Source: Denitromonas halophila (GTDB lineage Bacteria > Pseudomonadota > Gammaproteobacteria > Burkholderiales > Rhodocyclaceae). Taken from it: a stretch of 64,000 nt of DNA. The DNA lies in the NCBI RefSeq assembly GCF_007625155.1, contig NZ_VMNK01000015.1:372001-436000 (forward strand), read 5' to 3'. This document shows, one piece after another, positions 1-64,000 of this stretch (position 1 is the stretch's first letter; the number at the start of each line of letters is the position of its first letter). Made by a program: the position numbers and the translations under genes. The notes under the pieces were generated by a model. That model was not told the origin of the DNA. It made no database searches and saw only the letters and a program-made list of their open reading frames with translations.

Positions 1-443
1 GGCAGATAGCCGTGAAACGCAAACTGTTGTCCGTTCAGTCCCGAGGCCATGAGTGAAAGCAGCAGCGACGATGGGCCGACCAGCGGGACGACCTGTAGCC
101 CCAAGTCGTGTGCAACTTCGACTAACAAGGCGCCAGGGTCCGCTACCGCCGGCACGCCGGCTTCCGACATCAGGCCGATGTGGGCGCCGTGCAGGGCAGG
201 GGCCAGGAGCGCGCGCAGCGCCGTGGGTGTTGGCGTCTCGGGCAGGGGCTGGATATCCAACTCGCGCAACGGCATTGGGTGTTCGAGTCGCTTGAGGTCG
301 GCGCGCGCGGTCTTGGCGTTTTCCACGACGAAGTGGCTCAATGCACGGGCGATGGCCGCGGCATCCTGCGGCAGCGTCGCTGTCCATGGGCTGTCGCCCA
401 GGCTGGCGGGTACCAGGTAGAGTTTGCCGTGAGCGTTGCTCAT
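1..443 (-). CDS. RsmI-like SAM-dependent methyltransferase (N-terminal part, cut by window edge)
   Basis: Reading leftward from an ATG at 443, 147 codons are open to the window edge, so only the N-terminal part is present. The start resembles the tetrapyrrole-methylase family (RsmI branch): an LVPASLGD strand near residue 9, then SEAGVPAVADPG and GPSS, which in this family build the SAM pocket. RsmI itself 2'-O-methylates a cytidine in 16S rRNA. The N-terminus here departs from classical RsmI, so it may be a paralogue of unknown substrate. The start codon overlaps the maf stop as ATGA, so the two are probably translationally coupled. Confidence 0.75.
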   Translation of the reverse strand, partial: MSNAHGKLYLVPASLGDSPWTATLPQDAAAIARALSHFVVENAKTARADLKRLEHPMPLRELDIQPLPETPTPTALRALLAPALHGAHIGLMSEAGVPAVADPGALLVEVAHDLGLQVVPLVGPSSLLLSLMASGLNGQQFAFHGYL

Positions 444-1015
444 GGAATAGCGACGCCTTCGGCGCGCAGCATCCGGGTGAGCGCGATCAGGGGCAGGCCG
501 ATCAGCGCGGTCGGGTCGTCGCAGCTCAGCGCTTCGAGCAGGCTGATGCCCAGGCCTTCGGCTTTGGCGCTGCCGGCGCAATCGAGCGGCATTTCCTTTT
601 CAACGTAGCGGACGATTTCATCGTCGCTCAGGTCGCGGAAGTGCACCACGGTGGGGACACCTGCGACCTGGGTGTTGCCAGTGCTGCTGTTCACGAGGGC
701 GACCGCGGTGTGGAACACCACGCGCTGTCCACGCATCTGTTGTAATTGCGCAACGGCTTTTGGCACGCTGCCGGGCTTGCCAAAACGCTGTGCGCCAAGG
801 TGGGCGACCTGATCGCTCCCGATAATCAGGGCGTCCGGCGAACGCTCCACAAGCGCCTTGGCTTTGGCGATCGCCAGTCGCTCCGCGGTTTGATCCGGCA
901 TCTCACCGTCAAGTGGCGCTTCATCGACATCGGGGCGCGCGACCACGAAAGGCAGGCCGAGGCGCTCCAGCAACTGGCGTCGGTATATGGAGGTGGAGGC
1001 GAGGATCAGAGGCAT
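440..1015 (-). CDS. maf: Maf family nucleoside triphosphate pyrophosphatase, YceF (7-methyl-GTP) type
   Basis: 191 aa, full length for the family. It begins MPLILASTSIYRRQLLERLG, the usual Maf substrate-binding start (STS followed by RR), and has the GSDQVA segment near residue 67 that holds the catalytic aspartate. GSDQV is typical of the YceF/Maf-1 branch, known to hydrolyse modified nucleotides such as m7GTP and keep them out of RNA. It is divergent from yceD, with 59 bp between start codons, and overlaps the downstream methyltransferase by 4 nt. Confidence 0.92.
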   Translation of the reverse strand: MPLILASTSIYRRQLLERLGLPFVVARPDVDEAPLDGEMPDQTAERLAIAKAKALVERSPDALIIGSDQVAHLGAQRFGKPGSVPKAVAQLQQMRGQRVVFHTAVALVNSSTGNTQVAGVPTVVHFRDLSDDEIVRYVEKEMPLDCAGSAKAEGLGISLLEALSCDDPTALIGLPLIALTRMLRAEGVAIP

Positions 1016-1036
1016 GGCGCAGAAGGCAGTTGGGCT

Positions 1037-1065
1037 TTGACACGGGTAATCGAAAATACTATCAT
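1037..1065 (+). promoter_or_regulatory. sigma-70 promoter of the yceD-rpmF-fab cluster
   Basis: A consensus -35 TTGACA (1037-1042) and a -10 TATCAT (1060-1065) are 17 nt apart, in the gap between divergent maf and yceD. The expected transcription start is about 1072, only about 3 nt before the yceD ATG, so the message would be almost leaderless. Confidence 0.75.
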
Positions 1066-1074
1066 GCGCCGCTT

Positions 1075-1581
1075 ATGTCGCGAGATACCTACGTGATTGA
1101 TTCGCTGGTCTTCGCGCGCGAAGGTAGGCAGAAGGCAGGGCGGGAGCCAGTAAGCGGCTTTGAACGCCTGTCCAGTCTGGTATGCGCGCCGTCGGGTGAT
1201 GTGGATTTCACCGTGACGGGTGTGCAGAACAACCAGGATGAATCCTTTCTTGAGATCGCTGCGAGCTGCACTTTGGTGCTGCGGTGCGAGCGGTGTCTTG
1301 AAGCGATGTCCTGGCCAGTCGAGGTCTCCGGTCGTTTGTTGCTTGTCCCGCAGGGTAAGCCGATGCCGGATGAAGATCTCGAGGTGGATGAATACGATCC
1401 GATTCGAGCAGATAGCGCCCTTGAGGTGCTGCCGCTGGTTGAGGAAGAGATTCTGCTCGGAATGCCCTTTGCGCCGAGGCACGAACACTGTGAAGCGCCG
1501 CTGCCTTTGGGCGGTGCTGTTAAAAAATCGCCGTTTGCCGTACTCGAAGGTTTGAATACGACAAGAGGCACTGAAAAATGA
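1075..1581 (+). CDS. yceD: YceD family (DUF177) large-ribosomal-subunit accumulation protein
   Basis: 168 aa from ATG 1075, chosen because it gives the family's usual opening (M...VIDSLVFAREG) and lies just after a good promoter. YceD proteins are needed for normal 23S rRNA levels and almost always sit directly before rpmF, as here. A CERC pair near residue 79 and a further Cys near 140 (HEHC) resemble the metal-binding cysteines of the family. No Shine-Dalgarno fits between the promoter and the ATG. The stop is 21 nt before the rpmF start. Confidence 0.88.
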   Translation: MSRDTYVIDSLVFAREGRQKAGREPVSGFERLSSLVCAPSGDVDFTVTGVQNNQDESFLEIAASCTLVLRCERCLEAMSWPVEVSGRLLLVPQGKPMPDEDLEVDEYDPIRADSALEVLPLVEEEILLGMPFAPRHEHCEAPLPLGGAVKKSPFAVLEGLNTTRGTEK

Positions 1582-1602
1582 TTGCTCCAAGGAGTTTTTG
1601 CA

Positions 1603-1782
1603 ATGGCTGTTCAACAGAACAAAAAATCGCCCTCCAAGCGTGGCATGCGTCGTTCGCACGACGGCCTGACCGCGGCACCTTTGGCGGTTGAGTCGACCAC
1701 GGGTGAAGTTCACCTGCGTCACCACATCAGCCCGAACGGTTTCTACCGCGGCAAAAAAGTCATCAAGACCAAGGGCGAGTAA
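1603..1782 (+). CDS. rpmF: 50S ribosomal protein L32
   Basis: 59 aa, basic. It begins [20 protein letters not shown], the diagnostic L32 start, and ends with the basic KKVIKTKGE tail. An AAGGAG ribosome-binding site lies at 1589-1594, which favours ATG 1603 over an upstream TTG. It is a structural protein of the large subunit. It lies between yceD and the fatty acid genes, the order found in most proteobacteria, and is followed by a strong hairpin terminator. Confidence 0.97.
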
Positions 1783-1799
1783 GCCTTGTCGAAGAATTC

Positions 1800-1832
1800 G
1801 GCGCGACGCGTCCTGCGTTCGCGCCGTTTTTT
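1800..1832 (+). terminator. Intrinsic terminator or attenuator between rpmF and plsX
   Basis: GGCGCGA (1800-1806) pairs with TCGCGCC (1819-1825), and the inner CGC/GCG can extend the stem across a bulged T. A G and six Ts (1827-1832) follow. The form is that of a rho-independent terminator, placed 18 nt after rpmF and 37 nt before plsX. Confidence 0.75.
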
Positions 1833-1868
1833 CGTCCCTATCCCCCCTGAATTACTGACCCGACGTCG

Positions 1869-2882
1869 ATGAATGTAACTATTGCTGTCGACTGCATGGG
1901 TGGCGATCACGGCCCGTCCGTGACGGTTCCTGCTGTCTGTGATTTTCTCAAGCGCGGTGCTGGCCCTCAGATTGTGCTGGTTGGCCGGGCCGAAGCCATT
2001 GAGCCTCACTTGGCCGCGATGCCGGCAGAGGTGCGCCAGCGCGTGCGCATACAGGCCGCAAGCGAAGTGGTCGGGATGGACGAGCCACCCGCGACGGCGA
2101 TGCGCAACAAGAAAGATTCGTCGATGCGGGTGGCCATCAATCTGGTCAAATCGGGTGAGGCGCAGGCCGCGGTATCTGCGGGAAATACCGGTGCGCTGAT
2201 GGCGATCTCTCGCTTTGTCCTCAAGACCTTGCCGGGTGTCGATCGACCGGCGATTGCCTCAATTCTGCCTTCGATGCGCGGCCGTACCTATGTGCTGGAT
2301 CTTGGTGCCAATGTCGACTGCACGGCAGAGCACCTGCTTCAGTTCGGTATCATGGGTGCCAGCCTGGTCGCGGCGGTTGAGCATATTGACCGACCCACCG
2401 TGGGACTGCTCAATATCGGTGAAGAAGAAATCAAGGGTAATGAGGTGGTGAAGCGTGCCGCCGAGTTGTTGCGGGGGAGTGGTCTGAATTACTTTGGCAA
2501 TGTCGAAGGTAACGATATTTTCAAAGGCACCACCAATGTGGTCGTGTGCGATGGGTTTGTCGGTAACGTTGCGCTGAAAGCGTCCGAAGGGCTCGCTCAG
2601 ATGATGGCCACCTTCCTGCGTGAAGAGTTTGGTCGTAACCTCCTGACCAAAGTCTTGGCGGTGCTGGCGATGCCAGTGCTGACACGTTTCAAGGGGCGGG
2701 TGGATCACCGGCGCTACAATGGCGCAGCCTTGGTCGGCTTGCGCGGCGTGGTGGTCAAGAGTCATGGCTCTGCCGATGCGTTTGCGTTTGAGCAAGCCAT
2801 AGCGCGGGCGGCCGAGGCGGCAGGTAACCGTTTGCTAGAGCGCATTACCGAGCGGATGGGAATGCGGGAGGACGCTGAATGA
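1869..2882 (+). CDS. plsX: Phosphate acyltransferase PlsX
   Basis: 337 aa, normal length. PlsX makes acyl-phosphate from acyl-ACP, the first step feeding PlsY in phospholipid synthesis. Family features: an opening [24 protein letters not shown] near residue 103, the LDLGANVDC segment and the [10 protein letters not shown] stretch near 230. It is a peripheral membrane enzyme in known cases. The stop overlaps the fabH start (ATGA), so this is the first gene of a coupled fatty acid run. Confidence 0.97.
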
Positions 2883-3844
2883 TTTACGCGCGAATCGCCG
2901 GGACGGGCAGTTGTTTGCCAGGCACGCCGGTGACCAATGATGATCTGGTGGCACGCGGCATTGATACGTCGGACGAATGGATCGCCACCCGTACTGGGAT
3001 TCGGGCGCGCCATTTCGCGGCCGACGGACAGAATTCGAGTGACCTGGCAGAAACCGCATCGCGCCGAGCCATTGAGGCGGCGGGTATTCAGGCTGACGAT
3101 ATTGATCTGATCATCGTTGCGACCTCGACCCCGGATTATATTTTCCCGAGCACGGCGGCACTGTTGCAAGCGCGACTCGGTATTCGCAACGAGAGCCCCG
3201 CGTTTGACGTCCAGGCCGTTTGCAGTGGCTTTGTTTACGCATTGTCTGTGGCCGAGAAGTTCATCCGCTCCGGTAGCCACAAGAAGGCGCTGGTTGTCGG
3301 TGCCGAAGTGTTTTCTCGGATTCTCGACTGGAATGACCGGACGACCTGTGTGTTGTTTGGTGACGGTGCCGGCGCCATTGTGCTTGAAGCGTCGGATCAG
3401 CCGGGTATTCTTGCGACGGCATTGCATGCCGACGGTGCACACAACGAGATTTTGTGTGTGCCGGGAACCGTTGCGTCGGGCAAGGTGTTGGGCGATCCCT
3501 TCCTGCGCATGGACGGGCAGGCCGTGTTCAAATTTGCTGTCAAAGTGCTCGGTGATGTGGCGCAGGAAGTGCTCGCGGCAACGGGCTCGACCGTGGACGA
3601 GGTCGACTGGTTGATTCCGCACCAGGCAAATGTCCGTATTATTCAGTCCACCGCAAAGCGCCTCGGCTTGCCTTTGGAGCGCGTGGTCAGTACCGTCGCG
3701 AGCCACGGCAATACGTCGGCCGCGTCGATTCCGCTGGCGCTCGATACCGCGATTCGCGATGGCCGCGTCCAGCGCGGGCAGCGGCTGGTGCTCGAAGGTG
3801 TGGGTGGCGGCTTTACCTGGGGCGCTGCGCTGGTTCAGTATTGA
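2879..3844 (+). CDS. fabH: 3-oxoacyl-ACP synthase III (FabH)
   Basis: 321 aa. It condenses acetyl-CoA with malonyl-ACP to start fatty acid synthesis. The catalytic triad is visible: Cys in AVCSGF (about residue 114), His in HQANVRI and Asn in [16 protein letters not shown] ribosome-binding site lies inside the end of plsX, and the ATG overlaps the plsX stop. Confidence 0.97.
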
Positions 3845-3867
3845 GTCAGGCTGTTCAAGGAATAATA

Positions 3868-4806
3868 ATGAAGTTTGCTCTGGTTTTTCCCGGTCAGGGT
3901 TCGCAAGCGGTTGGCATGATGGCGGCGTATGGCGATTCGCCTGAAATCCGTCAAACCTTCCAGGAAGCGTCCGACGCGCTTGGCGAAGATTTGTGGACCA
4001 TGGTTGCCGATGGCCCTGCTGAGTTGCTGTCTCAGACCGTTAATACGCAGCCGCTGATGCTCACGGCCGGCGTTGCGGTCTATCGCGCCTGGTTGGCGGC
4101 GGGCGGCCCGGTGCCTGATGTGGTGGCCGGCCATAGTCTGGGTGAATACAGCGCGCTGGTGGCTGCCGGGGTGTTGAAATTTTCGGACGCCGTGCCGCTG
4201 GTGCGTTTTCGCGCCGCGGCCATGCAAGCGGCCGTGCCTGCGGGCCAGGGGGCCATGGCGGCCTTGCTTGGCCTGAATGCCGAGGCCGTGATTGCGGTAT
4301 GTGCCGAAGTGGCCGAGGGCGATGTTGTCGAAGCCGCGAATTTGAATGCCCCGGGGCAAATCGTCATTGCCGGTAATACCGCTGCAGTGGAACGCGCTAT
4401 GGCCCTGGCGAAAACACGCGGCGCCAAGCGCGCGGTGCTGCTTCCGGTGAGTGCGCCGTTCCACTGCGCCCTGATGAAGCCTGCCGCGGTGCAGTTGGCG
4501 GAGCGTCTGGCATCTGTTGAGTTGAATGCGCCCAGCATTCCTGTGCTGAATAACGTCGATGTTGCGGTGTGCTCGTCAGCGACGGATATTCGCGATGCCT
4601 TGGTGCGTCAGGCGTATTCTCCGGTGCGCTGGATCGAATCCGTGGAGGCGATCGCTGCGCGCGGTGCATCTTCCGTGATTGAATGCGGCCCGGGCAAAGT
4701 GCTGGCCGGTCTCACGAAGCGCATCGTTCGCGATGTGCAGGGCACGACACTGGTCGATGAAGCCTCGATTCAAGAGGCGATTGCTTTGGTGAAGGAAGGC
4801 GCATGA
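3868..4806 (+). CDS. fabD: Malonyl-CoA:ACP transacylase (FabD)
   Basis: 312 aa from ATG 3868, which has AAGG 7 nt upstream and gives the family's start MKFALVFPGQGSQAVGM. It transfers malonyl from CoA to ACP. The nucleophile is the Ser of GHSLGEYSAL (near residue 91), and the partner His is in PVSAPFHCALM. The stop overlaps the fabG start as ATGA. Confidence 0.97.
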   Translation: MKFALVFPGQGSQAVGMMAAYGDSPEIRQTFQEASDALGEDLWTMVADGPAELLSQTVNTQPLMLTAGVAVYRAWLAAGGPVPDVVAGHSLGEYSALVAAGVLKFSDAVPLVRFRAAAMQAAVPAGQGAMAALLGLNAEAVIAVCAEVAEGDVVEAANLNAPGQIVIAGNTAAVERAMALAKTRGAKRAVLLPVSAPFHCALMKPAAVQLAERLASVELNAPSIPVLNNVDVAVCSSATDIRDALVRQAYSPVRWIESVEAIAARGASSVIECGPGKVLAGLTKRIVRDVQGTTLVDEASIQEAIALVKEGA

Positions 4807-5552
4807 CGAAAGTACTTGAGGGTCAGATTGCATTGGTGACGGGCGCGTCCCGCGGTATTGGCCGAGCCATTGCCATGGAACTGGCAGGAATGGGGGCGAC
4901 CGTGATCGGTACCGCCACGTCTGACGCCGGTGCGGCTGATATTGCCAAGGCCCTGGCTGAAGGCGGCTTTAGTGGCACCGGCCTGGCTTTGAATGTGACC
5001 GATGCCGCAGCCAGCGAGGCAGCGATCGCTACGATCGAAAAAGAATTTGGCGCGGTTGGTATTTTGGTTAACAACGCCGGCATCACCCGTGACAACCTTG
5101 CCATGCGCATGAAGGATGACGAATGGGATGCCGTCGTCGATACCAATCTCAAGGCCGTGTTCCGTATGTCGCGTCTTGTGATGCGGGGCATGATGAAGGC
5201 GCGCCACGGTCGCATCATCAACGTGACCTCGGTGGTTGGTAGCTCCGGTAACCCGGGGCAGGCCAATTACGCTGCCGCCAAAGCCGGCGTGGCGGGCATG
5301 GCACGTGCGCTGGCGCGTGAGTTGGGCAGCCGGAATATCACGGTCAATTGTGTTGCGCCGGGCTTCATCGATACCGACATGACCCGTGCGCTGCCTGATG
5401 GCGCACGTGAGGCATTGACGGGGCAGATCGCGGCCGGACGCCTTGGAAAACCTGAAGAAATTGCAGCTGCGGTGGGCTTTTTGGCATCGCCAGCTGCGTC
5501 CTATGTCACTGGTACGACCTTGCATGTCAATGGTGGCATGTACATGGCGTAA
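4803..5552 (+). CDS. fabG: 3-oxoacyl-ACP reductase (FabG)
   Basis: 249 aa short-chain dehydrogenase that uses NADPH to reduce 3-oxoacyl-ACP. The cofactor motif TGASRGIGRAIA is near residue 14. NNAGITRDN, the active-site Ser in VTSVVGSSGN and YAAAK (Tyr and Lys) follow in order. The C-terminal GTTLHVNGGMYM is typical of FabG. It overlaps fabD by 4 nt. Confidence 0.97.
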   Translation: MTKVLEGQIALVTGASRGIGRAIAMELAGMGATVIGTATSDAGAADIAKALAEGGFSGTGLALNVTDAAASEAAIATIEKEFGAVGILVNNAGITRDNLAMRMKDDEWDAVVDTNLKAVFRMSRLVMRGMMKARHGRIINVTSVVGSSGNPGQANYAAAKAGVAGMARALARELGSRNITVNCVAPGFIDTDMTRALPDGAREALTGQIAAGRLGKPEEIAAAVGFLASPAASYVTGTTLHVNGGMYMA

Positions 5553-5571
5553 ACTTGACGCTATGGGTGCG

Positions 5572-5589
5572 CTACCTTTTTGGTAGAAT
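5572..5589 (+). promoter_or_regulatory. Extended -10 promoter of acpP overlapped by an inverted repeat
   Basis: TGG-TAGAAT (5581-5589) is an extended -10 element with no good -35 at 16-18 nt. A TTGACG at 5555-5560 is 23 nt away, too far. CTACC (5572-5576) and GGTAG (5582-5586) form a perfect 5-bp inverted repeat around TTTTT and overlap the -10. The predicted start, near 5596, gives acpP a leader of about 40 nt. Confidence 0.55.
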
Positions 5590-5636
5590 ACGCCCGCCTT
5601 AACTACATACCCGCATATCCGGGAAGGAGCTATTTC

Positions 5637-5876
5637 ATGGAGAACATCGAACAACGCGTCAAGAAAATCGTCGCGGAGCAACTCGGTGTTAACGAGTCCG
5701 AAATCAAGAACGAGTCCTCGTTCGTGGACGATCTTGGTGCTGATTCGCTGGACACCGTGGAACTGGTGATGGCACTCGAGGAAGAGTTTGAGTGCGAGAT
5801 TCCGGACGAAGAGGCTGAGAAGATCACCTCCGTGCAGCAAGCGATCGACTACGTGACTGCGCATCTGAGCAAGTAA
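5637..5876 (+). CDS. acpP: Acyl carrier protein
   Basis: 79 aa, very acidic. It carries acyl chains on a 4'-phosphopantetheine arm attached to the Ser in GADSLDTVE (near residue 37). The start [18 protein letters not shown] is standard, and GGAAGGAG lies at 5622-5629. It has its own probable promoter in the fabG-acpP gap, which fits the need for ACP in excess over the enzymes. The AcpS that would load it is also in this window, at 19737. Confidence 0.98.
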
Positions 5877-5898
5877 TCAACTGATATCGGAGCGAACA

Positions 5899-7140
5899 TT
5901 GACCCGTCGCAGAGTTGTTGTGACCGGCCTGGGGATCGTATCTCCAGTCGGAAATACCATCCCGGATGCTTGGGACAACATTGTAAATGGCCGCTCCGGC
6001 ATCACGGAGATTACGCGCTTTGACGCGTCGGCCTTCCCGGTGCGTATCGCCGGGGAGGTCCAGAATTTTGATGTCGGCACCTATCTGTCGCCCAAAGAGG
6101 CACGACGGATGGATACCTTCATCCACTTCGGTATGGCCGCCGGAATGCAGGCCGTGCGCGATGCCGGGCTTGAGGGCGTCACTGGTGCGGACGCTGAGAG
6201 AATCGGTGTGAACATCGGTTCGGGCATCGGCGGTTTGCCGATGATCGAGGCAACGCACGATGACTACCTTCGGGCGGGTCATCGCAAGATTTCGCCGTTT
6301 TTCATCCCGGGCACCATCATCAACATGATCGCCGGTCATCTGTCGATCATGTATGGCTTCAAGGGGCCGTGCCTGGCCATGGTGACGGCATGTACCACGG
6401 CCACTCACTGTATTGGCGAAGCGGCACGCATGATCAAGTACGGTGACGTCGATGTGATGGTCGCCGGTGGTGCCGAGGCCACGATCACGCCGTTGGCCAT
6501 CGGTGGTTTCGCTTCGGCGAAAGCGCTGTCGACCCGCAATGACGACCCCGCAACCGCGAGTCGTCCGTGGGATTCAGGGCGTGATGGTTTCGTGCTGGGC
6601 GAAGGTGCCGGCGTGGTGGTGCTCGAGGAATACGAGCGCGCAAAAGCCCGTGGCGCCAAGATTTATGCCGAGGTGGTGGGTTACGGCCTGAGCGCGGACG
6701 CCTATCATATGACCGCGCCTTGCGAGGACGGTGATGGCGCAGCCCGCTCGATGACCAACGCCATCCGTGACGCCAAGTTGTTGCCGACCGATTTCGACTA
6801 TATCAACGCACACGGCACCTCGACGCCGTTGGGCGATGTGGCTGAAACCGTGGCGGTGAAACGCTGCTTTGGCGAACATGCCAAGGATCTGGTAGTCAGC
6901 TCCACCAAATCCATGACGGGTCACTTGCTCGGCGCTGCTGGCGGCGTTGAGGCGGTGTTCACGGCGCTAGCCGTACATCATCAGATTGCACCGCCGACGA
7001 TCAATATCGTTGATCAGGACCCTGCCTGCGATCTGGATTACGCGGCCAACAAGGCACGGCCGATGGATATCCGTGTCGCCCTGTCGAACTCTTTCGGGTT
7101 CGGTGGTACGAACGGGACCTTGGCGCTGGCCCGAGTCTAA
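5899..7140 (+). CDS. fabF: 3-oxoacyl-ACP synthase II (FabF)
   Basis: 413 aa from a TTG codon; no ATG or GTG is in frame nearby and CGGAG lies at 5888-5892, so TTG is the likely start. It elongates acyl-ACP by condensation with malonyl-ACP. The active-site Cys is in VTACTTATH (near residue 164). Histidines lie in NAHGTSTP and MTGHLLGAAG, and NSFGFGGTNG closes the protein. It lies 22 nt after acpP. Confidence 0.97.
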   Translation: MTRRRVVVTGLGIVSPVGNTIPDAWDNIVNGRSGITEITRFDASAFPVRIAGEVQNFDVGTYLSPKEARRMDTFIHFGMAAGMQAVRDAGLEGVTGADAERIGVNIGSGIGGLPMIEATHDDYLRAGHRKISPFFIPGTIINMIAGHLSIMYGFKGPCLAMVTACTTATHCIGEAARMIKYGDVDVMVAGGAEATITPLAIGGFASAKALSTRNDDPATASRPWDSGRDGFVLGEGAGVVVLEEYERAKARGAKIYAEVVGYGLSADAYHMTAPCEDGDGAARSMTNAIRDAKLLPTDFDYINAHGTSTPLGDVAETVAVKRCFGEHAKDLVVSSTKSMTGHLLGAAGGVEAVFTALAVHHQIAPPTINIVDQDPACDLDYAANKARPMDIRVALSNSFGFGGTNGTLALARV

Positions 7141-7145
7141 AAGAC

Positions 7146-7589
7146 ATGACGGAGGCGGTGTTCCGCCTGCCGCTTACGCTGGAATTGAAGCCGTCGCGCT
7201 ACCTGCGCCATCTATTGATGGTCTCAGGTGGTGTGGCGGCTTTGTTTTTGGTCGTGACGCCGGGCGTCAGTGCATGGTTGAGTGCGGGCTGGGTCGCCGC
7301 ATGGGCCGTACTGTCGGTATTGGCATGTTGGCGCCCCGGCACGTCTCGACACCTGACGCTGCTGCCGGACGGGTGCTGGGTTGCGCCCGGCGAAGTGGCA
7401 GCGTGCGAGCTCGCGGCGTCGAGCGTGGATCTCTTTGGCGTGTTCTGGCTGCATGGCTGCAGCGAGGACGGGCGACGTCATGCGGTTATGGTCATGCCGG
7501 ACGCGGTGGCGCACCCGGAAGGATGGCGCTGGTTGTGTGTCTGGTTTCGCAATGCGCCGGGTCGTCATCCGGAGTCGCCTTGCACCTGA
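7146..7589 (+). CDS. Small membrane protein, possibly YgfX/CptA family
   Basis: 147 aa. Two adjacent hydrophobic stretches, about residues 22-42 and 45-62, should form a membrane hairpin, followed by a soluble part with Cys and Trp residues. The arrangement (LELKPSR start, early membrane hairpin, then a short cytoplasmic domain) resembles YgfX, which in E. coli pairs with SdhE and is encoded near nadB. No sdhE lies beside it here, so the assignment is tentative. It starts 5 nt after fabF and converges on nadB with a 1-nt gap. Confidence 0.6.
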   Translation: MTEAVFRLPLTLELKPSRYLRHLLMVSGGVAALFLVVTPGVSAWLSAGWVAAWAVLSVLACWRPGTSRHLTLLPDGCWVAPGEVAACELAASSVDLFGVFWLHGCSEDGRRHAVMVMPDAVAHPEGWRWLCVWFRNAPGRHPESPCT

Positions 7590-7590
7590 A

Positions 7591-9180
7591 CTACTTCGCC
7601 GACGTTTTCCGTGGACGAAGTACCGTGTCGCGCGGCCGTGACTGAGTCCCTGGATAGTCTCGGCTGAAATGCAGACCGCGGCTTTCCTTGCGTCGCAGCG
7701 CACTGCGTACAATCAGATCGGCGGTGGTGACCAGGTTGCGCAGCTCGATCAAGTCATTGGTGACCCGGAAGTTGGCGTAAAACTCGTCGATCTCGCGGGT
7801 CAGCAGCCGAATGCGGTGTTGTGCGCGCAGCAGGCGTTTGTTGGTGCGGACAATGCCGACGTAGTCCCACATGAAGCGGCGCAATTCTTCCCAGTTGTGG
7901 GAGATCACGATTTCCTCGTCGGCATCGGTTACCCGGCTTTCGTCCCATGGCGGCAGGGGCAGGGGAGGGAGGACGGGCTGCGCCAGAATGGCGTCGGCAA
8001 TGCCCTCGCTGAATACCACACATTCCAGAAGCGAGTTGCTGGCCAGGCGGTTGGCGCCGTGCAGGCCGGTGCAGGTGGCCTCGCCAACGGCGTAGAGGCC
8101 GGGGAGGTCGGTGCGACCCTGCAGGTCGGTGACGATACCGCCGCAGGTGTAGTGGGCGGCTGGCACCACGGGAATCGGCTGGCGGGTGATGTCGATGCCC
8201 AGCTCCTGACAGCGCGCGAGAATGGTGGGGAAGTGCGATTTCAGGAATTCGGCGGGTTTGTGGCTGATGTCGAGGAACACACAGTCCAGGCCGCGTTTCT
8301 TCATTTCAAAGTCGATGGCACGCGCGACGATGTCGCGTGGTGCAAGCTCTGCGCGCGGGTCATGCTCGGGCATGAAGCGCTCGCCGCTGGGCAGGCGTAG
8401 CAATCCGCCTTCACCACGAACTGCTTCTGACACCAGGAAGGACTTGGCTTGCGGGTGATACAGGCAGGTCGGGTGAAACTGGATGAACTCCATGTTCGCC
8501 ACCCGGCAACCGGCCCGCCACGCCATGGCGATTCCGTCGCCTGTCGCGGTGTCGGGGTTGGTCGTGTAGACGTAGACTTTGCCGGCGCCACCTGTGGCCA
8601 GCACCGTGGCAGAGGCGCGAAGGGTCTTGACATGCTCGTTGTCGATATCGAGAACATATGCTCCAAGACAGCCACGATCAGTCTGTCCCAGCTTGCTGCC
8701 GGGGATAAGGTCAATCGCGATATGTCGCTCGAGCACGGTAATGTTCGGGTGGGCTGCGACTTGGTGACTGAGCGTGGCCTGGACCGCCGCGCCGGTGGCG
8801 TCGGCAGCATGGATGATCCGCCGGTGGCTATGGCCGCCCTCGCGGGTCAGGTGGTAGCCGGTGGGGGTGTCCTCGTCACGGGTAAATGGTACACCGCGAT
8901 CAATCAGCCACTCGATGGCGCGGCGGCTGTTTTCGACGACATGTTGTGTGGCGGCGCGGCTGTTGAGCCCGGCGCCGGCATCGAATGTGTCAGACACGTG
9001 TGACTCGACGCTGTCGGCCGGATCCAGGACGGCGGCAATGCCGCCTTGCGCCCAGGCACTGGCGCTGTCGCTGAGCGTCCGTTTGGTGACAATCACCACT
9101 CGGCGGTGTTCTGCCAGACGCAACGCGAGTGACTGGCCGGCCAGGCCGCTTCCGATAATGGCGACGTCGAAGGTTTCCAC
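7591..9180 (-). CDS. nadB: L-aspartate oxidase (NadB)
   Basis: 529 aa flavoprotein that oxidises aspartate to iminoaspartate for quinolinate and NAD synthesis. The FAD motif [15 protein letters not shown] is at about residue 9. [15 protein letters not shown] and [11 protein letters not shown] are hallmarks of the succinate dehydrogenase/fumarate reductase flavoprotein superfamily; YTCGGIVTD and [15 protein letters not shown] follow. It is divergent from rpoE, with 209 bp between the start codons, an arrangement common in proteobacteria. nadA and nadC are not in the window. Confidence 0.97.
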
Positions 9181-9265
9181 CGACAGGTTCCAGCGAAATT
9201 TAGGTCGGCGCCAACTATATCACTCGGTGTCATGCCGCTGGTGATACAAAAACCCTTGCGCTGTC

Positions 9266-9293
9266 TGAACTATTCGCAGAATGAGGAGTCGAT
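9266..9293 (+). promoter_or_regulatory. Possible sigma-E-type promoter upstream of rpoE
   Basis: TGAACTA (9266-9272) and GTCGA (9288-9292), 15 nt apart, resemble the sigma-E pattern GGAACTT-N15/16-GTCNNA. RpoE-type factors commonly transcribe their own operon, so an autoregulatory promoter here would be expected. Only part of the consensus matches. Confidence 0.4.
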
Positions 9294-9312
9294 TGCTCAG
9301 GTTGATGTGTTT

Positions 9313-9341
9313 TTGGCGTGAGGCACCGGGTTGGTTATACT
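9313..9341 (+). promoter_or_regulatory. sigma-70 promoter of rpoE
   Basis: TTGGCG (9313-9318) and TATACT (9336-9341) are separated by 17 nt. The start would be near 9348, giving rpoE a leader of about 42 nt. This would be the housekeeping promoter, downstream of the possible sigma-E one. Confidence 0.6.
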
Positions 9342-9389
9342 TTCGCGGTTTATTCGCTGCCGCGATCGATTTTCGTTTCCCCAAGCCAA

Positions 9390-9989
9390 ATGACCGACCG
9401 AGAACTGGATCAACAACTTGTTGAGCGCGTACAGCGCGGAGACAAACAGGCCTTCGGCCTGTTGGTTTCCAAGTATCAGCGCAAGTTGCTGCGCTTGCTG
9501 TCGCGCCTGATCCGCGACCCTGCTGAGGTGGAGGATGTTGCGCAGGAAACATTCATCAAGGCCTATCGTGCGCTGCCAGCGTTTCGAGGCGAGAGCGCGT
9601 TTTACACCTGGCTTTACCGCATCGGGGTGAATACGGCGAAGAATTATCTGGTTGCTCAGCGCCGCAGGGCGCCGACGACCACGGGTTTCAATTCGGAAGA
9701 AGCAGAGACTTTTGATGATGGAGATCAGCTGAGGGACATCAACACGCCTGAGCGCTTGATGATGTCTCGTCAGATCGGACAGACCGTCGATATTGCAATG
9801 GAAGCGTTGCCGGAAGAGTTGAGAACGGCCATTGTTTTGCGCGAGATCGAGGGACTGAGCTACGAGGAAATCGCCGGCATCATGGAATGCCCGATAGGTA
9901 CTGTGCGTTCGCGAATATTCCGGGCGCGCGAGGCGATTGCAGAAAAACTCCGGCCGTTGTTGGATACGGCCCCTGATCAACGGTGGTAG
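9390..9989 (+). CDS. rpoE: RNA polymerase sigma factor RpoE (AlgU/sigma-E)
   Basis: 199 aa from ATG 9390, which gives the normal sigma-E start (MTDRELDQQLVERVQRGDKQ). It directs polymerase to extracytoplasmic stress promoters. Region 2 spans about residues 20-95 with DVAQETFIKAYRALPAFRG, and region 4 about 130-185 with LREIEGLSYEEIAGIMECP and TVRSRIFRAR as recognition helix. It heads the rseA-rseB-rseC-mucD operon, and its TAG stop is 3 nt before the rseA ATG. No clear Shine-Dalgarno precedes the start. Confidence 0.97.
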   Translation: MTDRELDQQLVERVQRGDKQAFGLLVSKYQRKLLRLLSRLIRDPAEVEDVAQETFIKAYRALPAFRGESAFYTWLYRIGVNTAKNYLVAQRRRAPTTTGFNSEEAETFDDGDQLRDINTPERLMMSRQIGQTVDIAMEALPEELRTAIVLREIEGLSYEEIAGIMECPIGTVRSRIFRAREAIAEKLRPLLDTAPDQRW

Positions 9990-9991
9990 GT

Positions 9992-10528
9992 ATGAAGGAA
10001 CGTATTTCGGCACTGCTTGATGGCAATCTGGATGCGCAAGCGGTGGAGCCGGTCCTGAATTCAGTTGGCGAGTCCGCCGATGTTCGCCGTCAGTGGGATC
10101 ATTATTGTCTGATCGGCGATGCGCTTCGCAATGAGCCAGAGTTGTCTTGCGATTTATCGGCAAGGGTCATGGCGAGTCTGGCGCAGGAGCCTACCGTGCT
10201 TGCGCCGGTGGCCATCCGTCCGTTGACATCGGTATCGCCACTTGGCAAGTCTTGGCGGAAGATCCTTCCTTTGGCCGCATCGGTGGCTGGTGTGGCCGTG
10301 GTGGGGTGGCTGGCGATTCCGCAAAGCACGGAGACGTCGGCCATTCAAATGGCCAGAATCGCACCTCAGCCGCTGATGGCGAGCGCTGTCGAGACAAACC
10401 GACAGGATCGGGAGCCTTTGCGTGCGTACCTGTTTGCGCATCAGAGCCTGGCGAATCAAGGCGCTATTCCTGCTGTCGCACCGTTCGTCCGCACGGTCGC
10501 CGATGTGTCTGCCGGGGTGCGGAGATGA
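9992..10528 (+). CDS. rseA: Anti-sigma-E factor RseA (MucA-like)
   Basis: 178 aa from ATG 9992; a GTG nine bases upstream is possible but less likely. The cytoplasmic N-terminal domain (MKERISALLDGNLD, then WDHYCLIGDALR) is the sigma-binding RseA fold. One membrane helix follows near residues 91-108 (ILPLAASVAGVAVVGWLA), then a periplasmic part with no strong motif. In known systems it holds RpoE inactive until regulated proteolysis. The end overlaps rseB as ATGA. Confidence 0.92.
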   Translation: MKERISALLDGNLDAQAVEPVLNSVGESADVRRQWDHYCLIGDALRNEPELSCDLSARVMASLAQEPTVLAPVAIRPLTSVSPLGKSWRKILPLAASVAGVAVVGWLAIPQSTETSAIQMARIAPQPLMASAVETNRQDREPLRAYLFAHQSLANQGAIPAVAPFVRTVADVSAGVRR

Positions 10529-11484
10529 GGCACCGCCTCCTCGTCGTCTGGCTTTTCGTTTTTTGCGGCGCTGCCTCGGCCGGCCCGGAGAACGACGCCC
10601 TGTCCTGGATGAACCGGATGGCGGGCGCAGCCCAGAAGGTCAACTTTTCCGGCACGTTTTCCTATCTCAGCGGAAAACGCCTGGAGACGCTGCGGATTGC
10701 CCATGTGACTGGCCCGGAGGGCGACGTGGAGCGCATCGAGACGCTCGATGGAAACCCCCGGGAAGTGATTCGTACGAATTCGGAGGTTCGTTGTGTTCTG
10801 CCCGACCTCAAGACGGTGATCATCGACCGGATTGGGAATCGACGCGCGTTTCCGGCCCGCCTGCCGGTGGCGGTTGCGGCCCTGAACGAGTATTACCGGA
10901 TTTTCCGCGGCGATATGAGCCGGGTTGCCGGTCGCAAGGCACAGTTGATCATCCTCGAACCCAGAGACAATCTTCGTTATGGCCACCAGTTGTGGGCAGA
11001 CGAAGAGAGCGGTCTGTTGCTCAAGGCCCGCTTGCTCGATGGCAACGGTGAGTTGATCGAGCAGTTTGCGTTCAACGAGATACGCATCGGCGGAGACATC
11101 GACCCCGATCTGCTCAAGCAGAAATATGCGGTCGCCGACGACTGGCAGACGGTTAACGCCAAGGGCGACGAGGCCAGCGCAGACGCGTCCGCCTGGCAGT
11201 TGGGCGACATGCTGCCGGGCTATCGTCTGGTGTCGACGGTACGACGCTCGGTCGGTGCTCATGGCCAGTCGGTATTACACATGGTGGTGTCGGATGGCTT
11301 GGCCAATATTTCGGTCTTTGTCGAGCCTGCTCAATCCCCGGATGACAGCGCCGGGTTCATGGATGCCGGTTCAATCGCCGTTTATGCCAGGAACGTGGCC
11401 GGACATCGTCTGACCGTGCTGGGCGAAGCGCCCAATGAGGCACTGCGCCGTGTTGGTGACAGCATGACGGCGGCCAACCAGTGA
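10525..11484 (+). CDS. rseB: Periplasmic sigma-E regulator RseB (MucB)
   Basis: 319 aa. A signal peptide (hydrophobic residues 5-14, cleavage about AASA-G) is followed by an RseB fold: the N-terminal LolA-like domain with NFSGTFSYL and the C-terminal domain with LGDMLPGYRLV. RseB binds the periplasmic part of RseA and protects it from protease until lipid or LPS signals displace it. The ATG overlaps the rseA stop, and the end overlaps the rseC GTG. An in-frame open stretch upstream lies inside rseA and is not part of it. Confidence 0.93.
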   Translation: MRHRLLVVWLFVFCGAASAGPENDALSWMNRMAGAAQKVNFSGTFSYLSGKRLETLRIAHVTGPEGDVERIETLDGNPREVIRTNSEVRCVLPDLKTVIIDRIGNRRAFPARLPVAVAALNEYYRIFRGDMSRVAGRKAQLIILEPRDNLRYGHQLWADEESGLLLKARLLDGNGELIEQFAFNEIRIGGDIDPDLLKQKYAVADDWQTVNAKGDEASADASAWQLGDMLPGYRLVSTVRRSVGAHGQSVLHMVVSDGLANISVFVEPAQSPDDSAGFMDAGSIAVYARNVAGHRLTVLGEAPNEALRRVGDSMTAANQ

Positions 11485-11954
11485 TCGAAGCGCGGGGCAT
11501 TGTGTTGCATGCCGGCGAGGATCAGGCGTGGGTGCGTGTTGACGACCAACCCACGGGGTGTGGACGTTGCAATGAGCCGGGTGGTTGTGGCGGGGCAAAG
11601 ATTGCTCACGCTTTTGGCAAACCCGACGAAGTCTTTCATGTTGAAAATCCGCAGCATTTTGTCGCCGGGGATCGTGTGCGTCTTCAGATTGATGATGGCG
11701 CGGCGCTGGGCGCAGCCGCGGTGACCTATGGTGTGCCGACGCTCGGTGCGCTGCTCGGTGCTGGCTTGGGTACGTGGTGGGCAGGCAATGCCGGCGCGCT
11801 GACTGGGCTGGTGCTCGCATTGATTGCATCGGTGCTTTTCGTTCGCTCGATCGGTGGTCGGCGGTTCTGGCGGCAAAAGCTGTCAGTTCGGTTGGCAGCT
11901 GACTCGGCGCTGTGTCCATCGACGCACATTGAAACCGCTGCGCGCCGTGATTAG
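11481..11954 (+). CDS. rseC: RseC/MucC family membrane protein
   Basis: 157 aa from GTG 11481, overlapping the rseB stop by 4 nt. The N-terminal cytoplasmic part has a cysteine cluster (CGRC, then GGCGG) typical of the family. Two hydrophobic segments follow (about 77-95 and 99-117), as expected for an inner-membrane hairpin. RseC proteins modulate sigma-E and, in E. coli, act in reducing SoxR. It fits as the fourth gene of the operon. Confidence 0.88.
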   Translation: MIEARGIVLHAGEDQAWVRVDDQPTGCGRCNEPGGCGGAKIAHAFGKPDEVFHVENPQHFVAGDRVRLQIDDGAALGAAAVTYGVPTLGALLGAGLGTWWAGNAGALTGLVLALIASVLFVRSIGGRRFWRQKLSVRLAADSALCPSTHIETAARRD

Positions 11955-13356
11955 GCGGGTTTGTTTACATGTGATGGCGGCGGCCTTGTGCCTGTTTGCC
12001 GTCGGTGTGTCGGTGGCCGATGTTCTGCCAGATTTTCGCGCGCTGGTGCGCGAGCACGGTCCGTCCGTGGTCAATATCAGCATTTCCCAGCTTGAATCCA
12101 GCGTCAAGCCGGTCCATTCCGAGATGTCGGAAAATCCGCATGTGCCCGATTTTCTGCGACGCCTGTTGCCGGAGGCACCTGAGCCACAGCCGGAAGAGCT
12201 TGAGCAGTCTCAGGGTTCGGGCTTCTTCATTTCTGATGATGGCTACATTCTGACGAACGCGCATGTGGTGGCTAATGCGCAGACGATTCAGGTGCGGCTG
12301 CTCGACCGTCGGGTGTATTCGGCCACGCTGATCGGGTCGGACAAGCGTGCGGATATCGCCTTGTTGAAGATCGATGGTAGTGGGCTGCCTGCGGTTCGGA
12401 TGGGGGCGCCAGATGGCCTGGCGGTCGGTGAATGGGTGGTGGCGATCGGGTCGCCGTTCGGCTTTGAGAACAGTGTGACCGCTGGGATTGTCAGTGCGAA
12501 GGGGCGTGTGTTTCCCGAAGAGAGCTTCGTGCCCTTTATCCAGACCGATGTGGCGATCAATCCCGGCAACTCTGGCGGGCCGCTGTTCAATCTGGCGGGG
12601 GAAGTGGTGGGGATTAATTCCCAGATCTATAGCCGCACCGGTGGCTTCATGGGTGTGTCCTTCGCGATCCCGATTGACGTTGCCATGGACATCCAGTCTC
12701 AGCTCAGAAGTACGGGCAAGGTGGCGCGGGGTCGGATTGGGGTGGGCATTCAGGAAGTGACGCCGGCATTGGCGAGCGCCTTCGCGCTGCCGTCGTTGGA
12801 CGGTGCCCTGGTCGGGATGGTCGAGCCCGATAGCCCAGCGTTGCGCGCCGGGGTGATGGTGGGTGATGTGATCGCTCGTTTCGGCGAGACGCTCGTTCGG
12901 CGCTCAGACGATTTGCCACGCATTGTGGCGCGCCTGGCGCCGGGTCGTGATGTGCCGATGGAGGTGATTCGAGATGGGGCCCGCCACACGCTGACCGTCA
13001 CGCTGGGTCATTGGCCAAGCGCTGAGCGCGCGTCATCGCCTCAGCGGCACAATCCGCCGAAACTGAATGATCTGGCCCGACGCGGGCTGACCGTGTCCGA
13101 GCCCAATGGCGCACGACTAAAGACCGTTGGTGCGCAGTGGGGGCTTGAAGTTCGGAAGGCACAAGGGCCGGCGGCACGCGCCCGTCTGCGCGAGGGGGAT
13201 TTGCTGGTGGCCTCGGTGATTGCTGGCAAGCAAACGCCGCTCAAGAAAATCGATGATCTCGATGCCGTCTTGAACCGCCTTGGGCCGCAGGAGGCGCTAA
13301 CCGTCTTGCTGCAGCGGGGTGCCGGCCGGAGTTTCGTGGCGATTGAGTCGCGTTGA
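11947..13356 (+). CDS. mucD: DegP/HtrA-type periplasmic serine protease MucD
   Basis: 469 aa from GTG 11947, chosen because it supplies the basic n-region (IRR) of a signal peptide; ATG 11974 would lose it. The trypsin-like domain has the triad His in TNAHVV, Asp in ADIALLKID and Ser in NPGNSGGPL. Two PDZ domains follow, about residues 250-345 and 375-465. It degrades misfolded envelope proteins and is a standard sigma-E target. It overlaps rseC by 8 nt and the next gene by 1 nt. Confidence 0.95.
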   Translation: MIRRVCLHVMAAALCLFAVGVSVADVLPDFRALVREHGPSVVNISISQLESSVKPVHSEMSENPHVPDFLRRLLPEAPEPQPEELEQSQGSGFFISDDGYILTNAHVVANAQTIQVRLLDRRVYSATLIGSDKRADIALLKIDGSGLPAVRMGAPDGLAVGEWVVAIGSPFGFENSVTAGIVSAKGRVFPEESFVPFIQTDVAINPGNSGGPLFNLAGEVVGINSQIYSRTGGFMGVSFAIPIDVAMDIQSQLRSTGKVARGRIGVGIQEVTPALASAFALPSLDGALVGMVEPDSPALRAGVMVGDVIARFGETLVRRSDDLPRIVARLAPGRDVPMEVIRDGARHTLTVTLGHWPSAERASSPQRHNPPKLNDLARRGLTVSEPNGARLKTVGAQWGLEVRKAQGPAARARLREGDLLVASVIAGKQTPLKKIDDLDAVLNRLGPQEALTVLLQRGAGRSFVAIESR

Positions 13357-13616
13357 TGGGCACGTTGCGATTGCTCAGCCGCAGCTGGTGTCATCTGTGC
13401 GACGAGATGTTGGCGGCGGCCAAGTCATTGACCGATGCGGCGGGCGCGGAGATCGAAGTCGTCGATGTGGATAGCGATCCAGCGCTGGAGGCGCGCTGGG
13501 GTGAGCTGGTGCCGGTATTGTTGGCGATTGATGGTCAGGAACTGTGCCACTACCATCTTGACGAGGCGGCGCTGCGTGCCTATTTGGCCCGATTTCCGAT
13601 AGAATCCGCCGATTGA
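13356..13616 (+). CDS. Glutaredoxin-family protein (DUF836)
   Basis: 86 aa thioredoxin-fold protein. It opens with a beta strand and then CHLC at residues 12-15, the redox-active pair, and has the VPVLLAIDG turn typical of glutaredoxin-like proteins. The ATG overlaps the mucD stop (TGATG), and an intrinsic terminator follows, so it is the last gene of the rpoE operon. It has no signal peptide and should be cytoplasmic. Its partner is unknown. Confidence 0.85.
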
Positions 13617-13634
13617 CTACGCCCGGGAAACGAG

Positions 13635-13657
13635 GGTGCCGCAAGGCACCTTTTTTG
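13635..13657 (+). terminator. Intrinsic terminator ending the rpoE operon, just before lepA
   Basis: GGTGCC (13635-13640), a GCAA loop and GGCACC (13645-13650) form a perfect 6-bp stem with a GNRA tetraloop, followed by TTTTTTG. It ends 9 nt before the lepA ATG. Confidence 0.88.
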
Positions 13658-13665
13658 TTGTGAAT

Positions 13666-15462
13666 ATGCGCCACATACGTAATTTCTCCATCATTGCCCA
13701 CATTGACCACGGTAAGTCGACGTTGGCGGATCGCTTGATCCACCGCTGCGGCGGCCTGGCTGACCGGGAGATGGACGCCCAGGTGCTCGATTCGATGGAT
13801 CTGGAGCGAGAGCGTGGCATCACCATCAAGGCGCAGACCGCGTCCTTGCTCTACACAGCCAAGGACGGGCAGGTCTATCAGTTCAACCTGATTGACACTC
13901 CGGGGCATGTGGACTTCAGCTACGAGGTGTCACGTTCTTTGCAGGCTTGCGAAGGCGCGCTGTTGGTGGTCGATGCCTCGCAAGGCGTGGAAGCGCAGAC
14001 CGTGGCCAACTGCTATACGGCGATCGAGCAGAATCTGGAAGTCATTCCGGTGCTCAACAAGGTGGACCTGCCCGCTGCTGACCCCGAGCGTGTGCGTGCC
14101 GAGATCGAGGATGTGATCGGTGTCGATGCCTCCGAAGCGACGCTGTGTTCGGCCAAGACAGGCTTGGGTATCGATGACATTCTCGAGACCGTGGTGCGGC
14201 GTGTGCCGCCACCGGTGGGTGATCCGGCGGCGCCGCTGAAAGCGCTGATCATCGACTCGTGGTTCGACAGCTATGTGGGTGTGGTGATCCTGGTTCGGGT
14301 GATCGATGGATGCATCAAGGCCAAGGATCGTATGCGCTTGATGGCCAATGGCGCGGAGTACCCGGTCGACCAGGTTGGGGTATTCACGCCGAAATCGTTG
14401 GTGCGTGAAACGTTGTCGGCGGGTGAAGTGGGTTTTGTGATCAGTGGTATCAAGGTGATTTCCGACGCCAAGGTTGGCGATACGGTCACCTTGGCGACTC
14501 GCCCGGCCGACAAGCCCTTGCCGGGCTTCAAGGAAATCAAATCGCAGGTGTTCGCCGGCTTGTATCCGGTTGAATCCAACGAGTACGAGCAATTGCGTGA
14601 ATCGCTCGAAAAGCTGCAGCTCAACGATGCGGCGCTGCGCTTCGAGCCGGAAGTGTCCCAGGCGCTGGGTTTCGGTTTTCGCTGCGGCTTTTTGGGGCTG
14701 CTGCACATGGACATCGTGCAGGAGCGGCTTGAGCGCGAGTTCGACATCGATCTGATCACCACAGCACCGACCGTGGTGTACGAAGTGCTGATGAAAGACG
14801 GCTCGGTGATGAAGGTCGAAAACCCTGCCAAATTGCCCGATCCGTCCAAAATGGACGAGATCCGGGAGCCGATCATTCGCGCGACCATTTATTTGCCGCA
14901 GGAATATGTTGGGGTAGTGATCACGCTGTGTACTCAAAAGCGCGGTTCGCAGGTGGATATGCGTTACCACGGCCGACAGGTGCAACTGGTGTACGACATT
15001 CCGATGAATGAAGTGGTCATGGACTTCTTCGACCGGCTCAAGTCCGTGTCACGGGGCTATGCCTCGCTGGACTATGAATTGCATTGCTACCAGGCGGCCG
15101 ATCTGGTCAAACTCGACATGCTGGTCAACGGTGAAAAGGTCGACGCGCTGTCGGTGATTGTCCACCGTGCCAATGCACATTACCGCGGCCGCGAGTTGGC
15201 AGCCAAGTTGCGCGGCATCATTCCGCGCCAGATGTTTGACGTGGCGGTGCAGGCGGCGATCGGGTCGACCATCGTGTCGCGGGAGAACATCAAGGCCTTG
15301 CGCAAAAACGTGCTCGCGAAGTGTTACGGCGGAGACATTTCCCGCAAGCGCAAGCTGCTCGAAAAGCAGAAGGCCGGCAAGCGCCGGATGAAGCAGGTCG
15401 GTGCGGTCGAGATTCCGCAAGAAGCCTTCCTGGCGGTACTACGTACCGACGACAGCAAGTAA
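13666..15462 (+). CDS. lepA: Elongation factor 4 (LepA), ribosome-associated GTPase
   Basis: 598 aa from ATG 13666, giving [19 protein letters not shown] as in other LepA proteins; a GTG two codons earlier is an alternative. Known LepA proteins act on ribosomes during initiation or back-translocation. GTPase motifs: AHIDHGKST (about 10-18), DTPGHVDF and NKVD. The C-terminal LepA-specific domain includes ARKLR-like [13 protein letters not shown]. No Shine-Dalgarno is visible; the start abuts the upstream terminator. lepB follows, the usual pairing. Confidence 0.97.
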
Positions 15463-15490
15463 CCTCCCTGGGACGCAATCCGGAGTTGAT

Positions 15491-16279
15491 GTGAATTTTG
15501 CCCTGATCCTTTTCCTGCTGCTGGTTGCAACCGGCGTACTGTGGCTGATTGACAAGCTTTACGCGCGCAAGCTGCGTGCCCCCGGTGCGAGCGAACCGTG
15601 GTGGGTCGAATATGGCGCCAGCTTTTTTCCTGTCATTCTCGCGGTCTTTTTCTTGCGCTCTTTTTTGGTCGAGCCCTTCAAGATTCCGTCGGGATCCATG
15701 ATTCCGACCTTGCTGGTGGGTGATTTCATACTGGTCAACAAGTACACCTACGGCATTCGTCTGCCGGTGATCAACAAGAAAGTTGTGGAAATGAATGCGC
15801 CGGCGCGGGGCGATGTCATGGTCTTCCGGTATCCGGAAAACCCTTCGCTCGACTACATCAAGCGGGTCGTCGGGCTGCCGGGCGATACCGTCGCGTATTT
15901 TGACAAACGCCTGACGATCAACGGCGAGCCACTCGAAGTGGCGTCAGAGGGCGAGTATGTTCATCTCGACCGCCTCTATGCCAGCGCGCAATTCAGTGAG
16001 AAGCTGGGTGATGTGGCGCACGCCTTCCTCAATGATGCCGACAAGCCGGCCTATGTGCCGCAACCCAAGCAGTTCCCGCAACGTGAGAACTGCACCTATA
16101 CTAACAACGGCGTGCGTTGCACGGTGCCGCAGGGACATTACTTTGTCATGGGCGACAACCGGGACGACAGTAGCGACAGTCGGTTCTGGGGGTTTGTGCC
16201 AGAGCAGAACATTGTCGGCAAGGCGTTCATGATCTGGTTCAACTTCAATGAGCCGAGCCGTATCGGCTTTTTCCACTGA
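15491..16279 (+). CDS. lepB: Signal peptidase I (LepB)
   Basis: 262 aa from GTG 15491 with CGGAG 5 nt upstream. It cleaves signal peptides on the periplasmic face. Two membrane helices are visible (about 3-20 and 44-60). The catalytic Ser is in PSGSMIPTL and the Lys in YIKRVVGLPGD; MGDNRDDSSDSR is signature box E. It follows lepA by 28 nt. Confidence 0.97.
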   Translation: MNFALILFLLLVATGVLWLIDKLYARKLRAPGASEPWWVEYGASFFPVILAVFFLRSFLVEPFKIPSGSMIPTLLVGDFILVNKYTYGIRLPVINKKVVEMNAPARGDVMVFRYPENPSLDYIKRVVGLPGDTVAYFDKRLTINGEPLEVASEGEYVHLDRLYASAQFSEKLGDVAHAFLNDADKPAYVPQPKQFPQRENCTYTNNGVRCTVPQGHYFVMGDNRDDSSDSRFWGFVPEQNIVGKAFMIWFNFNEPSRIGFFH

Positions 16280-16290
16280 AGGGCAATCGA

Positions 16291-16659
16291 ATGAAGAACA
16301 AGCAAACGGGCCTGTCCCTGATTGGTGTGCTGATCGTCGGCGCCATCCTCGGGTTTATCTTTCTGATCGGGATGCGTACGGTGCCCGTGGTCACTGAGTA
16401 CATGGCGGTGAAGCGGGTCATGAATGCGATCATCAACTCCAGCCCTTCGCCGGAAGTTCCAGTGAGTCAGTTGCGCGCCGATTTTGAGAAGCGGGCCTAT
16501 ATCGATGAGGTTAAACACGTTTCGGGTCGCGATTTGGTGATCGTCAAGCGTGGCAACAAATTCGAAATGTCAGTGACCTATTCGCGCAAGGTGCCCATCG
16601 CCGGCAACGTGAGTTTGCTCATCGACTTCGATACCGGTGTGCTGCGCGGTGGTTCCTGA
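16291..16659 (+). CDS. DUF4845 membrane-anchored protein
   Basis: 122 aa. One N-terminal membrane helix (about residues 8-28, LSLIGVLIVGAILGFIFLIG) resembles a type IV pilin-like start, followed by a small soluble domain ending in a beta-rich VPIAGNVSLLIDFD. DUF4845 genes sit between lepB and rnc in many betaproteobacteria; the function is unknown. The position suggests a link to secretion or membrane quality control, but that is only guilt by association. Confidence 0.82.
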   Translation: MKNKQTGLSLIGVLIVGAILGFIFLIGMRTVPVVTEYMAVKRVMNAIINSSPSPEVPVSQLRADFEKRAYIDEVKHVSGRDLVIVKRGNKFEMSVTYSRKVPIAGNVSLLIDFDTGVLRGGS

Positions 16660-16669
16660 TGGTGGTCAG

Positions 16670-17344
16670 GTGACTTTCGACACACTTCAAGAACGGCTCG
16701 ATTACCGTTTCAAGGATGCCTCCTGGCTGCGTCAGGCACTGACCCACCGCAGTTACGGTCAGCCGAACAATGAACGGCTGGAATTTCTCGGCGACAGCGT
16801 AGTCAATCATGTGGTTGCGCTGGCGCTGTTCTCGCGATTCCCTGACCTGCGCGAGGGCGATTTGTCGCGCCTGCGGGCGCAGTTGGTGTGTCAGGATGCG
16901 CTGCACGGTATTGCCGCCAGCCTTGAACTTGGCACGGTGTTGCGTTTGGGAGAGGGGGAGCAGAAGAGCGGTGGCGCCGAGCGCCCGTCGATTCTTTCTG
17001 ACGCACTGGAAGCCTTGTTCGCGGCGGTCTATCTTGATGGTGGGTTTGACGCGGCCAAAACCGTGATCGACTACCTGTTCAAATCCCATCTGGCGAGTCT
17101 GGATCCGAATACCAGCCTGAAAGATCCGAAAACCCGGCTTCAGGAATGGCTGCAGGCGCGCCGGAAACAGTTGCCGAAATACCGCTTGGTCGAAACGCTC
17201 GGCGAGGCGCATGCGCAGCAATTTGATGTCGAATGCACCATCGATGGCGGCCTGCAAACACGGGGCCTCGGTTCAAGCCGGCGTGCGGCGGAACAGCAAG
17301 CGGCGCTGCTTGCCATGGAAACCTTGGAAAAACATGCAGGATAA
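16670..17344 (+). CDS. rnc: Ribonuclease III
   Basis: 224 aa from GTG 16670; the reading frame stays open upstream, but GTG gives the usual start ([13 protein letters not shown]). It cleaves double-stranded RNA in rRNA and mRNA processing. The signature [12 protein letters not shown] is near residue 36, and the metal ligands are its E and D residues. A C-terminal double-stranded RNA-binding domain (about 155-223) includes [14 protein letters not shown]. It overlaps era by 11 nt. Confidence 0.97.
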
Positions 17345-18242
17345 TCACACTCCGGACGGCACGGCCTTCCATACGGGTTTCATCGCAATCGTTGGCCGAC
17401 CCAATGTGGGCAAGTCGACGCTGATGAACCGGTTGATCGGCCTGAAGGTCAGCATTGTCTCGAGCAAAGCGCAGACCACGCGACACCGGGTGTCAGGCAT
17501 TCTCACCGACGATACGGCGCAGTTTGTTTTTGTCGACACGCCGGGATTCCAGACTCGTCACCAGAATGCGCTGAATCGCACCATGAATCGCACGGTGACC
17601 CAGTCGCTCGCCGATGTGGACCTGGTGTATCTGGTCATCGAGGCGGGCAAGTTCGGCCCCGAAGACGAGCAAGTCGTGGCCTTGCTGCCGCGCGACGCCA
17701 AAGTGGTTCTGGTAATCAATAAAGTCGATACGCTGGCTGACAAGTCCAGCCTGCTGCCGTTTATCGAGCGTATCCGTGGGGCTTTCCCGTTCGCCGAGGT
17801 CGTGCCTTTGTCGGCCGAGCGCGGCAAGAACGTCGACGCCTTGCTGAAGGTGTCGCGCACCTATCTACCCGAAGGTCCGCCGATGTTCGGGCCGGATGAT
17901 GTCACCGATCGTAGCGAGCGCTTTCTTGCCGCTGAATTTCTGCGCGAGAAGCTTTTCCGGTTGCTTGGCGACGAGCTCCCCTACGGCATGACGGTCGAGA
18001 TCGAGCGTTTCGAGGCTGACGGCGGCTTGCGCCGTATCAATGCCGCCATCATCGTCGACAAGCCGGGACACAAGGGCATCGTCATCGGCAAAGGCGGCGA
18101 GCACCTCAAGCGCATTTCGACCGAAGCGCGCAAGGCCATGGAAGAATTGTTTGGCGCCAAGATCTACCTCGAAGTCTGGGTCAAGGTGAAGTCCGGCTGG
18201 GCCGACGACGAGCGCGCACTCAAGAGCCTCGGCTACGACTGA
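17334..18242 (+). CDS. era: GTPase Era
   Basis: 302 aa. GTPase motifs: GRPNVGKS (about 21-28), [16 protein letters not shown] and NKVD. The C-terminal KH domain (about 205-295) has the [10 protein letters not shown] loop that binds the 3' end of 16S rRNA. It assists 30S assembly and is normally the partner of rnc. Start ATG 17334 lies inside the rnc end, so translation is probably coupled. Confidence 0.97.
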
Positions 18243-18253
18243 GTGAGCGCGTC

Positions 18254-18976
18254 GTGGGCCAGAAGCAGCGCGTCGATCAACAACCCGGTTTTGTCCTGCA
18301 CACCCACCCGTATCGGGAAACCAGCCTGATCGTCGAGGTGTTTAGCCGCGACTACGGCCGCATGGCCCTGGTCGCCAAGGGCGCGCGGCGTCCGATGTCT
18401 GCGCTGCGCGGCGTGCTGATGGCCTACCAGCCCTTGTTGCTGGACTGGTCGGGCGGTGGCGAGGTGAAGACGCTGATACGTGCCGAGTGGTTGGGCGGCC
18501 AGCCCTTGCTCTCCGGAAAGGAGCTGCTGTGCGGCTACTACCTCAACGAATTGCTCGTCAAACTGCTGCCGCGCGAAGATGCGCATGCCGAACTCTACGC
18601 ACACTACGCTGCCTTGATTCAACGCCTGCCGGGCGAAACACGCTTCGAGCCGGTGCTGCGTGCGTTTGAACTGACGCTGCTCTCCGAGCTTGGCTATGGC
18701 GTTCCGCTGGAACATGACGCCGAGACCGAATCGCCCATCGAGGCCGACGCGCACTACGGTTATATAATTGATCGCGGCCCGGTGAGAGACGTATCGCCCG
18801 AGGATGGCTTGCCGATGGTCACGGGTCAGACCCTGCTCGACATGGCCGCCGGCCGCTTCGATGACCCGAAAACACTGGTGCAGAGCAAGGCCTTGCTGCG
18901 CCACCTGATCCAGCACCACCTCGGCGCTCAGCCACTGCACTCGCGCCGGATGTTCAAGGAGTTGCAAGCACTGTGA
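18254..18976 (+). CDS. recO: DNA repair protein RecO
   Basis: 240 aa from GTG 18254. RecO helps load RecA at gapped DNA. The N-terminal OB fold (QPGFVLHTHPYRETSLIVEVFSRDYGRMALVAKGAR type, about 8-85) is clear, followed by a helical C-terminal domain. The zinc-finger cysteines found in some RecO proteins are absent. It follows era by 11 nt and overlaps pdxJ as GTGA. Confidence 0.95.
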   Translation: MGQKQRVDQQPGFVLHTHPYRETSLIVEVFSRDYGRMALVAKGARRPMSALRGVLMAYQPLLLDWSGGGEVKTLIRAEWLGGQPLLSGKELLCGYYLNELLVKLLPREDAHAELYAHYAALIQRLPGETRFEPVLRAFELTLLSELGYGVPLEHDAETESPIEADAHYGYIIDRGPVRDVSPEDGLPMVTGQTLLDMAAGRFDDPKTLVQSKALLRHLIQHHLGAQPLHSRRMFKELQAL

Positions 18977-19740
18977 TTGAATTGGGCGTAAACATCGATC
19001 ATGTCGCCACCTTGCGGCAGGCACGGCGCACTTGGGAGCCGGACCCGGTCTGGGCGGCTGTTGAGGCGCATCTGGGCGGGGCCGACGGGATCACCGTGCA
19101 TCTTCGTGAAGATCGACGGCATATCAACGACGACGATGTGCGCAAGCTGCGTGATCTCACCCAGGTCAAACTCAACCTCGAAATGGCGGCCACCGACGAG
19201 ATGGTCGGCATTGCTGCCACGCTCAAACCCGAGATGGCGATGTTCGTGCCCGAGGGGCGGCAGGAAGTCACCACCGAGGGCGGGCTCGACATCGTGTCGC
19301 AAGAGGCGGCCTTGCGTGCGTCGGTCGGCAGGCTCTCCGATGTGGGCATCTCGGTGAGCGTGTTCATCGATGCCGATCCGGCGCAGGTTGACGCCGCGGC
19401 GCGCATCGGTGCCCGCGTTTGCGAAATTCACACCGGGCCGTATGCCGCGGCTTTCCATCGCGCCGGGCGCGATGCCGAAAGCCCCGCCGTGATCGCCGAG
19501 ATCAACAAGATCCGTCGCGCCGGTGAGATGATCCGTGCGGCCGGCATGCGCTTCAACGCTGGCCATGCGCTTAACTATTACAACGTTCAGCCCGTTGCGC
19601 GCCTCGCAGGCATTCGTGAATTGCACATCGGCCACGCCATTGTTTCCCGGGCCGTGTTTTCGGGTCTGCGTGAAGCGGTGCGTGAAATGAAGCGCCTGAT
19701 GCGCGAAGCCGCCCGACAAGGCGAGTCAGGCGGGGCATGA
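18973..19740 (+). CDS. pdxJ: Pyridoxine 5'-phosphate synthase (PdxJ)
   Basis: 255 aa from GTG 18973. It joins 1-deoxyxylulose 5-phosphate with aminoacetone phosphate to give pyridoxine 5'-phosphate. Signatures: LGVNIDHVATLRQAR at residue 3, ITVHLREDRRHI near 35, NLEMAAT, and the C-terminal NAGHALNYYN. It overlaps recO and acpS by 4 nt each. Confidence 0.97.
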   Translation: MIELGVNIDHVATLRQARRTWEPDPVWAAVEAHLGGADGITVHLREDRRHINDDDVRKLRDLTQVKLNLEMAATDEMVGIAATLKPEMAMFVPEGRQEVTTEGGLDIVSQEAALRASVGRLSDVGISVSVFIDADPAQVDAAARIGARVCEIHTGPYAAAFHRAGRDAESPAVIAEINKIRRAGEMIRAAGMRFNAGHALNYYNVQPVARLAGIRELHIGHAIVSRAVFSGLREAVREMKRLMREAARQGESGGA

Positions 19741-20120
19741 TCCACGGCATCGGCACCGATATGGTCAGCGTCACGCGTATCCGCCAGGCGCTGGCGCGGC
19801 ACGGCGATCGTTTCGCCTACCGCATTCTGGCGCCAGGCGAGCGTCAGGCCTACCACGACGCCCCGCAGCCCGAGCGCCTGCTGGCCAAGCGTTTTGCCGC
19901 CAAGGAAGCCTTCGGCAAAGCCTATGGCACCGGTGTTGCGGTGCCGGCCACCTTGCATTCAGTGGCGATCTCTCGCGACGCGCTGGGCAAACCGCATTAC
20001 ATTTTTCATGGCCAGATGGCCGAGATTGTTGCTCGCGACGGCCTGCGTACGCATGTCAGCCTGAGCGACGAGCTCGACTATGTGGTCGCCTTTGCGGTGA
20101 TTGAAAAGGATGCCGCCTGA
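19737..20120 (+). CDS. acpS: Holo-acyl carrier protein synthase (AcpS)
   Basis: 127 aa. It attaches 4'-phosphopantetheine to ACP, so it activates the acpP product at 5637. The metal-binding Asp is in GIGTDMVSV (residue 6), and the Glu is in FAAKEAFGKAYGTG (near residue 58). It starts inside the pdxJ stop (ATGA) and overlaps nagZ by 1 nt. Confidence 0.96.
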   Translation: MIHGIGTDMVSVTRIRQALARHGDRFAYRILAPGERQAYHDAPQPERLLAKRFAAKEAFGKAYGTGVAVPATLHSVAISRDALGKPHYIFHGQMAEIVARDGLRTHVSLSDELDYVVAFAVIEKDAA

Positions 20121-21163
20121 TGGCGATGACGCTGCCCCTCGGACCGGTGATGCTCGACGTCGCCGGCCATGCCCTCACTGATGACGAGCGCACGCGCCTG
20201 TGCCATCCGTTGGTTGGCGGGGTGATCCTGTTTGCCCGTAACTACGACAATCCCGCGCAACTGGCGGCGCTCACCGCTGACATTCGCACGCTGCGCCTTC
20301 CGGCCTTGTTGATCACGGTCGATCATGAAGGTGGGCGGGTGCAGCGCTTTCGAGAAGGCTTCAGCGCCGTGCCCGCGATGGGCGTGCTGGGCAAGGCCTG
20401 GTCGGATGACCCGGTGGCCGGCTGCCAGCTGGCCCGCGACGCCGGCCGGGTGTTGGCCAGCGAGCTGATTGCGCATGGCGTGGACCTGAGCTATACCCCG
20501 GTGCTTGATCTCGACTACGGCGTGAGCCGCGTGATCGATGATCGCGCGTTTCATCGCGACCCGGACGCCACCATCGCGCTCGCAACCGCGCTGATCGACG
20601 GCATGGCCGACGCCGGCATGGGGTGTGTGGGCAAGCACTTCCCCGGTCACGGCTTTGTCGAGGCCGATTCGCATGTCGACATGCCGCGCGATGCGCGCGA
20701 TTTCGATGCCATCTGTGCGCAGGACATGCGCCCGTTTCATACGCTGGCGTCACGATTGGCCGGTGTCATGCCGGCACATGTCATCTACTCGGCGGTCGAT
20801 CCTCGGCCGGCGGGCTTTTCACCGTTCTGGCTGCAGACCGTGCTGCGCGGCCAACTCGGTTTTTCGGGCGTGATTTTCAGCGACGACCTGACCATGGAAG
20901 CGGCCACCGAAGCGGGCGATATCGTTGCACGTGCCGAGGCCGCGTGTGTCGCGGGTTGCGACATGGTGCTGGTATGCAACCGGCCGGACCTGGCCGACAC
21001 CTTGCTGTCGCGTTGGCAGCCCGAAGTGCCGCCAACACTATCGGAACGCCTTTGCGCCTTGCACGCGCGTCCCTGCGCTGACAGCGTCTGCCCAGGCAGC
21101 GCAGCCTATAACCAGGCCAAAGCGCAGCTGGCGGCCTTGGCTGAGCGCACCCGGCGCGCCTGA
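20120..21163 (+). CDS. nagZ: beta-N-acetylhexosaminidase (NagZ)
   Basis: 347 aa cytoplasmic glycoside hydrolase family 3 enzyme that removes GlcNAc from muropeptides in cell-wall recycling. KHFPGHG and DSHVDMP near residues 172 and 182 form the catalytic histidine loop. DDLTMEA near 254 carries the nucleophile Asp. The TGATG overlap with acpS shows tight packing. The stop is 10 nt before the uvrC GTG. Confidence 0.95.
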   Translation: MAMTLPLGPVMLDVAGHALTDDERTRLCHPLVGGVILFARNYDNPAQLAALTADIRTLRLPALLITVDHEGGRVQRFREGFSAVPAMGVLGKAWSDDPVAGCQLARDAGRVLASELIAHGVDLSYTPVLDLDYGVSRVIDDRAFHRDPDATIALATALIDGMADAGMGCVGKHFPGHGFVEADSHVDMPRDARDFDAICAQDMRPFHTLASRLAGVMPAHVIYSAVDPRPAGFSPFWLQTVLRGQLGFSGVIFSDDLTMEAATEAGDIVARAEAACVAGCDMVLVCNRPDLADTLLSRWQPEVPPTLSERLCALHARPCADSVCPGSAAYNQAKAQLAALAERTRRA

Positions 21164-21173
21164 GCAAGACCAC

Positions 21174-22982
21174 GTGACAGGCTTCGACCCCCAGCGCTTC
21201 CTGCGCAACGCGCCGTCCGACCCCGGGGTTTACCGGATGATCGGCGAGGGAGGGCAGGTGCTGTATGTCGGCAAGGCCAAGAATCTCAAAAAGCGGCTGT
21301 CGTCCTACTTCCGAAGCCAGGTGTCCAGCCCGCGGATCGCCATGATGGTGGCGCAGATCGTGCAGGTGGAAATCACCGCGACACGCTCCGAAGCCGAGGC
21401 GTTGATCCTCGAAAACAACCTCATCAAGTCGCTGGCACCGCGCTACAACATCTTGTTTCGGGACGACAAGTCCTACCCCTACATCACGCTCACGGCGCAT
21501 GGCTTTCCGCGACTGGCCTTCCATCGCGGCGGCTTCACCAAGGGCGCGCGCTACTTTGGCCCCTTCCCGGGAAGCGTGTCGGTGCGCGACAGCATTCATT
21601 TGCTGCAAAAAGTCTTCAAGCTGCGCACCTGCGAAAACGGCGTGTTCGATCATCGCTCGCGTCCTTGTTTGTTGCATCAGATCCAGCGCTGCACGGCGCC
21701 CTGTGTTGGGCTGATCTCCGAGCAGGACTACGCCGCCGATGTGCGGCTGGCCACGCTGTTTCTCGAAGGGCGCACCTCCGAAGTCATCAACGGCCTGACC
21801 GACAGCATGGCGGCCGCGGCCGAGCGTATGGCTTTCGAGGAGGCCGCGGCGCTGCGTGACCAGATCCGTGCGCTCCAGCAAGTGCTGCACCGGCAGTACG
21901 TCGATAGCGGCAAGGAAGAAGACGTGGACGTACTGTGCGCGGTCCAGTCCGAGGGGCTGGTGTGCGTCAATCTGGCAATGATTCGTGGGGGGCGTCACTT
22001 GGGGGACCGGCCGCAGTTTCCGGTGGTCGATGGCGAATGTTCCACGCAGGATGTGCTGCTCGCCTTTATTGAGCAGCACTACGCGATGCTGCCGTTGCCT
22101 GGCAAGATCGTGGCGTCGATCGACGCCGCGCTCGTCAGGACGGTGCTGGAGAGCCTGGGCAAACAGGCGGTCGTGACTGCGCCGCGTCGGCCGATGGAAA
22201 AAGGCTGGGTGGAAATGGCCGAGCGCAACGCCACGCTCGCCATCCAGGCGCGGCTGGCGATGTCCGACCGCAGCGCCTCCCGGCTTGAGGCTTTGCAGCA
22301 GGCGCTTGGCCTGACTGAGCCGCCCGCGCGTATCGAATGCTTTGACATCAGCCATACGATGGGTGAGGCCACTGTTGCTTCCTGCGTGGTGTGCGAGGGC
22401 GGTGCGATGAAACGCGGCGAATATCGGCGTTACAACATCACCGATATCACGCCGGGCGACGACTACGCCGCCATGCGCCAGGTGCTGTCGCGACGCTACG
22501 AGAAAGTCGCCAGCGGCGACGGCGTGTTGCCTGATCTGGTGTTGATCGATGGTGGCCGCGGCCAGCTGTCGATGGCGCTTGAAGTGTTTGCCGAGCTTGG
22601 ACTGGCGGCCTTGCCGGCGGTTGGGGTGGCCAAGGGGGAGGGACGCAAGCCGGGGCTGGAGTCGCTCATCTTCGGCGATGGCCGACCGCCCATGCATTTG
22701 TCGCCCGAATCGGCCGCGCTGCATCTGGTGCAGGAGATCCGCGACGAGGCGCATCGCTTTGCCATCACGGGTCACCGCGCCAAGCGTGGCAAGGCGCGCA
22801 TCGGCTCCAAACTAGAGCGCATCGCCGGTGTGGGGCCGACGCGGCGGCGCGCGTTGCTCGCCACTTTTGGCGGTCTGGATGGCGTGCGCAGCGCGACGGT
22901 GGACGATCTGTGCCGGGTCGAAGGCATCAGCCGGACGCTCGCCGAATTGATCCATGGCGAGCTCACAGGCGGTGAATCGTGA
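21174..22982 (+). CDS. uvrC: Excinuclease ABC subunit C (UvrC)
   Basis: 602 aa from GTG 21174. It makes both incisions in nucleotide excision repair. Domains: GIY-YIG endonuclease (about 10-95, with PGVYRM and VLYVGKAKNLKKRL), UVR domain near 200 (EEAAALRDQI), UvrC RNase H-like domain with CFDISH and LVLIDGGRGQL, and a C-terminal helix-hairpin-helix pair (IAGVGPTRRRALLATFGG). Frames open far upstream, but those lie in nagZ. Confidence 0.97.
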   Translation: MTGFDPQRFLRNAPSDPGVYRMIGEGGQVLYVGKAKNLKKRLSSYFRSQVSSPRIAMMVAQIVQVEITATRSEAEALILENNLIKSLAPRYNILFRDDKSYPYITLTAHGFPRLAFHRGGFTKGARYFGPFPGSVSVRDSIHLLQKVFKLRTCENGVFDHRSRPCLLHQIQRCTAPCVGLISEQDYAADVRLATLFLEGRTSEVINGLTDSMAAAAERMAFEEAAALRDQIRALQQVLHRQYVDSGKEEDVDVLCAVQSEGLVCVNLAMIRGGRHLGDRPQFPVVDGECSTQDVLLAFIEQHYAMLPLPGKIVASIDAALVRTVLESLGKQAVVTAPRRPMEKGWVEMAERNATLAIQARLAMSDRSASRLEALQQALGLTEPPARIECFDISHTMGEATVASCVVCEGGAMKRGEYRRYNITDITPGDDYAAMRQVLSRRYEKVASGDGVLPDLVLIDGGRGQLSMALEVFAELGLAALPAVGVAKGEGRKPGLESLIFGDGRPPMHLSPESAALHLVQEIRDEAHRFAITGHRAKRGKARIGSKLERIAGVGPTRRRALLATFGGLDGVRSATVDDLCRVEGISRTLAELIHGELTGGES

Positions 22983-23064
22983 CAAGCTGCGCCGCCAGCG
23001 GCTACACTTCGCGCCTGTACTCACGGTCGGTTTCGATCGGCGAGGCAATGACATCCACTGACTC

Positions 23065-23640
23065 ATGCCATTGAATATTCCCAATACGCTGACCTGGGCC
23101 CGGATCATCATGATTCCGGTGTTTGTCGGCGTCTATTATTTGCCCGACGGCATGATGACGCTGCCGGAGCGGAATCTTGCAGCGACGCTGGTATTCGGCG
23201 TGGCCGCAATCACCGACTGGTTTGACGGCTATCTGGCGCGCAGCCTTGGTCAAACCTCGGCTTTTGGCGCGTTTCTCGATCCGGTCGCCGACAAGCTGAT
23301 GGTGGCGGCGGCGCTGATCATGCTGGTTCAGTTGGGGCGTGCCGACGCGACGATTGCGGTAATCATCATCGGCCGCGAGATCACCATTTCCGCACTGCGG
23401 GAATGGATGGCGCGAGTGGGGCGTTCCGCCAGTGTGGCGGTCGCTTTTGTCGGCAAATTAAAAACCGCAGCACAGATGGTTGCGATCCCGTTGCTTCTGT
23501 ATAATGCGCCGCTGCTTTCAGTGCAATCGCAGTGGGTCGGGACCATTTTGATCTACATTGCGGCGGTGCTGACCCTGTGGTCCATGGGCTATTATTTGCA
23601 CCGAGCCATGCCCATGTTGCGGGACAGTGAAAAAGGCTGA
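23065..23640 (+). CDS. pgsA: CDP-diacylglycerol-glycerol-3-phosphate 3-phosphatidyltransferase (PgsA)
   Basis: 191 aa integral membrane enzyme that makes phosphatidylglycerol phosphate. The CDP-alcohol phosphotransferase motif is present at about residues 53-75: DGYLAR, then a G and FLDPVADK. About five hydrophobic segments are predicted. ATG 23065 gives the family start MPLNIPNTLTWARI. The 82-nt gap from uvrC holds no other gene. tRNA-Gly follows. Confidence 0.96.
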   Translation: MPLNIPNTLTWARIIMIPVFVGVYYLPDGMMTLPERNLAATLVFGVAAITDWFDGYLARSLGQTSAFGAFLDPVADKLMVAAALIMLVQLGRADATIAVIIIGREITISALREWMARVGRSASVAVAFVGKLKTAAQMVAIPLLLYNAPLLSVQSQWVGTILIYIAAVLTLWSMGYYLHRAMPMLRDSEKG

Positions 23641-23647
23641 AAACGCC

Positions 23648-23675
23648 TTGACAGAAGAAAATGGCTGCCTATAAT
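23648..23675 (+). promoter_or_regulatory. Consensus sigma-70 promoter of the tRNA-Gly cluster
   Basis: TTGACA (23648-23653) and TATAAT (23670-23675) match the consensus perfectly, with a 16-nt spacer. The transcript would start near 23682, about 7 nt before the mature tRNA. Confidence 0.88.
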
Positions 23676-23688
23676 GGCGGTCTGTTTT

Positions 23689-23764
23689 GCGGGAATAGCT
23701 CAGTTGGTAGAGCGCAACCTTGCCAAGGTTGAGGTCGCGAGTTCGAGCCTCGTTTCCCGCTCCA
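23689..23764 (+). tRNA. tRNA-Gly (GCC), first copy
   Basis: 76 nt including CCA. The acceptor GCGGGAA pairs with TTCCCGC, and T then CCA follows. The D-loop AGTTGGTAGA, the anticodon loop TTGCCAA (GCC at 23722-23724) and TTCGAGC complete the cloverleaf. An identical copy is at 23930. Confidence 0.98.
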
Positions 23765-23771
23765 GTATTCT

Positions 23772-23796
23772 GGGGAAAGCACCGCTTTCCCCTTTT
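23772..23796 (+). terminator. Intrinsic terminator between tRNA-Gly and tRNA-Cys
   Basis: GGGGAAAGC (23772-23780), loop ACC, then GCTTTCCCC (23784-23792) and TTTT. The loop is short and the T-run is only four, so termination may be partial. Confidence 0.65.
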
Positions 23797-23821
23797 CACT
23801 CCCGAGAAATCGGACGGTGAA

Positions 23822-23843
23822 TGACCGACCTGGCAGTCGGTCA
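23822..23843 (+). repeat. 8-bp hairpin just before tRNA-Cys
   Basis: TGACCGAC (23822-23829) and GTCGGTCA (23836-23843) form a perfect stem around CTGGCA, ending 2 nt before the tRNA-Cys 5' end. In a precursor it would set the 5' leader, close to the RNase P cleavage site. Confidence 0.6.
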
Positions 23844-23845
23844 GT

Positions 23846-23919
23846 GGCGCGGTAGCAAAGCGGTTATGCAGGGGACTGCAAATCCCTCCAGGGCGGTTCG
23901 ACTCCGCCCCGCGCCTCCA
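23846..23919 (+). tRNA. tRNA-Cys (GCA)
   Basis: 74 nt including CCA. The acceptor GGCGCGG pairs with CCGCGCC. The anticodon stem GGGGA/TCCCT encloses CTGCAAA (GCA at 23878-23880). The T loop TTCGACT closes the fold. Confidence 0.97.
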
Positions 23920-23929
23920 GGAAAGTATT

Positions 23930-24005
23930 GCGGGAATAGCTCAGTTGGTAGAGCGCAACCTTGCCAAGGTTGAGGTCGCGAGTTCGAGCCTCGTTTCCCG
24001 CTCCA
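23930..24005 (+). tRNA. tRNA-Gly (GCC), second identical copy
   Basis: 76 nt, identical base for base to 23689-23764, with GCC at 23963-23965 and an encoded CCA. Only 10 nt separate it from tRNA-Cys, so the two are probably one transcript. Confidence 0.98.
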
Positions 24006-24012
24006 AAAACAC

Positions 24013-24047
24013 GAAGGGGAAGCCAGACGGCTTCCCCTTCTGTTTTT
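24013..24047 (+). terminator. Strong intrinsic terminator of the tRNA cluster
   Basis: A perfect 12-bp stem, GAAGGGGAAGCC (24013-24024) with GGCTTCCCCTTC (24029-24040), AGAC loop, then TGTTTTT. Confidence 0.92.
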
Positions 24048-24090
24048 CCGCTGGCTCCCGGCGACGCTATCATGGGCATGTGTTCGCCGG

Positions 24091-25296
24091 ATGGCTGAAA
24101 TGACCTACCCCCGATTTCTTGATTTGCCAGAGACGGTGGCCCCGGATTACCGAGGGGGCGGCCTGCTGAATCTGATGGCCTCGATACGCCAGTGTTTTGG
24201 CGATACCCGGGTCGAGACGCCTGGCTTGCGCAATCCGGACACCTTGCCGCTGAACGCCGCGCGCGTTGTGGTCTTGTTGGTGATCGATGGTCTCGGCGCG
24301 CACGATCTGGCCACGCGCGGTGCGGGCAGTTTTCTCGCGCAACATCAAGCCCGCACGCTGACCAGTGTTTTTCCGCCTACCACCGCCAGCGCAATCACTA
24401 CGACCTTGACCGGTATCGCGCCCGCCGAGCATGGGCTCACCGGGTGGTATATCCGCGACGACCGGTTTGGTGGCGTGCTCGCGCCCTTGCCGATGGTGCG
24501 TCGAGATCGGGCGCCAATGACCGGTTGGTGGCGCATGCCGCGCCTGTTTCCCTACCACAGCCTGTTTCAGCGCCTCGATACGCGGAGCGTGATGGTCGGA
24601 CCAGAATCGATTCTGGGCTCACCCTTCAATCTGCGTCACTCGCGCGGCGTGGCGCGGCGATACGCGTATCAGGATTTGCCTGAGCTGGAGTCGCAGCTTG
24701 TTCAGTCGGTGCGCGATCTAGGCAGTCTCGACGGCTTTGTCTACGCCTATCACGCCGACTACGATGCCCTGGCGCACCAGTTCGGGATTGCCTCGCTTGA
24801 GTGCGATGCGCACTTTGAAGCGCTGGATGCCATGGTCGCGCGGGTGAGTGCCCAACTTGCCGGCAGCGGGGCGCTACTGCTGGTGACCGCAGATCATGGA
24901 TTCATCGACTCTCCGCCCGAGCGACAATGCGATATCGCCGCGGAAGGCCAACTGCAATCCTATCTGGACGGTCCGCTGTGGGGTGAGCGACGGGTCGCCT
25001 ACTGTCGCGTGAAAAAAGCGCATCGAGCGCAGTTCGAGCTTGAGGCGATTAGCCAGTTGGGCGATCGTTTTCATGTCGTGCCAGGCCCGCGCCTGATCGA
25101 TTCCGGTGTGTTCGGCCCGACGGCAAAGCCCTCGCGGCGACTGGCGGAACGAGTCGGCGATTTTGCCCTGATCGGCCGCGACAACTGGACACTCTACGAC
25201 TGGTTACCGAATGAACGGCGTTTCCCGATGCTCGGCGTACACGCCGGGATCTCGGCTGCCGAAATGCTGATTCCGCTGGTGGCGATTCCCTGCTGA
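24091..25296 (+). CDS. Alkaline-phosphatase-superfamily phosphodiesterase/nucleotide pyrophosphatase-like protein
   Basis: 401 aa. The fold is suggested by VVLLVIDGLGAHD near residue 60 (first metal Asp), VFPPTTASAITTTLTG near 93 (the nucleophile Thr position), YAYHADYDALAHQFG near 217 and VTADHGFID near 268 (Asp-His metal pair). These are the metal and nucleophile sites of the type I phosphodiesterase/nucleotide pyrophosphatase family (PF01663). There is no signal peptide, so it is likely cytoplasmic. The substrate cannot be told from sequence. ATG 24100 is an alternative start. Confidence 0.8.
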   Translation: MAEMTYPRFLDLPETVAPDYRGGGLLNLMASIRQCFGDTRVETPGLRNPDTLPLNAARVVVLLVIDGLGAHDLATRGAGSFLAQHQARTLTSVFPPTTASAITTTLTGIAPAEHGLTGWYIRDDRFGGVLAPLPMVRRDRAPMTGWWRMPRLFPYHSLFQRLDTRSVMVGPESILGSPFNLRHSRGVARRYAYQDLPELESQLVQSVRDLGSLDGFVYAYHADYDALAHQFGIASLECDAHFEALDAMVARVSAQLAGSGALLLVTADHGFIDSPPERQCDIAAEGQLQSYLDGPLWGERRVAYCRVKKAHRAQFELEAISQLGDRFHVVPGPRLIDSGVFGPTAKPSRRLAERVGDFALIGRDNWTLYDWLPNERRFPMLGVHAGISAAEMLIPLVAIPC

Positions 25297-25303
25297 AAAC
25301 GCG

Positions 25304-25726
25304 TTAGTGAAGGTCTTCTTTGGGGACGGGAATCGGCAGCACGCCGATGCCTTCATCAAGGAGTTCGGCCACCTCTTCAATGGATGCCTGTCCGCGAATA
25401 CTTCGATCCGGCGCGTCGCCTTGATGAATGCGGCGCACTTCCGCCGGGAAGGCCTTGCCGACGTCCTCGGCTTTTTGTGCGAGCTGGCGCAAACCGGCAA
25501 CGGCGCGTGCCGCAGTGTCGTCGATGCGCGCTGGCGTGTCGCCGCCCTTGGGCGACGGGGCGCCGGTTTGCACGTAAGGCGCGCTGGGGAGGCGGCGGAT
25601 GTCGGCGCTGGCGCAGACCGGGCAGTTGATCTGGCCCGCCGCACGTTGCGCCTCAAAAGCATCCGATGAGCCAAACCAGCCTTCAAAGCCATGGCCGTTA
25701 CTGCAGCGTAGATTGAGGACGATCAC
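25304..25726 (-). CDS. DUF1178 family protein
   Basis: 140 aa. The opening MIVLNLRCSNGHGFEGWF and CPVCASADIRRLPSAP (about residues 35-50) put Cys8 and His with a CPVC pair, a likely zinc ribbon. A helical middle and a conserved-looking acidic C-terminus (LLDEGIGVLPIP) follow. DUF1178 is widespread in alpha- and betaproteobacteria and has no known role. It converges on the phosphodiesterase gene. The 215 bp to the next gene (25727-25941) hold nothing I recognise. Confidence 0.82.
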   Translation of the reverse strand: MIVLNLRCSNGHGFEGWFGSSDAFEAQRAAGQINCPVCASADIRRLPSAPYVQTGAPSPKGGDTPARIDDTAARAVAGLRQLAQKAEDVGKAFPAEVRRIHQGDAPDRSIRGQASIEEVAELLDEGIGVLPIPVPKEDLH

Positions 25727-25941
25727 GAGTTATTCTCTGGCTGGTGTGGTGGCGCGAACCGGGCGATGAAGGTCATCTTGTGGGGCGTTGTCGGCGTCCT
25801 GCCTTTGGATCGCCGGCGCCAAGGTCTCTGAGTCTTTCTCTACACTCAGAAGTCACGCCCTGAACGAAAGCGTCGGGTGCAGTGGATGCACGGTCGGTTT
25901 GAGTGTGCCGTCCAGTATCTCACCTGGGCGATTGCAGGGCG

Positions 25942-26553
25942 TCACACGGCCCGCGCGTGGGCAATACATTTTGTCAGTTGCGACTTGGGCGCACGCTGAA
26001 TCCGGCTGAGCAGGTCGACCGAAACGGTGTTGACCTTGTGCTGCTCACGCAACTCGTGCGCCAGGCGCTGCAAAAGGCTGGCGGCCATTTCCGCATCGGC
26101 CAAGGCGCGGTGATACCGTCCTGCCACCGGCAGATTGGCATACTCGATCAAGGCGCTGAGTTTGTGACTTGGCGCTTTAGGGAAGATCCGCCGTGACAGC
26201 AGCAGCGAGCAGACGAATTCCTGCCGTCGGGTCCGATCGATGCGAGCCATCTCCGCATCCCAGAATTTGCTGTCGAACGAAGCGTTGTGAGCGACCAAGG
26301 GGTAATCCCCCACGAAGTCGGCCACCTCCTGCATGACCAAGGATGCCGGCGGCGCGCTGCGAAGCATCTCGTTAGTAATGCCGGTCAGCGATTCGATGAA
26401 GGCGGGCACCCAGGCGCCCGTGTTCATCAGGCTCTGGTAGCGCCCAATAATTTCGCCGTCTTTGAGAATGACCGCCGCAATCTCGGTGGCGCGATCGCCC
26501 TGGCCGGGCGACAGCCCTGTTGTTTCAAAGTCGATGACCGCCACTGTTTCCAT
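25942..26553 (-). CDS. DnaQ-like 3'-5' exonuclease (DEDDh)
   Basis: 203 aa from ATG 26553. The ATG two codons earlier (26559) is possible, but AAGGAAG is better spaced for 26553. Exonuclease motifs: VIDFETTGLSP (D and E, residues 6-16), AHNASFDSKFWDAE (D), and YHRALADAEMAA (His and Asp). It resembles stand-alone proofreading-type or RNase T/DnaQ-like nucleases rather than the full epsilon subunit. A DUF5710 gene ends 17 nt upstream on the same strand. Confidence 0.88.
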   Translation of the reverse strand: METVAVIDFETTGLSPGQGDRATEIAAVILKDGEIIGRYQSLMNTGAWVPAFIESLTGITNEMLRSAPPASLVMQEVADFVGDYPLVAHNASFDSKFWDAEMARIDRTRRQEFVCSLLLSRRIFPKAPSHKLSALIEYANLPVAGRYHRALADAEMAASLLQRLAHELREQHKVNTVSVDLLSRIQRAPKSQLTKCIAHARAV

Positions 26554-26570
26554 GATCATGCTTCCTTGGC

Positions 26571-26882
26571 CTAGCTGGACAGGGCGGTGGCCCGACAGAT
26601 GTCGCAAACATCCCAAGGGGCGCAATCGCAGATACGGGGAGATTCAACATAGCGGCTGCCGATCTGAACGCCGCTCGACGTGCTTTGGGCTTTTGACGGG
26701 GCGCGCTTTGGCGCGGGGGTGGCGCTGGTGGATGCATCATGGGGCGTAGGTGACCACCTCGAGAAGGCCGTGACGTCGTCCTTGCCTTCGACGTACCAGA
26801 TCTTGCGTGCGGCATCCCAGCGTGCGCCAAGCTTTTTTGCCTCATCCTTTTCTGCGAAGGGGACTTTCAAATTCAATCTCAT
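26571..26882 (-). CDS. DUF5710 domain protein with C-terminal cysteine cluster
   Basis: 103 aa. Residues 1-33 (LKVPFAEKDEAKKLGARWD, then KIWYVEG) match the DUF5710 pattern, a short domain found in plasmid primases and other DNA-processing proteins. A Ser/Pro/Ala-rich linker follows, then CDC-x5-CDIC near residues 84-95, probably a small zinc site. It is coupled in orientation to the DnaQ-like exonuclease, so a role in nucleic-acid processing is plausible but unproven. The 264-bp gap to 27147 contains no gene I can support. Confidence 0.75.
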   Translation of the reverse strand: MRLNLKVPFAEKDEAKKLGARWDAARKIWYVEGKDDVTAFSRWSPTPHDASTSATPAPKRAPSKAQSTSSGVQIGSRYVESPRICDCAPWDVCDICRATALSS

Positions 26883-27121
26883 CGTGCTTCCAGGTCAAGG
26901 CGTCGAGGCAGGCATTATATGTTGCGTCAGCGTTCTGACTCATGCCCCAGCGCCGTACGCTGGTAAATCGATGTGTGCCGGGTATCCCCCCAGTGCATTC
27001 TGGCTGGTGTCCTTGCCGCATCGGCTCCGTGGCATGACAGACGGCCCGTTTTTCATCGCGTTTTGATCAGTCGGTTCACATTGTGTATATTTAAACCGCT
27101 CGATCTAAACAGCAAATGATC

Positions 27122-27131
27122 ATTGATCAAT
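27122..27131. repeat. Palindrome ATTGATCAAT upstream of the DsbA-family gene
   Basis: A perfect 10-bp palindrome lies 16 nt before the start codon at 27147, inside an AT-rich leader with TGATCA next to it. It could be an operator or chance; nothing else supports it. Confidence 0.3.
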
Positions 27132-27146
27132 CGAAAGAGGGGCAGC

Positions 27147-27800
27147 ATGACTGAGCCGGTCCAAAGTCTTCACATCGATATCGTCTCCGACGTGATGTGC
27201 CCGTGGTGTCTCATTGGTTACCGACAGCTGCAGCAGGCGCTGGTGGCGACGGGAACCGCAGGCGAAATACGCTGGCATCCGTTCGAGCTGAACCCCGACA
27301 TGCCGGCCGAAGGCCAGAACCTGCGGGAGCATGTGGCTGAAAAATACGGTACGACACCAGAGGCGTCGGCAGAAAGTCGCGTCAGGATGACCGACATCGG
27401 CGCCGAGCTCGGGTTCGCGTTCCGTTTTTCGGACGACATGCGCATGCACAATACCTTCAACGTGCACCAGCTCCTTCATTGGGCCGATCAGCACGGTCGT
27501 ATGCATGCACTGAAGCTGGCGTTCTTTGATGCACATTTTACGGATCGCCGAAACCTGTCAGACAAGGCCGTGCTGGCCGATGTGGCCGGCGAGACGGGGC
27601 TTGAACGCGCTGAGGCGCTTGCCGTACTGGCGGATCAGCGTTTTGCTGGCGACGTGCGCGATGCTGAGAGCCGCTGGTTGAAGCAAGGGGTTCGCAGCGT
27701 GCCGGCGATGATATTCAAGCATCGCTATCTGGTGAGTGGTGCGCAAGGGGTGGAAAACTACACGCGCATTCTGGAACAATTGGCCCAGATGCAGGACTGA
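27147..27800 (+). CDS. DsbA-family oxidoreductase (FrnE-like)
   Basis: 217 aa from ATG 27147 with GAGGGG at 27137-27142. A thioredoxin fold with a helical insert is indicated by DIVSDVMCPWCLIGYRQL (CPWC near residues 17-20) and the cis-Pro segment GVRSVPAMIF near 185. There is no signal peptide, so it is a cytoplasmic member like FrnE or 2-hydroxychromene isomerase relatives. It is 34 nt ahead of a glutathione-transferase gene, which fits a shared thiol or detoxification role. Confidence 0.88.
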   Translation: MTEPVQSLHIDIVSDVMCPWCLIGYRQLQQALVATGTAGEIRWHPFELNPDMPAEGQNLREHVAEKYGTTPEASAESRVRMTDIGAELGFAFRFSDDMRMHNTFNVHQLLHWADQHGRMHALKLAFFDAHFTDRRNLSDKAVLADVAGETGLERAEALAVLADQRFAGDVRDAESRWLKQGVRSVPAMIFKHRYLVSGAQGVENYTRILEQLAQMQD

Positions 27801-27834
27801 GCACGCGCTCAACATGAATGAGGAATTGAGAACC

Positions 27835-28710
27835 ATGTCTGACATGAAGCCGTATGCCCCGCCAAAAGTCTGGACCTGGGATGCCGAGAACGGCGGTGAA
27901 TGGGCAAAGATCAACCGACCTATCGCCGGCCCCACGCGTGAAGCCACCTTGCCACGCGGGAAGCATCCCCTGCAGCTATATTCAATGGGCACGCCCAATG
28001 GTCAGAAGGTCACCATCTTGCTCGAAGAGCTGTTGGCAGTTGGTGAGCGCGGCGCGGAATATGACGCCCATCTGATCCGGATCAGCCAGGGGGATCAGTT
28101 TTCGACAGGCTTTGTTGAAGTGAATCCGAATTCAAAAATTCCCGCGCTGTTTGATGCGGAAGCGGGGCGCCGCGTTTTTGAAAGTGGTGCGATCCTGCTC
28201 TATCTGGCCGAAAAGTTCGGGCGATTCCTTCCCAAAGACCCGGCAGCGCGCACCGAGGTGCTCAACTGGCTTTTCTGGCTGCAAGGCTCAGCCCCCTATT
28301 TGGGCGGCGGTTTTGGCCATTTTTACGCGTACGCACCCGAAAAGTTCGAATACCCGATCAATCGTTTCACCATGGAGGTGAAGCGTCAGATGGACGTGCT
28401 TGACCGCGAACTGGCCGAGCACCGGTATCTGGGGGGCCGTGAATACACCATCGCCGACATCGCGACATGGCCGTGGTATGGCAACCTTGTGCTCGGTGAA
28501 GCTTATGGCGCGGGTGAGTTTTTGCAGGTCGAGCGCTACAAGAACTTGCGTCGCTGGGCCGAAGAGATTCTGGCGCGTGCCGCGGTCCAGCGCGGTCGCA
28601 AGGTCAACCGGACCTGGGGCGAGCCGTCCGATCAGTTGCATGAACGTCATGACGCGTCGGATTTCGAATTGAGAACCGAAGACAAGTTGGCGCGAGAAAG
28701 CGCTGCTTGA
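27835..28710 (+). CDS. yghU: Glutathione S-transferase-like protein YghU
   Basis: 291 aa from ATG 27835, preceded by AGGA; an in-frame ATG at 27814 lacks a site. It closely follows E. coli YghU as I recall it: KVWTWD near residue 11, GKHPLQLYS, GTPNGQKVTILLEELL, FVEVNPNSKIPAL, the LNWLFWLQG helix and the terminal LHERHDASDFE. YghU binds two glutathiones and acts as a disulfide-bond reductase. It is probably in an operon with the DsbA-family gene. Confidence 0.94.
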   Translation: MSDMKPYAPPKVWTWDAENGGEWAKINRPIAGPTREATLPRGKHPLQLYSMGTPNGQKVTILLEELLAVGERGAEYDAHLIRISQGDQFSTGFVEVNPNSKIPALFDAEAGRRVFESGAILLYLAEKFGRFLPKDPAARTEVLNWLFWLQGSAPYLGGGFGHFYAYAPEKFEYPINRFTMEVKRQMDVLDRELAEHRYLGGREYTIADIATWPWYGNLVLGEAYGAGEFLQVERYKNLRRWAEEILARAAVQRGRKVNRTWGEPSDQLHERHDASDFELRTEDKLARESAA

Positions 28711-28746
28711 GCAGATCGTCTCGGTCGTTATGAAGCATCGGTGAAA

Positions 28747-28788
28747 AAAACGGGCGGGTATCTCTGATGGGAGATACCCGCCCGTTTT
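28747..28788. terminator. Bidirectional terminator between yghU and tRNA-Leu
   Basis: CGGGCGGGTATCTC (28751-28764) pairs perfectly with GAGATACCCGCCCG (28771-28784) around TGATGG. Runs of A before and T after let it serve yghU on the plus strand and tRNA-Leu on the minus strand. Confidence 0.9.
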
Positions 28789-28792
28789 GTTT

Positions 28793-28877
28793 TGGTGCCC
28801 GGGACGGGACTTGAACCCGTAAGGCTTGCGCCGGCGGATTTTAAGTCCGCTATGTTTACCAATTTCATCACCCGGGC
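28793..28877 (-). tRNA. tRNA-Leu (UAA)
   Basis: 85 nt including CCA, with the long variable arm of class II tRNAs. The acceptor GCCCGGG pairs with CCCGGGC. Anticodon loop CTTAAAA gives TAA (complement of 28841-28843). GGTTCAAGTCC is the T arm. Confidence 0.97.
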
Positions 28878-29018
28878 CGAACAACGCAGATCCTCTGGGC
28901 GCTTAGAGCGCCGCCATGACTATGAGATCGTGCGCTTCGCCTTGTGTTTTGCTCTTGATGGCGAGCACGGGAAGCCAGTCAGACCCCCGAAGCAAGGCAT
29001 TTGTTCAGTGGGCCGCGA

Positions 29019-29279
29019 TCAGTGTTCTTTCTCGGGAAGCACGATGTTGACCTCGAGTACCTCGTAGTTGTCCTGACGCTCAAGGTTGACCTTGATATCG
29101 TCCGGGTTGACGTTGACGTACTTCGAAATCACCGCGATCAGGTCACGCTGGAGATCCGGCAGAAAGTCCGGTGACCCGTCACGCGGGCCGTGCTCGCGGG
29201 CAATGATCAGTTGCAGGCGTTCTTTGGCCAGATTTGCCGTCTTGGGTTTGCTGCCAAACAGCATGCTGAGCAGGGACAT
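29019..29279 (-). CDS. minE: Cell division topological specificity factor MinE
   Basis: 86 aa. The start [15 protein letters not shown] is the membrane-targeting helix; [14 protein letters not shown] is the MinD-binding segment, and [19 protein letters not shown] the dimer core. MinE drives pole-to-pole oscillation of MinCD by activating the MinD ATPase. It is last in minCDE, 1 nt after minD. Confidence 0.97.
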
Positions 29280-29280
29280 T

Positions 29281-30096
29281 TCACTTCCCTCCGAACAGGC
29301 GCTTCATCAGGCCCGGCTTTTCGTAGGTCGTGTAGCGCATGGGGCGCTCTTCGCCCAGGAAGCGGGCGACCACGTCCAGGTAGGCCTCGGACACGTCGGT
29401 GCCCTTGAGGTGCACGGCCGGTGATCCCTGGTTGGAGGCGTGGAGCACAGCTTCGGATTCGGGGATGACGCCGATCAGTTCAACACGCAGCAGCTCCTGC
29501 ACGTCCTTGTAGGAGAGCATTTCGCCGTCTTCGACGCGCTTGGCCGAATAGCGGGTGATCAGGAGATGCTCCTTGACCGCGTCCATGCCGTCCTTGGCAC
29601 GCTGCGACTTGGATTGCAGGATGCCGAGGATGCGATCGGAATCGCGCACCGAGGATACTTCGGGGTTGGTGACAATGATCGCCTCGTCGGCGAAGGTCAG
29701 TGCCATCACGGCGCCGCGCTCGATGCCGGCGGGGGAGTCGCAGACCACGTAGTCAAAGCCCATGTGCTCGAGTTCCTTGAGCACGGACTTGACGCCTTCT
29801 TCGGTCAGCGCGTCCTTGTCGCGGGTTTGTGAGGCCGGCAGGATGAACAGGTTCTCGCAGTGTTTGTCCTTGATCAGCGCCTGACTCAGCTTGGCCTCGC
29901 CGTTGACGACGTTGATCAGGTCATACACCACGCGGCGTTCGCAGCCCATGATCAGGTCGAGGTTGCGCAGGCCGACGTCAAAGTCGATGACCGCAGTTTT
30001 GAATCCGCGCAGGGCCAGGCCCGAGGCGAACGCTGCGCTGGTGGTCGTCTTGCCGACGCCGCCCTTGCCGGACGTTACTACGATGGTTCGAGTCAC
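29281..30096 (-). CDS. minD: Septum site-determining ATPase MinD
   Basis: 271 aa. The deviant Walker [13 protein letters not shown] is at residues 10-21, followed by [16 protein letters not shown] and [10 protein letters not shown]. The C-terminal amphipathic membrane-targeting helix is [14 protein letters not shown]. It recruits MinC to membranes to block septa away from midcell. It lies 27 nt after minC. Confidence 0.98.
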
Positions 30097-30123
30097 GATA
30101 CTTCCTTCCTGTGAGTGCCGTGC

Positions 30124-30906
30124 TTATGCAGTCTGCAGCGGCGCAATCGTCAAAATCGGGTTGTCGCCTTCGCCCTTGAGCCAGGCCTGGGCGGTTTTGC
30201 CGGCCACGGACTCGGGGATGCCTTTTTCGAAGGTGCGATAGACCCCGGCGATGGAGACCAGCTCGGGGCCAAAATTGGTGCTGAACACGCGGGCGCGGGT
30301 GTTGCCCTGTGCGCCGGCCAGCGCGCGACCGCGCAGCGGGCCGTAGCAGTGAATGCTGCCGTCGGCGATGACCTCCGCGCCGTGGCTGACGCCACACAGC
30401 AGCACGAGATCGCCGCCACGGGCATAGGCCTGCTGGCCGGAGCGCAGCGGGCGGTCGATGATGAGCGTGGTCGCCGCAGCGGCCGCGACAGGCGCAGCCG
30501 CCGCGGGTGCTTCGACCACCGGTGCGGGTGTCGGTGCAGGTGCAGCGGATGCCGGCGCCTCGGGCGCGCTGATGCTGGCGTTATCGGCATCGAGCACGGC
30601 CAGGCCAATCTTGCGTGCGCCTTCAATAAAGGCTTCGGGCAGATTGCTTACGCCCACCGGTTGCAGGCGGTAGCGACGCAGCAGGCTGGCAATCCCGGGC
30701 CAGTCGATGCGCTCTGGCGTGTTGGCCAGCTCGGCAAAATCGAGAATGGTCGCTTCACGGTTGAAGAAGTCGGGCATGCCGCCGAGCAGGGTGTGCATGG
30801 CGTCGGCCAGACGCATCGGGTCGGTATCGCGCAGGCGCGCGGTCATGACGCCCAGTGTTGCGCCCCGGAATTCTATGGGTTTGTTTGATGCGGAAGCTGG
30901 GTTCAT
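30124..30906 (-). CDS. minC: Septum site-determining protein MinC
   Basis: 260 aa from ATG 30906; the longer open frame runs into hslO. The N-terminal domain (residues about 8-105) inhibits FtsZ. An alanine- and proline-rich linker (about 115-150) joins it to the C-terminal beta-helix with SGQQAYARGGDLVLLCGVSHGAEVIADG, the MinD-binding and dimer domain. The linker is longer and more Ala/Pro-rich than in E. coli. Confidence 0.95.
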   Translation of the reverse strand: MNPASASNKPIEFRGATLGVMTARLRDTDPMRLADAMHTLLGGMPDFFNREATILDFAELANTPERIDWPGIASLLRRYRLQPVGVSNLPEAFIEGARKIGLAVLDADNASISAPEAPASAAPAPTPAPVVEAPAAAAPVAAAAATTLIIDRPLRSGQQAYARGGDLVLLCGVSHGAEVIADGSIHCYGPLRGRALAGAQGNTRARVFSTNFGPELVSIAGVYRTFEKGIPESVAGKTAQAWLKGEGDNPILTIAPLQTA

Positions 30907-30994
30907 TCGGGGCCGATGAGCTGTCAAATCCTGCGAGTTTACTGGCCGTAGCGGCTGGGGGCAAGATTCCGGTGGAATCTCTCCGTCCGCAGGT

Positions 30995-31864
30995 TCAGTG
31001 TTGGGTGGGCGGCGCGTCGGGGGCGGCGAACAGTTCGTGGATGGCGTCGGCGTCGAAGCGGTAGGTGTGGTTGGACATGTCGTCGTGAATCTCGACCACA
31101 CCTTGGGTTTCGATCACCGATTCGAGCTCCTGGCGCCCCAGTCCTCGCAGCATGGTCTTGACCTTTTCGGGGTCGGCGGGCCAGCGGTGAAGCACCGGGC
31201 GCGGGGTGAATACACGCACCGTTTCTTCGTGAAACAGCCGGGCCAGTACGTCTTCGGGGGGCAGGTTGCGCAGCTCGTCGGGTTTGACCGTGGCGGCCAG
31301 GCTGGTGACGCGCGCCCAGCCGTCGGGGTCGCGCTGGTCGGCGTCGGGCAGCTTTTGCAGAAACAGGCCGGCGGCGGTGTCGCCATTGGCCACCAGCCAT
31401 AGTGCGGCGGGTTGTTGTTCGGATTGCGCCAGATAGTGCTCGAAGACGGCGGCGACGGTATCGCCTTCGACTGGCACGAGGCTCTGGTAGGGTTGATCAA
31501 GGCCGGCGACGTCGAGCGTCAGTTGCAGGTGGCCATCGCCAATCAGTCCGCCCAGCTCGCTGCTGTCGACGGCTTCGTCGGTTTTGGCATAGCCGCGCAG
31601 ATTGAGCGCCTCGGTGCAGTCGACCACCATCAGCGAGAGCGGGCCGTGGCCTTGCATCTGAAAGGTGAGGCGGCCGGGCTGCTTGAGGTTGGCCGACATG
31701 ATCGCGGTGACCGCGGTCAGCTCGCCGAGCACGGCGCGCACGGCCGGGGCGTAGCCGCGCTGGGCGGTCATGGCGCGCCAGGCGTCGTTGATCTGGACGA
31801 TGCTGCCGCGGATGTCCAGATCGTCAAACAAGAAGGGCTGGACGAGGCTGTCTTCGCGCAGCAT
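30995..31864 (-). CDS. hslO: Hsp33 family chaperone HslO lacking the zinc/redox cysteines
   Basis: 289 aa with the full Hsp33 body: VQINDAWRAM near 24, LTFQMQGHGPLSLMVVDC near 66, and TVRVFTPRPVL near 214. In classical Hsp33, CxC and CxxC in the C-terminal domain bind zinc and switch the chaperone on under oxidation. Here the CxC site reads RWPAD (about 227-231) and the CxxC site HDDMSN (about 260-265); the only Cys in the protein is Cys83. Spacing and flanking residues are kept, so this is loss of the ligands rather than truncation. It overlaps the upstream ArsC-family gene by 1 nt. Confidence 0.92.
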   Translation of the reverse strand: MLREDSLVQPFLFDDLDIRGSIVQINDAWRAMTAQRGYAPAVRAVLGELTAVTAIMSANLKQPGRLTFQMQGHGPLSLMVVDCTEALNLRGYAKTDEAVDSSELGGLIGDGHLQLTLDVAGLDQPYQSLVPVEGDTVAAVFEHYLAQSEQQPAALWLVANGDTAAGLFLQKLPDADQRDPDGWARVTSLAATVKPDELRNLPPEDVLARLFHEETVRVFTPRPVLHRWPADPEKVKTMLRGLGRQELESVIETQGVVEIHDDMSNHTYRFDADAIHELFAAPDAPPTQH

Positions 31865-32220
31865 CAGCGGGGCTCCGTGAGTTCGGTGGCGTAGGTGTCG
31901 GCGTTGAAGCCCACCAGCAGGCGACCATCGCCGGTGTCGAGCACGGGGCGTTTGATCAGGCTGGTGTGGGCGGCCATCAGTGCGATGGCGTCGGCATCGG
32001 TGTCGATCTGGCGGGCTTCGTCGGGCAGCTTGCGCCAGGTGGTGCCGCGGGTGTTCACCAGCGGGGTGCGACTCACGCGGGCGACCCAGTCGGCCAGCGT
32101 GGCGGCGTCGATGCCATCGCGTTTGTAATCGTGGAAGGTGTAGGCGATGTGGTGGCTGTCGAGCCAGGTAAAGGCCTTCTTCATGGTGTCGCAGCTGCGG
32201 ATGCCGTAGATGTGGATCAT
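31864..32220 (-). CDS. ArsC/Spx-family protein, YffB type
   Basis: 118 aa from ATG 32220, which matches the YffB start (IHIYGIRSCDTMKKA); ATG 32247 is an alternative. The single Cys in RSCDT (near residue 9) and the NTRGTTWRKL and IKRPVL segments are family marks. YffB resembles arsenate reductases but lacks the usual second active-site setting; its substrate is uncertain. It overlaps hslO by 1 nt, so the two thiol-linked genes are coupled. Confidence 0.88.
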   Translation of the reverse strand: MIHIYGIRSCDTMKKAFTWLDSHHIAYTFHDYKRDGIDAATLADWVARVSRTPLVNTRGTTWRKLPDEARQIDTDADAIALMAAHTSLIKRPVLDTGDGRLLVGFNADTYATELTEPR

Positions 32221-32269
32221 GTTCGTGTCGTGTGCGTTGGCAGGCATTGTCTCAGAAAACCCCAAGTAC

Positions 32270-34585
32270 TTATTTTTTCAATGCTTTGGCGAGTGCGGCG
32301 GCCATGTTGCCGTGGCCGCGGGCGTCGTCCTTGCGTGGCGCGCGATCGGCGCGCGGGGCCGCTTTGGGGCGGTCGGCGGGTTTGCGCTCGGGGCGCTTGC
32401 GCGCGTCGGCCGGGGTGTCGGACAGGCGCATGGTGAGCGCGATGCGTTTGCGTGGCAGATCGACTTCGAGCACCTTGACCGGCACCACATCGCCGGCTTT
32501 GACGACGCTGCGCGGGTCTTTCACGAAGGTGTCGGACAGCGCGGAGATGTGCACCAGACCGTCCTGATGCACGCCGATATCGACGAAGGCACCGAAGTTG
32601 GTGACGTTGGTGACCACGCCCTCCAGCACCATGCCTTCGGTCAGGTCGCTCAGTTTTTCGACGCCGTCGCGGAAGCTGGCGGTGCGGAAAGCCGGGCGGG
32701 GGTCGCGGCCGGGCTTGTCGAGCTCGGCGAGGATGTCATTTACCGTCGGCTCGCCGAAGCGATCATCGGCATAGCGCTTGGTATCGAGCCCCTTGAGCGT
32801 GCGGCTGTCACCGATGATGCTGCCCACATCGCGCTGGATGTCGGCGAGGATCTTTTCGACCAGCGGATAGGCTTCCGGGTGCACCGCCGAGGCGTCGAGC
32901 GGGTTGCTGCCGCCAATTACGCGCAAGAAGCCGGCGGCCTGTTCGAAGGTTTTCTCGCCCAGGCGCGGCACGGCCTTGAGCGCGCGCCGGTCGGGGAAGG
33001 GGCCGTGGCTGTCGCGGTGGGCCACGATGTTGTTGGCCAGCGTGCTGTTGAGGCCGGAGATGCGGCTGAGCAAGGCGGCGGAGGCGGTGTTAACGTCGAC
33101 GCCGACCGCATTTACGCAGTCTTCGACCACCGCGTCGAGCATGCGCGCCAGGCGGGTCTGGTTTATGTCGTGCTGGTACTGGCCAACGCCGATGGATTTC
33201 GGGTCAATCTTGACCAGTTCGGCCAGCGGGTCTTGCAGGCGGCGGCCGATGGAGGCAGCGCCGCGCAGGCTCACGTCGAGATCCGGAAACTCCGCTGCGG
33301 CCAGTGCCGAGGCCGAATACACCGAGGCGCCGGCTTCGGACACCATCACCTTGGTGAGTTTCAGTTCCGGATGGCGCTTGATCAGCTCGGCGGCGAGGCG
33401 GTCGGTCTCGCGCGAGGCGGTGCCGTTGCCGATGGCGATCAGGTCGGCGCCATGCTTTTTGGCCAGGCGGGCGATCTCGGCCATGGCGCCGTCCCAGTCG
33501 CGGCGCGGTTCGTGCGGGTAGATGGTGGCGGTGTCGATGAGCTTGCCGGTGCCGTCGACCACGGCCACTTTGACGCCGGTGCGCAGGCCCGGATCGAGGC
33601 CGATGGTGACACGCGGGCCAGCCGGGGCGGCAAGCAGCAGATCCTTGAGGTTGCCGGCGAACACGCGGATGGCTTCTTCTTCGGCGCGTTCGCGCAGGCT
33701 GTTCATCAGTTCGAGTTCGAGATGCACGGCGATTTTCACCGACCAGGCCCAGCGCGCAGTCTCCACCAGCCAGCGATCGGCCGCGCGGCCGGTGTCGCGG
33801 ATACCGGCGTGGCGGGCGACCAGCGATTCGCAGGGGCCCAGCTCGCCGGCGGGCGGTGGATCGGGCAGCTCAATGCTGAGCCGCAGCATGCCTTCGTTCC
33901 GCCCGCGAAGCAGTGCCAGCAGGCGGTGCGAGGGGATGTGGCCGACGGGTTCGGAGAAGTCGAACCAGTCACGGAATTTGGCGCCCTCGGCCTCCTTGCC
34001 TTCGACCACGGCCGAGACGATGCGGCCGCGCTCGTTCAGCAAGCTGCGCAGGGCGTCGAGTAGCGCGGCGTTTTCGCTGAATTGTTCGATCAGGATCTGG
34101 CGCGCCCCGTCGAGGGCGGCCTTGGTGTCGGCGATGCCGGCTTCGGTGTTGAGATAGCGCGTGGCCTCGGTCTCTGGCGCCAGCGTGGGGTCGGCGAGCA
34201 ATGCCTCGGCCAGCGGGCCTAAGCCGGCTTCGCGGGCGATCTGGGCCTTGGTGCGGCGTTTGGGCTTGTAGGGCAGGTAGAGGTCTTCGAGGCGCTGCTT
34301 GGTGTCGGCTTCGATAATCTGCACGCGCAGCGCGTCGGTCATGACGCCTTGCGACTCGATGGATTCGACGATGGCGGCACGGCGGGACTCGAGCTCGCGC
34401 AGGTAGCCGAGGCGGTCTTCCAGTGTGCGCAGCTGGGTGTCGTCAAGGCCGCCGGTGACTTCCTTGCGGTAGCGGGCGATGAAGGGCACGGTGGCACCTT
34501 CGTCGAGCAGGGCAATGGCGGCCACCACCTGACGTTGAGTGGCCTTGAGTTCGTCCGCCAGGCGGTGTTCGATAGAGAGGGGCAT
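32270..34585 (-). CDS. tex: RNA-binding transcriptional accessory protein Tex
   Basis: 771 aa, normal length. Domains in order: N-terminal helical ([20 protein letters not shown] type, 1-300), YqgF/RNase H-like domain near 325-450 ([17 protein letters not shown]), helix-hairpin-helix near 490-560 ([16 protein letters not shown]), and S1 domain near 645-720 ([29 protein letters not shown]). The S1 domain binds RNA. The C-terminus is Lys/Arg-rich. The last 49 nt before the ArsC-family gene are non-coding. Confidence 0.96.
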
Positions 34586-34703
34586 GGGCGCGTTGGCGTT
34601 TTTAAAAACGGGCTAGTGTGCAGAAGCGAAGGCTCGGCGGCAAGCGCCGGCCGGAGAGTCGGGATACAATTTGACGCTCTTGTTTCTCTTGCGTGACCTG
34701 TCG

Positions 34704-35096
34704 ATGATGTTTGTGTTTCGTTCAAGTTTCGTGCTGCTTGCCGCCCTGCTGTTGATGCAGAGCACTGCCTCGGCGGCCAGTCCGGCCGCGGCGGTGGTCG
34801 ATCCGTCGCGCCTGGGGACGGTTCGCATCCCCGAGGGTGATGGCAGTGTGGCGCCAGTGCCGCCGGTGCGGGCCTACGCGATCGACGGTCGCAGTTTTTT
34901 CTACGGCGGGCAGCAATACATTCTCGATACCCCGGTGGTGACCGACGACCGCGGTGAACTGGCGCGCCAGCGCTTGCAGGAAATGCTCGATGGCGGCGAA
35001 CTCAGCGTGCAGCCCCTGGGCGAAAAAATTGAGGATTCAGAGCGTGCGCAGGTGCGTATCAATGGTGAGTTGCTGACCGCACCGCCCGTCAATTAG
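34704..35096 (+). CDS. Secreted small protein with a degenerate SNase-like domain
   Basis: 130 aa from ATG 34704. A signal peptide is clear (hydrophobic residues 8-18, cleavage about ASA-A). The remainder reads like a thermonuclease core: AIDGRSFFYGGQQYILDTPVV, then ELARQRLQEMLDGGELSVQP and ERAQVRINGELL. The family's DGDT becomes DGRS, the Arg before DTP becomes Tyr, and the Glu after DTP becomes Val, so catalysis is unlikely. The alignment is by eye. It converges on the epimerase gene with an 8-nt overlap. Confidence 0.65.
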   Translation: MMFVFRSSFVLLAALLLMQSTASAASPAAAVVDPSRLGTVRIPEGDGSVAPVPPVRAYAIDGRSFFYGGQQYILDTPVVTDDRGELARQRLQEMLDGGELSVQPLGEKIEDSERAQVRINGELLTAPPVN

Positions 35097-35943
35097 CACC
35101 AACGAGCAGGCTCTGGCGGCCCCACCATTGCGCATCAGCGTTTAGCGCGATCGGCGTTTTGACGGCCGCAGCTTCGACGCACAGCATGCGGCGGAAGTCT
35201 TTGTCGGGCATGTCGGCCAAGGCGGCGGCGCCAGCCTCCCACGGATTCCAGACCACCACATCGGTGAAATTTTCCTGATCAATCTGCAGCGCCCGGCCGC
35301 CATCGTCGAGCACCATCGGCCGGCGAACGTCGTGGTAGATGCGGTCGATGGGATCGTCGATCTGCAACATCGGCATTGGATCGGTTTTGCGCGCACCGCC
35401 ATCGCAGTGGTCGGTGTAGTGCAGGCCTTTCAAGCCATGGAGTTCGGCCAGTTCAACTTCGCTGACGCGCAGATAAGTGTGCAGCGCGGCGGTGAATTCG
35501 AGCGCGTCGGCGCCGGTGTTGGTAACTTCCAGCTCCATGTCCAGGCGGTTGCCGCCAATGTTGACCGTCAGCTCCAGCGAAAACAGATAGGGCCACACGC
35601 TCAACGATGTGTCGTCGCTGTCGATGCCGAGAGTGAGCATGACTTGCCCGTCGACTTCGCGTTGGTGGATGAGCCGCCAGAGGCGTGTGCGGACCAGGCC
35701 GTGGCGGGGCAGCGGGCCGTGCGCGGCAAACTGGGGGAAGCACACCGGCGTACCGCCACGAATGGCGCCGCGGGCGTCGAACACGGCTTGGTCGCTCAGA
35801 TAGAGCCAGGGCCGGCCCCCCGCTGGTTGCCAGTGCAGTACCTGGCCACCAAAGAGGCTGACCGTGGCTTCTGCGCCTTCGGCGGTGCGGACCTGAATGA
35901 CCGGCTGGCCGTGAAGTGTTTCAGTGGAAATGGTTGATTTCAT
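35089..35943 (-). CDS. D-hexose-6-phosphate mutarotase (YeaD-like)
   Basis: 284 aa of the aldose 1-epimerase-like superfamily. RGGTPVCFPQFAAHG near residue 62, LVRTRLWRL, AALHTYLRVS near 150 (catalytic His), and VVVWNPWEAGA near 232 are the family's conserved stretches. It should interconvert anomers of glucose-6-phosphate or related sugars in the cytoplasm. The start overlaps the tag stop (ATGA). Confidence 0.9.
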   Translation of the reverse strand: MKSTISTETLHGQPVIQVRTAEGAEATVSLFGGQVLHWQPAGGRPWLYLSDQAVFDARGAIRGGTPVCFPQFAAHGPLPRHGLVRTRLWRLIHQREVDGQVMLTLGIDSDDTSLSVWPYLFSLELTVNIGGNRLDMELEVTNTGADALEFTAALHTYLRVSEVELAELHGLKGLHYTDHCDGGARKTDPMPMLQIDDPIDRIYHDVRRPMVLDDGGRALQIDQENFTDVVVWNPWEAGAAALADMPDKDFRRMLCVEAAAVKTPIALNADAQWWGRQSLLVGAN

Positions 35944-36536
35944 TTTTTTAGCGATTGCGCCGCGTTTTCGGGGTGTTGGGGGCAGCTGAGCAAATGATCA
36001 TTCACCATCCCCGTCGCCTGCGCGAAGGCGTAGCAGATGGTGGAGCCGACAAACTTGAAGCCGTGGCGTTTGAGCTCTCGGCTGAGGGTGTCGGATAACG
36101 CGGTTTTGCCGGGGACCTCCGCCATGCTTTTCCGTTGGTTAATCTGTGGCTGGCCGTCGACAAATTGCCATAGCCAGCGGTCAAAACTGCCTTCTCGCGC
36201 CTGCAGTTCAAGAAAGGCACGGGCGTTGCCGATGGTTGCGCGGATTTTGCCTGCGTGGCGGATGATGCCGGCGTCGGTGACCAGACGCGTGATGTCATCA
36301 TCGGTGTAGGCCGCAATGCGCGTCACGTCGAAATGATCGAAGGCGCGCCGATAGCCGTCGCGTTTTTGCAGCACTGTCCACCATGACAGGCCTGCCTGCG
36401 CGCCTTCGAGCGTGAGCATTTCGAACAGCATCTGGTCGTCATGTTGCGGCACGCCCCATTCTTCGTCGTGATAGGCCACGTAAAGCGGTTCGGTGCCGCA
36501 CCAGGGGCAGCGGTCGGAAGAATACATGTCGGCCAC
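35940..36536 (-). CDS. tag: DNA-3-methyladenine glycosylase I (Tag)
   Basis: 198 aa. It excises 3-methyladenine from alkylated DNA. Zinc ligands are visible at both ends: CPWC with YHDEEWG near the start, and NDHLLSC near residue 180. LEGAQAGLSWWTVLQKR and GFKFVGSTICYAF are signature segments. ATG 36527 (MYSSDRC) is an alternative start. It is coupled to the mutarotase gene downstream. Confidence 0.96.
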   Translation of the reverse strand: MADMYSSDRCPWCGTEPLYVAYHDEEWGVPQHDDQMLFEMLTLEGAQAGLSWWTVLQKRDGYRRAFDHFDVTRIAAYTDDDITRLVTDAGIIRHAGKIRATIGNARAFLELQAREGSFDRWLWQFVDGQPQINQRKSMAEVPGKTALSDTLSRELKRHGFKFVGSTICYAFAQATGMVNDHLLSCPQHPENAAQSLKK

Positions 36537-36583
36537 AATGGCGCCTCCGGTGTTGGAGGCATCATTGTAGCCTTGTGCGGCGC

Positions 36584-39271
36584 TCAGTCTTGCAGGGAGA
36601 GGACGCCGAGTTTGACCGTGCTGTCGTCCGGATCGCTGGAGAGCACAAAGCCGAGGCTTTGTACGAAGCGCAGCATGCGGTCGTTGTTGGCCAGGAAGAC
36701 GCCGTTCATGTAGACCAGGCCGCGGTTGCGGGCGGTTTCAATCAGCACGCCCATCAGGCGGCGAGCCAGACCGCGGTGCTGCCAGTCGTCGGCCACCACC
36801 ACCGCAAATTCACAGGACTCGCCGTCGGGATTGACCGCGTAGCGGCAGACGCCGATTTCGGTTTCCTGATCGTCTTCGGTGACGGTGGCAACAAAGGCCA
36901 TTTCGCGGTCGTAGTCGATCTGCGTCAGGCGCACGACCATGGCGGGCGGCAGCTCGCGCATGGTGTTCATGAAGCGGAAGTACTTGGTTTCGGCCGACAG
37001 CTTGCGCACAAAATTGACTTCGAGGTCGGCGTCTTCCGGCTTGATGGCGCGGATGGTGACATCGGTGCCGTCGGGCAGCGTCCAGTGCGTGGTCAGGTGC
37101 TGTGGATAGGGGTGGATCGCCATGTGATCGTAGCGATCAGCTGTCGGCGAGACGTTGTCGGCCACGATGCGTGCATCGACCGCGACGGCGCCGTTCTCGT
37201 CGACGATCAGCGGGTTGATGTCGAGTTCCTTGAGCCACGGCAGTTCGCAGACCATTTCGGAGACGCGCAGCAACACCATCTCCAGCGCCTCCATGTTGAT
37301 CGGCGGCATGTTGCGGAATTCGTCGAGATAGGACGACACGCGGGTCGAGCGGATCAGGTCGCGCGCCAGATAGGAGTTGAGCGGCGGCAGGGCGATGGCG
37401 CGGTCTTTTTGCACCTCGACGCGCGTGCCGCCTTCGCCGAAGGTGATGATCGGGCCAAACACCGGATCGCGGCGCACACCGACCATCAGCTCGCGGCCGT
37501 TGCGCTTGATGACCATCGGCTCGATAGCGATGCCGTTGATGCTGGCATTCGGATGGGTGCGGCGAACACCCTCGAGGATTTCCTGATAGGCCGTACGTAC
37601 GGCCGCCAGGCTGGTGAGATTGAGGCGTACGCCGCCGACGTCGGATTTGTGGGTGATATCGAGCGAGTCGATCTTCATCACCACCGGCAGGCCGATTTCT
37701 TCGGCCAGCACCATGGCTTCGGTGGCCGAGCGGGCGACCACCGTTTGGGCGATGGGGATGCGGAAGGCCGCGAGGATGGCTTTTGATTCCATCTCGTTGA
37801 GCACTTTGCGGCGCTCGTTGAGGGCGGTTTCGATGACCAGGCGGGCGCTTTCGATCGACGGCGGGTTGCTCTGCGACAAGGATGCCGGCGTTTGCGCCAG
37901 CAGCTTCTGGTTGCGGTAGTAGGCCGAGATATGGCTGAACAGCTCCACCGCCGGTTCCGGCGTGCGGAAGGTCGGGATGCCTGCCGCTTCGAAAAGCTTG
38001 CGTGCCTCGCCCACTTGCTCTTCGCCCATGAAACAGGTCACCACGGGTTTGTCGGCGCTGCGTTCTTCTTCGATCAGGGCTTTGGCGACATCGGTCGGCC
38101 GGGTCATGGCTTGCGGGGTGAGCATCACCAGCACGCCGTCGACATTCGGGCCTTCGAGGACTGCCTTGATCGCACCGCGGTAACGGTCAACATCGGCGTC
38201 GCCGAGGATGTCGATCGGGTTGCCATGCGACCAGGTGGCAGGCAGGCAGGCGTTGAGCTTGGCCATGGTGGCGTCGGACAGCTGCGACAGCGGAATACCC
38301 AGGTCGAGCGCGCGGTCGGCCGCCATGACGCCCGGCCCGCCACCGTTGGTGATGATGGCCAGACGATTGCCGCGGGGGCGAAAGTGCGAGAACAGCGCGT
38401 TGGCCGCGGCAAAAAGCTGGCCGAGGCTGTAGAGGCGGATCACACCGGCGCGGCGGATGGCGGCGTCGAACACGGCGTCGTCGCCCACCTGTGCGCCGGT
38501 ATGGCTGAGCACGGCCTTGGAGGCCTCAGGGTGGCGCCCCACCTTGATCAGCAGCACCGGCTTGACGCGGGCTGCGCCGCGCAGGGCGCTCATGAAGCGG
38601 CGCGCATCGCGCAGGCCTTCGACGTACAGGAAAATGCTTTCGGTACGCGGGTCCGAAATCATGAATTCGAGGGCTTCGCCAAAATCGACGTCGCGCGATG
38701 AGCCCAGCGACACCACGGCCGAGAAGCCCACATTGTTCGGCCGTGCCCAGTCAAGAATCGCGGTGCACAGCGCGCCGGATTGCGAGATCAGGCCGATCGA
38801 GCCAGGCAGGGCGCGGCCGTGGGCAAACGTGGCGTTAAGGCCGAGGTCGGGCCGCATGATGCCCAGACAGTTCGGGCCGAGCAGGCGGATCTTGTGTCGG
38901 CGGGCGGTGTCCATCACCGAGCGTTCGAGTGCAGCACCGCGCGGGCCGGTTTCAGAGAAACCGGCTGAGAGCACGATAGCGGCCTTGACGCCGGCACGAC
39001 CACAACTGTCGATGATGGCAGGGACTTTTTGCGCTGCAGTGGCGATGACCACCAGGTCGAGGCGCTGCGGCACGTCTTCGACGCTCTTGAAGCACTTCAC
39101 CCCATGCACTTTGTCGTGTTTGGGGTTGATGGCGAAGATCTTGCCCTTGAATCCGGCATCGAGCATGTTGCGGATCAGCACGCCGCCGATCGCAGTTTCG
39201 CGCTCGCTGGCGCCAATGACACCAACGGATTTGGGCTCGAACAGGGGGGTGAGATAGTGCTTTTCTTTCAT
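36584..39271 (-). CDS. Acetate-CoA ligase-like/GNAT fusion (Pat-type protein lysine acyltransferase)
   Basis: 895 aa, near the 886 aa of E. coli PatZ/YfiQ. Domains in order: CoA-binding (about 8-130, SVGVIGASERE), succinyl-CoA-ligase-like (about 150-460, with GLISQSGALC), ATP-grasp (about 490-700), and a C-terminal GNAT acetyltransferase (about 730-885, with DWQHRGLARRLMGVLIETAR as acetyl-CoA loop). In known Pat enzymes the ligase part is inactive and senses acetyl-CoA while GNAT acetylates enzymes such as acetyl-CoA synthetase. Confidence 0.9.
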   Translation of the reverse strand: MKEKHYLTPLFEPKSVGVIGASERETAIGGVLIRNMLDAGFKGKIFAINPKHDKVHGVKCFKSVEDVPQRLDLVVIATAAQKVPAIIDSCGRAGVKAAIVLSAGFSETGPRGAALERSVMDTARRHKIRLLGPNCLGIMRPDLGLNATFAHGRALPGSIGLISQSGALCTAILDWARPNNVGFSAVVSLGSSRDVDFGEALEFMISDPRTESIFLYVEGLRDARRFMSALRGAARVKPVLLIKVGRHPEASKAVLSHTGAQVGDDAVFDAAIRRAGVIRLYSLGQLFAAANALFSHFRPRGNRLAIITNGGGPGVMAADRALDLGIPLSQLSDATMAKLNACLPATWSHGNPIDILGDADVDRYRGAIKAVLEGPNVDGVLVMLTPQAMTRPTDVAKALIEEERSADKPVVTCFMGEEQVGEARKLFEAAGIPTFRTPEPAVELFSHISAYYRNQKLLAQTPASLSQSNPPSIESARLVIETALNERRKVLNEMESKAILAAFRIPIAQTVVARSATEAMVLAEEIGLPVVMKIDSLDITHKSDVGGVRLNLTSLAAVRTAYQEILEGVRRTHPNASINGIAIEPMVIKRNGRELMVGVRRDPVFGPIITFGEGGTRVEVQKDRAIALPPLNSYLARDLIRSTRVSSYLDEFRNMPPINMEALEMVLLRVSEMVCELPWLKELDINPLIVDENGAVAVDARIVADNVSPTADRYDHMAIHPYPQHLTTHWTLPDGTDVTIRAIKPEDADLEVNFVRKLSAETKYFRFMNTMRELPPAMVVRLTQIDYDREMAFVATVTEDDQETEIGVCRYAVNPDGESCEFAVVVADDWQHRGLARRLMGVLIETARNRGLVYMNGVFLANNDRMLRFVQSLGFVLSSDPDDSTVKLGVLSLQD

Positions 39272-39414
39272 CGTCGTAGTCCGTACTCAATGACATTCGA
39301 TATCAACGCGTTCGCGGACACCGAAGAAACTGTCGGGGAGCGAATACCGAAACGTAGTGCAGTGCAGCATGGCTCATTCTGACACAGATCAGTTTTACAA
39401 CGGCTCAGTTTGCA

Positions 39415-39434
39415 GAATGTTTGAGGAATGTTTG
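39415..39434. repeat. Tandem direct repeat GAATGTTTG x2 upstream of the Pat-type gene
   Basis: GAATGTTTG occurs at 39415-39423 and again at 39426-39434, 11 nt start to start, about one helical turn. It lies about 145 bp upstream of the Pat start, in the 251-bp gap 39272-39522, which has no gene I can support. Confidence 0.35.
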
Positions 39435-39522
39435 GCACGCGATGTGGCGTTGGCGCCGCAAAGTGCTGCCGACCGCCTCGGCACACCGGTTTGGAATCGC
39501 TGTGCGCACGGACGCAAAGACG

Positions 39523-42474
39523 TCAATGACCGATTGAAAAGCTGAAGCGCGCGCCTTCGCCGGGGGCGGACTCGGCCCGGATCTGACCGCCGTGACGCTG
39601 GATGATGCGTGCCACGGTGGCCAGTCCGATACCCGAGCCGGCGTATTCGCTGGTGACATGTAGTCGGTTGAAGGGTTGAAACAGCTTGTCGGCGTAGGCC
39701 ATGTCGAAGCCAACGCCATTGTCGGCGACACAGAACATCACCTCGTCCTCGTCGCGGGTCGCAAAAAAGGCGATTTGCGTGACCGCCTGGCTGGCAGAGA
39801 ACTTCCAGGCGTTACGCAGCAGATTTTCGAGGACGACACGCATCAACGCGCGGTCGGCGTGAGCGGTCAGCCCGGGGGTGATGTCGATGTCGACGACACG
39901 CTCGGGTGATTCGTGGCGCATCTCGGTGGTGATCTCTTCCACCAGTTGGCTGAGGTCGATGTTTTCGCGGCGCAGGGTCTGACGCGTGAGGCGGGCCAGC
40001 TCGATGAGGTCGTCAATCAGATGGGCCATTCTGAGCGTGGCCGCGCGAATCCGCGCAAGGTAGGCACCTGAGGTGGCGTCCAGTCGCTCCGCCATGTCTT
40101 CTTGCAGAATGCTCGCAAAGCCTTCGATGGCCCGCAGGGGCGCCCGCAGATCGTGCGACACCGAATAGGAGAAGGCTTCGAGCTCCCGGTTGGACGCTTC
40201 GAGTTCGGCGGTGCGCGCCCGTACTCGGGCTTCTAGTTCCATATTGACGTTTTTTAGCGTCAGCTCCGCGACCTTGCGGGTGGTGATGTCGTCGAGCGAG
40301 CCCATGATGCCGATGGTGCCGCCGGCGGAGCGGATCATTTGTCGGGCGTGGGCTTCGAGCCAGCGGATTTCGCCTTCGGTGGTGCGGATCCGCAGCTCCA
40401 TGATTTCGTCGTGGGCGGCGCCGGCATTGAGCCGCTTGAACAGCACGCGCGCACGGCCGCGATCGTCGGGGTGCAGGAAGGACGCCAGTGGCTGGCCGAC
40501 GCTGCTGTCAATGGGGTGGCCGGAGATCTGCGTCCAGGCAGGATTGAGAAAGGTGAACACGCCATTGAGATCGGTCTGGAAGATGACTTCGTTGACTGAT
40601 TCGACCACCTCTTGGTAGCGGGTGCGGCTCTCTTGCAGGGCGCGCTCTGCGAGTACGCGATCGGAGATGTCGCGTATCACGCGAAGTGTTGCCGGCCCAC
40701 CTTCGAAGTCGACAACCACACCGGTCGATTCAACCTCGACGTCGGTGCCGCTCAGTGCCTGGAATCGGAACTGCGCACGCGGCAGCGTCTGGCCTGCCTG
40801 GTGGTGGCGGTTCAGTGCGAGGGATTTTCGAGCGTCCTCGGTGTGCGGCTTTTCAAAGAAACGGCTCAGCGGGGTGTTGAGCAACGCCGTTGTGTTGGGG
40901 GCGCCAAAGACATGGGTGGCCGCGGCATTGGCGAAAAGTATCCGGTCGTCGCGATGCACGATGATGCCGTCGGGGGTGACGTCAACAAGCCGCCGGTAGC
41001 GACTTTCGGCGGCGCGCCGTTCGCGCTGCGCGACAACACGGGCGGTGATGTCTTCGACGATGGTGATGAAGCCCTTGAGGCCGCGATGTTCGTCACGCAG
41101 GGCGGTGACGGAGATATGCGCCCACACCGTATGCCCGTCCTGGTGGACGTAGCGCTTTTCGCCCTGGTGCGACGAGATCTGACCGCTGACAAAGGCCCGG
41201 TAGGCCTGATCGTCAGCGGCCTGGTCGTCCGGGTGGGTAAAGGTGCGAAAGTCGCGACCGAGCAGCACACGTCTCGGATAACCCAGCATGTGTGCGAATG
41301 CGGCATTGACGCTCTGCCGCCGGCCGTCGGCGTCGAGCGTGATGATGCCAACCGGTGCGTGTTCAAAGGTGGTCCGATAGCGCGCTTCGCTGGCCGCCAG
41401 CGCGAGCTGGATGTTGCGCTCGGCGGTGATGTCGCGCGCGACGCCACGATAGCCGCAGAAGCGGCCAGCGTCATCGTAATAGGGTCGCCCGCTGGCGGAA
41501 AACCAGCTGATGCTTCCGTCGGACATTCGTCGTGAATAGACAAAATCGCTGAACGACTCGTGTTGTTCACAACGGAGGACATGAGCTTTCCAGTGGGGTT
41601 CGGTGCCGATGGCCTCCGCCAGCGCCCACCGGGTCTTGCCGATGACGGCGTCGATGTCGAGGTCGTGCTCGTTGCGCGGGCTGGTCACCAGGCGCGTAAA
41701 GCGGAACTGTGTGTCCTGTTCCCAGAACCAGTCGAAGGAGCCTTCAACCAACGTGCGGAAACGTTCCTCGCTGTCGCGCAGTTCGCGCTCGGCGTTGATG
41801 CGTTGGGTGAGGTCGCGGCCGACGCCACGATACCCCTCGAAATGGCCATGTCGAAAGAGCGGCTTGCCAACGAATTCGAGGTGTCGCAGCGCACCGGACA
41901 GATCGTAGCGGGAGATCAGAAGCGTGAAGGGTTCGTGCTTTGCCAAGCGTTGTTGGTGGTCCGACCAGCGGCCGGCGTCCATGTTGTTGCAGGGCAGCTC
42001 CCACAGGTGTGCGCCGACGAACTCGGCGCTATCCATGTTGGCCATGCTGCGCATGCCTTCGCTCATCAAGGTGAAGCGGTGCTCGATGTCGGTTTCCCAC
42101 AGCCAGTCGCTGGATAGTTCAACAAAGTCCATCAGCCGGCGCTGATTGAATTCGGTGACGGCGGTGGCGCGGTGCGCAAAGTCGACGGCGAAACGGTAGT
42201 TGCGAATCGAGCGGAAGCCCAGGCTCAGCGCGACGCCAAGCACGACCACCAGCAGCGCGAGGCCGATCCAGCCAGTCGCGTCGTTCAGGGCAGGGAGGCT
42301 GGCGGCACGTTCTGTCGCGGCAACAGCCTGGTTGCTTCGAGCAGCCCACCATTTTCCAGACAGCACCAGCAAGACGACCAGCGCCAGCCCCGCCAGTGCC
42401 AAGGAGCGGTGCAGCAAGCGCTTCGCCGAGGACGGCGTGGCGCGGAGGTCGGCAGGCTTGTCGTGTGAATCCAT
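39523..42474 (-). CDS. Membrane histidine kinase with five PAS domains
   Basis: 983 aa. Two membrane helices (about 24-40 and 69-87) bracket a periplasmic loop of only about 28 residues, so sensing is probably cytoplasmic. Five PAS/PAC units follow, near 110-225, 238-355, 360-480, 490-605 and 615-735. A short coiled coil leads to HisKA with the phospho-acceptor His774 (SVSHDLRAP) and an HATPase domain (NLLRNAWKF, DNGVGFDM, GSGIGLATV). No receiver domain or adjacent response regulator is present, so it is an orphan kinase. It resembles phytochrome-like or Bph-type kinases in its HisKA sequence only. Confidence 0.93.
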   Translation of the reverse strand: MDSHDKPADLRATPSSAKRLLHRSLALAGLALVVLLVLSGKWWAARSNQAVAATERAASLPALNDATGWIGLALLVVVLGVALSLGFRSIRNYRFAVDFAHRATAVTEFNQRRLMDFVELSSDWLWETDIEHRFTLMSEGMRSMANMDSAEFVGAHLWELPCNNMDAGRWSDHQQRLAKHEPFTLLISRYDLSGALRHLEFVGKPLFRHGHFEGYRGVGRDLTQRINAERELRDSEERFRTLVEGSFDWFWEQDTQFRFTRLVTSPRNEHDLDIDAVIGKTRWALAEAIGTEPHWKAHVLRCEQHESFSDFVYSRRMSDGSISWFSASGRPYYDDAGRFCGYRGVARDITAERNIQLALAASEARYRTTFEHAPVGIITLDADGRRQSVNAAFAHMLGYPRRVLLGRDFRTFTHPDDQAADDQAYRAFVSGQISSHQGEKRYVHQDGHTVWAHISVTALRDEHRGLKGFITIVEDITARVVAQRERRAAESRYRRLVDVTPDGIIVHRDDRILFANAAATHVFGAPNTTALLNTPLSRFFEKPHTEDARKSLALNRHHQAGQTLPRAQFRFQALSGTDVEVESTGVVVDFEGGPATLRVIRDISDRVLAERALQESRTRYQEVVESVNEVIFQTDLNGVFTFLNPAWTQISGHPIDSSVGQPLASFLHPDDRGRARVLFKRLNAGAAHDEIMELRIRTTEGEIRWLEAHARQMIRSAGGTIGIMGSLDDITTRKVAELTLKNVNMELEARVRARTAELEASNRELEAFSYSVSHDLRAPLRAIEGFASILQEDMAERLDATSGAYLARIRAATLRMAHLIDDLIELARLTRQTLRRENIDLSQLVEEITTEMRHESPERVVDIDITPGLTAHADRALMRVVLENLLRNAWKFSASQAVTQIAFFATRDEDEVMFCVADNGVGFDMAYADKLFQPFNRLHVTSEYAGSGIGLATVARIIQRHGGQIRAESAPGEGARFSFSIGH

Positions 42475-42605
42475 GTCGGGTGCCGTGGTGTATCGCCGTC
42501 AGAGCCGTCGTGCTGTCGAGACCAAGGGGCCCGGGTCGCGGCGCCGTAGGGCGTTGATCGAATGATACGCGTTTGCCCAGTGAGCCAAGGGCGCGTTCAA
42601 AGTCA

Positions 42606-42650
42606 CCTGTTCAGGTCTACTGCGAACAGGCGAGGACAGCAAGCTAGAAT
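42606..42650 (+). promoter_or_regulatory. Inverted repeat and -10 element upstream of the methyltransferase gene
   Basis: CCTGTTC (42606-42612) and GAACAGG (42624-42630) form a perfect 7-bp inverted repeat with an 11-nt spacer. TAGAAT at 42645-42650 could be a -10; the repeat would then cover the -35 region, the position of a repressor or activator site. No clear -35 hexamer is seen. Confidence 0.4.
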
Positions 42651-42679
42651 TCAACACTCCATTCAGCTTGAGGTCTCTC

Positions 42680-43261
42680 ATGTCCGAACCGATCAGTCAG
42701 CCGGTTGTTGCCGGAACCAAACATGGCGGCGGCCAGCCCTCGGTTTGGGTTCAGCGCCATGGCGGTGGGTTGATGGCAGGGTCACGCGTGCTCGATCTGG
42801 CTTGCGGCCGCGGGCGCCATGCGCGGTGGCTGGCCGATCGGGGGTGCCACGTGAGCGCCGCGGATCGTGATCCGGCCGCGCTGGCGGCGATTGACGCTCA
42901 TCCCGGGGTCACCCCTTGTGCGCTCGATCTGGAATCCGGCGACACCTGGCCGTGGCCCGACGCTTCTTTTGACGCGATCGTGGTGACCAATTATCTGCAT
43001 CGGCCGAGCTTTGGCCGTTTGGCGGCTTTGCTGCGCGCCGGCGGCGTACTGATCTACGAAACCTTCATGCTCGGCAACGCGGCTTTTGGCAAACCAAGCA
43101 ATCCCGATTTTCTCCTGATGCCGGGGGAGTTGCTTGAGCGCACGCGAGATGCTTTCACCGTGATCGCTTTTGAGCAGGGCGAGATCGCGCGTCCGGCGCC
43201 GGCCATGGTGCAGCGCATTTGCGCCCGCAAAGGCGATGCGCCGGGCCGTCTGCCCGATTGA
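42680..43261 (+). CDS. Class I SAM-dependent methyltransferase
   Basis: 193 aa from ATG 42680 with GAGG 6 nt upstream. Rossmann motif I VLDLACGRGRHARWLADRG is near residue 37, an acidic residue at the end of strand 2 follows (AADRDP), and ALDLE and FDAIVVTNYLHRP are motifs II-III. It resembles the TehB-like/UbiE-like group, but the substrate is not evident. It converges on selU with no gap; divergent from the PAS kinase, with 205 bp between. Confidence 0.85.
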   Translation: MSEPISQPVVAGTKHGGGQPSVWVQRHGGGLMAGSRVLDLACGRGRHARWLADRGCHVSAADRDPAALAAIDAHPGVTPCALDLESGDTWPWPDASFDAIVVTNYLHRPSFGRLAALLRAGGVLIYETFMLGNAAFGKPSNPDFLLMPGELLERTRDAFTVIAFEQGEIARPAPAMVQRICARKGDAPGRLPD

Positions 43262-44329
43262 TCAGCGCGCGTCGGCCCGCACCGGTGTTTTCGCCAGAAT
43301 GGCGTCGGCAATGGCGATGATCCCGGATGGGCTCAGATCGTCGGTCGACACATGGATGGCATCGCCAAAGCGCACATAGTTGCTGTTTTGGGAGCGCTTG
43401 TAGAGCGGGTCGTAATGCTGATCGACCAGTTCGGTGAACAAGGCGGGCAGATCGTGCACGGCGGCGTAGTCCTGCCAGCGTGCCAGGGTCTCGTTTGAGA
43501 TGATGCGGTTGAGGCAGCCGAGCTTGCGCTGCAGGTCGGCCACGTCGTCGCCCAGATAGGCGTAGTCGCGCAGCAAAAATTCGATGCGCGCCTCGCGGCT
43601 GGCGTCGATGGCGAAGCAGGGCGAGCCTCGCATGGCCTCCATCAACTCGGTGGGCAGGTGTACCCGACCGATCTTGCGGCTCTCGGCTTCCACATAAACG
43701 GGTCGATCAGGGCTGAAACGGCTGAGCACGGCATGCAAGGCTGTTTCGAATTTCTTCTGGGTCGGCTGGGCGACGCCGGGCAGCGCGCCGAGCACCGAGC
43801 CTTTGTGCGAGGCCAGCCCCTCCAGATCAAGCACCTGCGCACCAGCCGCGGCCAAGGCTTCGAGAATGCGTGTTTTGGCGCTGCCGGTGGCGCCGCCGAT
43901 GATGCGGAAGTCGAGTGTGGCCGGTTGCTGCGCCAGCGCATCAATGACCATCCGGCGAAAATTCTTGTAGCCGCCTTCGAGTTGGCAGGCATCCCAGCCG
44001 ACCATGCGCAGCCAGGTCACGAAGGCGCCGCTGCGCTGTCCGCCGCGCCAGCAATACACCAGTGGCCGCCAGTGCTTGGGCTTGTCCTGAAAGTGCGCGT
44101 GCAGATGGCGGGCCAGGTTCTCGGCCACCAACGCACCGCCGATGCGCCGCGCTTCGAAAGGCGACACCTGCTTGTAGATGGTGCCCACGCGCGCGCGCTG
44201 CGCGTCATCCAGCACTGGCATGTTTACCGCGCCGGGGATGTGATCGTCCGCAAACTCGGCCGGCGAGCGCACGTCGATGATCTCGTCAAACTCGGAAAGC
44301 TGTGCTACGGTCGCGCTGCCTTTTTTCAT
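43262..44329 (-). CDS. selU: tRNA 2-selenouridine synthase SelU (YbbB)
   Basis: 355 aa from ATG 44329, better spaced from AGG than the ATG two codons earlier (44335). The N-terminal rhodanese domain (about 10-135) has the active Cys in YCWRGGQRSG; the C-terminal P-loop GGATGSAKT near 155 binds geranyl diphosphate in known enzymes. SelU converts 2-thiouridine to 2-selenouridine in tRNA anticodons using selenophosphate. The divergent gene is selD, which makes that donor. Confidence 0.95.
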   Translation of the reverse strand: MKKGSATVAQLSEFDEIIDVRSPAEFADDHIPGAVNMPVLDDAQRARVGTIYKQVSPFEARRIGGALVAENLARHLHAHFQDKPKHWRPLVYCWRGGQRSGAFVTWLRMVGWDACQLEGGYKNFRRMVIDALAQQPATLDFRIIGGATGSAKTRILEALAAAGAQVLDLEGLASHKGSVLGALPGVAQPTQKKFETALHAVLSRFSPDRPVYVEAESRKIGRVHLPTELMEAMRGSPCFAIDASREARIEFLLRDYAYLGDDVADLQRKLGCLNRIISNETLARWQDYAAVHDLPALFTELVDQHYDPLYKRSQNSNYVRFGDAIHVSTDDLSPSGIIAIADAILAKTPVRADAR

Positions 44330-44374
44330 CACCATCCTGTGCCGGCGCCGCTCGCGCGCCTCTGTGTGTAAATC

Positions 44375-45415
44375 ATGACTTCTGTTCGTTTGACCGAATT
44401 TTCCCACGGCGGTGGCTGTGGCTGCAAAATTGCGCCCGCGGTGCTGTCCGACATTCTCTCGCGCTCGCCCATGGGCGTGATGCCGCCCGAGCTGTTGGTC
44501 GGCAACGCCTCGTCTGACGACGCCGCAGTGTATCGGCTCAACGATCAGCAGGCGATCGTTGCCACCACCGATTTCTTTACCCCGATTGTCGACGACCCCA
44601 CCGATTTCGGCCGCATCGCCGCCACCAACGCCATCAGCGACATTTACGCCATGGGCGCCACGCCGATCATGGCGCTGGCCATTGTCGGCATGCCGCTCGA
44701 CAAACTCGCCCCCGAAGTGATCGGCCAGATCCTTGAAGGCGGCGCCAGCGTGTGCCGCGAGGCAGGCATCCCGATTGCCGGCGGGCACTCCATCGATGTG
44801 CTCGAGCCGATCTACGGGCTGGTGGCGCTCGGCATCGTGCACCCTGACCGTGTGCTGCGCAACGACACTGCCCGCGCCGGCGATGTGCTGATCCTCGGCA
44901 AGCCGCTGGGCGTCGGTGTGCTCTCCGCCGCCCTCAAAAAGGGCCAGCTCGATGCCGACGGCTACGCCTGCATGATCGACACCACCACGCGGCTCAACAC
45001 CCCGGGGCCGGCGCTGGCACAGATCCACGGCGTACATGCGGTGACCGACGTGACCGGTTTCGGTCTGGCCGGGCACCTGCTGGAAATGTGCCGTGGCTCG
45101 GGCCTGGCGGCTGATGTGGCGTTTGGCGACATTCCGCTGATCGACGCCGCGGCGGGCTTTGCCCAGGCCGGTGTAGTGACCGGCGCCTCGCGCCGCAACT
45201 GGGCCGGCTATGGCAGCGATGTCCGCTTGGGCGATGGTCTCGGCGCATGGCAGCAGGCGCTGCTGACCGATCCGCAAACCAGCGGCGGCCTGCTCGTCGC
45301 CTGCGATCCGACGTCGGTCGATCAGGTGCTCGCGGTGTTCCGTGCGCAGGGCTTCGGCAGCGCGGCCGTGATTGGCCAGATGAACGCCGGCGCACCGACT
45401 GTTCAGGTACGCTGA
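44375..45415 (+). CDS. selD: Selenide, water dikinase (SelD)
   Basis: 346 aa. It makes selenophosphate from selenide and ATP. The active residue is Cys15 in GGGCGCK (a Cys form, not selenocysteine); Lys18 follows. DDAAVYRL, DFFTPIVDDPTDFGRIAATNAISD and GGHSID are the ATP-binding parts of the PurM-like fold. It starts 45 nt from the divergent selU. No selA, selB or tRNA-Sec is in the window, so here selenium is tied to tRNA modification. Confidence 0.96.
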   Translation: MTSVRLTEFSHGGGCGCKIAPAVLSDILSRSPMGVMPPELLVGNASSDDAAVYRLNDQQAIVATTDFFTPIVDDPTDFGRIAATNAISDIYAMGATPIMALAIVGMPLDKLAPEVIGQILEGGASVCREAGIPIAGGHSIDVLEPIYGLVALGIVHPDRVLRNDTARAGDVLILGKPLGVGVLSAALKKGQLDADGYACMIDTTTRLNTPGPALAQIHGVHAVTDVTGFGLAGHLLEMCRGSGLAADVAFGDIPLIDAAAGFAQAGVVTGASRRNWAGYGSDVRLGDGLGAWQQALLTDPQTSGGLLVACDPTSVDQVLAVFRAQGFGSAAVIGQMNAGAPTVQVR

Positions 45416-45429
45416 CGCAACCCTGATTG

Positions 45430-46050
45430 TCAGCGCTGTGATACCGCAGCCGGCAGCAGTGGTTTAAGCGCCGGCCACATCGTCTCAACAATGCGCGGCT
45501 GGGCGTCTGCTGTCGGATGCATGCCATCGGCCTGGAACAGTGCGCGGTCTTCGGCAAAGCCATCGAGCAAAAACGGCACAAAGGCCAGATGGCGTGTTTT
45601 GGCCACCTCGGCAAAAGTGTCCTGGAACAGCCGCGTATACACAGGACCGTAGTTCGGCGGCAGCCGCATGCCCACCAGCACCACCTTGGCGCCCGCGGCC
45701 TCGGCCACGTCGACCATCGCCAGCAGATTCTCCCGCATTAGCTTGACCGGCAGCCCGCGCAAGCCATCATTGGCGCCCAGTTCAATGACGACCACATTCG
45801 GCGCGTGTGCTTCAAGCGCCTGCGGCAGCCGCGCCCGGCCACCCGCGGTGGTCTCGCCACTCACGCTGGCGTTGATCACGGTATGCTTGCCCGGCAAGGC
45901 ATCGAGCTTGCGCTGCAGATGGGCCGGCCAGGCCTGCTCGGCACGCAGGCCGAAACCGGCCGACAGGCTGTCGCCGAGCACCAGCACCGTCGCGGCTTGC
46001 GCCAGTGTGGTAGCCATAACCAATAGCAAACCAATAATGGATCGAACCAT
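45430..46050 (-). CDS. tesA: Arylesterase/acyl-CoA thioesterase I, TesA-like SGNH hydrolase
   Basis: 206 aa from ATG 46050. A signal peptide (about residues 3-18, cleaved near AQA-A) directs it to the periplasm. SGNH blocks: GDSLSAGFG (Ser), SVSGETTAGG (Gly), GANDGLRG (Asn), and DGMHPTA (Asp and His). It hydrolyses thioesters and esters in known homologues. It is divergent from the ABC ATPase gene with overlapping start codons, as in E. coli tesA/ybbA. Confidence 0.93.
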   Translation of the reverse strand: MVRSIIGLLLVMATTLAQAATVLVLGDSLSAGFGLRAEQAWPAHLQRKLDALPGKHTVINASVSGETTAGGRARLPQALEAHAPNVVVIELGANDGLRGLPVKLMRENLLAMVDVAEAAGAKVVLVGMRLPPNYGPVYTRLFQDTFAEVAKTRHLAFVPFLLDGFAEDRALFQADGMHPTADAQPRIVETMWPALKPLLPAAVSQR

Positions 46051-46759
46051 GCTTTCCAACTCCGGCCCGGTGATCGAAGTCACCGGTTTGTCCAAATCAG
46101 TCCCTGCGCGCGAGGGACAGGGCGGCGAGCTGCCCATTCTCAAAGACATTACGTTTTCCGTGCAAGCGGGGGAGTCGGTCGCCATCGTTGGCGCCTCCGG
46201 CTCCGGCAAATCCACGCTGCTCGGGCTTGTTGCGGGTTTGGACGTGCCAACGGGCGGATCGGTTCAACTCGCCGGGCAATCCCTGTTTGCGCTCAGCGAA
46301 GATGCCCGCGCCCAATTGCGGGGCGCCCAGATGGGCTTCGTGTTCCAGTCCTTCCAGTTGTTGCCGGCGCTCACCGCGCTCGACAACGTCATGCTCCCGC
46401 TCGAACTCGCCGGCCAGCCCAAGGCTGAAGCCACCGCCCGCGACTGGCTCAAGCGCGTCGGCCTCGAAGGGCGCACCGGCCACTACCCCAAACACCTCTC
46501 CGGTGGCGAACAACAGCGCGTCGCGCTCGCCCGCGCCTTCGCCCCCTCACCCGCCGTGCTGCTGGCCGACGAACCGACCGGCAATCTCGACGCCGAAACC
46601 GGCGCCGCGATCATCGAACTCATCTTCGACCTCAACCGCGAGCGCGGCACCACGTTGATTCTCGTCACCCACGACGACGCGCTGGCCTCGCGCTGTGATC
46701 GGGTGTTGCATATGCAGGGTGGGGTGTTGAGTGAGGCGGGGGTGTCGGCTGAGCTTTAG
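46049..46759 (+). CDS. ABC transporter ATP-binding protein, YbbA-like
   Basis: 236 aa from ATG 46049; an in-frame ATG at 46037 is possible. Walker A GASGSGKST near residue 49, signature LSGGEQQRVALARA near 150, Walker B VLLADEPTGNLD and VTHDD are intact, of the LolD/MacB/YbbA type that work with FtsX-like permeases. E. coli ybbA is followed by the permease ybbP; here no permease follows. A weak hairpin with a T-run (46811-46834) lies downstream. Confidence 0.92.
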   Translation: MLSNSGPVIEVTGLSKSVPAREGQGGELPILKDITFSVQAGESVAIVGASGSGKSTLLGLVAGLDVPTGGSVQLAGQSLFALSEDARAQLRGAQMGFVFQSFQLLPALTALDNVMLPLELAGQPKAEATARDWLKRVGLEGRTGHYPKHLSGGEQQRVALARAFAPSPAVLLADEPTGNLDAETGAAIIELIFDLNRERGTTLILVTHDDALASRCDRVLHMQGGVLSEAGVSAEL

Positions 46760-46810
46760 GTCACGGTCACGGCCGATGACCACCATAGGGGGCGCTCTGC
46801 CAAATGGAGC

Positions 46811-46834
46811 ATCTCAGCGAGAAGTGAGATTTTT
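46811..46834 (+). terminator. Weak terminator-like hairpin after the YbbA-like gene
   Basis: ATCTCA (46811-46816) pairs with TGAGAT (46825-46830) around GCGAGAAG, followed by TTTT. The stem is only 6 bp and AT-rich. Confidence 0.35.
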
Positions 46835-46848
46835 GGAGTTCTTCAGCG

Positions 46849-47313
46849 TCATAGACGCTCGATTTCTGACTGAAGCACCTCAATATCAATGCCGAGGCTC
46901 GTTTCAACAACGAATTTCGGTTCTGGCTGCAAGGCGATGATTGTCACCAATTCGCCAACCGCTCCTGTATGAGAGCCAGCGACAACGCTGACAGTATCTC
47001 GATGAGAGAACCAAACGCCCGCAATAGGCGTTTGATCGAGAAATGCTTGGCCGAGCTTTGAGCCATCAATGCATGTGCTGATGTCGTCAACTAGCTGGAC
47101 GTCCGCAGGCAGGGCGCTGAAGCCTTCAGTACCGTCTACGAACGAAAGCCAAAGGTAGCCATGAGGCAGGAGCTTTCGGATTTCGACGATGCAGCCCTTT
47201 TGATCTAGAAGTCGGCGCTGGTCCTCTGCAGGCAGGTCGTGCAAGAGCCAATCTGGGATGCGTGTTACTTGAACTCGCCTGCCTGGTTGAAAGGCGCTCC
47301 TCTCCACTGTCAT
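46849..47313 (-). CDS. Unrecognised protein with a probable KOW/SH3-like C-terminal segment
   Basis: 154 aa. I do not recognise a named family. Residues about 10-70 (GRRVQVTRIPDWLL, then GYLWLSFVDG) look like a small beta barrel, and about 112-150 (SVVAGSHTGAVGELVTIIAL, then IDIEVLQSEIERL) like a KOW/SH3 module. No membrane helix or signal peptide. Base composition is AT-richer than its neighbours. Its ATG overlaps the hpnE stop (ATGA), so it is co-translated with squalene-pathway genes, although nothing in it suggests such a job. Confidence 0.65.
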   Translation of the reverse strand: MTVERSAFQPGRRVQVTRIPDWLLHDLPAEDQRRLLDQKGCIVEIRKLLPHGYLWLSFVDGTEGFSALPADVQLVDDISTCIDGSKLGQAFLDQTPIAGVWFSHRDTVSVVAGSHTGAVGELVTIIALQPEPKFVVETSLGIDIEVLQSEIERL

Positions 47314-48641
47314 TGTTGGTCATTCTTCGTGGCGCCAGCGACCGCCTGCGCACAGCCCACCCCCGCCCGCACGGCCCCTTCAATCGTCGCAGGATACGGC
47401 CCGTCCACGTAATCCCCCGCCAACCAGATACCGCGCTGCGCGGTCTTCACGCCCGGCCGGGCCAGTTGCGGCCGGCAGGCAAAGGTGGCGCGTTTTTCGG
47501 TGATGGTGAGGATGCTGTCGGCCGGTGGCAGGCGGCGGTCGAGGAGGGTTTCGAGTTCGTTGTGAATCGCCAGTTCGACTTCATGCTTGGGGATGTCGAG
47601 ATGCGGACCGCGGGCGCTGATGACGGCGGCGATGAGGCCGGCGGGGCCGCCGGTCTGGCCGCGGTCGAAGAACCATTGGGCGAGGCCGCCTTCGGCGCCG
47701 ATCATGGGCGCGGGCAGGCGGACGCTGTCGTCGTATTGCAGGTAGGTGGTGAGGATGGGCTCGTAGGGCAGGGCCTGGATCGATGCGACCAGCGGCGCCA
47801 GCGCGGCGAAGGGGGCGAGCAGATCGGTGGCGTGGTAGGGCGCGGTGGCGACGACGACATGGTCGAAGCGGCGAGCGGACACCGGGTCGCCTTCGAGGCG
47901 GTAGCGGGGGCCGTGGGGCACGATTTCGGTGATGGCTTCCGTGACGTAGACCTGGCCGCCATTGCGGCCGAGCCAGCGCGCGGCGGGCACCGGGAACAGC
48001 TCTGACAGGTCGATTTTCGGGATCAGCAATTCGCTGGCCGAGGCGCCGGCGGCGAGGGTGTCGCGCAGCACGTTGGCGAAGACGCGCGCCGAGGCTTCAG
48101 CCGCCGGGGTGTTGAGCGCGGCGACGCACAGCGGCTCCCACAGGAAGCGGCGCAGGCGCTCGGGTTGCGTGGCATTGTCGAGCAACTGGCTGACGGTGAG
48201 ATGTACCGGCAGGCGGAAGCGCTGGGCCTTGAGGTGCTGGATGAAGCGCAGGCAGGCGCGGCGCTCGGACCAGTCCATGCCCTGCGCGCGCAGCAGGCCG
48301 ACGGCTAGATGCAGCGGGGCGGGCAGCGAGGCCGCGGTGAGGCGGAATTTGCCGGGGTAGTAGAGATCGAGCGGGGCGCTGTGAAACACCGAGGGGCGCA
48401 CGCCGACATGGCGCAGCAGGCGCTGGGTTTCACTGTAGGCGCCGAGCAGCAGGTGCTGGCCGTTGTCGACCGACAGGCCGTCTTTTTCGACCCGACGGGC
48501 GCGGCCGCCCATGACGCTGGCGCGCTCGAACACGGCGACTCGCGCGCCTTTGCGCACCAGTTCGACTGCACAGGCCATGCCGGCGTAGCCGCCGCCGATG
48601 ACAGCGACTTGCGGGGCGTCGAGGCGGGCGCGTTGAACCAT
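47310..48641 (-). CDS. hpnE: Hydroxysqualene dehydroxylase HpnE
   Basis: 443 aa FAD-dependent oxidoreductase of the amine oxidase/phytoene desaturase type. The FAD motif AVIGGGYAGMACAVEL is near residue 13, and GGRARR follows with NGQHLLLGAY. With HpnC and HpnD it makes squalene from farnesyl diphosphate; HpnE does the final reduction. hpnD starts upstream and ends next to this start. A squalene-hopene cyclase is not in the window, so the end use (hopanoids) is inferred. Confidence 0.93.
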   Translation of the reverse strand: MVQRARLDAPQVAVIGGGYAGMACAVELVRKGARVAVFERASVMGGRARRVEKDGLSVDNGQHLLLGAYSETQRLLRHVGVRPSVFHSAPLDLYYPGKFRLTAASLPAPLHLAVGLLRAQGMDWSERRACLRFIQHLKAQRFRLPVHLTVSQLLDNATQPERLRRFLWEPLCVAALNTPAAEASARVFANVLRDTLAAGASASELLIPKIDLSELFPVPAARWLGRNGGQVYVTEAITEIVPHGPRYRLEGDPVSARRFDHVVVATAPYHATDLLAPFAALAPLVASIQALPYEPILTTYLQYDDSVRLPAPMIGAEGGLAQWFFDRGQTGGPAGLIAAVISARGPHLDIPKHEVELAIHNELETLLDRRLPPADSILTITEKRATFACRPQLARPGVKTAQRGIWLAGDYVDGPYPATIEGAVRAGVGCAQAVAGATKNDQQ

Positions 48642-49475
48642 CTAGTTTTTGAGCCAGGTGCGTGTGGCGATCCACAGCTTGCGCACGGGGGTGAGCGAGG
48701 TACGGCGGTCGAGCACCAGGAAGCCGTCACGGGCGATTTCGTCGAGCAGGGTGCGGTAGATGGCGGCCATGATCAGGCCGGGGCGTTGGGCCTTGCGGTC
48801 GATGCCCGGTAGTTGGGCCATGGCCTGGTCGTAGAAGCTGATGGCGCGCTCGGTCTGGAACTGCATGAGGGCGACGAACTTGTCGCTGTGCTCGCCTTGC
48901 AGCAGGTCGCTGGCGGGCACGTTGAAGCGTTGCAGGTCTTCGACCGGCAGGTAGATGCGACCGCGGCGGGCGTCTTCGCCGACATCGCGAATGATGTTGG
49001 TGAGCTGGAAGGCGAGGCCGAGGTCGTGGGCGTACTTGAGTGTCTGACGGTCCTGGTAGCCAAAAATTTCGGCGGCGAGCAGGCCGACCACGCTGGCGAC
49101 GCGGTAGCAGTAGAGGCGCAGGGTCTTGAAGTCGAGATAGCGCGTTTGCGCCAGATCCATCTGCATGCCGTCGATGATTTCCAGCAACTGCTCGGTCGGC
49201 AGGCTGAAACGTTTGCGCACTTCGGTGAGCGCCAGGCCGACGGGGTGGGTGGCTTCGGCCTTGTCGAGTCGCAGGATTTCGCTGCGCCACCAGTCGAGTT
49301 TGCTTTGGGCGATGGAGGGGTCGAGGTTGTCGTCGACGATGTCGTCCACTTCGCGGCAAAAAGCATACAGCGCCATGATGGCTTGCCGCCGTTCGATGGG
49401 CAGGAACAGAAAGCTGTAGTAGAAGCTCGATCCGCTGGCGGCGGCTTTTTGCTGGCAATACTCGTGGGGGGTCAT
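48642..49475 (-). CDS. hpnD: Presqualene diphosphate synthase HpnD
   Basis: 277 aa trans-isoprenyl diphosphate synthase, head-to-head type. It starts MTPHEYCQQKAAASGSSFYY. The two metal-binding aspartate regions are FCREVDDIVDD near 40 and TNIIRDVGEDARRGRIYLP near 140. It joins two farnesyl diphosphates to presqualene diphosphate. It overlaps hpnC by 4 nt, in the order hpnC-hpnD-hpnE. Confidence 0.94.
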   Translation of the reverse strand: MTPHEYCQQKAAASGSSFYYSFLFLPIERRQAIMALYAFCREVDDIVDDNLDPSIAQSKLDWWRSEILRLDKAEATHPVGLALTEVRKRFSLPTEQLLEIIDGMQMDLAQTRYLDFKTLRLYCYRVASVVGLLAAEIFGYQDRQTLKYAHDLGLAFQLTNIIRDVGEDARRGRIYLPVEDLQRFNVPASDLLQGEHSDKFVALMQFQTERAISFYDQAMAQLPGIDRKAQRPGLIMAAIYRTLLDEIARDGFLVLDRRTSLTPVRKLWIATRTWLKN

Positions 49476-50296
49476 CGTGTGTTCGCGTGGAAGTTGAGCG
49501 CGGCGAGGGCGATGCCGGGGGCGTCGCGCTTGCCGAGGCTGGGCCGATGGCGGAAGACATCATAGCCGACGGCTTCGATGCGTTTGAGAATACGCAGGCC
49601 GCCGAGCACGATCAAACGCAATTCCCAGCCAATGCGGCCGGGCAGTGCGGTGGCCAGCGGTGCACCGCTGTGCATGAGGGCACGCGCACGGTCGACCTGA
49701 AAGCGCATGAGTGCGCGCCACGCGTCGTCGACACGCTGCTCGATCAGGTGGGCTTCGGTGACATCGAAGCGCGCCATGTCGTCGGCAGGCAGGTAGATGC
49801 GCTGCTTTTTCCAGTCGATGGCGACGTCTTGCCAGAAGTTGATCAGCTGCAGGCTGGTGCAGATGGCGTCGGACTGCGTCAGATGGGCCGGCGTGTCGGC
49901 GCGGTAGAGGCGCAGCATCAGGCGACCGACCGGGTTGGCCGAGCGACGGCAGTAGTCGAGCAGTTCGGTGTAATCGGCGTAGCGGGTTTTGCCGACGTCC
50001 TGACTGAAGGCGTCGAGCAGGTCGCGGAAGCGTTGGATCGGCAGTTCGTGCGCGGCGATGTGGGGCGCGAGCCGGGTGAAGATGGGCGTGGTCGATGGCT
50101 TGCCTTGCTCGATCAGGTGCAGTTCGCGGCGGTAGTCGTTGAGTTGCGCGAGCCGCACCACGGCGGGCGCGTCGCCTTCATCGGCAATGTCGTCGGCGCT
50201 GCGGGCGAAGGCGTAGATGGCCTCGACCGGTTCGCGCAAGCGCGCCGGCAGCAGGAACGACGCGACGGGAAAATTCTCGTAGTGTTCGACCGGCAT
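49472..50296 (-). CDS. hpnC: Hydroxysqualene synthase HpnC
   Basis: 274 aa paralogue of HpnD. It begins MPVEHYENFPVASFLLP, the usual HpnC start. The aspartate regions are FARSADDIADEGD near residue 30 and INFWQDVAIDWKKQRIYLP near 133. It converts presqualene diphosphate to hydroxysqualene. It is the first gene of the operon; 19 nt separate it from the CCA end of tRNA-Leu, so the message may start inside or through the tRNA. Confidence 0.94.
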   Translation of the reverse strand: MPVEHYENFPVASFLLPARLREPVEAIYAFARSADDIADEGDAPAVVRLAQLNDYRRELHLIEQGKPSTTPIFTRLAPHIAAHELPIQRFRDLLDAFSQDVGKTRYADYTELLDYCRRSANPVGRLMLRLYRADTPAHLTQSDAICTSLQLINFWQDVAIDWKKQRIYLPADDMARFDVTEAHLIEQRVDDAWRALMRFQVDRARALMHSGAPLATALPGRIGWELRLIVLGGLRILKRIEAVGYDVFRHRPSLGKRDAPGIALAALNFHANTR

Positions 50297-50315
50297 GACG
50301 CCCGATGGGAAAAGC

Positions 50316-50400
<85 letters not shown>

Positions 50401-50430
50401 GAGGTGGTGCGCTGATCCAGCGCGACGCGG

Positions 50431-50436
50431 ATTATA
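50431..50436 (-). promoter_or_regulatory. -10 element for tRNA-Leu (UAG)
   Basis: On the minus strand a perfect TATAAT occupies 50436-50431, 30 nt before the mature 5' end. A TTGAGC at 50464-50459 is 22 nt upstream, too far for a normal -35, so the -35 is unclear. Confidence 0.5.
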
Positions 50437-50460
50437 CACGTCGCGCCGGCGAGGGCACGC

Positions 50461-51345
50461 TCAACCGCGCAGAGCGGCGAGCAGGCCGTTGCGGGAGTCG
50501 CGTGCGTCGGCACGCAGCGCGGAGAGCTCTTGCTCGGGCACGGTTTGGGTTGTTGCTTCGAGCAGGGACAGCTTGGCGGCGCTGTTGAAGCGCAGGAAGG
50601 GGTTGGGAGTGTCGGCCGACAGGCCGGCGATGAAGTGAACATCGCGCAACTCGACGGGTGGCCATTGCCCGCCATAGGGGTTGCCGTCGTCGAAGATGTC
50701 GATGACGGTTTTGGGCACTTCGAGCGCGCCGAGCAGGGCGCGGCTGACCGGCTCGTGCCACAGGCCGATGAATTCGCCGAGGCGATTCAGGTCTTGTTCG
50801 AGCACCGGGTGCGCGGTGGCGCGGGCGAGCAGGTAGAACTGACCGATGCTGCTCAACATGCCGGCAAACAAGGCGGTGTCGGGGTCGCCGATACGCAGGT
50901 GGCGGGTGATGGCGTAAGACCAGGACGCGACATCAATGGTGTGCATCCACAGTCCGGAGGCGACCAGGCGCGCATCGGCGCTGCGGCTCTCGGCGGCGAG
51001 CTGTTCGGTGGCGACGGCGTAGGCGAGCGAGCGGACGTTGACCAACCCAACGCGACGCACCGCTTCGCTGATTGAGGTGAAGGATCGGTTATAGGGGTTG
51101 AGTGCGACGGAGTTGGCCAGGCGGATGATGCGCGCGCTGAGCAGGGGGTCGGCGCGGATGACGCAAATGATGTCGTCCAGCGATGCCTGTGGGTCGTCGC
51201 AGACGCGTTTGATGCGGATGGTCAGATCCAGAAAGGTCGGGAAGGTGAGCTGCCGGGTCGCGAGATCGTTTTCGATGGTGCGGGAGAATGCGTCGAGCGC
51301 GTTCTCGAACGGATCTTCGGACTGGATTTCAAGCGATGTAGACAT
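50461..51345 (-). CDS. HDOD domain protein
   Basis: 294 aa from ATG 51345, with a run of Gs 9 nt upstream; the longer open frame adds a basic stretch unlike the family. The HDOD domain covers about residues 30-235 with LLSARIIRLANSVALNP, the VRRVGLVNVRSLAYAVA helix and AGMLSSIGQFYLLARA. HDOD proteins are HD-like domains without the catalytic metal residues and act as regulatory scaffolds in signalling or stress. No output domain is attached. The 146-bp gap to spoVR holds no gene. Confidence 0.85.
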   Translation of the reverse strand: MSTSLEIQSEDPFENALDAFSRTIENDLATRQLTFPTFLDLTIRIKRVCDDPQASLDDIICVIRADPLLSARIIRLANSVALNPYNRSFTSISEAVRRVGLVNVRSLAYAVATEQLAAESRSADARLVASGLWMHTIDVASWSYAITRHLRIGDPDTALFAGMLSSIGQFYLLARATAHPVLEQDLNRLGEFIGLWHEPVSRALLGALEVPKTVIDIFDDGNPYGGQWPPVELRDVHFIAGLSADTPNPFLRFNSAAKLSLLEATTQTVPEQELSALRADARDSRNGLLAALRG

Positions 51346-51491
51346 GGCAACGACCCCTTGTTTGGTGCGGCTACAGATAGCGCCGGCGACACTGCGACGC
51401 ATCATGGCCGAATTAACGGCCGCCGCCAACCGTGCTTTAGGGCGAAGGAGTCTTGCGGTTTACAGGCACGCTGAAATGGCGCGCGCCGGTG

Positions 51492-53042
51492 TTAATTCCG
51501 GGCGCGCTTCTCCTTGCTGTCGCCGCGGCGCTTTTCGGTACGGCATTCGTAGGTCAGCGTAGTGCTGCCGTTCGGTTCGACGGTTTCGAGTCGCACCGCG
51601 AAGCCCCACAGGCGGGCGAGATGCTTCATCACCTCTTCGACACTCTTGCCGAGCGGGCGCCGGTTGTAGGGCTGATAGCGCAGGGTGAGGGAGCGGTCGC
51701 CCCGGAAGTCGACGCTCCAGACCTGGATGTTGGGCTCGCGGCAACCCAGGTTGTATTGATTGGACAGCCGTTCGCGCAGCTCGCGGTAGCCGCGTTCTTC
51801 ATGAATGGCGGAGACGAAGAGCTTGCTCTTCTTGTCGTCGTCCTGCACGGCAAAGAGTTTGAAAGAGCGCATCAGGCGTGGCGAGAGAAACTGGGCGATG
51901 AAGCTTTCGTCCTTGAAGTTGCGCATGGCGAAATCGAAAGTCTCTTGCCAGTTGCTGCCGGCGATGTCGGGAAACCACTCGCGGTCTTCGTCGGTGGGCG
52001 ATTCGCAGATGCGTTTGATGTCTTGCCACATGGCAAAGCCGAGGGCATAGGGGTTGATGCCGTTGTACCAGGGGTCGTTATAGTTGGGCTGGTACATCAC
52101 GCTGGAGTGCGAGTGCAGGAACTCCATCATGAAGCTGTCGGCCAGCAGGCCTTCGTCGTACAGCGTGTTGAGCAGGGTGTAGTGCCAGAAGCTGGCCCAG
52201 CCTTCGTTCATGACCTGGGTCTGGCGCTGGGGGAAGAAGTATTGCGCGACCTTGCGCACGATGCGGACGATCTCGCGTTGCCACGGTTCGAGCAGCGGGG
52301 CGTGTTTTTCGATGAAGTAGAGAATGTTCTCTTGCGGCTCGGGGGGGAAGCGTGGCGCCTCTTCCTTGGTATCGGTGGTGGTGCGCGTTGGCAGCGTGCG
52401 CCAGAGTTCGTTGACCTGCCGTTGCAGATAGGTTTCGCGCTCGCTCTGGCGGGCTTGCTCTTTGAGCAGCGATAGCTTGGGCGGGCGTTTGTAGCGATCG
52501 ACACCGACGTTCATCAGCGCGTGGCAGGAGTCGAGCAACTCTTCGACCGCGTCGACGCCGTGACGCTGCTCGCACTGGGCGATGTAGTTGCGCGCAAAAA
52601 TCAGGTAGTCGACGATGGCGTCGGGGCTGGTCCAGGTGCGGAACAGGTAGTTGCCCTTGAAGAAGGCGTTGTGCCCATAGGCGGCGTGGGCGATGACCAG
52701 CGCCTGCATGGTCAGGGTGTTTTCTTCCATGAGATAGGCGATGCACGGATCGGAGTTGATCACGATCTCGTAGGCGAGGCCCATCTGGCCGCGCTTGTAG
52801 CGCTTCTCGGTGGCCAGAAACTGTTTGCCGAAGCTCCAGTGGTGGTAGTTGACCGGCATGCCGACGGAGGCGTAGGCGTCCATCATCTGCTCAGAGGTGA
52901 TCATTTCGACCTGTACCGGATAGGTGTCGAGCTTGTAATTGGCCGCGACCCGGGCGATCTCCTCGTGGTACAGGCCGATGGCTTCGAACGTCCATTCGGC
53001 ACCGCTCGGCAATTTTTTGCTGGCAAGTGTGGTGTTGCTCAT
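51492..53042 (-). CDS. SpoVR family protein (YcgB-like)
   Basis: 516 aa, the usual length. The start is EWTFEAIGLYHEEIARVA; MNEGWASFWHYTLLN near 285 (a HEG/NEG-like metal or hydrolase motif) and NPYALGFAMWQDIKR near 335 are the most conserved family segments. SpoVR is named for spore cortex formation in Bacillus; in proteobacteria it is a stress-linked protein of unknown activity. It overlaps the yeaH-like gene by 4 nt, and is third in prkA-yeaH-spoVR. Confidence 0.93.
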   Translation of the reverse strand: MSNTTLASKKLPSGAEWTFEAIGLYHEEIARVAANYKLDTYPVQVEMITSEQMMDAYASVGMPVNYHHWSFGKQFLATEKRYKRGQMGLAYEIVINSDPCIAYLMEENTLTMQALVIAHAAYGHNAFFKGNYLFRTWTSPDAIVDYLIFARNYIAQCEQRHGVDAVEELLDSCHALMNVGVDRYKRPPKLSLLKEQARQSERETYLQRQVNELWRTLPTRTTTDTKEEAPRFPPEPQENILYFIEKHAPLLEPWQREIVRIVRKVAQYFFPQRQTQVMNEGWASFWHYTLLNTLYDEGLLADSFMMEFLHSHSSVMYQPNYNDPWYNGINPYALGFAMWQDIKRICESPTDEDREWFPDIAGSNWQETFDFAMRNFKDESFIAQFLSPRLMRSFKLFAVQDDDKKSKLFVSAIHEERGYRELRERLSNQYNLGCREPNIQVWSVDFRGDRSLTLRYQPYNRRPLGKSVEEVMKHLARLWGFAVRLETVEPNGSTTLTYECRTEKRRGDSKEKRARN

Positions 53043-54304
53043 GCCGGCTCCTTTTTGAACAGTTCCCGGAATACCGGGTAGATGTCTTCAAGGGATTCGA
53101 TACGCTGCAGGGCGAAATTGCGGTGATGCGCCGTCAGCCCTTCGTATTGCCGCCACAGATTCTGGGCTTCGCCGGTGGTGATCTCGATGTAGGCAAAATA
53201 GCGGCACAGGGCGAGTAACTCTTTGTCGAGGATGTCGCAGCAAATGGGCGAGTCGTTATCCCAGTTGTCACCATCTGAAGCTTGTGCGCCGTATACGTTC
53301 CAGGCGCCGGGTGGGTAGCGGTCGCGCACGATGTCGGTCATCAGGCGCAGGGCACTCGACACCACGGTGCCGCCAGATTCGCGGGAGTGGAAAAACTCGT
53401 CTTCGTCCACTTCCTTGGCGATGGTGTGATGACGGATGAACACCACGTCGATATGTTCGTAGTTCCGGCGAAGAAACAGATACAGCAGCATGAAGAAGCG
53501 CTTGGCCGTGGCCTTTTTCTGCTCGTCCATGGAGCCGGACACGTCCATGACGCAAAACATCACGGCCTGGGTAATCGGCTTTGGGATGCGGATGCGGTTG
53601 TTGTAACGCAGGTCGAAGCGGTCGATGAAGGGGATGGCTTCGATGCGGATGAGCAGTCGGGAGCGCTCTTCGCGTAACGCTGCGATCTCGTCGAGGTGAG
53701 CGGTGGTGTCCTGCTCCAGCGCCTCGATCTCTTCGTCGATCTCGCGCACGCGCGCGGCCAGTGGCGCACCGAGCGCCTTGCGCCGACCAATGGCGCCGCG
53801 CAGTGAACGAACCACGTTGATGTTGGTCGGTACGCCGTCAGACGTAAATCCGGCGCGCTGGGTCTTGAATTCGGTGAGCTTGGCCAGTTCGGTGCGAACG
53901 AGGTTGGGCAGGGCGAGGTCGTCGAAAAAGACGTCGAGGAATTCGTCCCTCGAGAGCTGAAAAACGAAATCGTCCTCGCTTTCGCCTTCGTTCGAGGCGC
54001 CACCGCCGCCGCTGCTGCCGCCACCGCCCATGGGCCGGTCGATACCGTCGCCCGAGGCGAAGCGGTCATTGCCGGTGAATACCTGCTCCCAGACGCCTTC
54101 CTTGCCGTGCTGAAAGCTCGGCTCGGAGAGGTCTTTGGACGGGATCGAGATTTCTTCGCCGCTTTCCAGGTCGCGAATAGAGCGCCCGTCAATCGCGTCG
54201 GCCACCGCCTTGCGGATCTGCCGCTTGAAGCGGCGCATGAAGCGCTGGCGATTGGCTGTGCTCTTTTTCTTACTGTCGAAACGTCGGTCGATGATCCGGA
54301 CCAT
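53039..54304 (-). CDS. yeaH: YeaH/YhbH family von Willebrand factor A-like protein
   Basis: 421 aa. N-terminal basic part (IDRRFDSKKKSTANRQRF), a Gly-rich segment near 93-103, a coiled coil near 185-225, then a vWA domain with MIDAS DVSGSMD at 254-260 and GGTVVSSALRLM as the second metal loop. In Bacillus the homologue YhbH is a sporulation protein; E. coli yeaH partners the kinase yeaG. It is between prkA and spoVR and overlaps the latter. Confidence 0.93.
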   Translation of the reverse strand: MVRIIDRRFDSKKKSTANRQRFMRRFKRQIRKAVADAIDGRSIRDLESGEEISIPSKDLSEPSFQHGKEGVWEQVFTGNDRFASGDGIDRPMGGGGSSGGGGASNEGESEDDFVFQLSRDEFLDVFFDDLALPNLVRTELAKLTEFKTQRAGFTSDGVPTNINVVRSLRGAIGRRKALGAPLAARVREIDEEIEALEQDTTAHLDEIAALREERSRLLIRIEAIPFIDRFDLRYNNRIRIPKPITQAVMFCVMDVSGSMDEQKKATAKRFFMLLYLFLRRNYEHIDVVFIRHHTIAKEVDEDEFFHSRESGGTVVSSALRLMTDIVRDRYPPGAWNVYGAQASDGDNWDNDSPICCDILDKELLALCRYFAYIEITTGEAQNLWRQYEGLTAHHRNFALQRIESLEDIYPVFRELFKKEPA

Positions 54305-54364
54305 CGTCCTCCCCCCTTTTGCCGCAAGCCGGTGGCCGCCGCCCGAAGGCTGCGGCCGTCCGAT

Positions 54365-56287
54365 TTACGAGGATTTGCGGACGCGCAGGTACCACTCGCA
54401 GAGCAAGCGAACCTGCTTCTCGGTGTAGCCCTTTTCGATCATGCGATTGACGAAATCCTGGTGCTTGCGCTGCTCGTCGGCGCTGGCCTTGGCATTGAAG
54501 CTGATGACCGGCAGCAAGTCTTCGGTGTTGGAGAACATCTTCTTCTCGATCACCGCGCGCAGTTTCTCGTAGCTGGTCCAGCTCGGATTCTTGCCGGCGT
54601 TCTGGGCGCGGGCGCGCAGCACGAAGTTGACCACCTCGTTGCGGAAATCCTTCGGGTTGCTGATGCCGGCGGGTTTTTCGATCTTCTCAAGCTCATCATT
54701 GAGTGAATTGCGATCGAGGATCTCGCCGGTGTTAGGGTCGCGGAACTCCTGATCCTGAATCCAGAAGTCGGCATAGGTCACGTAGCGGTCGAAGATGTTC
54801 TGGCCGTACTCGGAGTAGCTCTCGAGGTAAGCGGTCTGGATCTCCTTGCCGATGAATTCGGCGTAGTGCGCCGACAGATATTCCTTGATGAAGGCGCGGT
54901 AGCGGTCTTCAACTTCCTGCGGGAACTGCTCTTGCTCGATCTGTTGTTCGAGCACATACATGAGGTGGACCGGGTTGGCGGCGACCTCGCGGTGGTCAAA
55001 GTTGAACACCCGCGACAGCACCTTGAACGCAAAGCGGGTCGACAGGCCGTTCATGCCTTCATTGACACCGGCGTAGTCGCGGTATTCCTGATAGGACTTC
55101 GCTTTCGGGTCAGTGTCCTTGAGGCTCTCGCCATCGTAGATCCGCATCTTGGAGTAGATGCTGGAATTCTCGGGCTCGGCCAGGCGGGACAGGATCGCGA
55201 ACTGCGCCATCATGCGCAGGGTGTCGGGGGCGCAGGGCGCCTCGGCGAGCGAACTTTCGCGCAACAGCTTTTCGTAGATTCGGATTTCGTCCGATGCGCG
55301 CAAGCAATACGGCACCTTGACGGTATAGATCCGGTCGAGGAAGGCCTCGTTGTTCTTGTTGTTCTTGAACGCGGCCCATTCCGACTCGTTCGAGTGGGCC
55401 ATCACGATACCGTCGAAGGGAATCGCGCCAAAGCCCTCGGTGCCTTTGTAGTTACCTTCCTGGGTGGCCGTCAGCAAGGGGTGAAGCACCTTGATGGGTG
55501 CTTTGAACATCTCGACAAACTCGAGCAGACCGCGGTTGGCCAGGCACAGGCCGCCCGAGTAGCTGTAGGCGTCCGGGTCGTCCTGCGAGTGCGCTTCGAG
55601 TTTGCGGATGTCCACCTTGCCGACGAGCGAGGAGATGTCCTGATTGTTTTCGTCGCCCGGTTCGGTCTTGGCGATCGCGATCTGGCGCAGCACCGAGGGC
55701 CGCAGCTTGACCACGCGAAACTTCGTGATGTCGCCGCCAAACTCGTGGAGCCGCTTCACCGCCCACGGACTCATGATGGTATTCAGATAGCGCGCCGGGA
55801 TGCCAAAGTCGTCCTGCAGGAGCTTGCCGTCTTCTTCGGGTTTGAACAGACCGAGGGGTGACTCATGGACGGGCGAGTCCTTGATGGCATAGAAAGGCAC
55901 ATGTTCCATCAGGCTCTTCAAACGTTCAGCCAGCGACGACTTGCCGCCGCCGACGGGGCCGAGCAGGTAGAGAATCTGTTTCTTTTCCTCCAGGCCCTGC
56001 GCCGCATGCCGGAAGTAAGAGACAATGTTCTCGATCGCCTCTTCCATTCCGTAGAACTCAGGGAAGGCGGGATAACGCTTGAGCACCTTGTTGGAAAAAA
56101 TCCGCGACAGACGCGGGTCGTCCCGGGTGTCGATGAACTCCGGCTCGCCGATGGCCAGCAGCAGTCGTTCGGCTGCCGTTGCGTAGGCGCTCGGGTCGTC
56201 GCGACACAGGTCGAGATATTCCTGGAGCGACATCTCTTCTTCGCGTGTCGCTTCAAACCGGGCTTGGTAGGCGTTGAAGATGCTCAT
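54365..56287 (-). CDS. prkA: PrkA family serine protein kinase (YeaG-like)
   Basis: 640 aa from ATG 56287 with an AGGAGA site. The start MSIFNAYQARFEATREEEMS is canonical. An AAA-like ATPase part has Walker A GPVGGGKSS at 110-118 and SNESEWAAFKNNKNNEAFLDRI near 345, followed by the PrkA C-terminal domain. E. coli YeaG is a kinase and protease-like regulator induced by nitrogen and carbon starvation. It heads the prkA-yeaH-spoVR operon. The 60-nt gap before yeaH holds no gene. Confidence 0.95.
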   Translation of the reverse strand: MSIFNAYQARFEATREEEMSLQEYLDLCRDDPSAYATAAERLLLAIGEPEFIDTRDDPRLSRIFSNKVLKRYPAFPEFYGMEEAIENIVSYFRHAAQGLEEKKQILYLLGPVGGGKSSLAERLKSLMEHVPFYAIKDSPVHESPLGLFKPEEDGKLLQDDFGIPARYLNTIMSPWAVKRLHEFGGDITKFRVVKLRPSVLRQIAIAKTEPGDENNQDISSLVGKVDIRKLEAHSQDDPDAYSYSGGLCLANRGLLEFVEMFKAPIKVLHPLLTATQEGNYKGTEGFGAIPFDGIVMAHSNESEWAAFKNNKNNEAFLDRIYTVKVPYCLRASDEIRIYEKLLRESSLAEAPCAPDTLRMMAQFAILSRLAEPENSSIYSKMRIYDGESLKDTDPKAKSYQEYRDYAGVNEGMNGLSTRFAFKVLSRVFNFDHREVAANPVHLMYVLEQQIEQEQFPQEVEDRYRAFIKEYLSAHYAEFIGKEIQTAYLESYSEYGQNIFDRYVTYADFWIQDQEFRDPNTGEILDRNSLNDELEKIEKPAGISNPKDFRNEVVNFVLRARAQNAGKNPSWTSYEKLRAVIEKKMFSNTEDLLPVISFNAKASADEQRKHQDFVNRMIEKGYTEKQVRLLCEWYLRVRKSS

Positions 56288-56639
56288 CTGACGTCTCCTG
56301 CTAGGTACCGCATGATCAGGCGGAGGGGAGCCGGTGTGCCGGGGTGTTGCGGTCTTCGGGTGTTCTAACGACAGCTCATCCCATAACTTGATGCCATCGG
56401 CGTGATGATTAGTTTCCGCGTTTCCTTGGTTCAGAGGAGGAAAAGTGTCACGGGTTCCCCCCATGTGGTGGGTTTTTTCAATGATTGGCGGATGCGTGCG
56501 GTGCGCTCGCATACGGGGTGATTTGCGTTGCGCTGTTCCGGCCAACCCCTGTGATAAACTTATCGTTTGTCTTCACTCAACATAGCGTGTGCGTCCGGCC
56601 ATTGGGTCGTGGCGCGCCAGTCATTAGTCGGGAATGTTC
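56288..56639. other. 352-bp divergent intergenic region, prkA/tig
   Basis: No gene is supported. It holds the tig promoter (56552-56560) and must hold the prkA promoter on the minus strand. I looked for a minus-strand -24/-12 (sigma-54) element, because E. coli yeaGH is nitrogen-regulated, and found none that fits. A C-rich hairpin with six Ts (56457-56478) has a mismatch and is weak. Confidence 0.6.
56552..56560 (+). promoter_or_regulatory. Extended -10 promoter of tig-clpP-clpX
   Basis: TG-A-TAAACT (56552-56560) matches an extended -10 with no good -35. GATAA and TTATC (56553-56564) form a small inverted repeat over it. The start would be near 56567, leaving a leader of about 70 nt to tig. 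Confidence 0.5.
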
Positions 56640-57944
56640 ATGCAAACCAACCAGGAAACCACCAACGCCCTCGAACGTCGCATCGACATTACGGTCGCCA
56701 AGGAGGCCGTCGAGCAAGAGGTTCAGGCGCGTCTCAAGCATCTAGGCCGTACCGTGAAAATGCCGGGTTTTCGTCCTGGGAAAGTGCCGCTCAAGATGAT
56801 CGAGCAGAGCTACGGTGGTCAGGCGCGCTCCGAAGCCGTCGGCACCGCACTTGAGAAGGCCTTTGCACAGAAAGTGCAGGAAGAAAAACTGCGCGTGGCC
56901 GGTCAGCCGCGTCTTGAGCCCAAAGCCGAAGCCGAAGACGGCGCCCTGGCCTTCACCGCCGTGTTCGAGGTGTATCCCGAAATCACGCTGGGTGAAGTCA
57001 GCGACAAGGCCATCGAGCGCCCGTCATTGACGGTCAGCGATGTTGAAATCGACAAGACCATCGATGTGTTGCGCAAGCAACGCACCAACTACGAAACCGT
57101 CGAGCGTGCCGCGACCGCTGACGACCGTGTGGTGATCGACTTCACCGGTCGCAAGGATGGCGAAGTTTTCGAAGGCGGTCAGGCCAGCGACTTCCCGTTC
57201 GTGATCGGCGCAGGCAGCATGCTGAAGGATTTCGAAGACGCGGTTGATGGCCTCAAGGCCGGCGAGTCCAAGACCTTCAGCATGACCTTCCCGGAGGACT
57301 ACCACGCAGCGAATCTCGCCGGTCAGACCGTCGAGTTCGAAATCACCGTCAAGGAAGTCGGCGCGGCCAAGCTGCCGGAAATCGACGCCGAGTTCGCCAA
57401 GTCTCTGGGCGTGGCCGACGGCGACGTGACCAAGATGCGTGACGAAGTGAAAGCCAATCTGGAGCGCGAGGTCAGCCGCCGGATCAAGACCCGCATCAAA
57501 GAGCAGGCCATGGATGCCTTGCTGGCCGCCAACCCGATTGACGTGCCCAAGGCGCTGGTCACCCGCGAAGCCGAGCAGCTGGCTGAAAACGCCCGCCGCG
57601 ACATGGAAAGCCGTGGCATGCAAACTAAGGATCTGCCGGTGTCTGCAGATTGGTTCACCGAGCAGGCCGAGCGTCGCGTCAAGCTGGGTCTGGTGCTGGC
57701 TGAACTGGTCGCCGCCAAGGACCTGTACGCCAAGCCGGAGCAGGTTCGTGCCCTGATCGAAGATTTCGCCCAGAGCTACGAAGACCCGAAAGAAGTCATC
57801 GAGTGGTATTACAGCCAGCCGCAGCGCATGGCGCAGGCCGAGGCGCTGGTGATCGAAGAGAACGCGGTTGACTGGGTGTTGAATAACGCCAAGACTGAAG
57901 ACAAGGTCGTCGACTTTGACGAACTCATGGGCGCTACGGCATGA
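56640..57944 (+). CDS. tig: Trigger factor
   Basis: 434 aa from ATG 56640 ([14 protein letters not shown], matching E. coli's MQVSVETT start); ATG 56634 adds two residues. A CGGGA site is 6 nt upstream. Ribosome-binding [14 protein letters not shown] loop near residue 44, FKBP-type domain near 155-245 ([19 protein letters not shown]), and the C-terminal helical chaperone domain. It catches nascent chains at the ribosome exit. The stop overlaps an in-frame upstream ATG of clpP. Confidence 0.97.
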
Positions 57945-57985
57945 TCAACGTCGGACATCCGACAACAAACCATTCAGGCATGGCA

Positions 57986-58606
57986 ATGACCAGTGATTGG
58001 AATCCCGTTGGCCTCGGCATGGTGCCGATGGTCATCGAGCAAAGCGGCCGGGGCGAGCGTGCGTACGACATCTATTCGCGCTTGCTCAAGGAACGCGTCA
58101 TTTTTCTGGTCGGTCCGGTCAACGACACGACGGCGAATCTGATTGTGGCGCAGATGCTTTTCCTTGAATCGGAGAATCCGGACAAGGACATCTACTTCTA
58201 CATCAACTCGCCGGGTGGCGCCGTGACCGCCGGTATGGCGATCTACGACACCATGCAGTTCGTCAAGCCGAACGTCAGCACACTGTGCATCGGCCAGGCG
58301 GCCAGCATGGGGGCCTTTCTGTTGGCCGCGGGGGAGAAGGGCAAGCGTTACTGCCTGCCGAACTCGCGGATCATGATTCACCAGCCGCTGGGCGGTTTCC
58401 AGGGGCAGGCGTCGGATATCGAAATCCACGCGCGAGAGATTCTGACCTTGCGCAGCCGGCTCAATAAAATGCTGGCCGACCATAGCGGCCAGAGCATTGA
58501 ACAGGTCGAGAAGGACACGGATCGCGATAACTTCATGTCAGCCGAAGAGGCGGTGCGCTATGGCATCATCGACAAGGTTCTGACCAGCCGGGCCGATACG
58601 GTCTGA
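57986..58606 (+). CDS. clpP: ATP-dependent Clp protease proteolytic subunit ClpP
   Basis: 206 aa from ATG 57986, whose CAGG is well placed. ATG 57980 and ATG 57941 (the latter overlapping the tig stop as ATGA) are alternatives. The catalytic triad is Ser in GQAASMGAF, His in MIHQPLGG and Asp in KDTDRDNFM. It forms the barrel that ClpX feeds. clpX starts 19 nt after. Confidence 0.97.
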
Positions 58607-58625
58607 GCGCCAACGAGAGAGTGTT

Positions 58626-59894
<1,269 letters not shown>

Positions 59895-59909
59895 ATTCGG
59901 GGTTGCTAT

Positions 59910-59937
59910 CTTGAATTTGTATCACGGGCCCCCATCT
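59910..59937 (+). promoter_or_regulatory. Heat-shock (sigma-32-type) promoter of lon
   Basis: CTTGAAT (59910-59916) and CCCCATCT (59930-59937) are 13 nt apart, very close to the sigma-32 consensus CTTGAAA-N11-16-CCCCATNT. Known lon genes in proteobacteria are heat-inducible. The start is expected near 59944, 25 nt before the lon ATG. Confidence 0.8.
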
Positions 59938-59948
59938 GGGCCCGTGAT
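59921..59948. repeat. 11-bp perfect hairpin over the lon promoter
   Basis: ATCACGGGCCC (59921-59931) and GGGCCCGTGAT (59938-59948) are perfect inverted repeats around CCATCT. CCCTTTCT follows, not a proper T-run, so this is a weak terminator at best. It covers the -10 of the heat-shock promoter. Confidence 0.7.
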
Positions 59949-59968
59949 CCCTTTCTGAAGGAAAAGTC

Positions 59969-62389
59969 ATGTCTGGCACCCAGGAGTTGCCGCAGGAGCA
60001 GATGGAATTCCCGCTGCTGCCGCTGCGTGATGTGGTGGTTTTCCCCCACATGGTGATCCCACTGTTTGTGGGGCGCCCGAAATCTATTAAAGCCCTTGAG
60101 ATGGCGATGGAAGGCGCGAAGAGCATTTTGCTTGTCGCCCAGAAGTCCGCCGCTCAAGACGAACCCGGTGCTCAGGATCTCTACGATATCGGCTGTGTCG
60201 CCAATATTTTGCAGATGCTCAAGCTCCCGGACGGCACCATCAAGGTGCTGGTTGAAGGCGTTCAACGGGCGAATCTGGACTCTGTCGCAGACCTGGATAG
60301 CGTCTTCACCGCGAAGGCAACGCCGATCCCGATTGCTGAAGTGGCGTCGCACGAAATCGAAGCGATGCGTCGGGCGATCATTGCCCAGTTCGACCAGTAC
60401 GTAAAACTGAACAAGAAGATTCCCCCGGAGATTCTGACTTCGCTGGGTGGTATCGAAGAGTCCGGTCGTTTGGCCGACACCATCGCGGCCCACCTGCCGC
60501 TCAAGCTCGAGCAGAAGCAGGAAGTACTCGAAATGTTCGACGCCACTGCGCGTCTCGAGCGTCTGCTGACCCAGCTTGAGTCCGAGCTCGACATTCTCCA
60601 GGTCGAAAAGCGCATCCGTGGCCGTGTCAAACGGCAGATGGAAAAAAGCCAGCGTGAGTACTACCTGAACGAGCAGGTCAAGGCCATCCAGAAAGAACTT
60701 GGCGAAGGCGAAGACGGTGCTGATCTCGAGGAGCTCGATCGCAAGATCAAGGCTTCCGGGATGAGCAAGGAAGCGCTTGCCAAGGCCAATGGCGAGCTCA
60801 AGAAGCTGCGCCTGATGTCGCCGATGTCCGCAGAGGCAACGGTCGTGCGCAACTACATCGAGACCGTCATCGGCTTGCCGTGGAAAAAGCGCTCGCGCAT
60901 CCACAAGGACCTGCAAGAAGCCGAGAAAGTGCTCGACAAGGAGCACTACGGCCTCGAGAAGGTCAAGGAGCGCATCGTTGAGTACCTTGCGGTTCAGCAG
61001 CGTGTTGACAAGCTCAAAGCGCCGATTCTGTGCCTTGTGGGGCCTCCGGGGGTTGGGAAGACCTCGCTGGGCCAGTCAATTGCACGGGCGACCAATCGCA
61101 AGTTCGTGCGCATGTCCCTGGGTGGGGTTCGTGACGAGGCCGAAATTCGTGGCCACCGACGTACCTACATCGGCTCCATGCCGGGCAAGATTTTGCAAAA
61201 CATGACCAAGGTCGCGGTCAAGAACCCGTTGTTCCTGCTCGACGAAGTCGACAAGATGGGTCAGGACTTCCGCGGTGATCCGTCGTCGGCGCTGCTTGAG
61301 GTGCTCGATCCGGAGCAGAACTCCACGTTTGTCGACCACTACATCGAAGTCGAGTATGACTTGTCTGACGTCATGTTCGTGGCGACGGCAAATACGCTCA
61401 ATATTCCTGCGGCCCTGCTGGACCGGATGGAAGTGATTCGCTTGTCCGGCTACACCGAGGACGAGAAGGTCAATATCGCGCAGCGTTATCTGGTGCCCAA
61501 GCAATTGAGCGCCAACGGTTTGAAGAAGGACGAAGTCACCATCACCGAAGACGCGTTGCGCGATGCCATTCGTTATTACTCGCGGGAAGCCGGTGTGCGC
61601 AGTCTGGAGCGTGAAATTTCCAAGATCTGTCGCAAGGTCGTGCGTGCGCTGGTCCTGCGCAAGCGCGCCACCAAGGTCGTCGTTAACAGCAAGAGCCTCG
61701 ATAAGTACTTGGGCGTTCGTCGCTACAGCTTCGGCATGGCGGAGAAGGAAAACCAGGTGGGGCAGGTGACGGGTCTGGCCTGGACCGAAGTGGGCGGCGA
61801 ACTGCTGACGGTTGAAGCCGTTGTCTTGCCGGGCAAAGGCAAGGTGGTTAACACCGGCAAACTCGGCGAGGTCATGCAGGAGTCGATTCAGGCTGCGCTG
61901 TCGGTGGTTCGCCGTCGCGCACGTTCGCTTGGCATTGCTGAGGATTTCTATCAGAAGAGCGACCTGCACATCCACTTGCCGGAAGGTGCCATCCCCAAAG
62001 ATGGTCCGTCGGCCGGTGGGGCGATTACGACGGCCATGGTGTCGGCGCTGACCGGGATCCCCGTGCGGTGTGACGTGGCAATGACCGGCGAAATTACCTT
62101 GCGTGGAGAGGTCTTGCCGATCGGCGGTCTCAAGGAAAAGCTGCTGGCTGCCGTGCGCGGCGGGATCACCACAGCGTTGATTCCGGAAGAAAACGTCAAG
62201 GATTTGGCGGAAATGCCTGACAACATCAAGAATGCGCTGGAGATTGTGCCTGTGCGCTGGATTGATCAAGTGCTGGAGCATGCGCTGGAGCGTCGTCCTG
62301 AGCCGCTGCCGCCGGCCTCTGCCGATGGCGGAGCGACGGTGTCGGATTCGGAGAAAGCGTCTGATCCGCAGAACCTGCGAGCGCACTAA
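59969..62389 (+). CDS. lon: ATP-dependent protease Lon
   Basis: 806 aa. N-terminal LON substrate domain ([23 protein letters not shown] near 15), AAA module with GPPGVGKT near 355 and LLDEVDKMG near 418, and proteolytic domain with Ser681 in DGPSAGG and Lys724 in LKEK, 43 residues apart as in E. coli (Ser679, Lys722). It degrades damaged and regulatory proteins. It has its own heat-shock promoter and an intrinsic terminator after. Confidence 0.98.
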
Positions 62390-62404
62390 GCGCTCGAAGA
62401 CTGG

Positions 62405-62435
62405 AAAACGGCCGCGTAAGCGGCCGTTTTCTTTT
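62405..62435 (+). terminator. Intrinsic terminator of lon
   Basis: AAAACGGCCGC (62405-62415), a GTAA loop and GCGGCCGTTTT (62420-62430), then CTTTT. An 11-bp stem with flanking A/T runs; it could work on either strand. Confidence 0.92.
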
Positions 62436-62458
62436 GTGCGTTTGCGCTGCACCGCGGC

Positions 62459-62488
62459 TTGACAGTCATAAAAAGCCCACGCTATAAA
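62459..62488 (+). promoter_or_regulatory. sigma-70 promoter of hupB
   Basis: TTGACA (62459-62464) and TATAAA (62483-62488) with an 18-nt spacer. The start near 62495 gives a leader of about 90 nt to hupB. It is immediately downstream of the lon terminator. Confidence 0.8.
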
Positions 62489-62583
62489 ACCTGTGCGTTA
62501 CCCGCCAGCACTGCCGCGATACCGCACCGTAGTGGCGCGGAATGGTGGTTGTTGCCCATATCAAAAAACGAAAGGGGACATCC

Positions 62584-62856
62584 GTGAATAAATCCGAACT
62601 GATCGATCAAATCGCTGACCAGGCTGATCTGTCGAAAGCGGCTGCTGGCCGGGCGCTTGATGCGGCTATTGGGGCTGTGTCGACGGCGCTGAAAAAAGGC
62701 GGCACGGTAACGCTCGTGGGCTTTGGTACCTTCTATGTTGGCAAGCGGGCGGCCAGAACGGGGCGTAACCCACGCACGGGTGCAGCTATCAAGATCAAAT
62801 CAGCAAAAGTGCCGAAGTTTCGCGCTGGCAAAGCCCTCAAAGATGCAGTAAACTAG
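62584..62856 (+). CDS. hupB: DNA-binding protein HU-beta
   Basis: 90 aa from GTG 62584 ([18 protein letters not shown], a typical HU start) with GGGGA 6 nt upstream. The DNA-binding arm [21 protein letters not shown] is near residues 46-66. It compacts and bends DNA as a dimer. lon-hupB is a common pair. The longer frame upstream lacks family similarity. Confidence 0.96.
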
Positions 62857-62885
62857 CGCGCTTTCGAGCCTCGTGGCTTGAGCGC

Positions 62886-62961
62886 GGGTGCTTAGCTCAG
62901 TTGGTAGAGCGTCGCCCTTACAAGGCGAATGTCGGCGGTTCGAACCCGTCAGCACCCACCA
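62886..62961 (+). tRNA. tRNA-Val (UAC)
   Basis: 76 nt including CCA. The acceptor GGGTGCT pairs with AGCACCC. Anticodon loop CTTACAA gives TAC (62919-62921). TTCGAAC is the T loop. It is 29 nt after hupB and 9 nt before tRNA-Asp. Confidence 0.97.
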
Positions 62962-62970
62962 GCGCACAGC

Positions 62971-63047
62971 GGAGTGGTAGTTCAGTTGGTTAGAATACCG
63001 GCCTGTCACGCCGGGGGTCGCGGGTTCGAGTCCCGTCCACTCCGCCA
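62971..63047 (+). tRNA. tRNA-Asp (GUC)
   Basis: 77 nt including CCA. The acceptor GGAGTGG pairs with CCACTCC. Anticodon loop CTGTCAC gives GTC (63005-63007). TTCGAGT is the T loop. It forms a two-tRNA transcript with tRNA-Val. Confidence 0.97.
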
Positions 63048-63055
63048 GACCAAAC

Positions 63056-63084
63056 AAAGGCGAGCGTTACGTTCGCCTTTTTTT
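63056..63084 (+). terminator. Intrinsic terminator after tRNA-Asp
   Basis: AAAGGCGAGCG (63056-63066), loop TTA, CGTTCGCCTTT (63070-63080), one G-T pair, then TTTT. It separates the tRNAs from ppiD. Confidence 0.9.
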
Positions 63085-63142
63085 ATGCGAGTTTCGCTTT
63101 CGCGATACCATCCGCCTTTCAACGCTCTACTTGGTCATAAAC

Positions 63143-64000
63143 ATGTTTGAGGCAGTTCGAAACAACAAGCGCATCGCGCAAGCCATTCTCGCCCTGATCT
63201 CGGTGACGTTTGCATTCTTCGGTATCGAGTCCTATCTCAATAACAACGGCGCTGCTGGTGAGGTCGCGACGGTTGGTGGTACGCCCATCTCCGCTTACGA
63301 GTTCGAGCAGGCGGTTCGCGAGCAACAAGACCGAATTCGCGCCTCCAACGAAGGGCAGGTCGATCCGGCCACGTTCCAGGATCCGCTGTTCCGGCGCGCG
63401 GTGCTCGACAATCTCGTGAATCAGCGGCTGCTGTCGCTGTTCGCCAGCGAACACCGTTTGTCGGTGTCGGATGAGCAGTTGCGTCAGACGATTGCCGGCA
63501 TTCCCGCATTTCAGGAAGACGGTCAGTTTTCCAATGCACGCTATCAGGCCGCGTTGCGCGGCCAGGGCATGAATGATCTGAGCTTCCAGGAGCGCCTCCG
63601 CGGCGAGCTGGCCTATCAGCAAGTGCTCAGCGCCATGGGTGAGGCAGCCATGGTCCCCAAGGCGGCGGTGTCGCGTGTGCTGTCGGCGCAGCTGGAGGAG
63701 CGGACGGTGCATATGGTGCGTTTCGAACCAGAGACCTATCTCAAGTCGCTCGAGATCTCGCCGGAAGCGGCGAAGGCATACTACGAAGCAAATATCGAAA
63801 GCTATGCTGTGCCGGCGCGCGTCAAGTTGTCGTACCTCGTATTGAGTGCTGACACGCTGAAATCAAAAGTGACCGTCTCTGACGATGAACTGCGCGCCGA
63901 GTACGAGCAAACCAAGTTGAACCTCGGGTCGCCCGAGGAGCGCAAGGCACGCCATATTCTGGTTCAAGTGGCCGCCGATGCCTCCGAGGCTGACGTGGCT
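63143..64000 (+). CDS. ppiD: Periplasmic folding chaperone/peptidyl-prolyl isomerase PpiD (N-terminal part, cut by window edge)
   Basis: 286 codons open to the window end. A start of MFEAVRNNKRIAQAILALI, with one membrane anchor at about residues 13-33 and the SurA-like N-terminal region (TVGGTPISAYEFEQAVREQQ, LDNLVNQRLL), is the PpiD layout. The window stops at RKARHILVQV, the beginning of the parvulin domain. It is an inner-membrane-anchored chaperone at the SecYEG exit in E. coli and usually follows lon-hupB, as here. Confidence 0.93.
   Translation, partial: MFEAVRNNKRIAQAILALISVTFAFFGIESYLNNNGAAGEVATVGGTPISAYEFEQAVREQQDRIRASNEGQVDPATFQDPLFRRAVLDNLVNQRLLSLFASEHRLSVSDEQLRQTIAGIPAFQEDGQFSNARYQAALRGQGMNDLSFQERLRGELAYQQVLSAMGEAAMVPKAAVSRVLSAQLEERTVHMVRFEPETYLKSLEISPEAAKAYYEANIESYAVPARVKLSYLVLSADTLKSKVTVSDDELRAEYEQTKLNLGSPEERKARHILVQVAADASEADVA

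Follow-up and report, generated by a model that had tools for sequence, protein, structure and literature searches.

An Hsp33 without switch cysteines in Denitromonas halophila and its place in a clade of two-, one- and zero-cysteine forms

Hsp33 is a stress chaperone that is normally switched on by oxidants acting on zinc bound by four cysteines. In its canonical, redox-regulated form, HslO, a single zinc is freed on oxidation and the holdase is switched by oxidant plus unfolding. The protein is the textbook thiol-zinc switch, and the available parts of three papers describe its four cysteines as absolutely (PMC4735815), completely (PMC8282892) and, in a survey of 1579 homologues with fewer than 10 lacking the second, fully conserved (PMC7423844). 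What, then, should be made of an Hsp33 gene in which all four are gone? We analysed such a gene in a stretch of 64,000 nucleotides from Denitromonas halophila (the window). An initial annotation, made from the letters alone, had reported the loss, in a protein with an intact chaperone body and a C-terminal domain of the right length. The features of the gene are as follows.

30995..31864, minus strand: hslO, encoding a 289-residue Hsp33 with none of the four switch cysteines (open reading frame list, Pfam match, alignment)
31616..31618, minus strand: C83, the sole remaining cysteine, located in the chaperone body (alignment)
31274..31291, minus strand: linker motif T192xxxxE197, kept (alignment; motif named in PMC7423844)
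31232..31240, minus strand: linker motif R209-L210-F211, kept (alignment; motif named in PMC7423844)
31172..31189, minus strand: H-R-W-P-A-D, residues 226-231, replacing xxCxCS, with Cys1 changed to W228 and Cys2 to A230 (alignment)
31067..31087, minus strand: H-D-D-M-S-N-H, residues 260-266, replacing xCxxCxx, with Cys3 changed to D261 and Cys4 to S264 (alignment)

The gene and the protein it encodes

The reading frame starts with ATG and has no internal stops. Residues 8-271 of its product match positions 3-273 of the 273 in the Pfam HSP33 profile (PF01430) at 237.5 bits, against a cut-off of 21.4; the C-terminal domain is of full length and both linker motifs, TxxxxE and RL(Y/F), are present, their residues being conserved among cysteine-free forms as they are among four-cysteine ones. 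The intact body and domain of the initial annotation are thus borne out. The predicted full-length structure has the Hsp33 fold of body, linker and C-terminal domain and is close to 1VZY and 1VQ0; the model is closed, with a folded switch domain. Profile, linker motifs and predicted fold are what the protein has in common with the canonical Hsp33/HslO of E. coli, B. subtilis and T. maritima, from which it differs in having none of the four zinc/redox cysteines. Aligned to four-cysteine relatives, its ligand columns read W228, A230, D261 and S264 against C-C-C-C, and the CxC and CxxC zinc ligands are absent, as first described. The NCBIfam equivalog model for HslO (NF001033, cut-off 244) gives it 199.1 bits, a two-cysteine relative (L073) 221.2 and a four-cysteine relative (L002) 275.9. 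Since the window protein and the two-cysteine form fall below the cut-off and the four-cysteine form passes it, we file the former, by its sequence, in the Hsp33 family but outside redox-regulated HslO.

Two simpler accounts had been raised at the outset, a sequencing error and a copy decaying beside a canonical Hsp33. In the 4.39 Mb genome, assembled in 34 contigs with a completeness of 100, the window gene is the single PF01430 match, and no second canonical hslO was found. The same switch motifs are present in other close assemblies, L031 (Zoogloeaceae bacterium) and L032 (Denitromonas ohlonensis), whose Hsp33 are the nearest records at 99% and 96% identity, so that an error in the sequence is very unlikely; the nearest named species also include L034 (D. 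iodatirespirans), at 85%. In addition, the frame is open and the switch domain is under purifying selection. Replacements are more erosive in relatives with small genomes, where some late decay is possible, but for the window gene we regard error or decay as very improbable.

The remaining thiol, C83, is kept in 66 of 80 cysteine-free loci and in 20 of 20 two-cysteine loci of the alignment used for residue counts; it may act as a redox site of lesser importance.

Cysteine counts among relatives

Our first two collections comprised 110 loci, 81 with no switch cysteine, 20 with two and nine with four; they include some copies of one genome, and one of the nine is cut off after its first pair. 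The record titles of the cysteine-free forms include Denitromonas, Thauera, Azoarcus, Aromatoleum, Pseudothauera and Zoogloea, as well as Uliginosibacterium, Niveibacterium, Cognatazoarcus and a Propionivibrio. We then searched at the order, class and family levels with a profile (A4) built from the switch domain of forms with no or two cysteines. Within the family, 259 of 297 genomes matched at 1e-15. The 87 distinct genomes that we read hold 49 Hsp33 with no cysteine, three with one, 35 with two and none with four, a split that depends on our choice (which included the best-scoring 30, the weakest scorers and a hand pick) and, not being a random draw, is no estimate of frequency. The loss is lineage-wide, a point that the initial annotation had proposed to check. 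In thirteen family genomes that A4 did not match, PF01430 gave no match either, so some relatives seem to have no Hsp33 at all. Loci L257 and L322 contained no gene.

At the order level A4 matched 311 of 399 genomes, 39 of them with at least 86 bits. We read 33 of these 39, which gave 31 two-cysteine and two cysteine-free proteins, and 49 of the 272 lower scorers (17 chosen next in score, 20 weak ones, nine from an early collection and three from the phylum sample), where all 48 complete genes had four cysteines and one cut locus had the first pair. At the class level eight of 369 genomes passed 1e-21, a cut-off that would miss lower-scoring divergent forms without cysteines: the window genome, G039, two genomes of family f104 with two cysteines (L161, L162) and four with four. 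Finally, in a sample of 110 genomes across the phylum, 76 had an Hsp33; we read all 76, and 74 carried four cysteines, the exceptions being G039 with two and the window with none.

Cys1 and Cys4 are the retained pair in all 65 distinct two-cysteine domains read, with Asp in the Cys3 column in 60 and Asn in five, and the three one-cysteine forms (L303, L318, L329) retain Cys1, with Ala or Gly at Cys4. Two-cysteine proteins occur in the same family and in f11, f16, f22, f43 and f104. They resemble the window protein in belonging to the same clade, in mostly carrying D261 and in partly sharing a yffB neighbour, and differ from it in retaining Cys1 and Cys4, which might still form a disulfide or take part in a Cys2Asp2 metal site. 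The most irregular switch motifs were seen in family genera with small genomes (L308-L319; 1.4-2.4 Mb for those read), as if the switch domain were relaxing there, and the small genomes read from genera g16, g501, g517, g524 and g536 have yet other replacements at the switch site.

Our literature search found no report of an Hsp33 lacking all four cysteines, and the available parts of PMC10490939 and PMC4516975 hold nothing further on the cysteines of bacterial Hsp33. According to the accessible text of PMC7423844, which cites Segal and Shapira 2015, the HSP33 of the alga Chlamydomonas has lost a switch cysteine and with it zinc binding, and its sensitivity to mild heat or oxidation is reported to be heightened. 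There, one cysteine is gone in a eukaryote, whereas here all four are gone in a bacterial clade.

Likely order of loss and gene neighbours

In trees built on the chaperone body only, leaving out the switch domain, the two-, one- and zero-cysteine forms made up one clade, with SH-aLRT values of 99 (70 rows) and 100 (93 rows) from quick trees without bootstrap. The former tree took 23 of 83 cysteine-free, 48 of 53 two-cysteine (L030 included) and 33 of 119 four-cysteine rows. L030 was its only row labelled Cys2 to fall outside the clade; it is a contig-end stump of four-cysteine type, and was excluded from the neighbour and residue counts. The latter tree contained 24 selected cysteine-free rows of the main clade and omitted 12 two-cysteine rows (copies and L030) as well as some copies of other cysteine-free rows, while L318 and L319 were lost at the body cut. 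For the earlier trees, 10 near-copies or cut loci had been dropped from the 110.

The cysteine-free group of the window is itself one clade, with modest support of 80-83 on the body and 98 with all columns. The Propionivibrio protein (L108) lost its cysteine pair separately (one-clade test, p-AU 0.015). On the best tree, five switches between having no cysteine and having some are needed to explain the cysteine-free state, of which strongly supported branches require only two among the other cysteine-free rows. Two clade tests run with the 70-row tree gave p-AU 0.50 with all rows and 0.24 without f104, but the L030 stump was labelled Cys2 in both, so they carry little weight. The simplest order of loss is from four cysteines to two once, and then from two to one or none repeatedly. 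The initial annotation had not described the forms with two cysteines or one, their union in a single clade, or the fact that the last pair was lost more than once.

Two records stand out by their position. The Hsp33 of L037, titled Nitrosomonas mobilis, lies in the tree amid copies from the window's genus and has yffB and tex beside it, which reflects either gene transfer or a misbinned contig. L235 (G255) has a four-cysteine Hsp33 that groups with four-cysteine forms, although it is one of nine f43 genomes read and the other eight have two cysteines; either replacement or transfer would account for it.

The genes around hslO in the window are these.

31864..32265, minus strand: gene of yffB type (ArsC/Spx-like), lying upstream and sharing one base with hslO (TGATG)
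32270..34585, minus strand: tex, upstream of yffB (open reading frame list, family match)
30124..30906, minus strand: putative minC, downstream of hslO (open reading frame list), presumably the beginning of a minC-minD-minE run

The coupling to a YffB-type thiol protein, noted at the start, is thus seen in the overlap and also extends to relatives. The protein scores 129.3 bits against the ArsC family reductase equivalog (cut-off 121) and has a single Cys, in IRSCDTM; its true start may be an inner ATG. With the window yffB as tblastn query, we found the gene beside hslO in 77 of 83 cysteine-free, 23 of 52 two-cysteine and 0 of 74 four-cysteine loci, counts that include copies, cover some 1.5 to 3.5 kb of flanking sequence and could miss a diverged yffB. 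This fits an origin of the pairing within the two-cysteine stage; the pairing is a fact of descent and no proof of function. For the genes that lie at 29019-34585 (minus strand) in the window, a count on the strand of hslO found yffB near it in 75 of the 81 cysteine-free loci, minC in 73 of them and tex in 65. Among two-cysteine loci, minC was near hslO in only one of 20, many of which have shorter flanks.

Possible modes of a switch without thiols

The initial annotation had held that such a protein must be constitutive or switched differently. That it must be constitutive does not follow: in the available parts of the papers, zinc release alone is insufficient to activate Hsp33 (PMC10598452), and oxidation of the zinc centre is likewise insufficient, an added unfolding condition being required (PMC8282892). 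A constitutively open, active holdase, whose switch domain and linker would stay unfolded without zinc, is therefore possible but not implied by zinc loss. A domain that is no longer needed should drift, yet this one is constrained, and the predicted fold is closed; we consider constitutive activity improbable. A folded switch domain fits the constrained motif and the model better than an open one, as a matter of fit rather than proof.

Could a metal still hold the domain together? All 80 aligned cysteine-free loci carry H226, D261 and H266, and these residues might, with D231, form a non-cysteine site and a thiol-independent metal switch. The separate cysteine-free locus L108 has Cys at 226 together with D261 and H266, which would suit such a site, but L108 is possibly partly recombinant and H226 or H266 is missing in other cysteine-free genera, so that we give this idea little credence.

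Our preferred reading, held with moderate confidence, is that of a functional Hsp33 from which the thiol-zinc half of the switch was removed in stages, leaving a closed, metal-free domain that protein-unfolding stress would open. Cys2 and Cys3 would have been lost first (Cys3 mostly to Asp), and Cys1 and Cys4 later (in this clade to Trp, Phe or Tyr and mostly to Ser). The former zinc site would have become a tightly packed core without metal, H-x-[WF]-P-x-D ... DD-[LM]-S-N-H, and the remade domain would pin the linker to the substrate-binding face, keeping the protein off at rest. The linker would still melt when proteins unfold, in heat or acid, baring the binding face of an ATP-independent holdase. 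The trigger would then be protein-unfolding stress and not thiol oxidation.

The main rival is a form that is permanently closed. Here the general holdase opening would have been lost, and the protein would bind and unfold EF-Tu for Lon, curbing translation, a task that needs a folded switch domain. In the accessible part of PMC8614738, only reduced Hsp33 bound and unfolded EF-Tu, through its folded switch domain; a zinc-free domain that oxidation is unable to open would remain in this state, and the constrained motif and folded model agree with it. However, that work used an E. coli-type Hsp33, and the linker residues that a holdase needs are conserved as in four-cysteine forms. We judge a permanently closed protein rather unlikely.

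A broader view, which we offer only tentatively, is that across the whole clade a holdase once activated by oxidants no longer answers to redox state and stays closed as in the "reduced" form. It would then serve purely to sense unfolding, or else be dedicated to EF-Tu and the attenuation of translation; the zinc thiols would have been removed step by step, the final pair on several occasions. Because its natural members have two, one or no cysteines, the clade takes apart the two inputs of a dual sensor, oxidation and unfolding, and supplies ready-made proteins for testing Hsp33 with a non-oxidisable switch.
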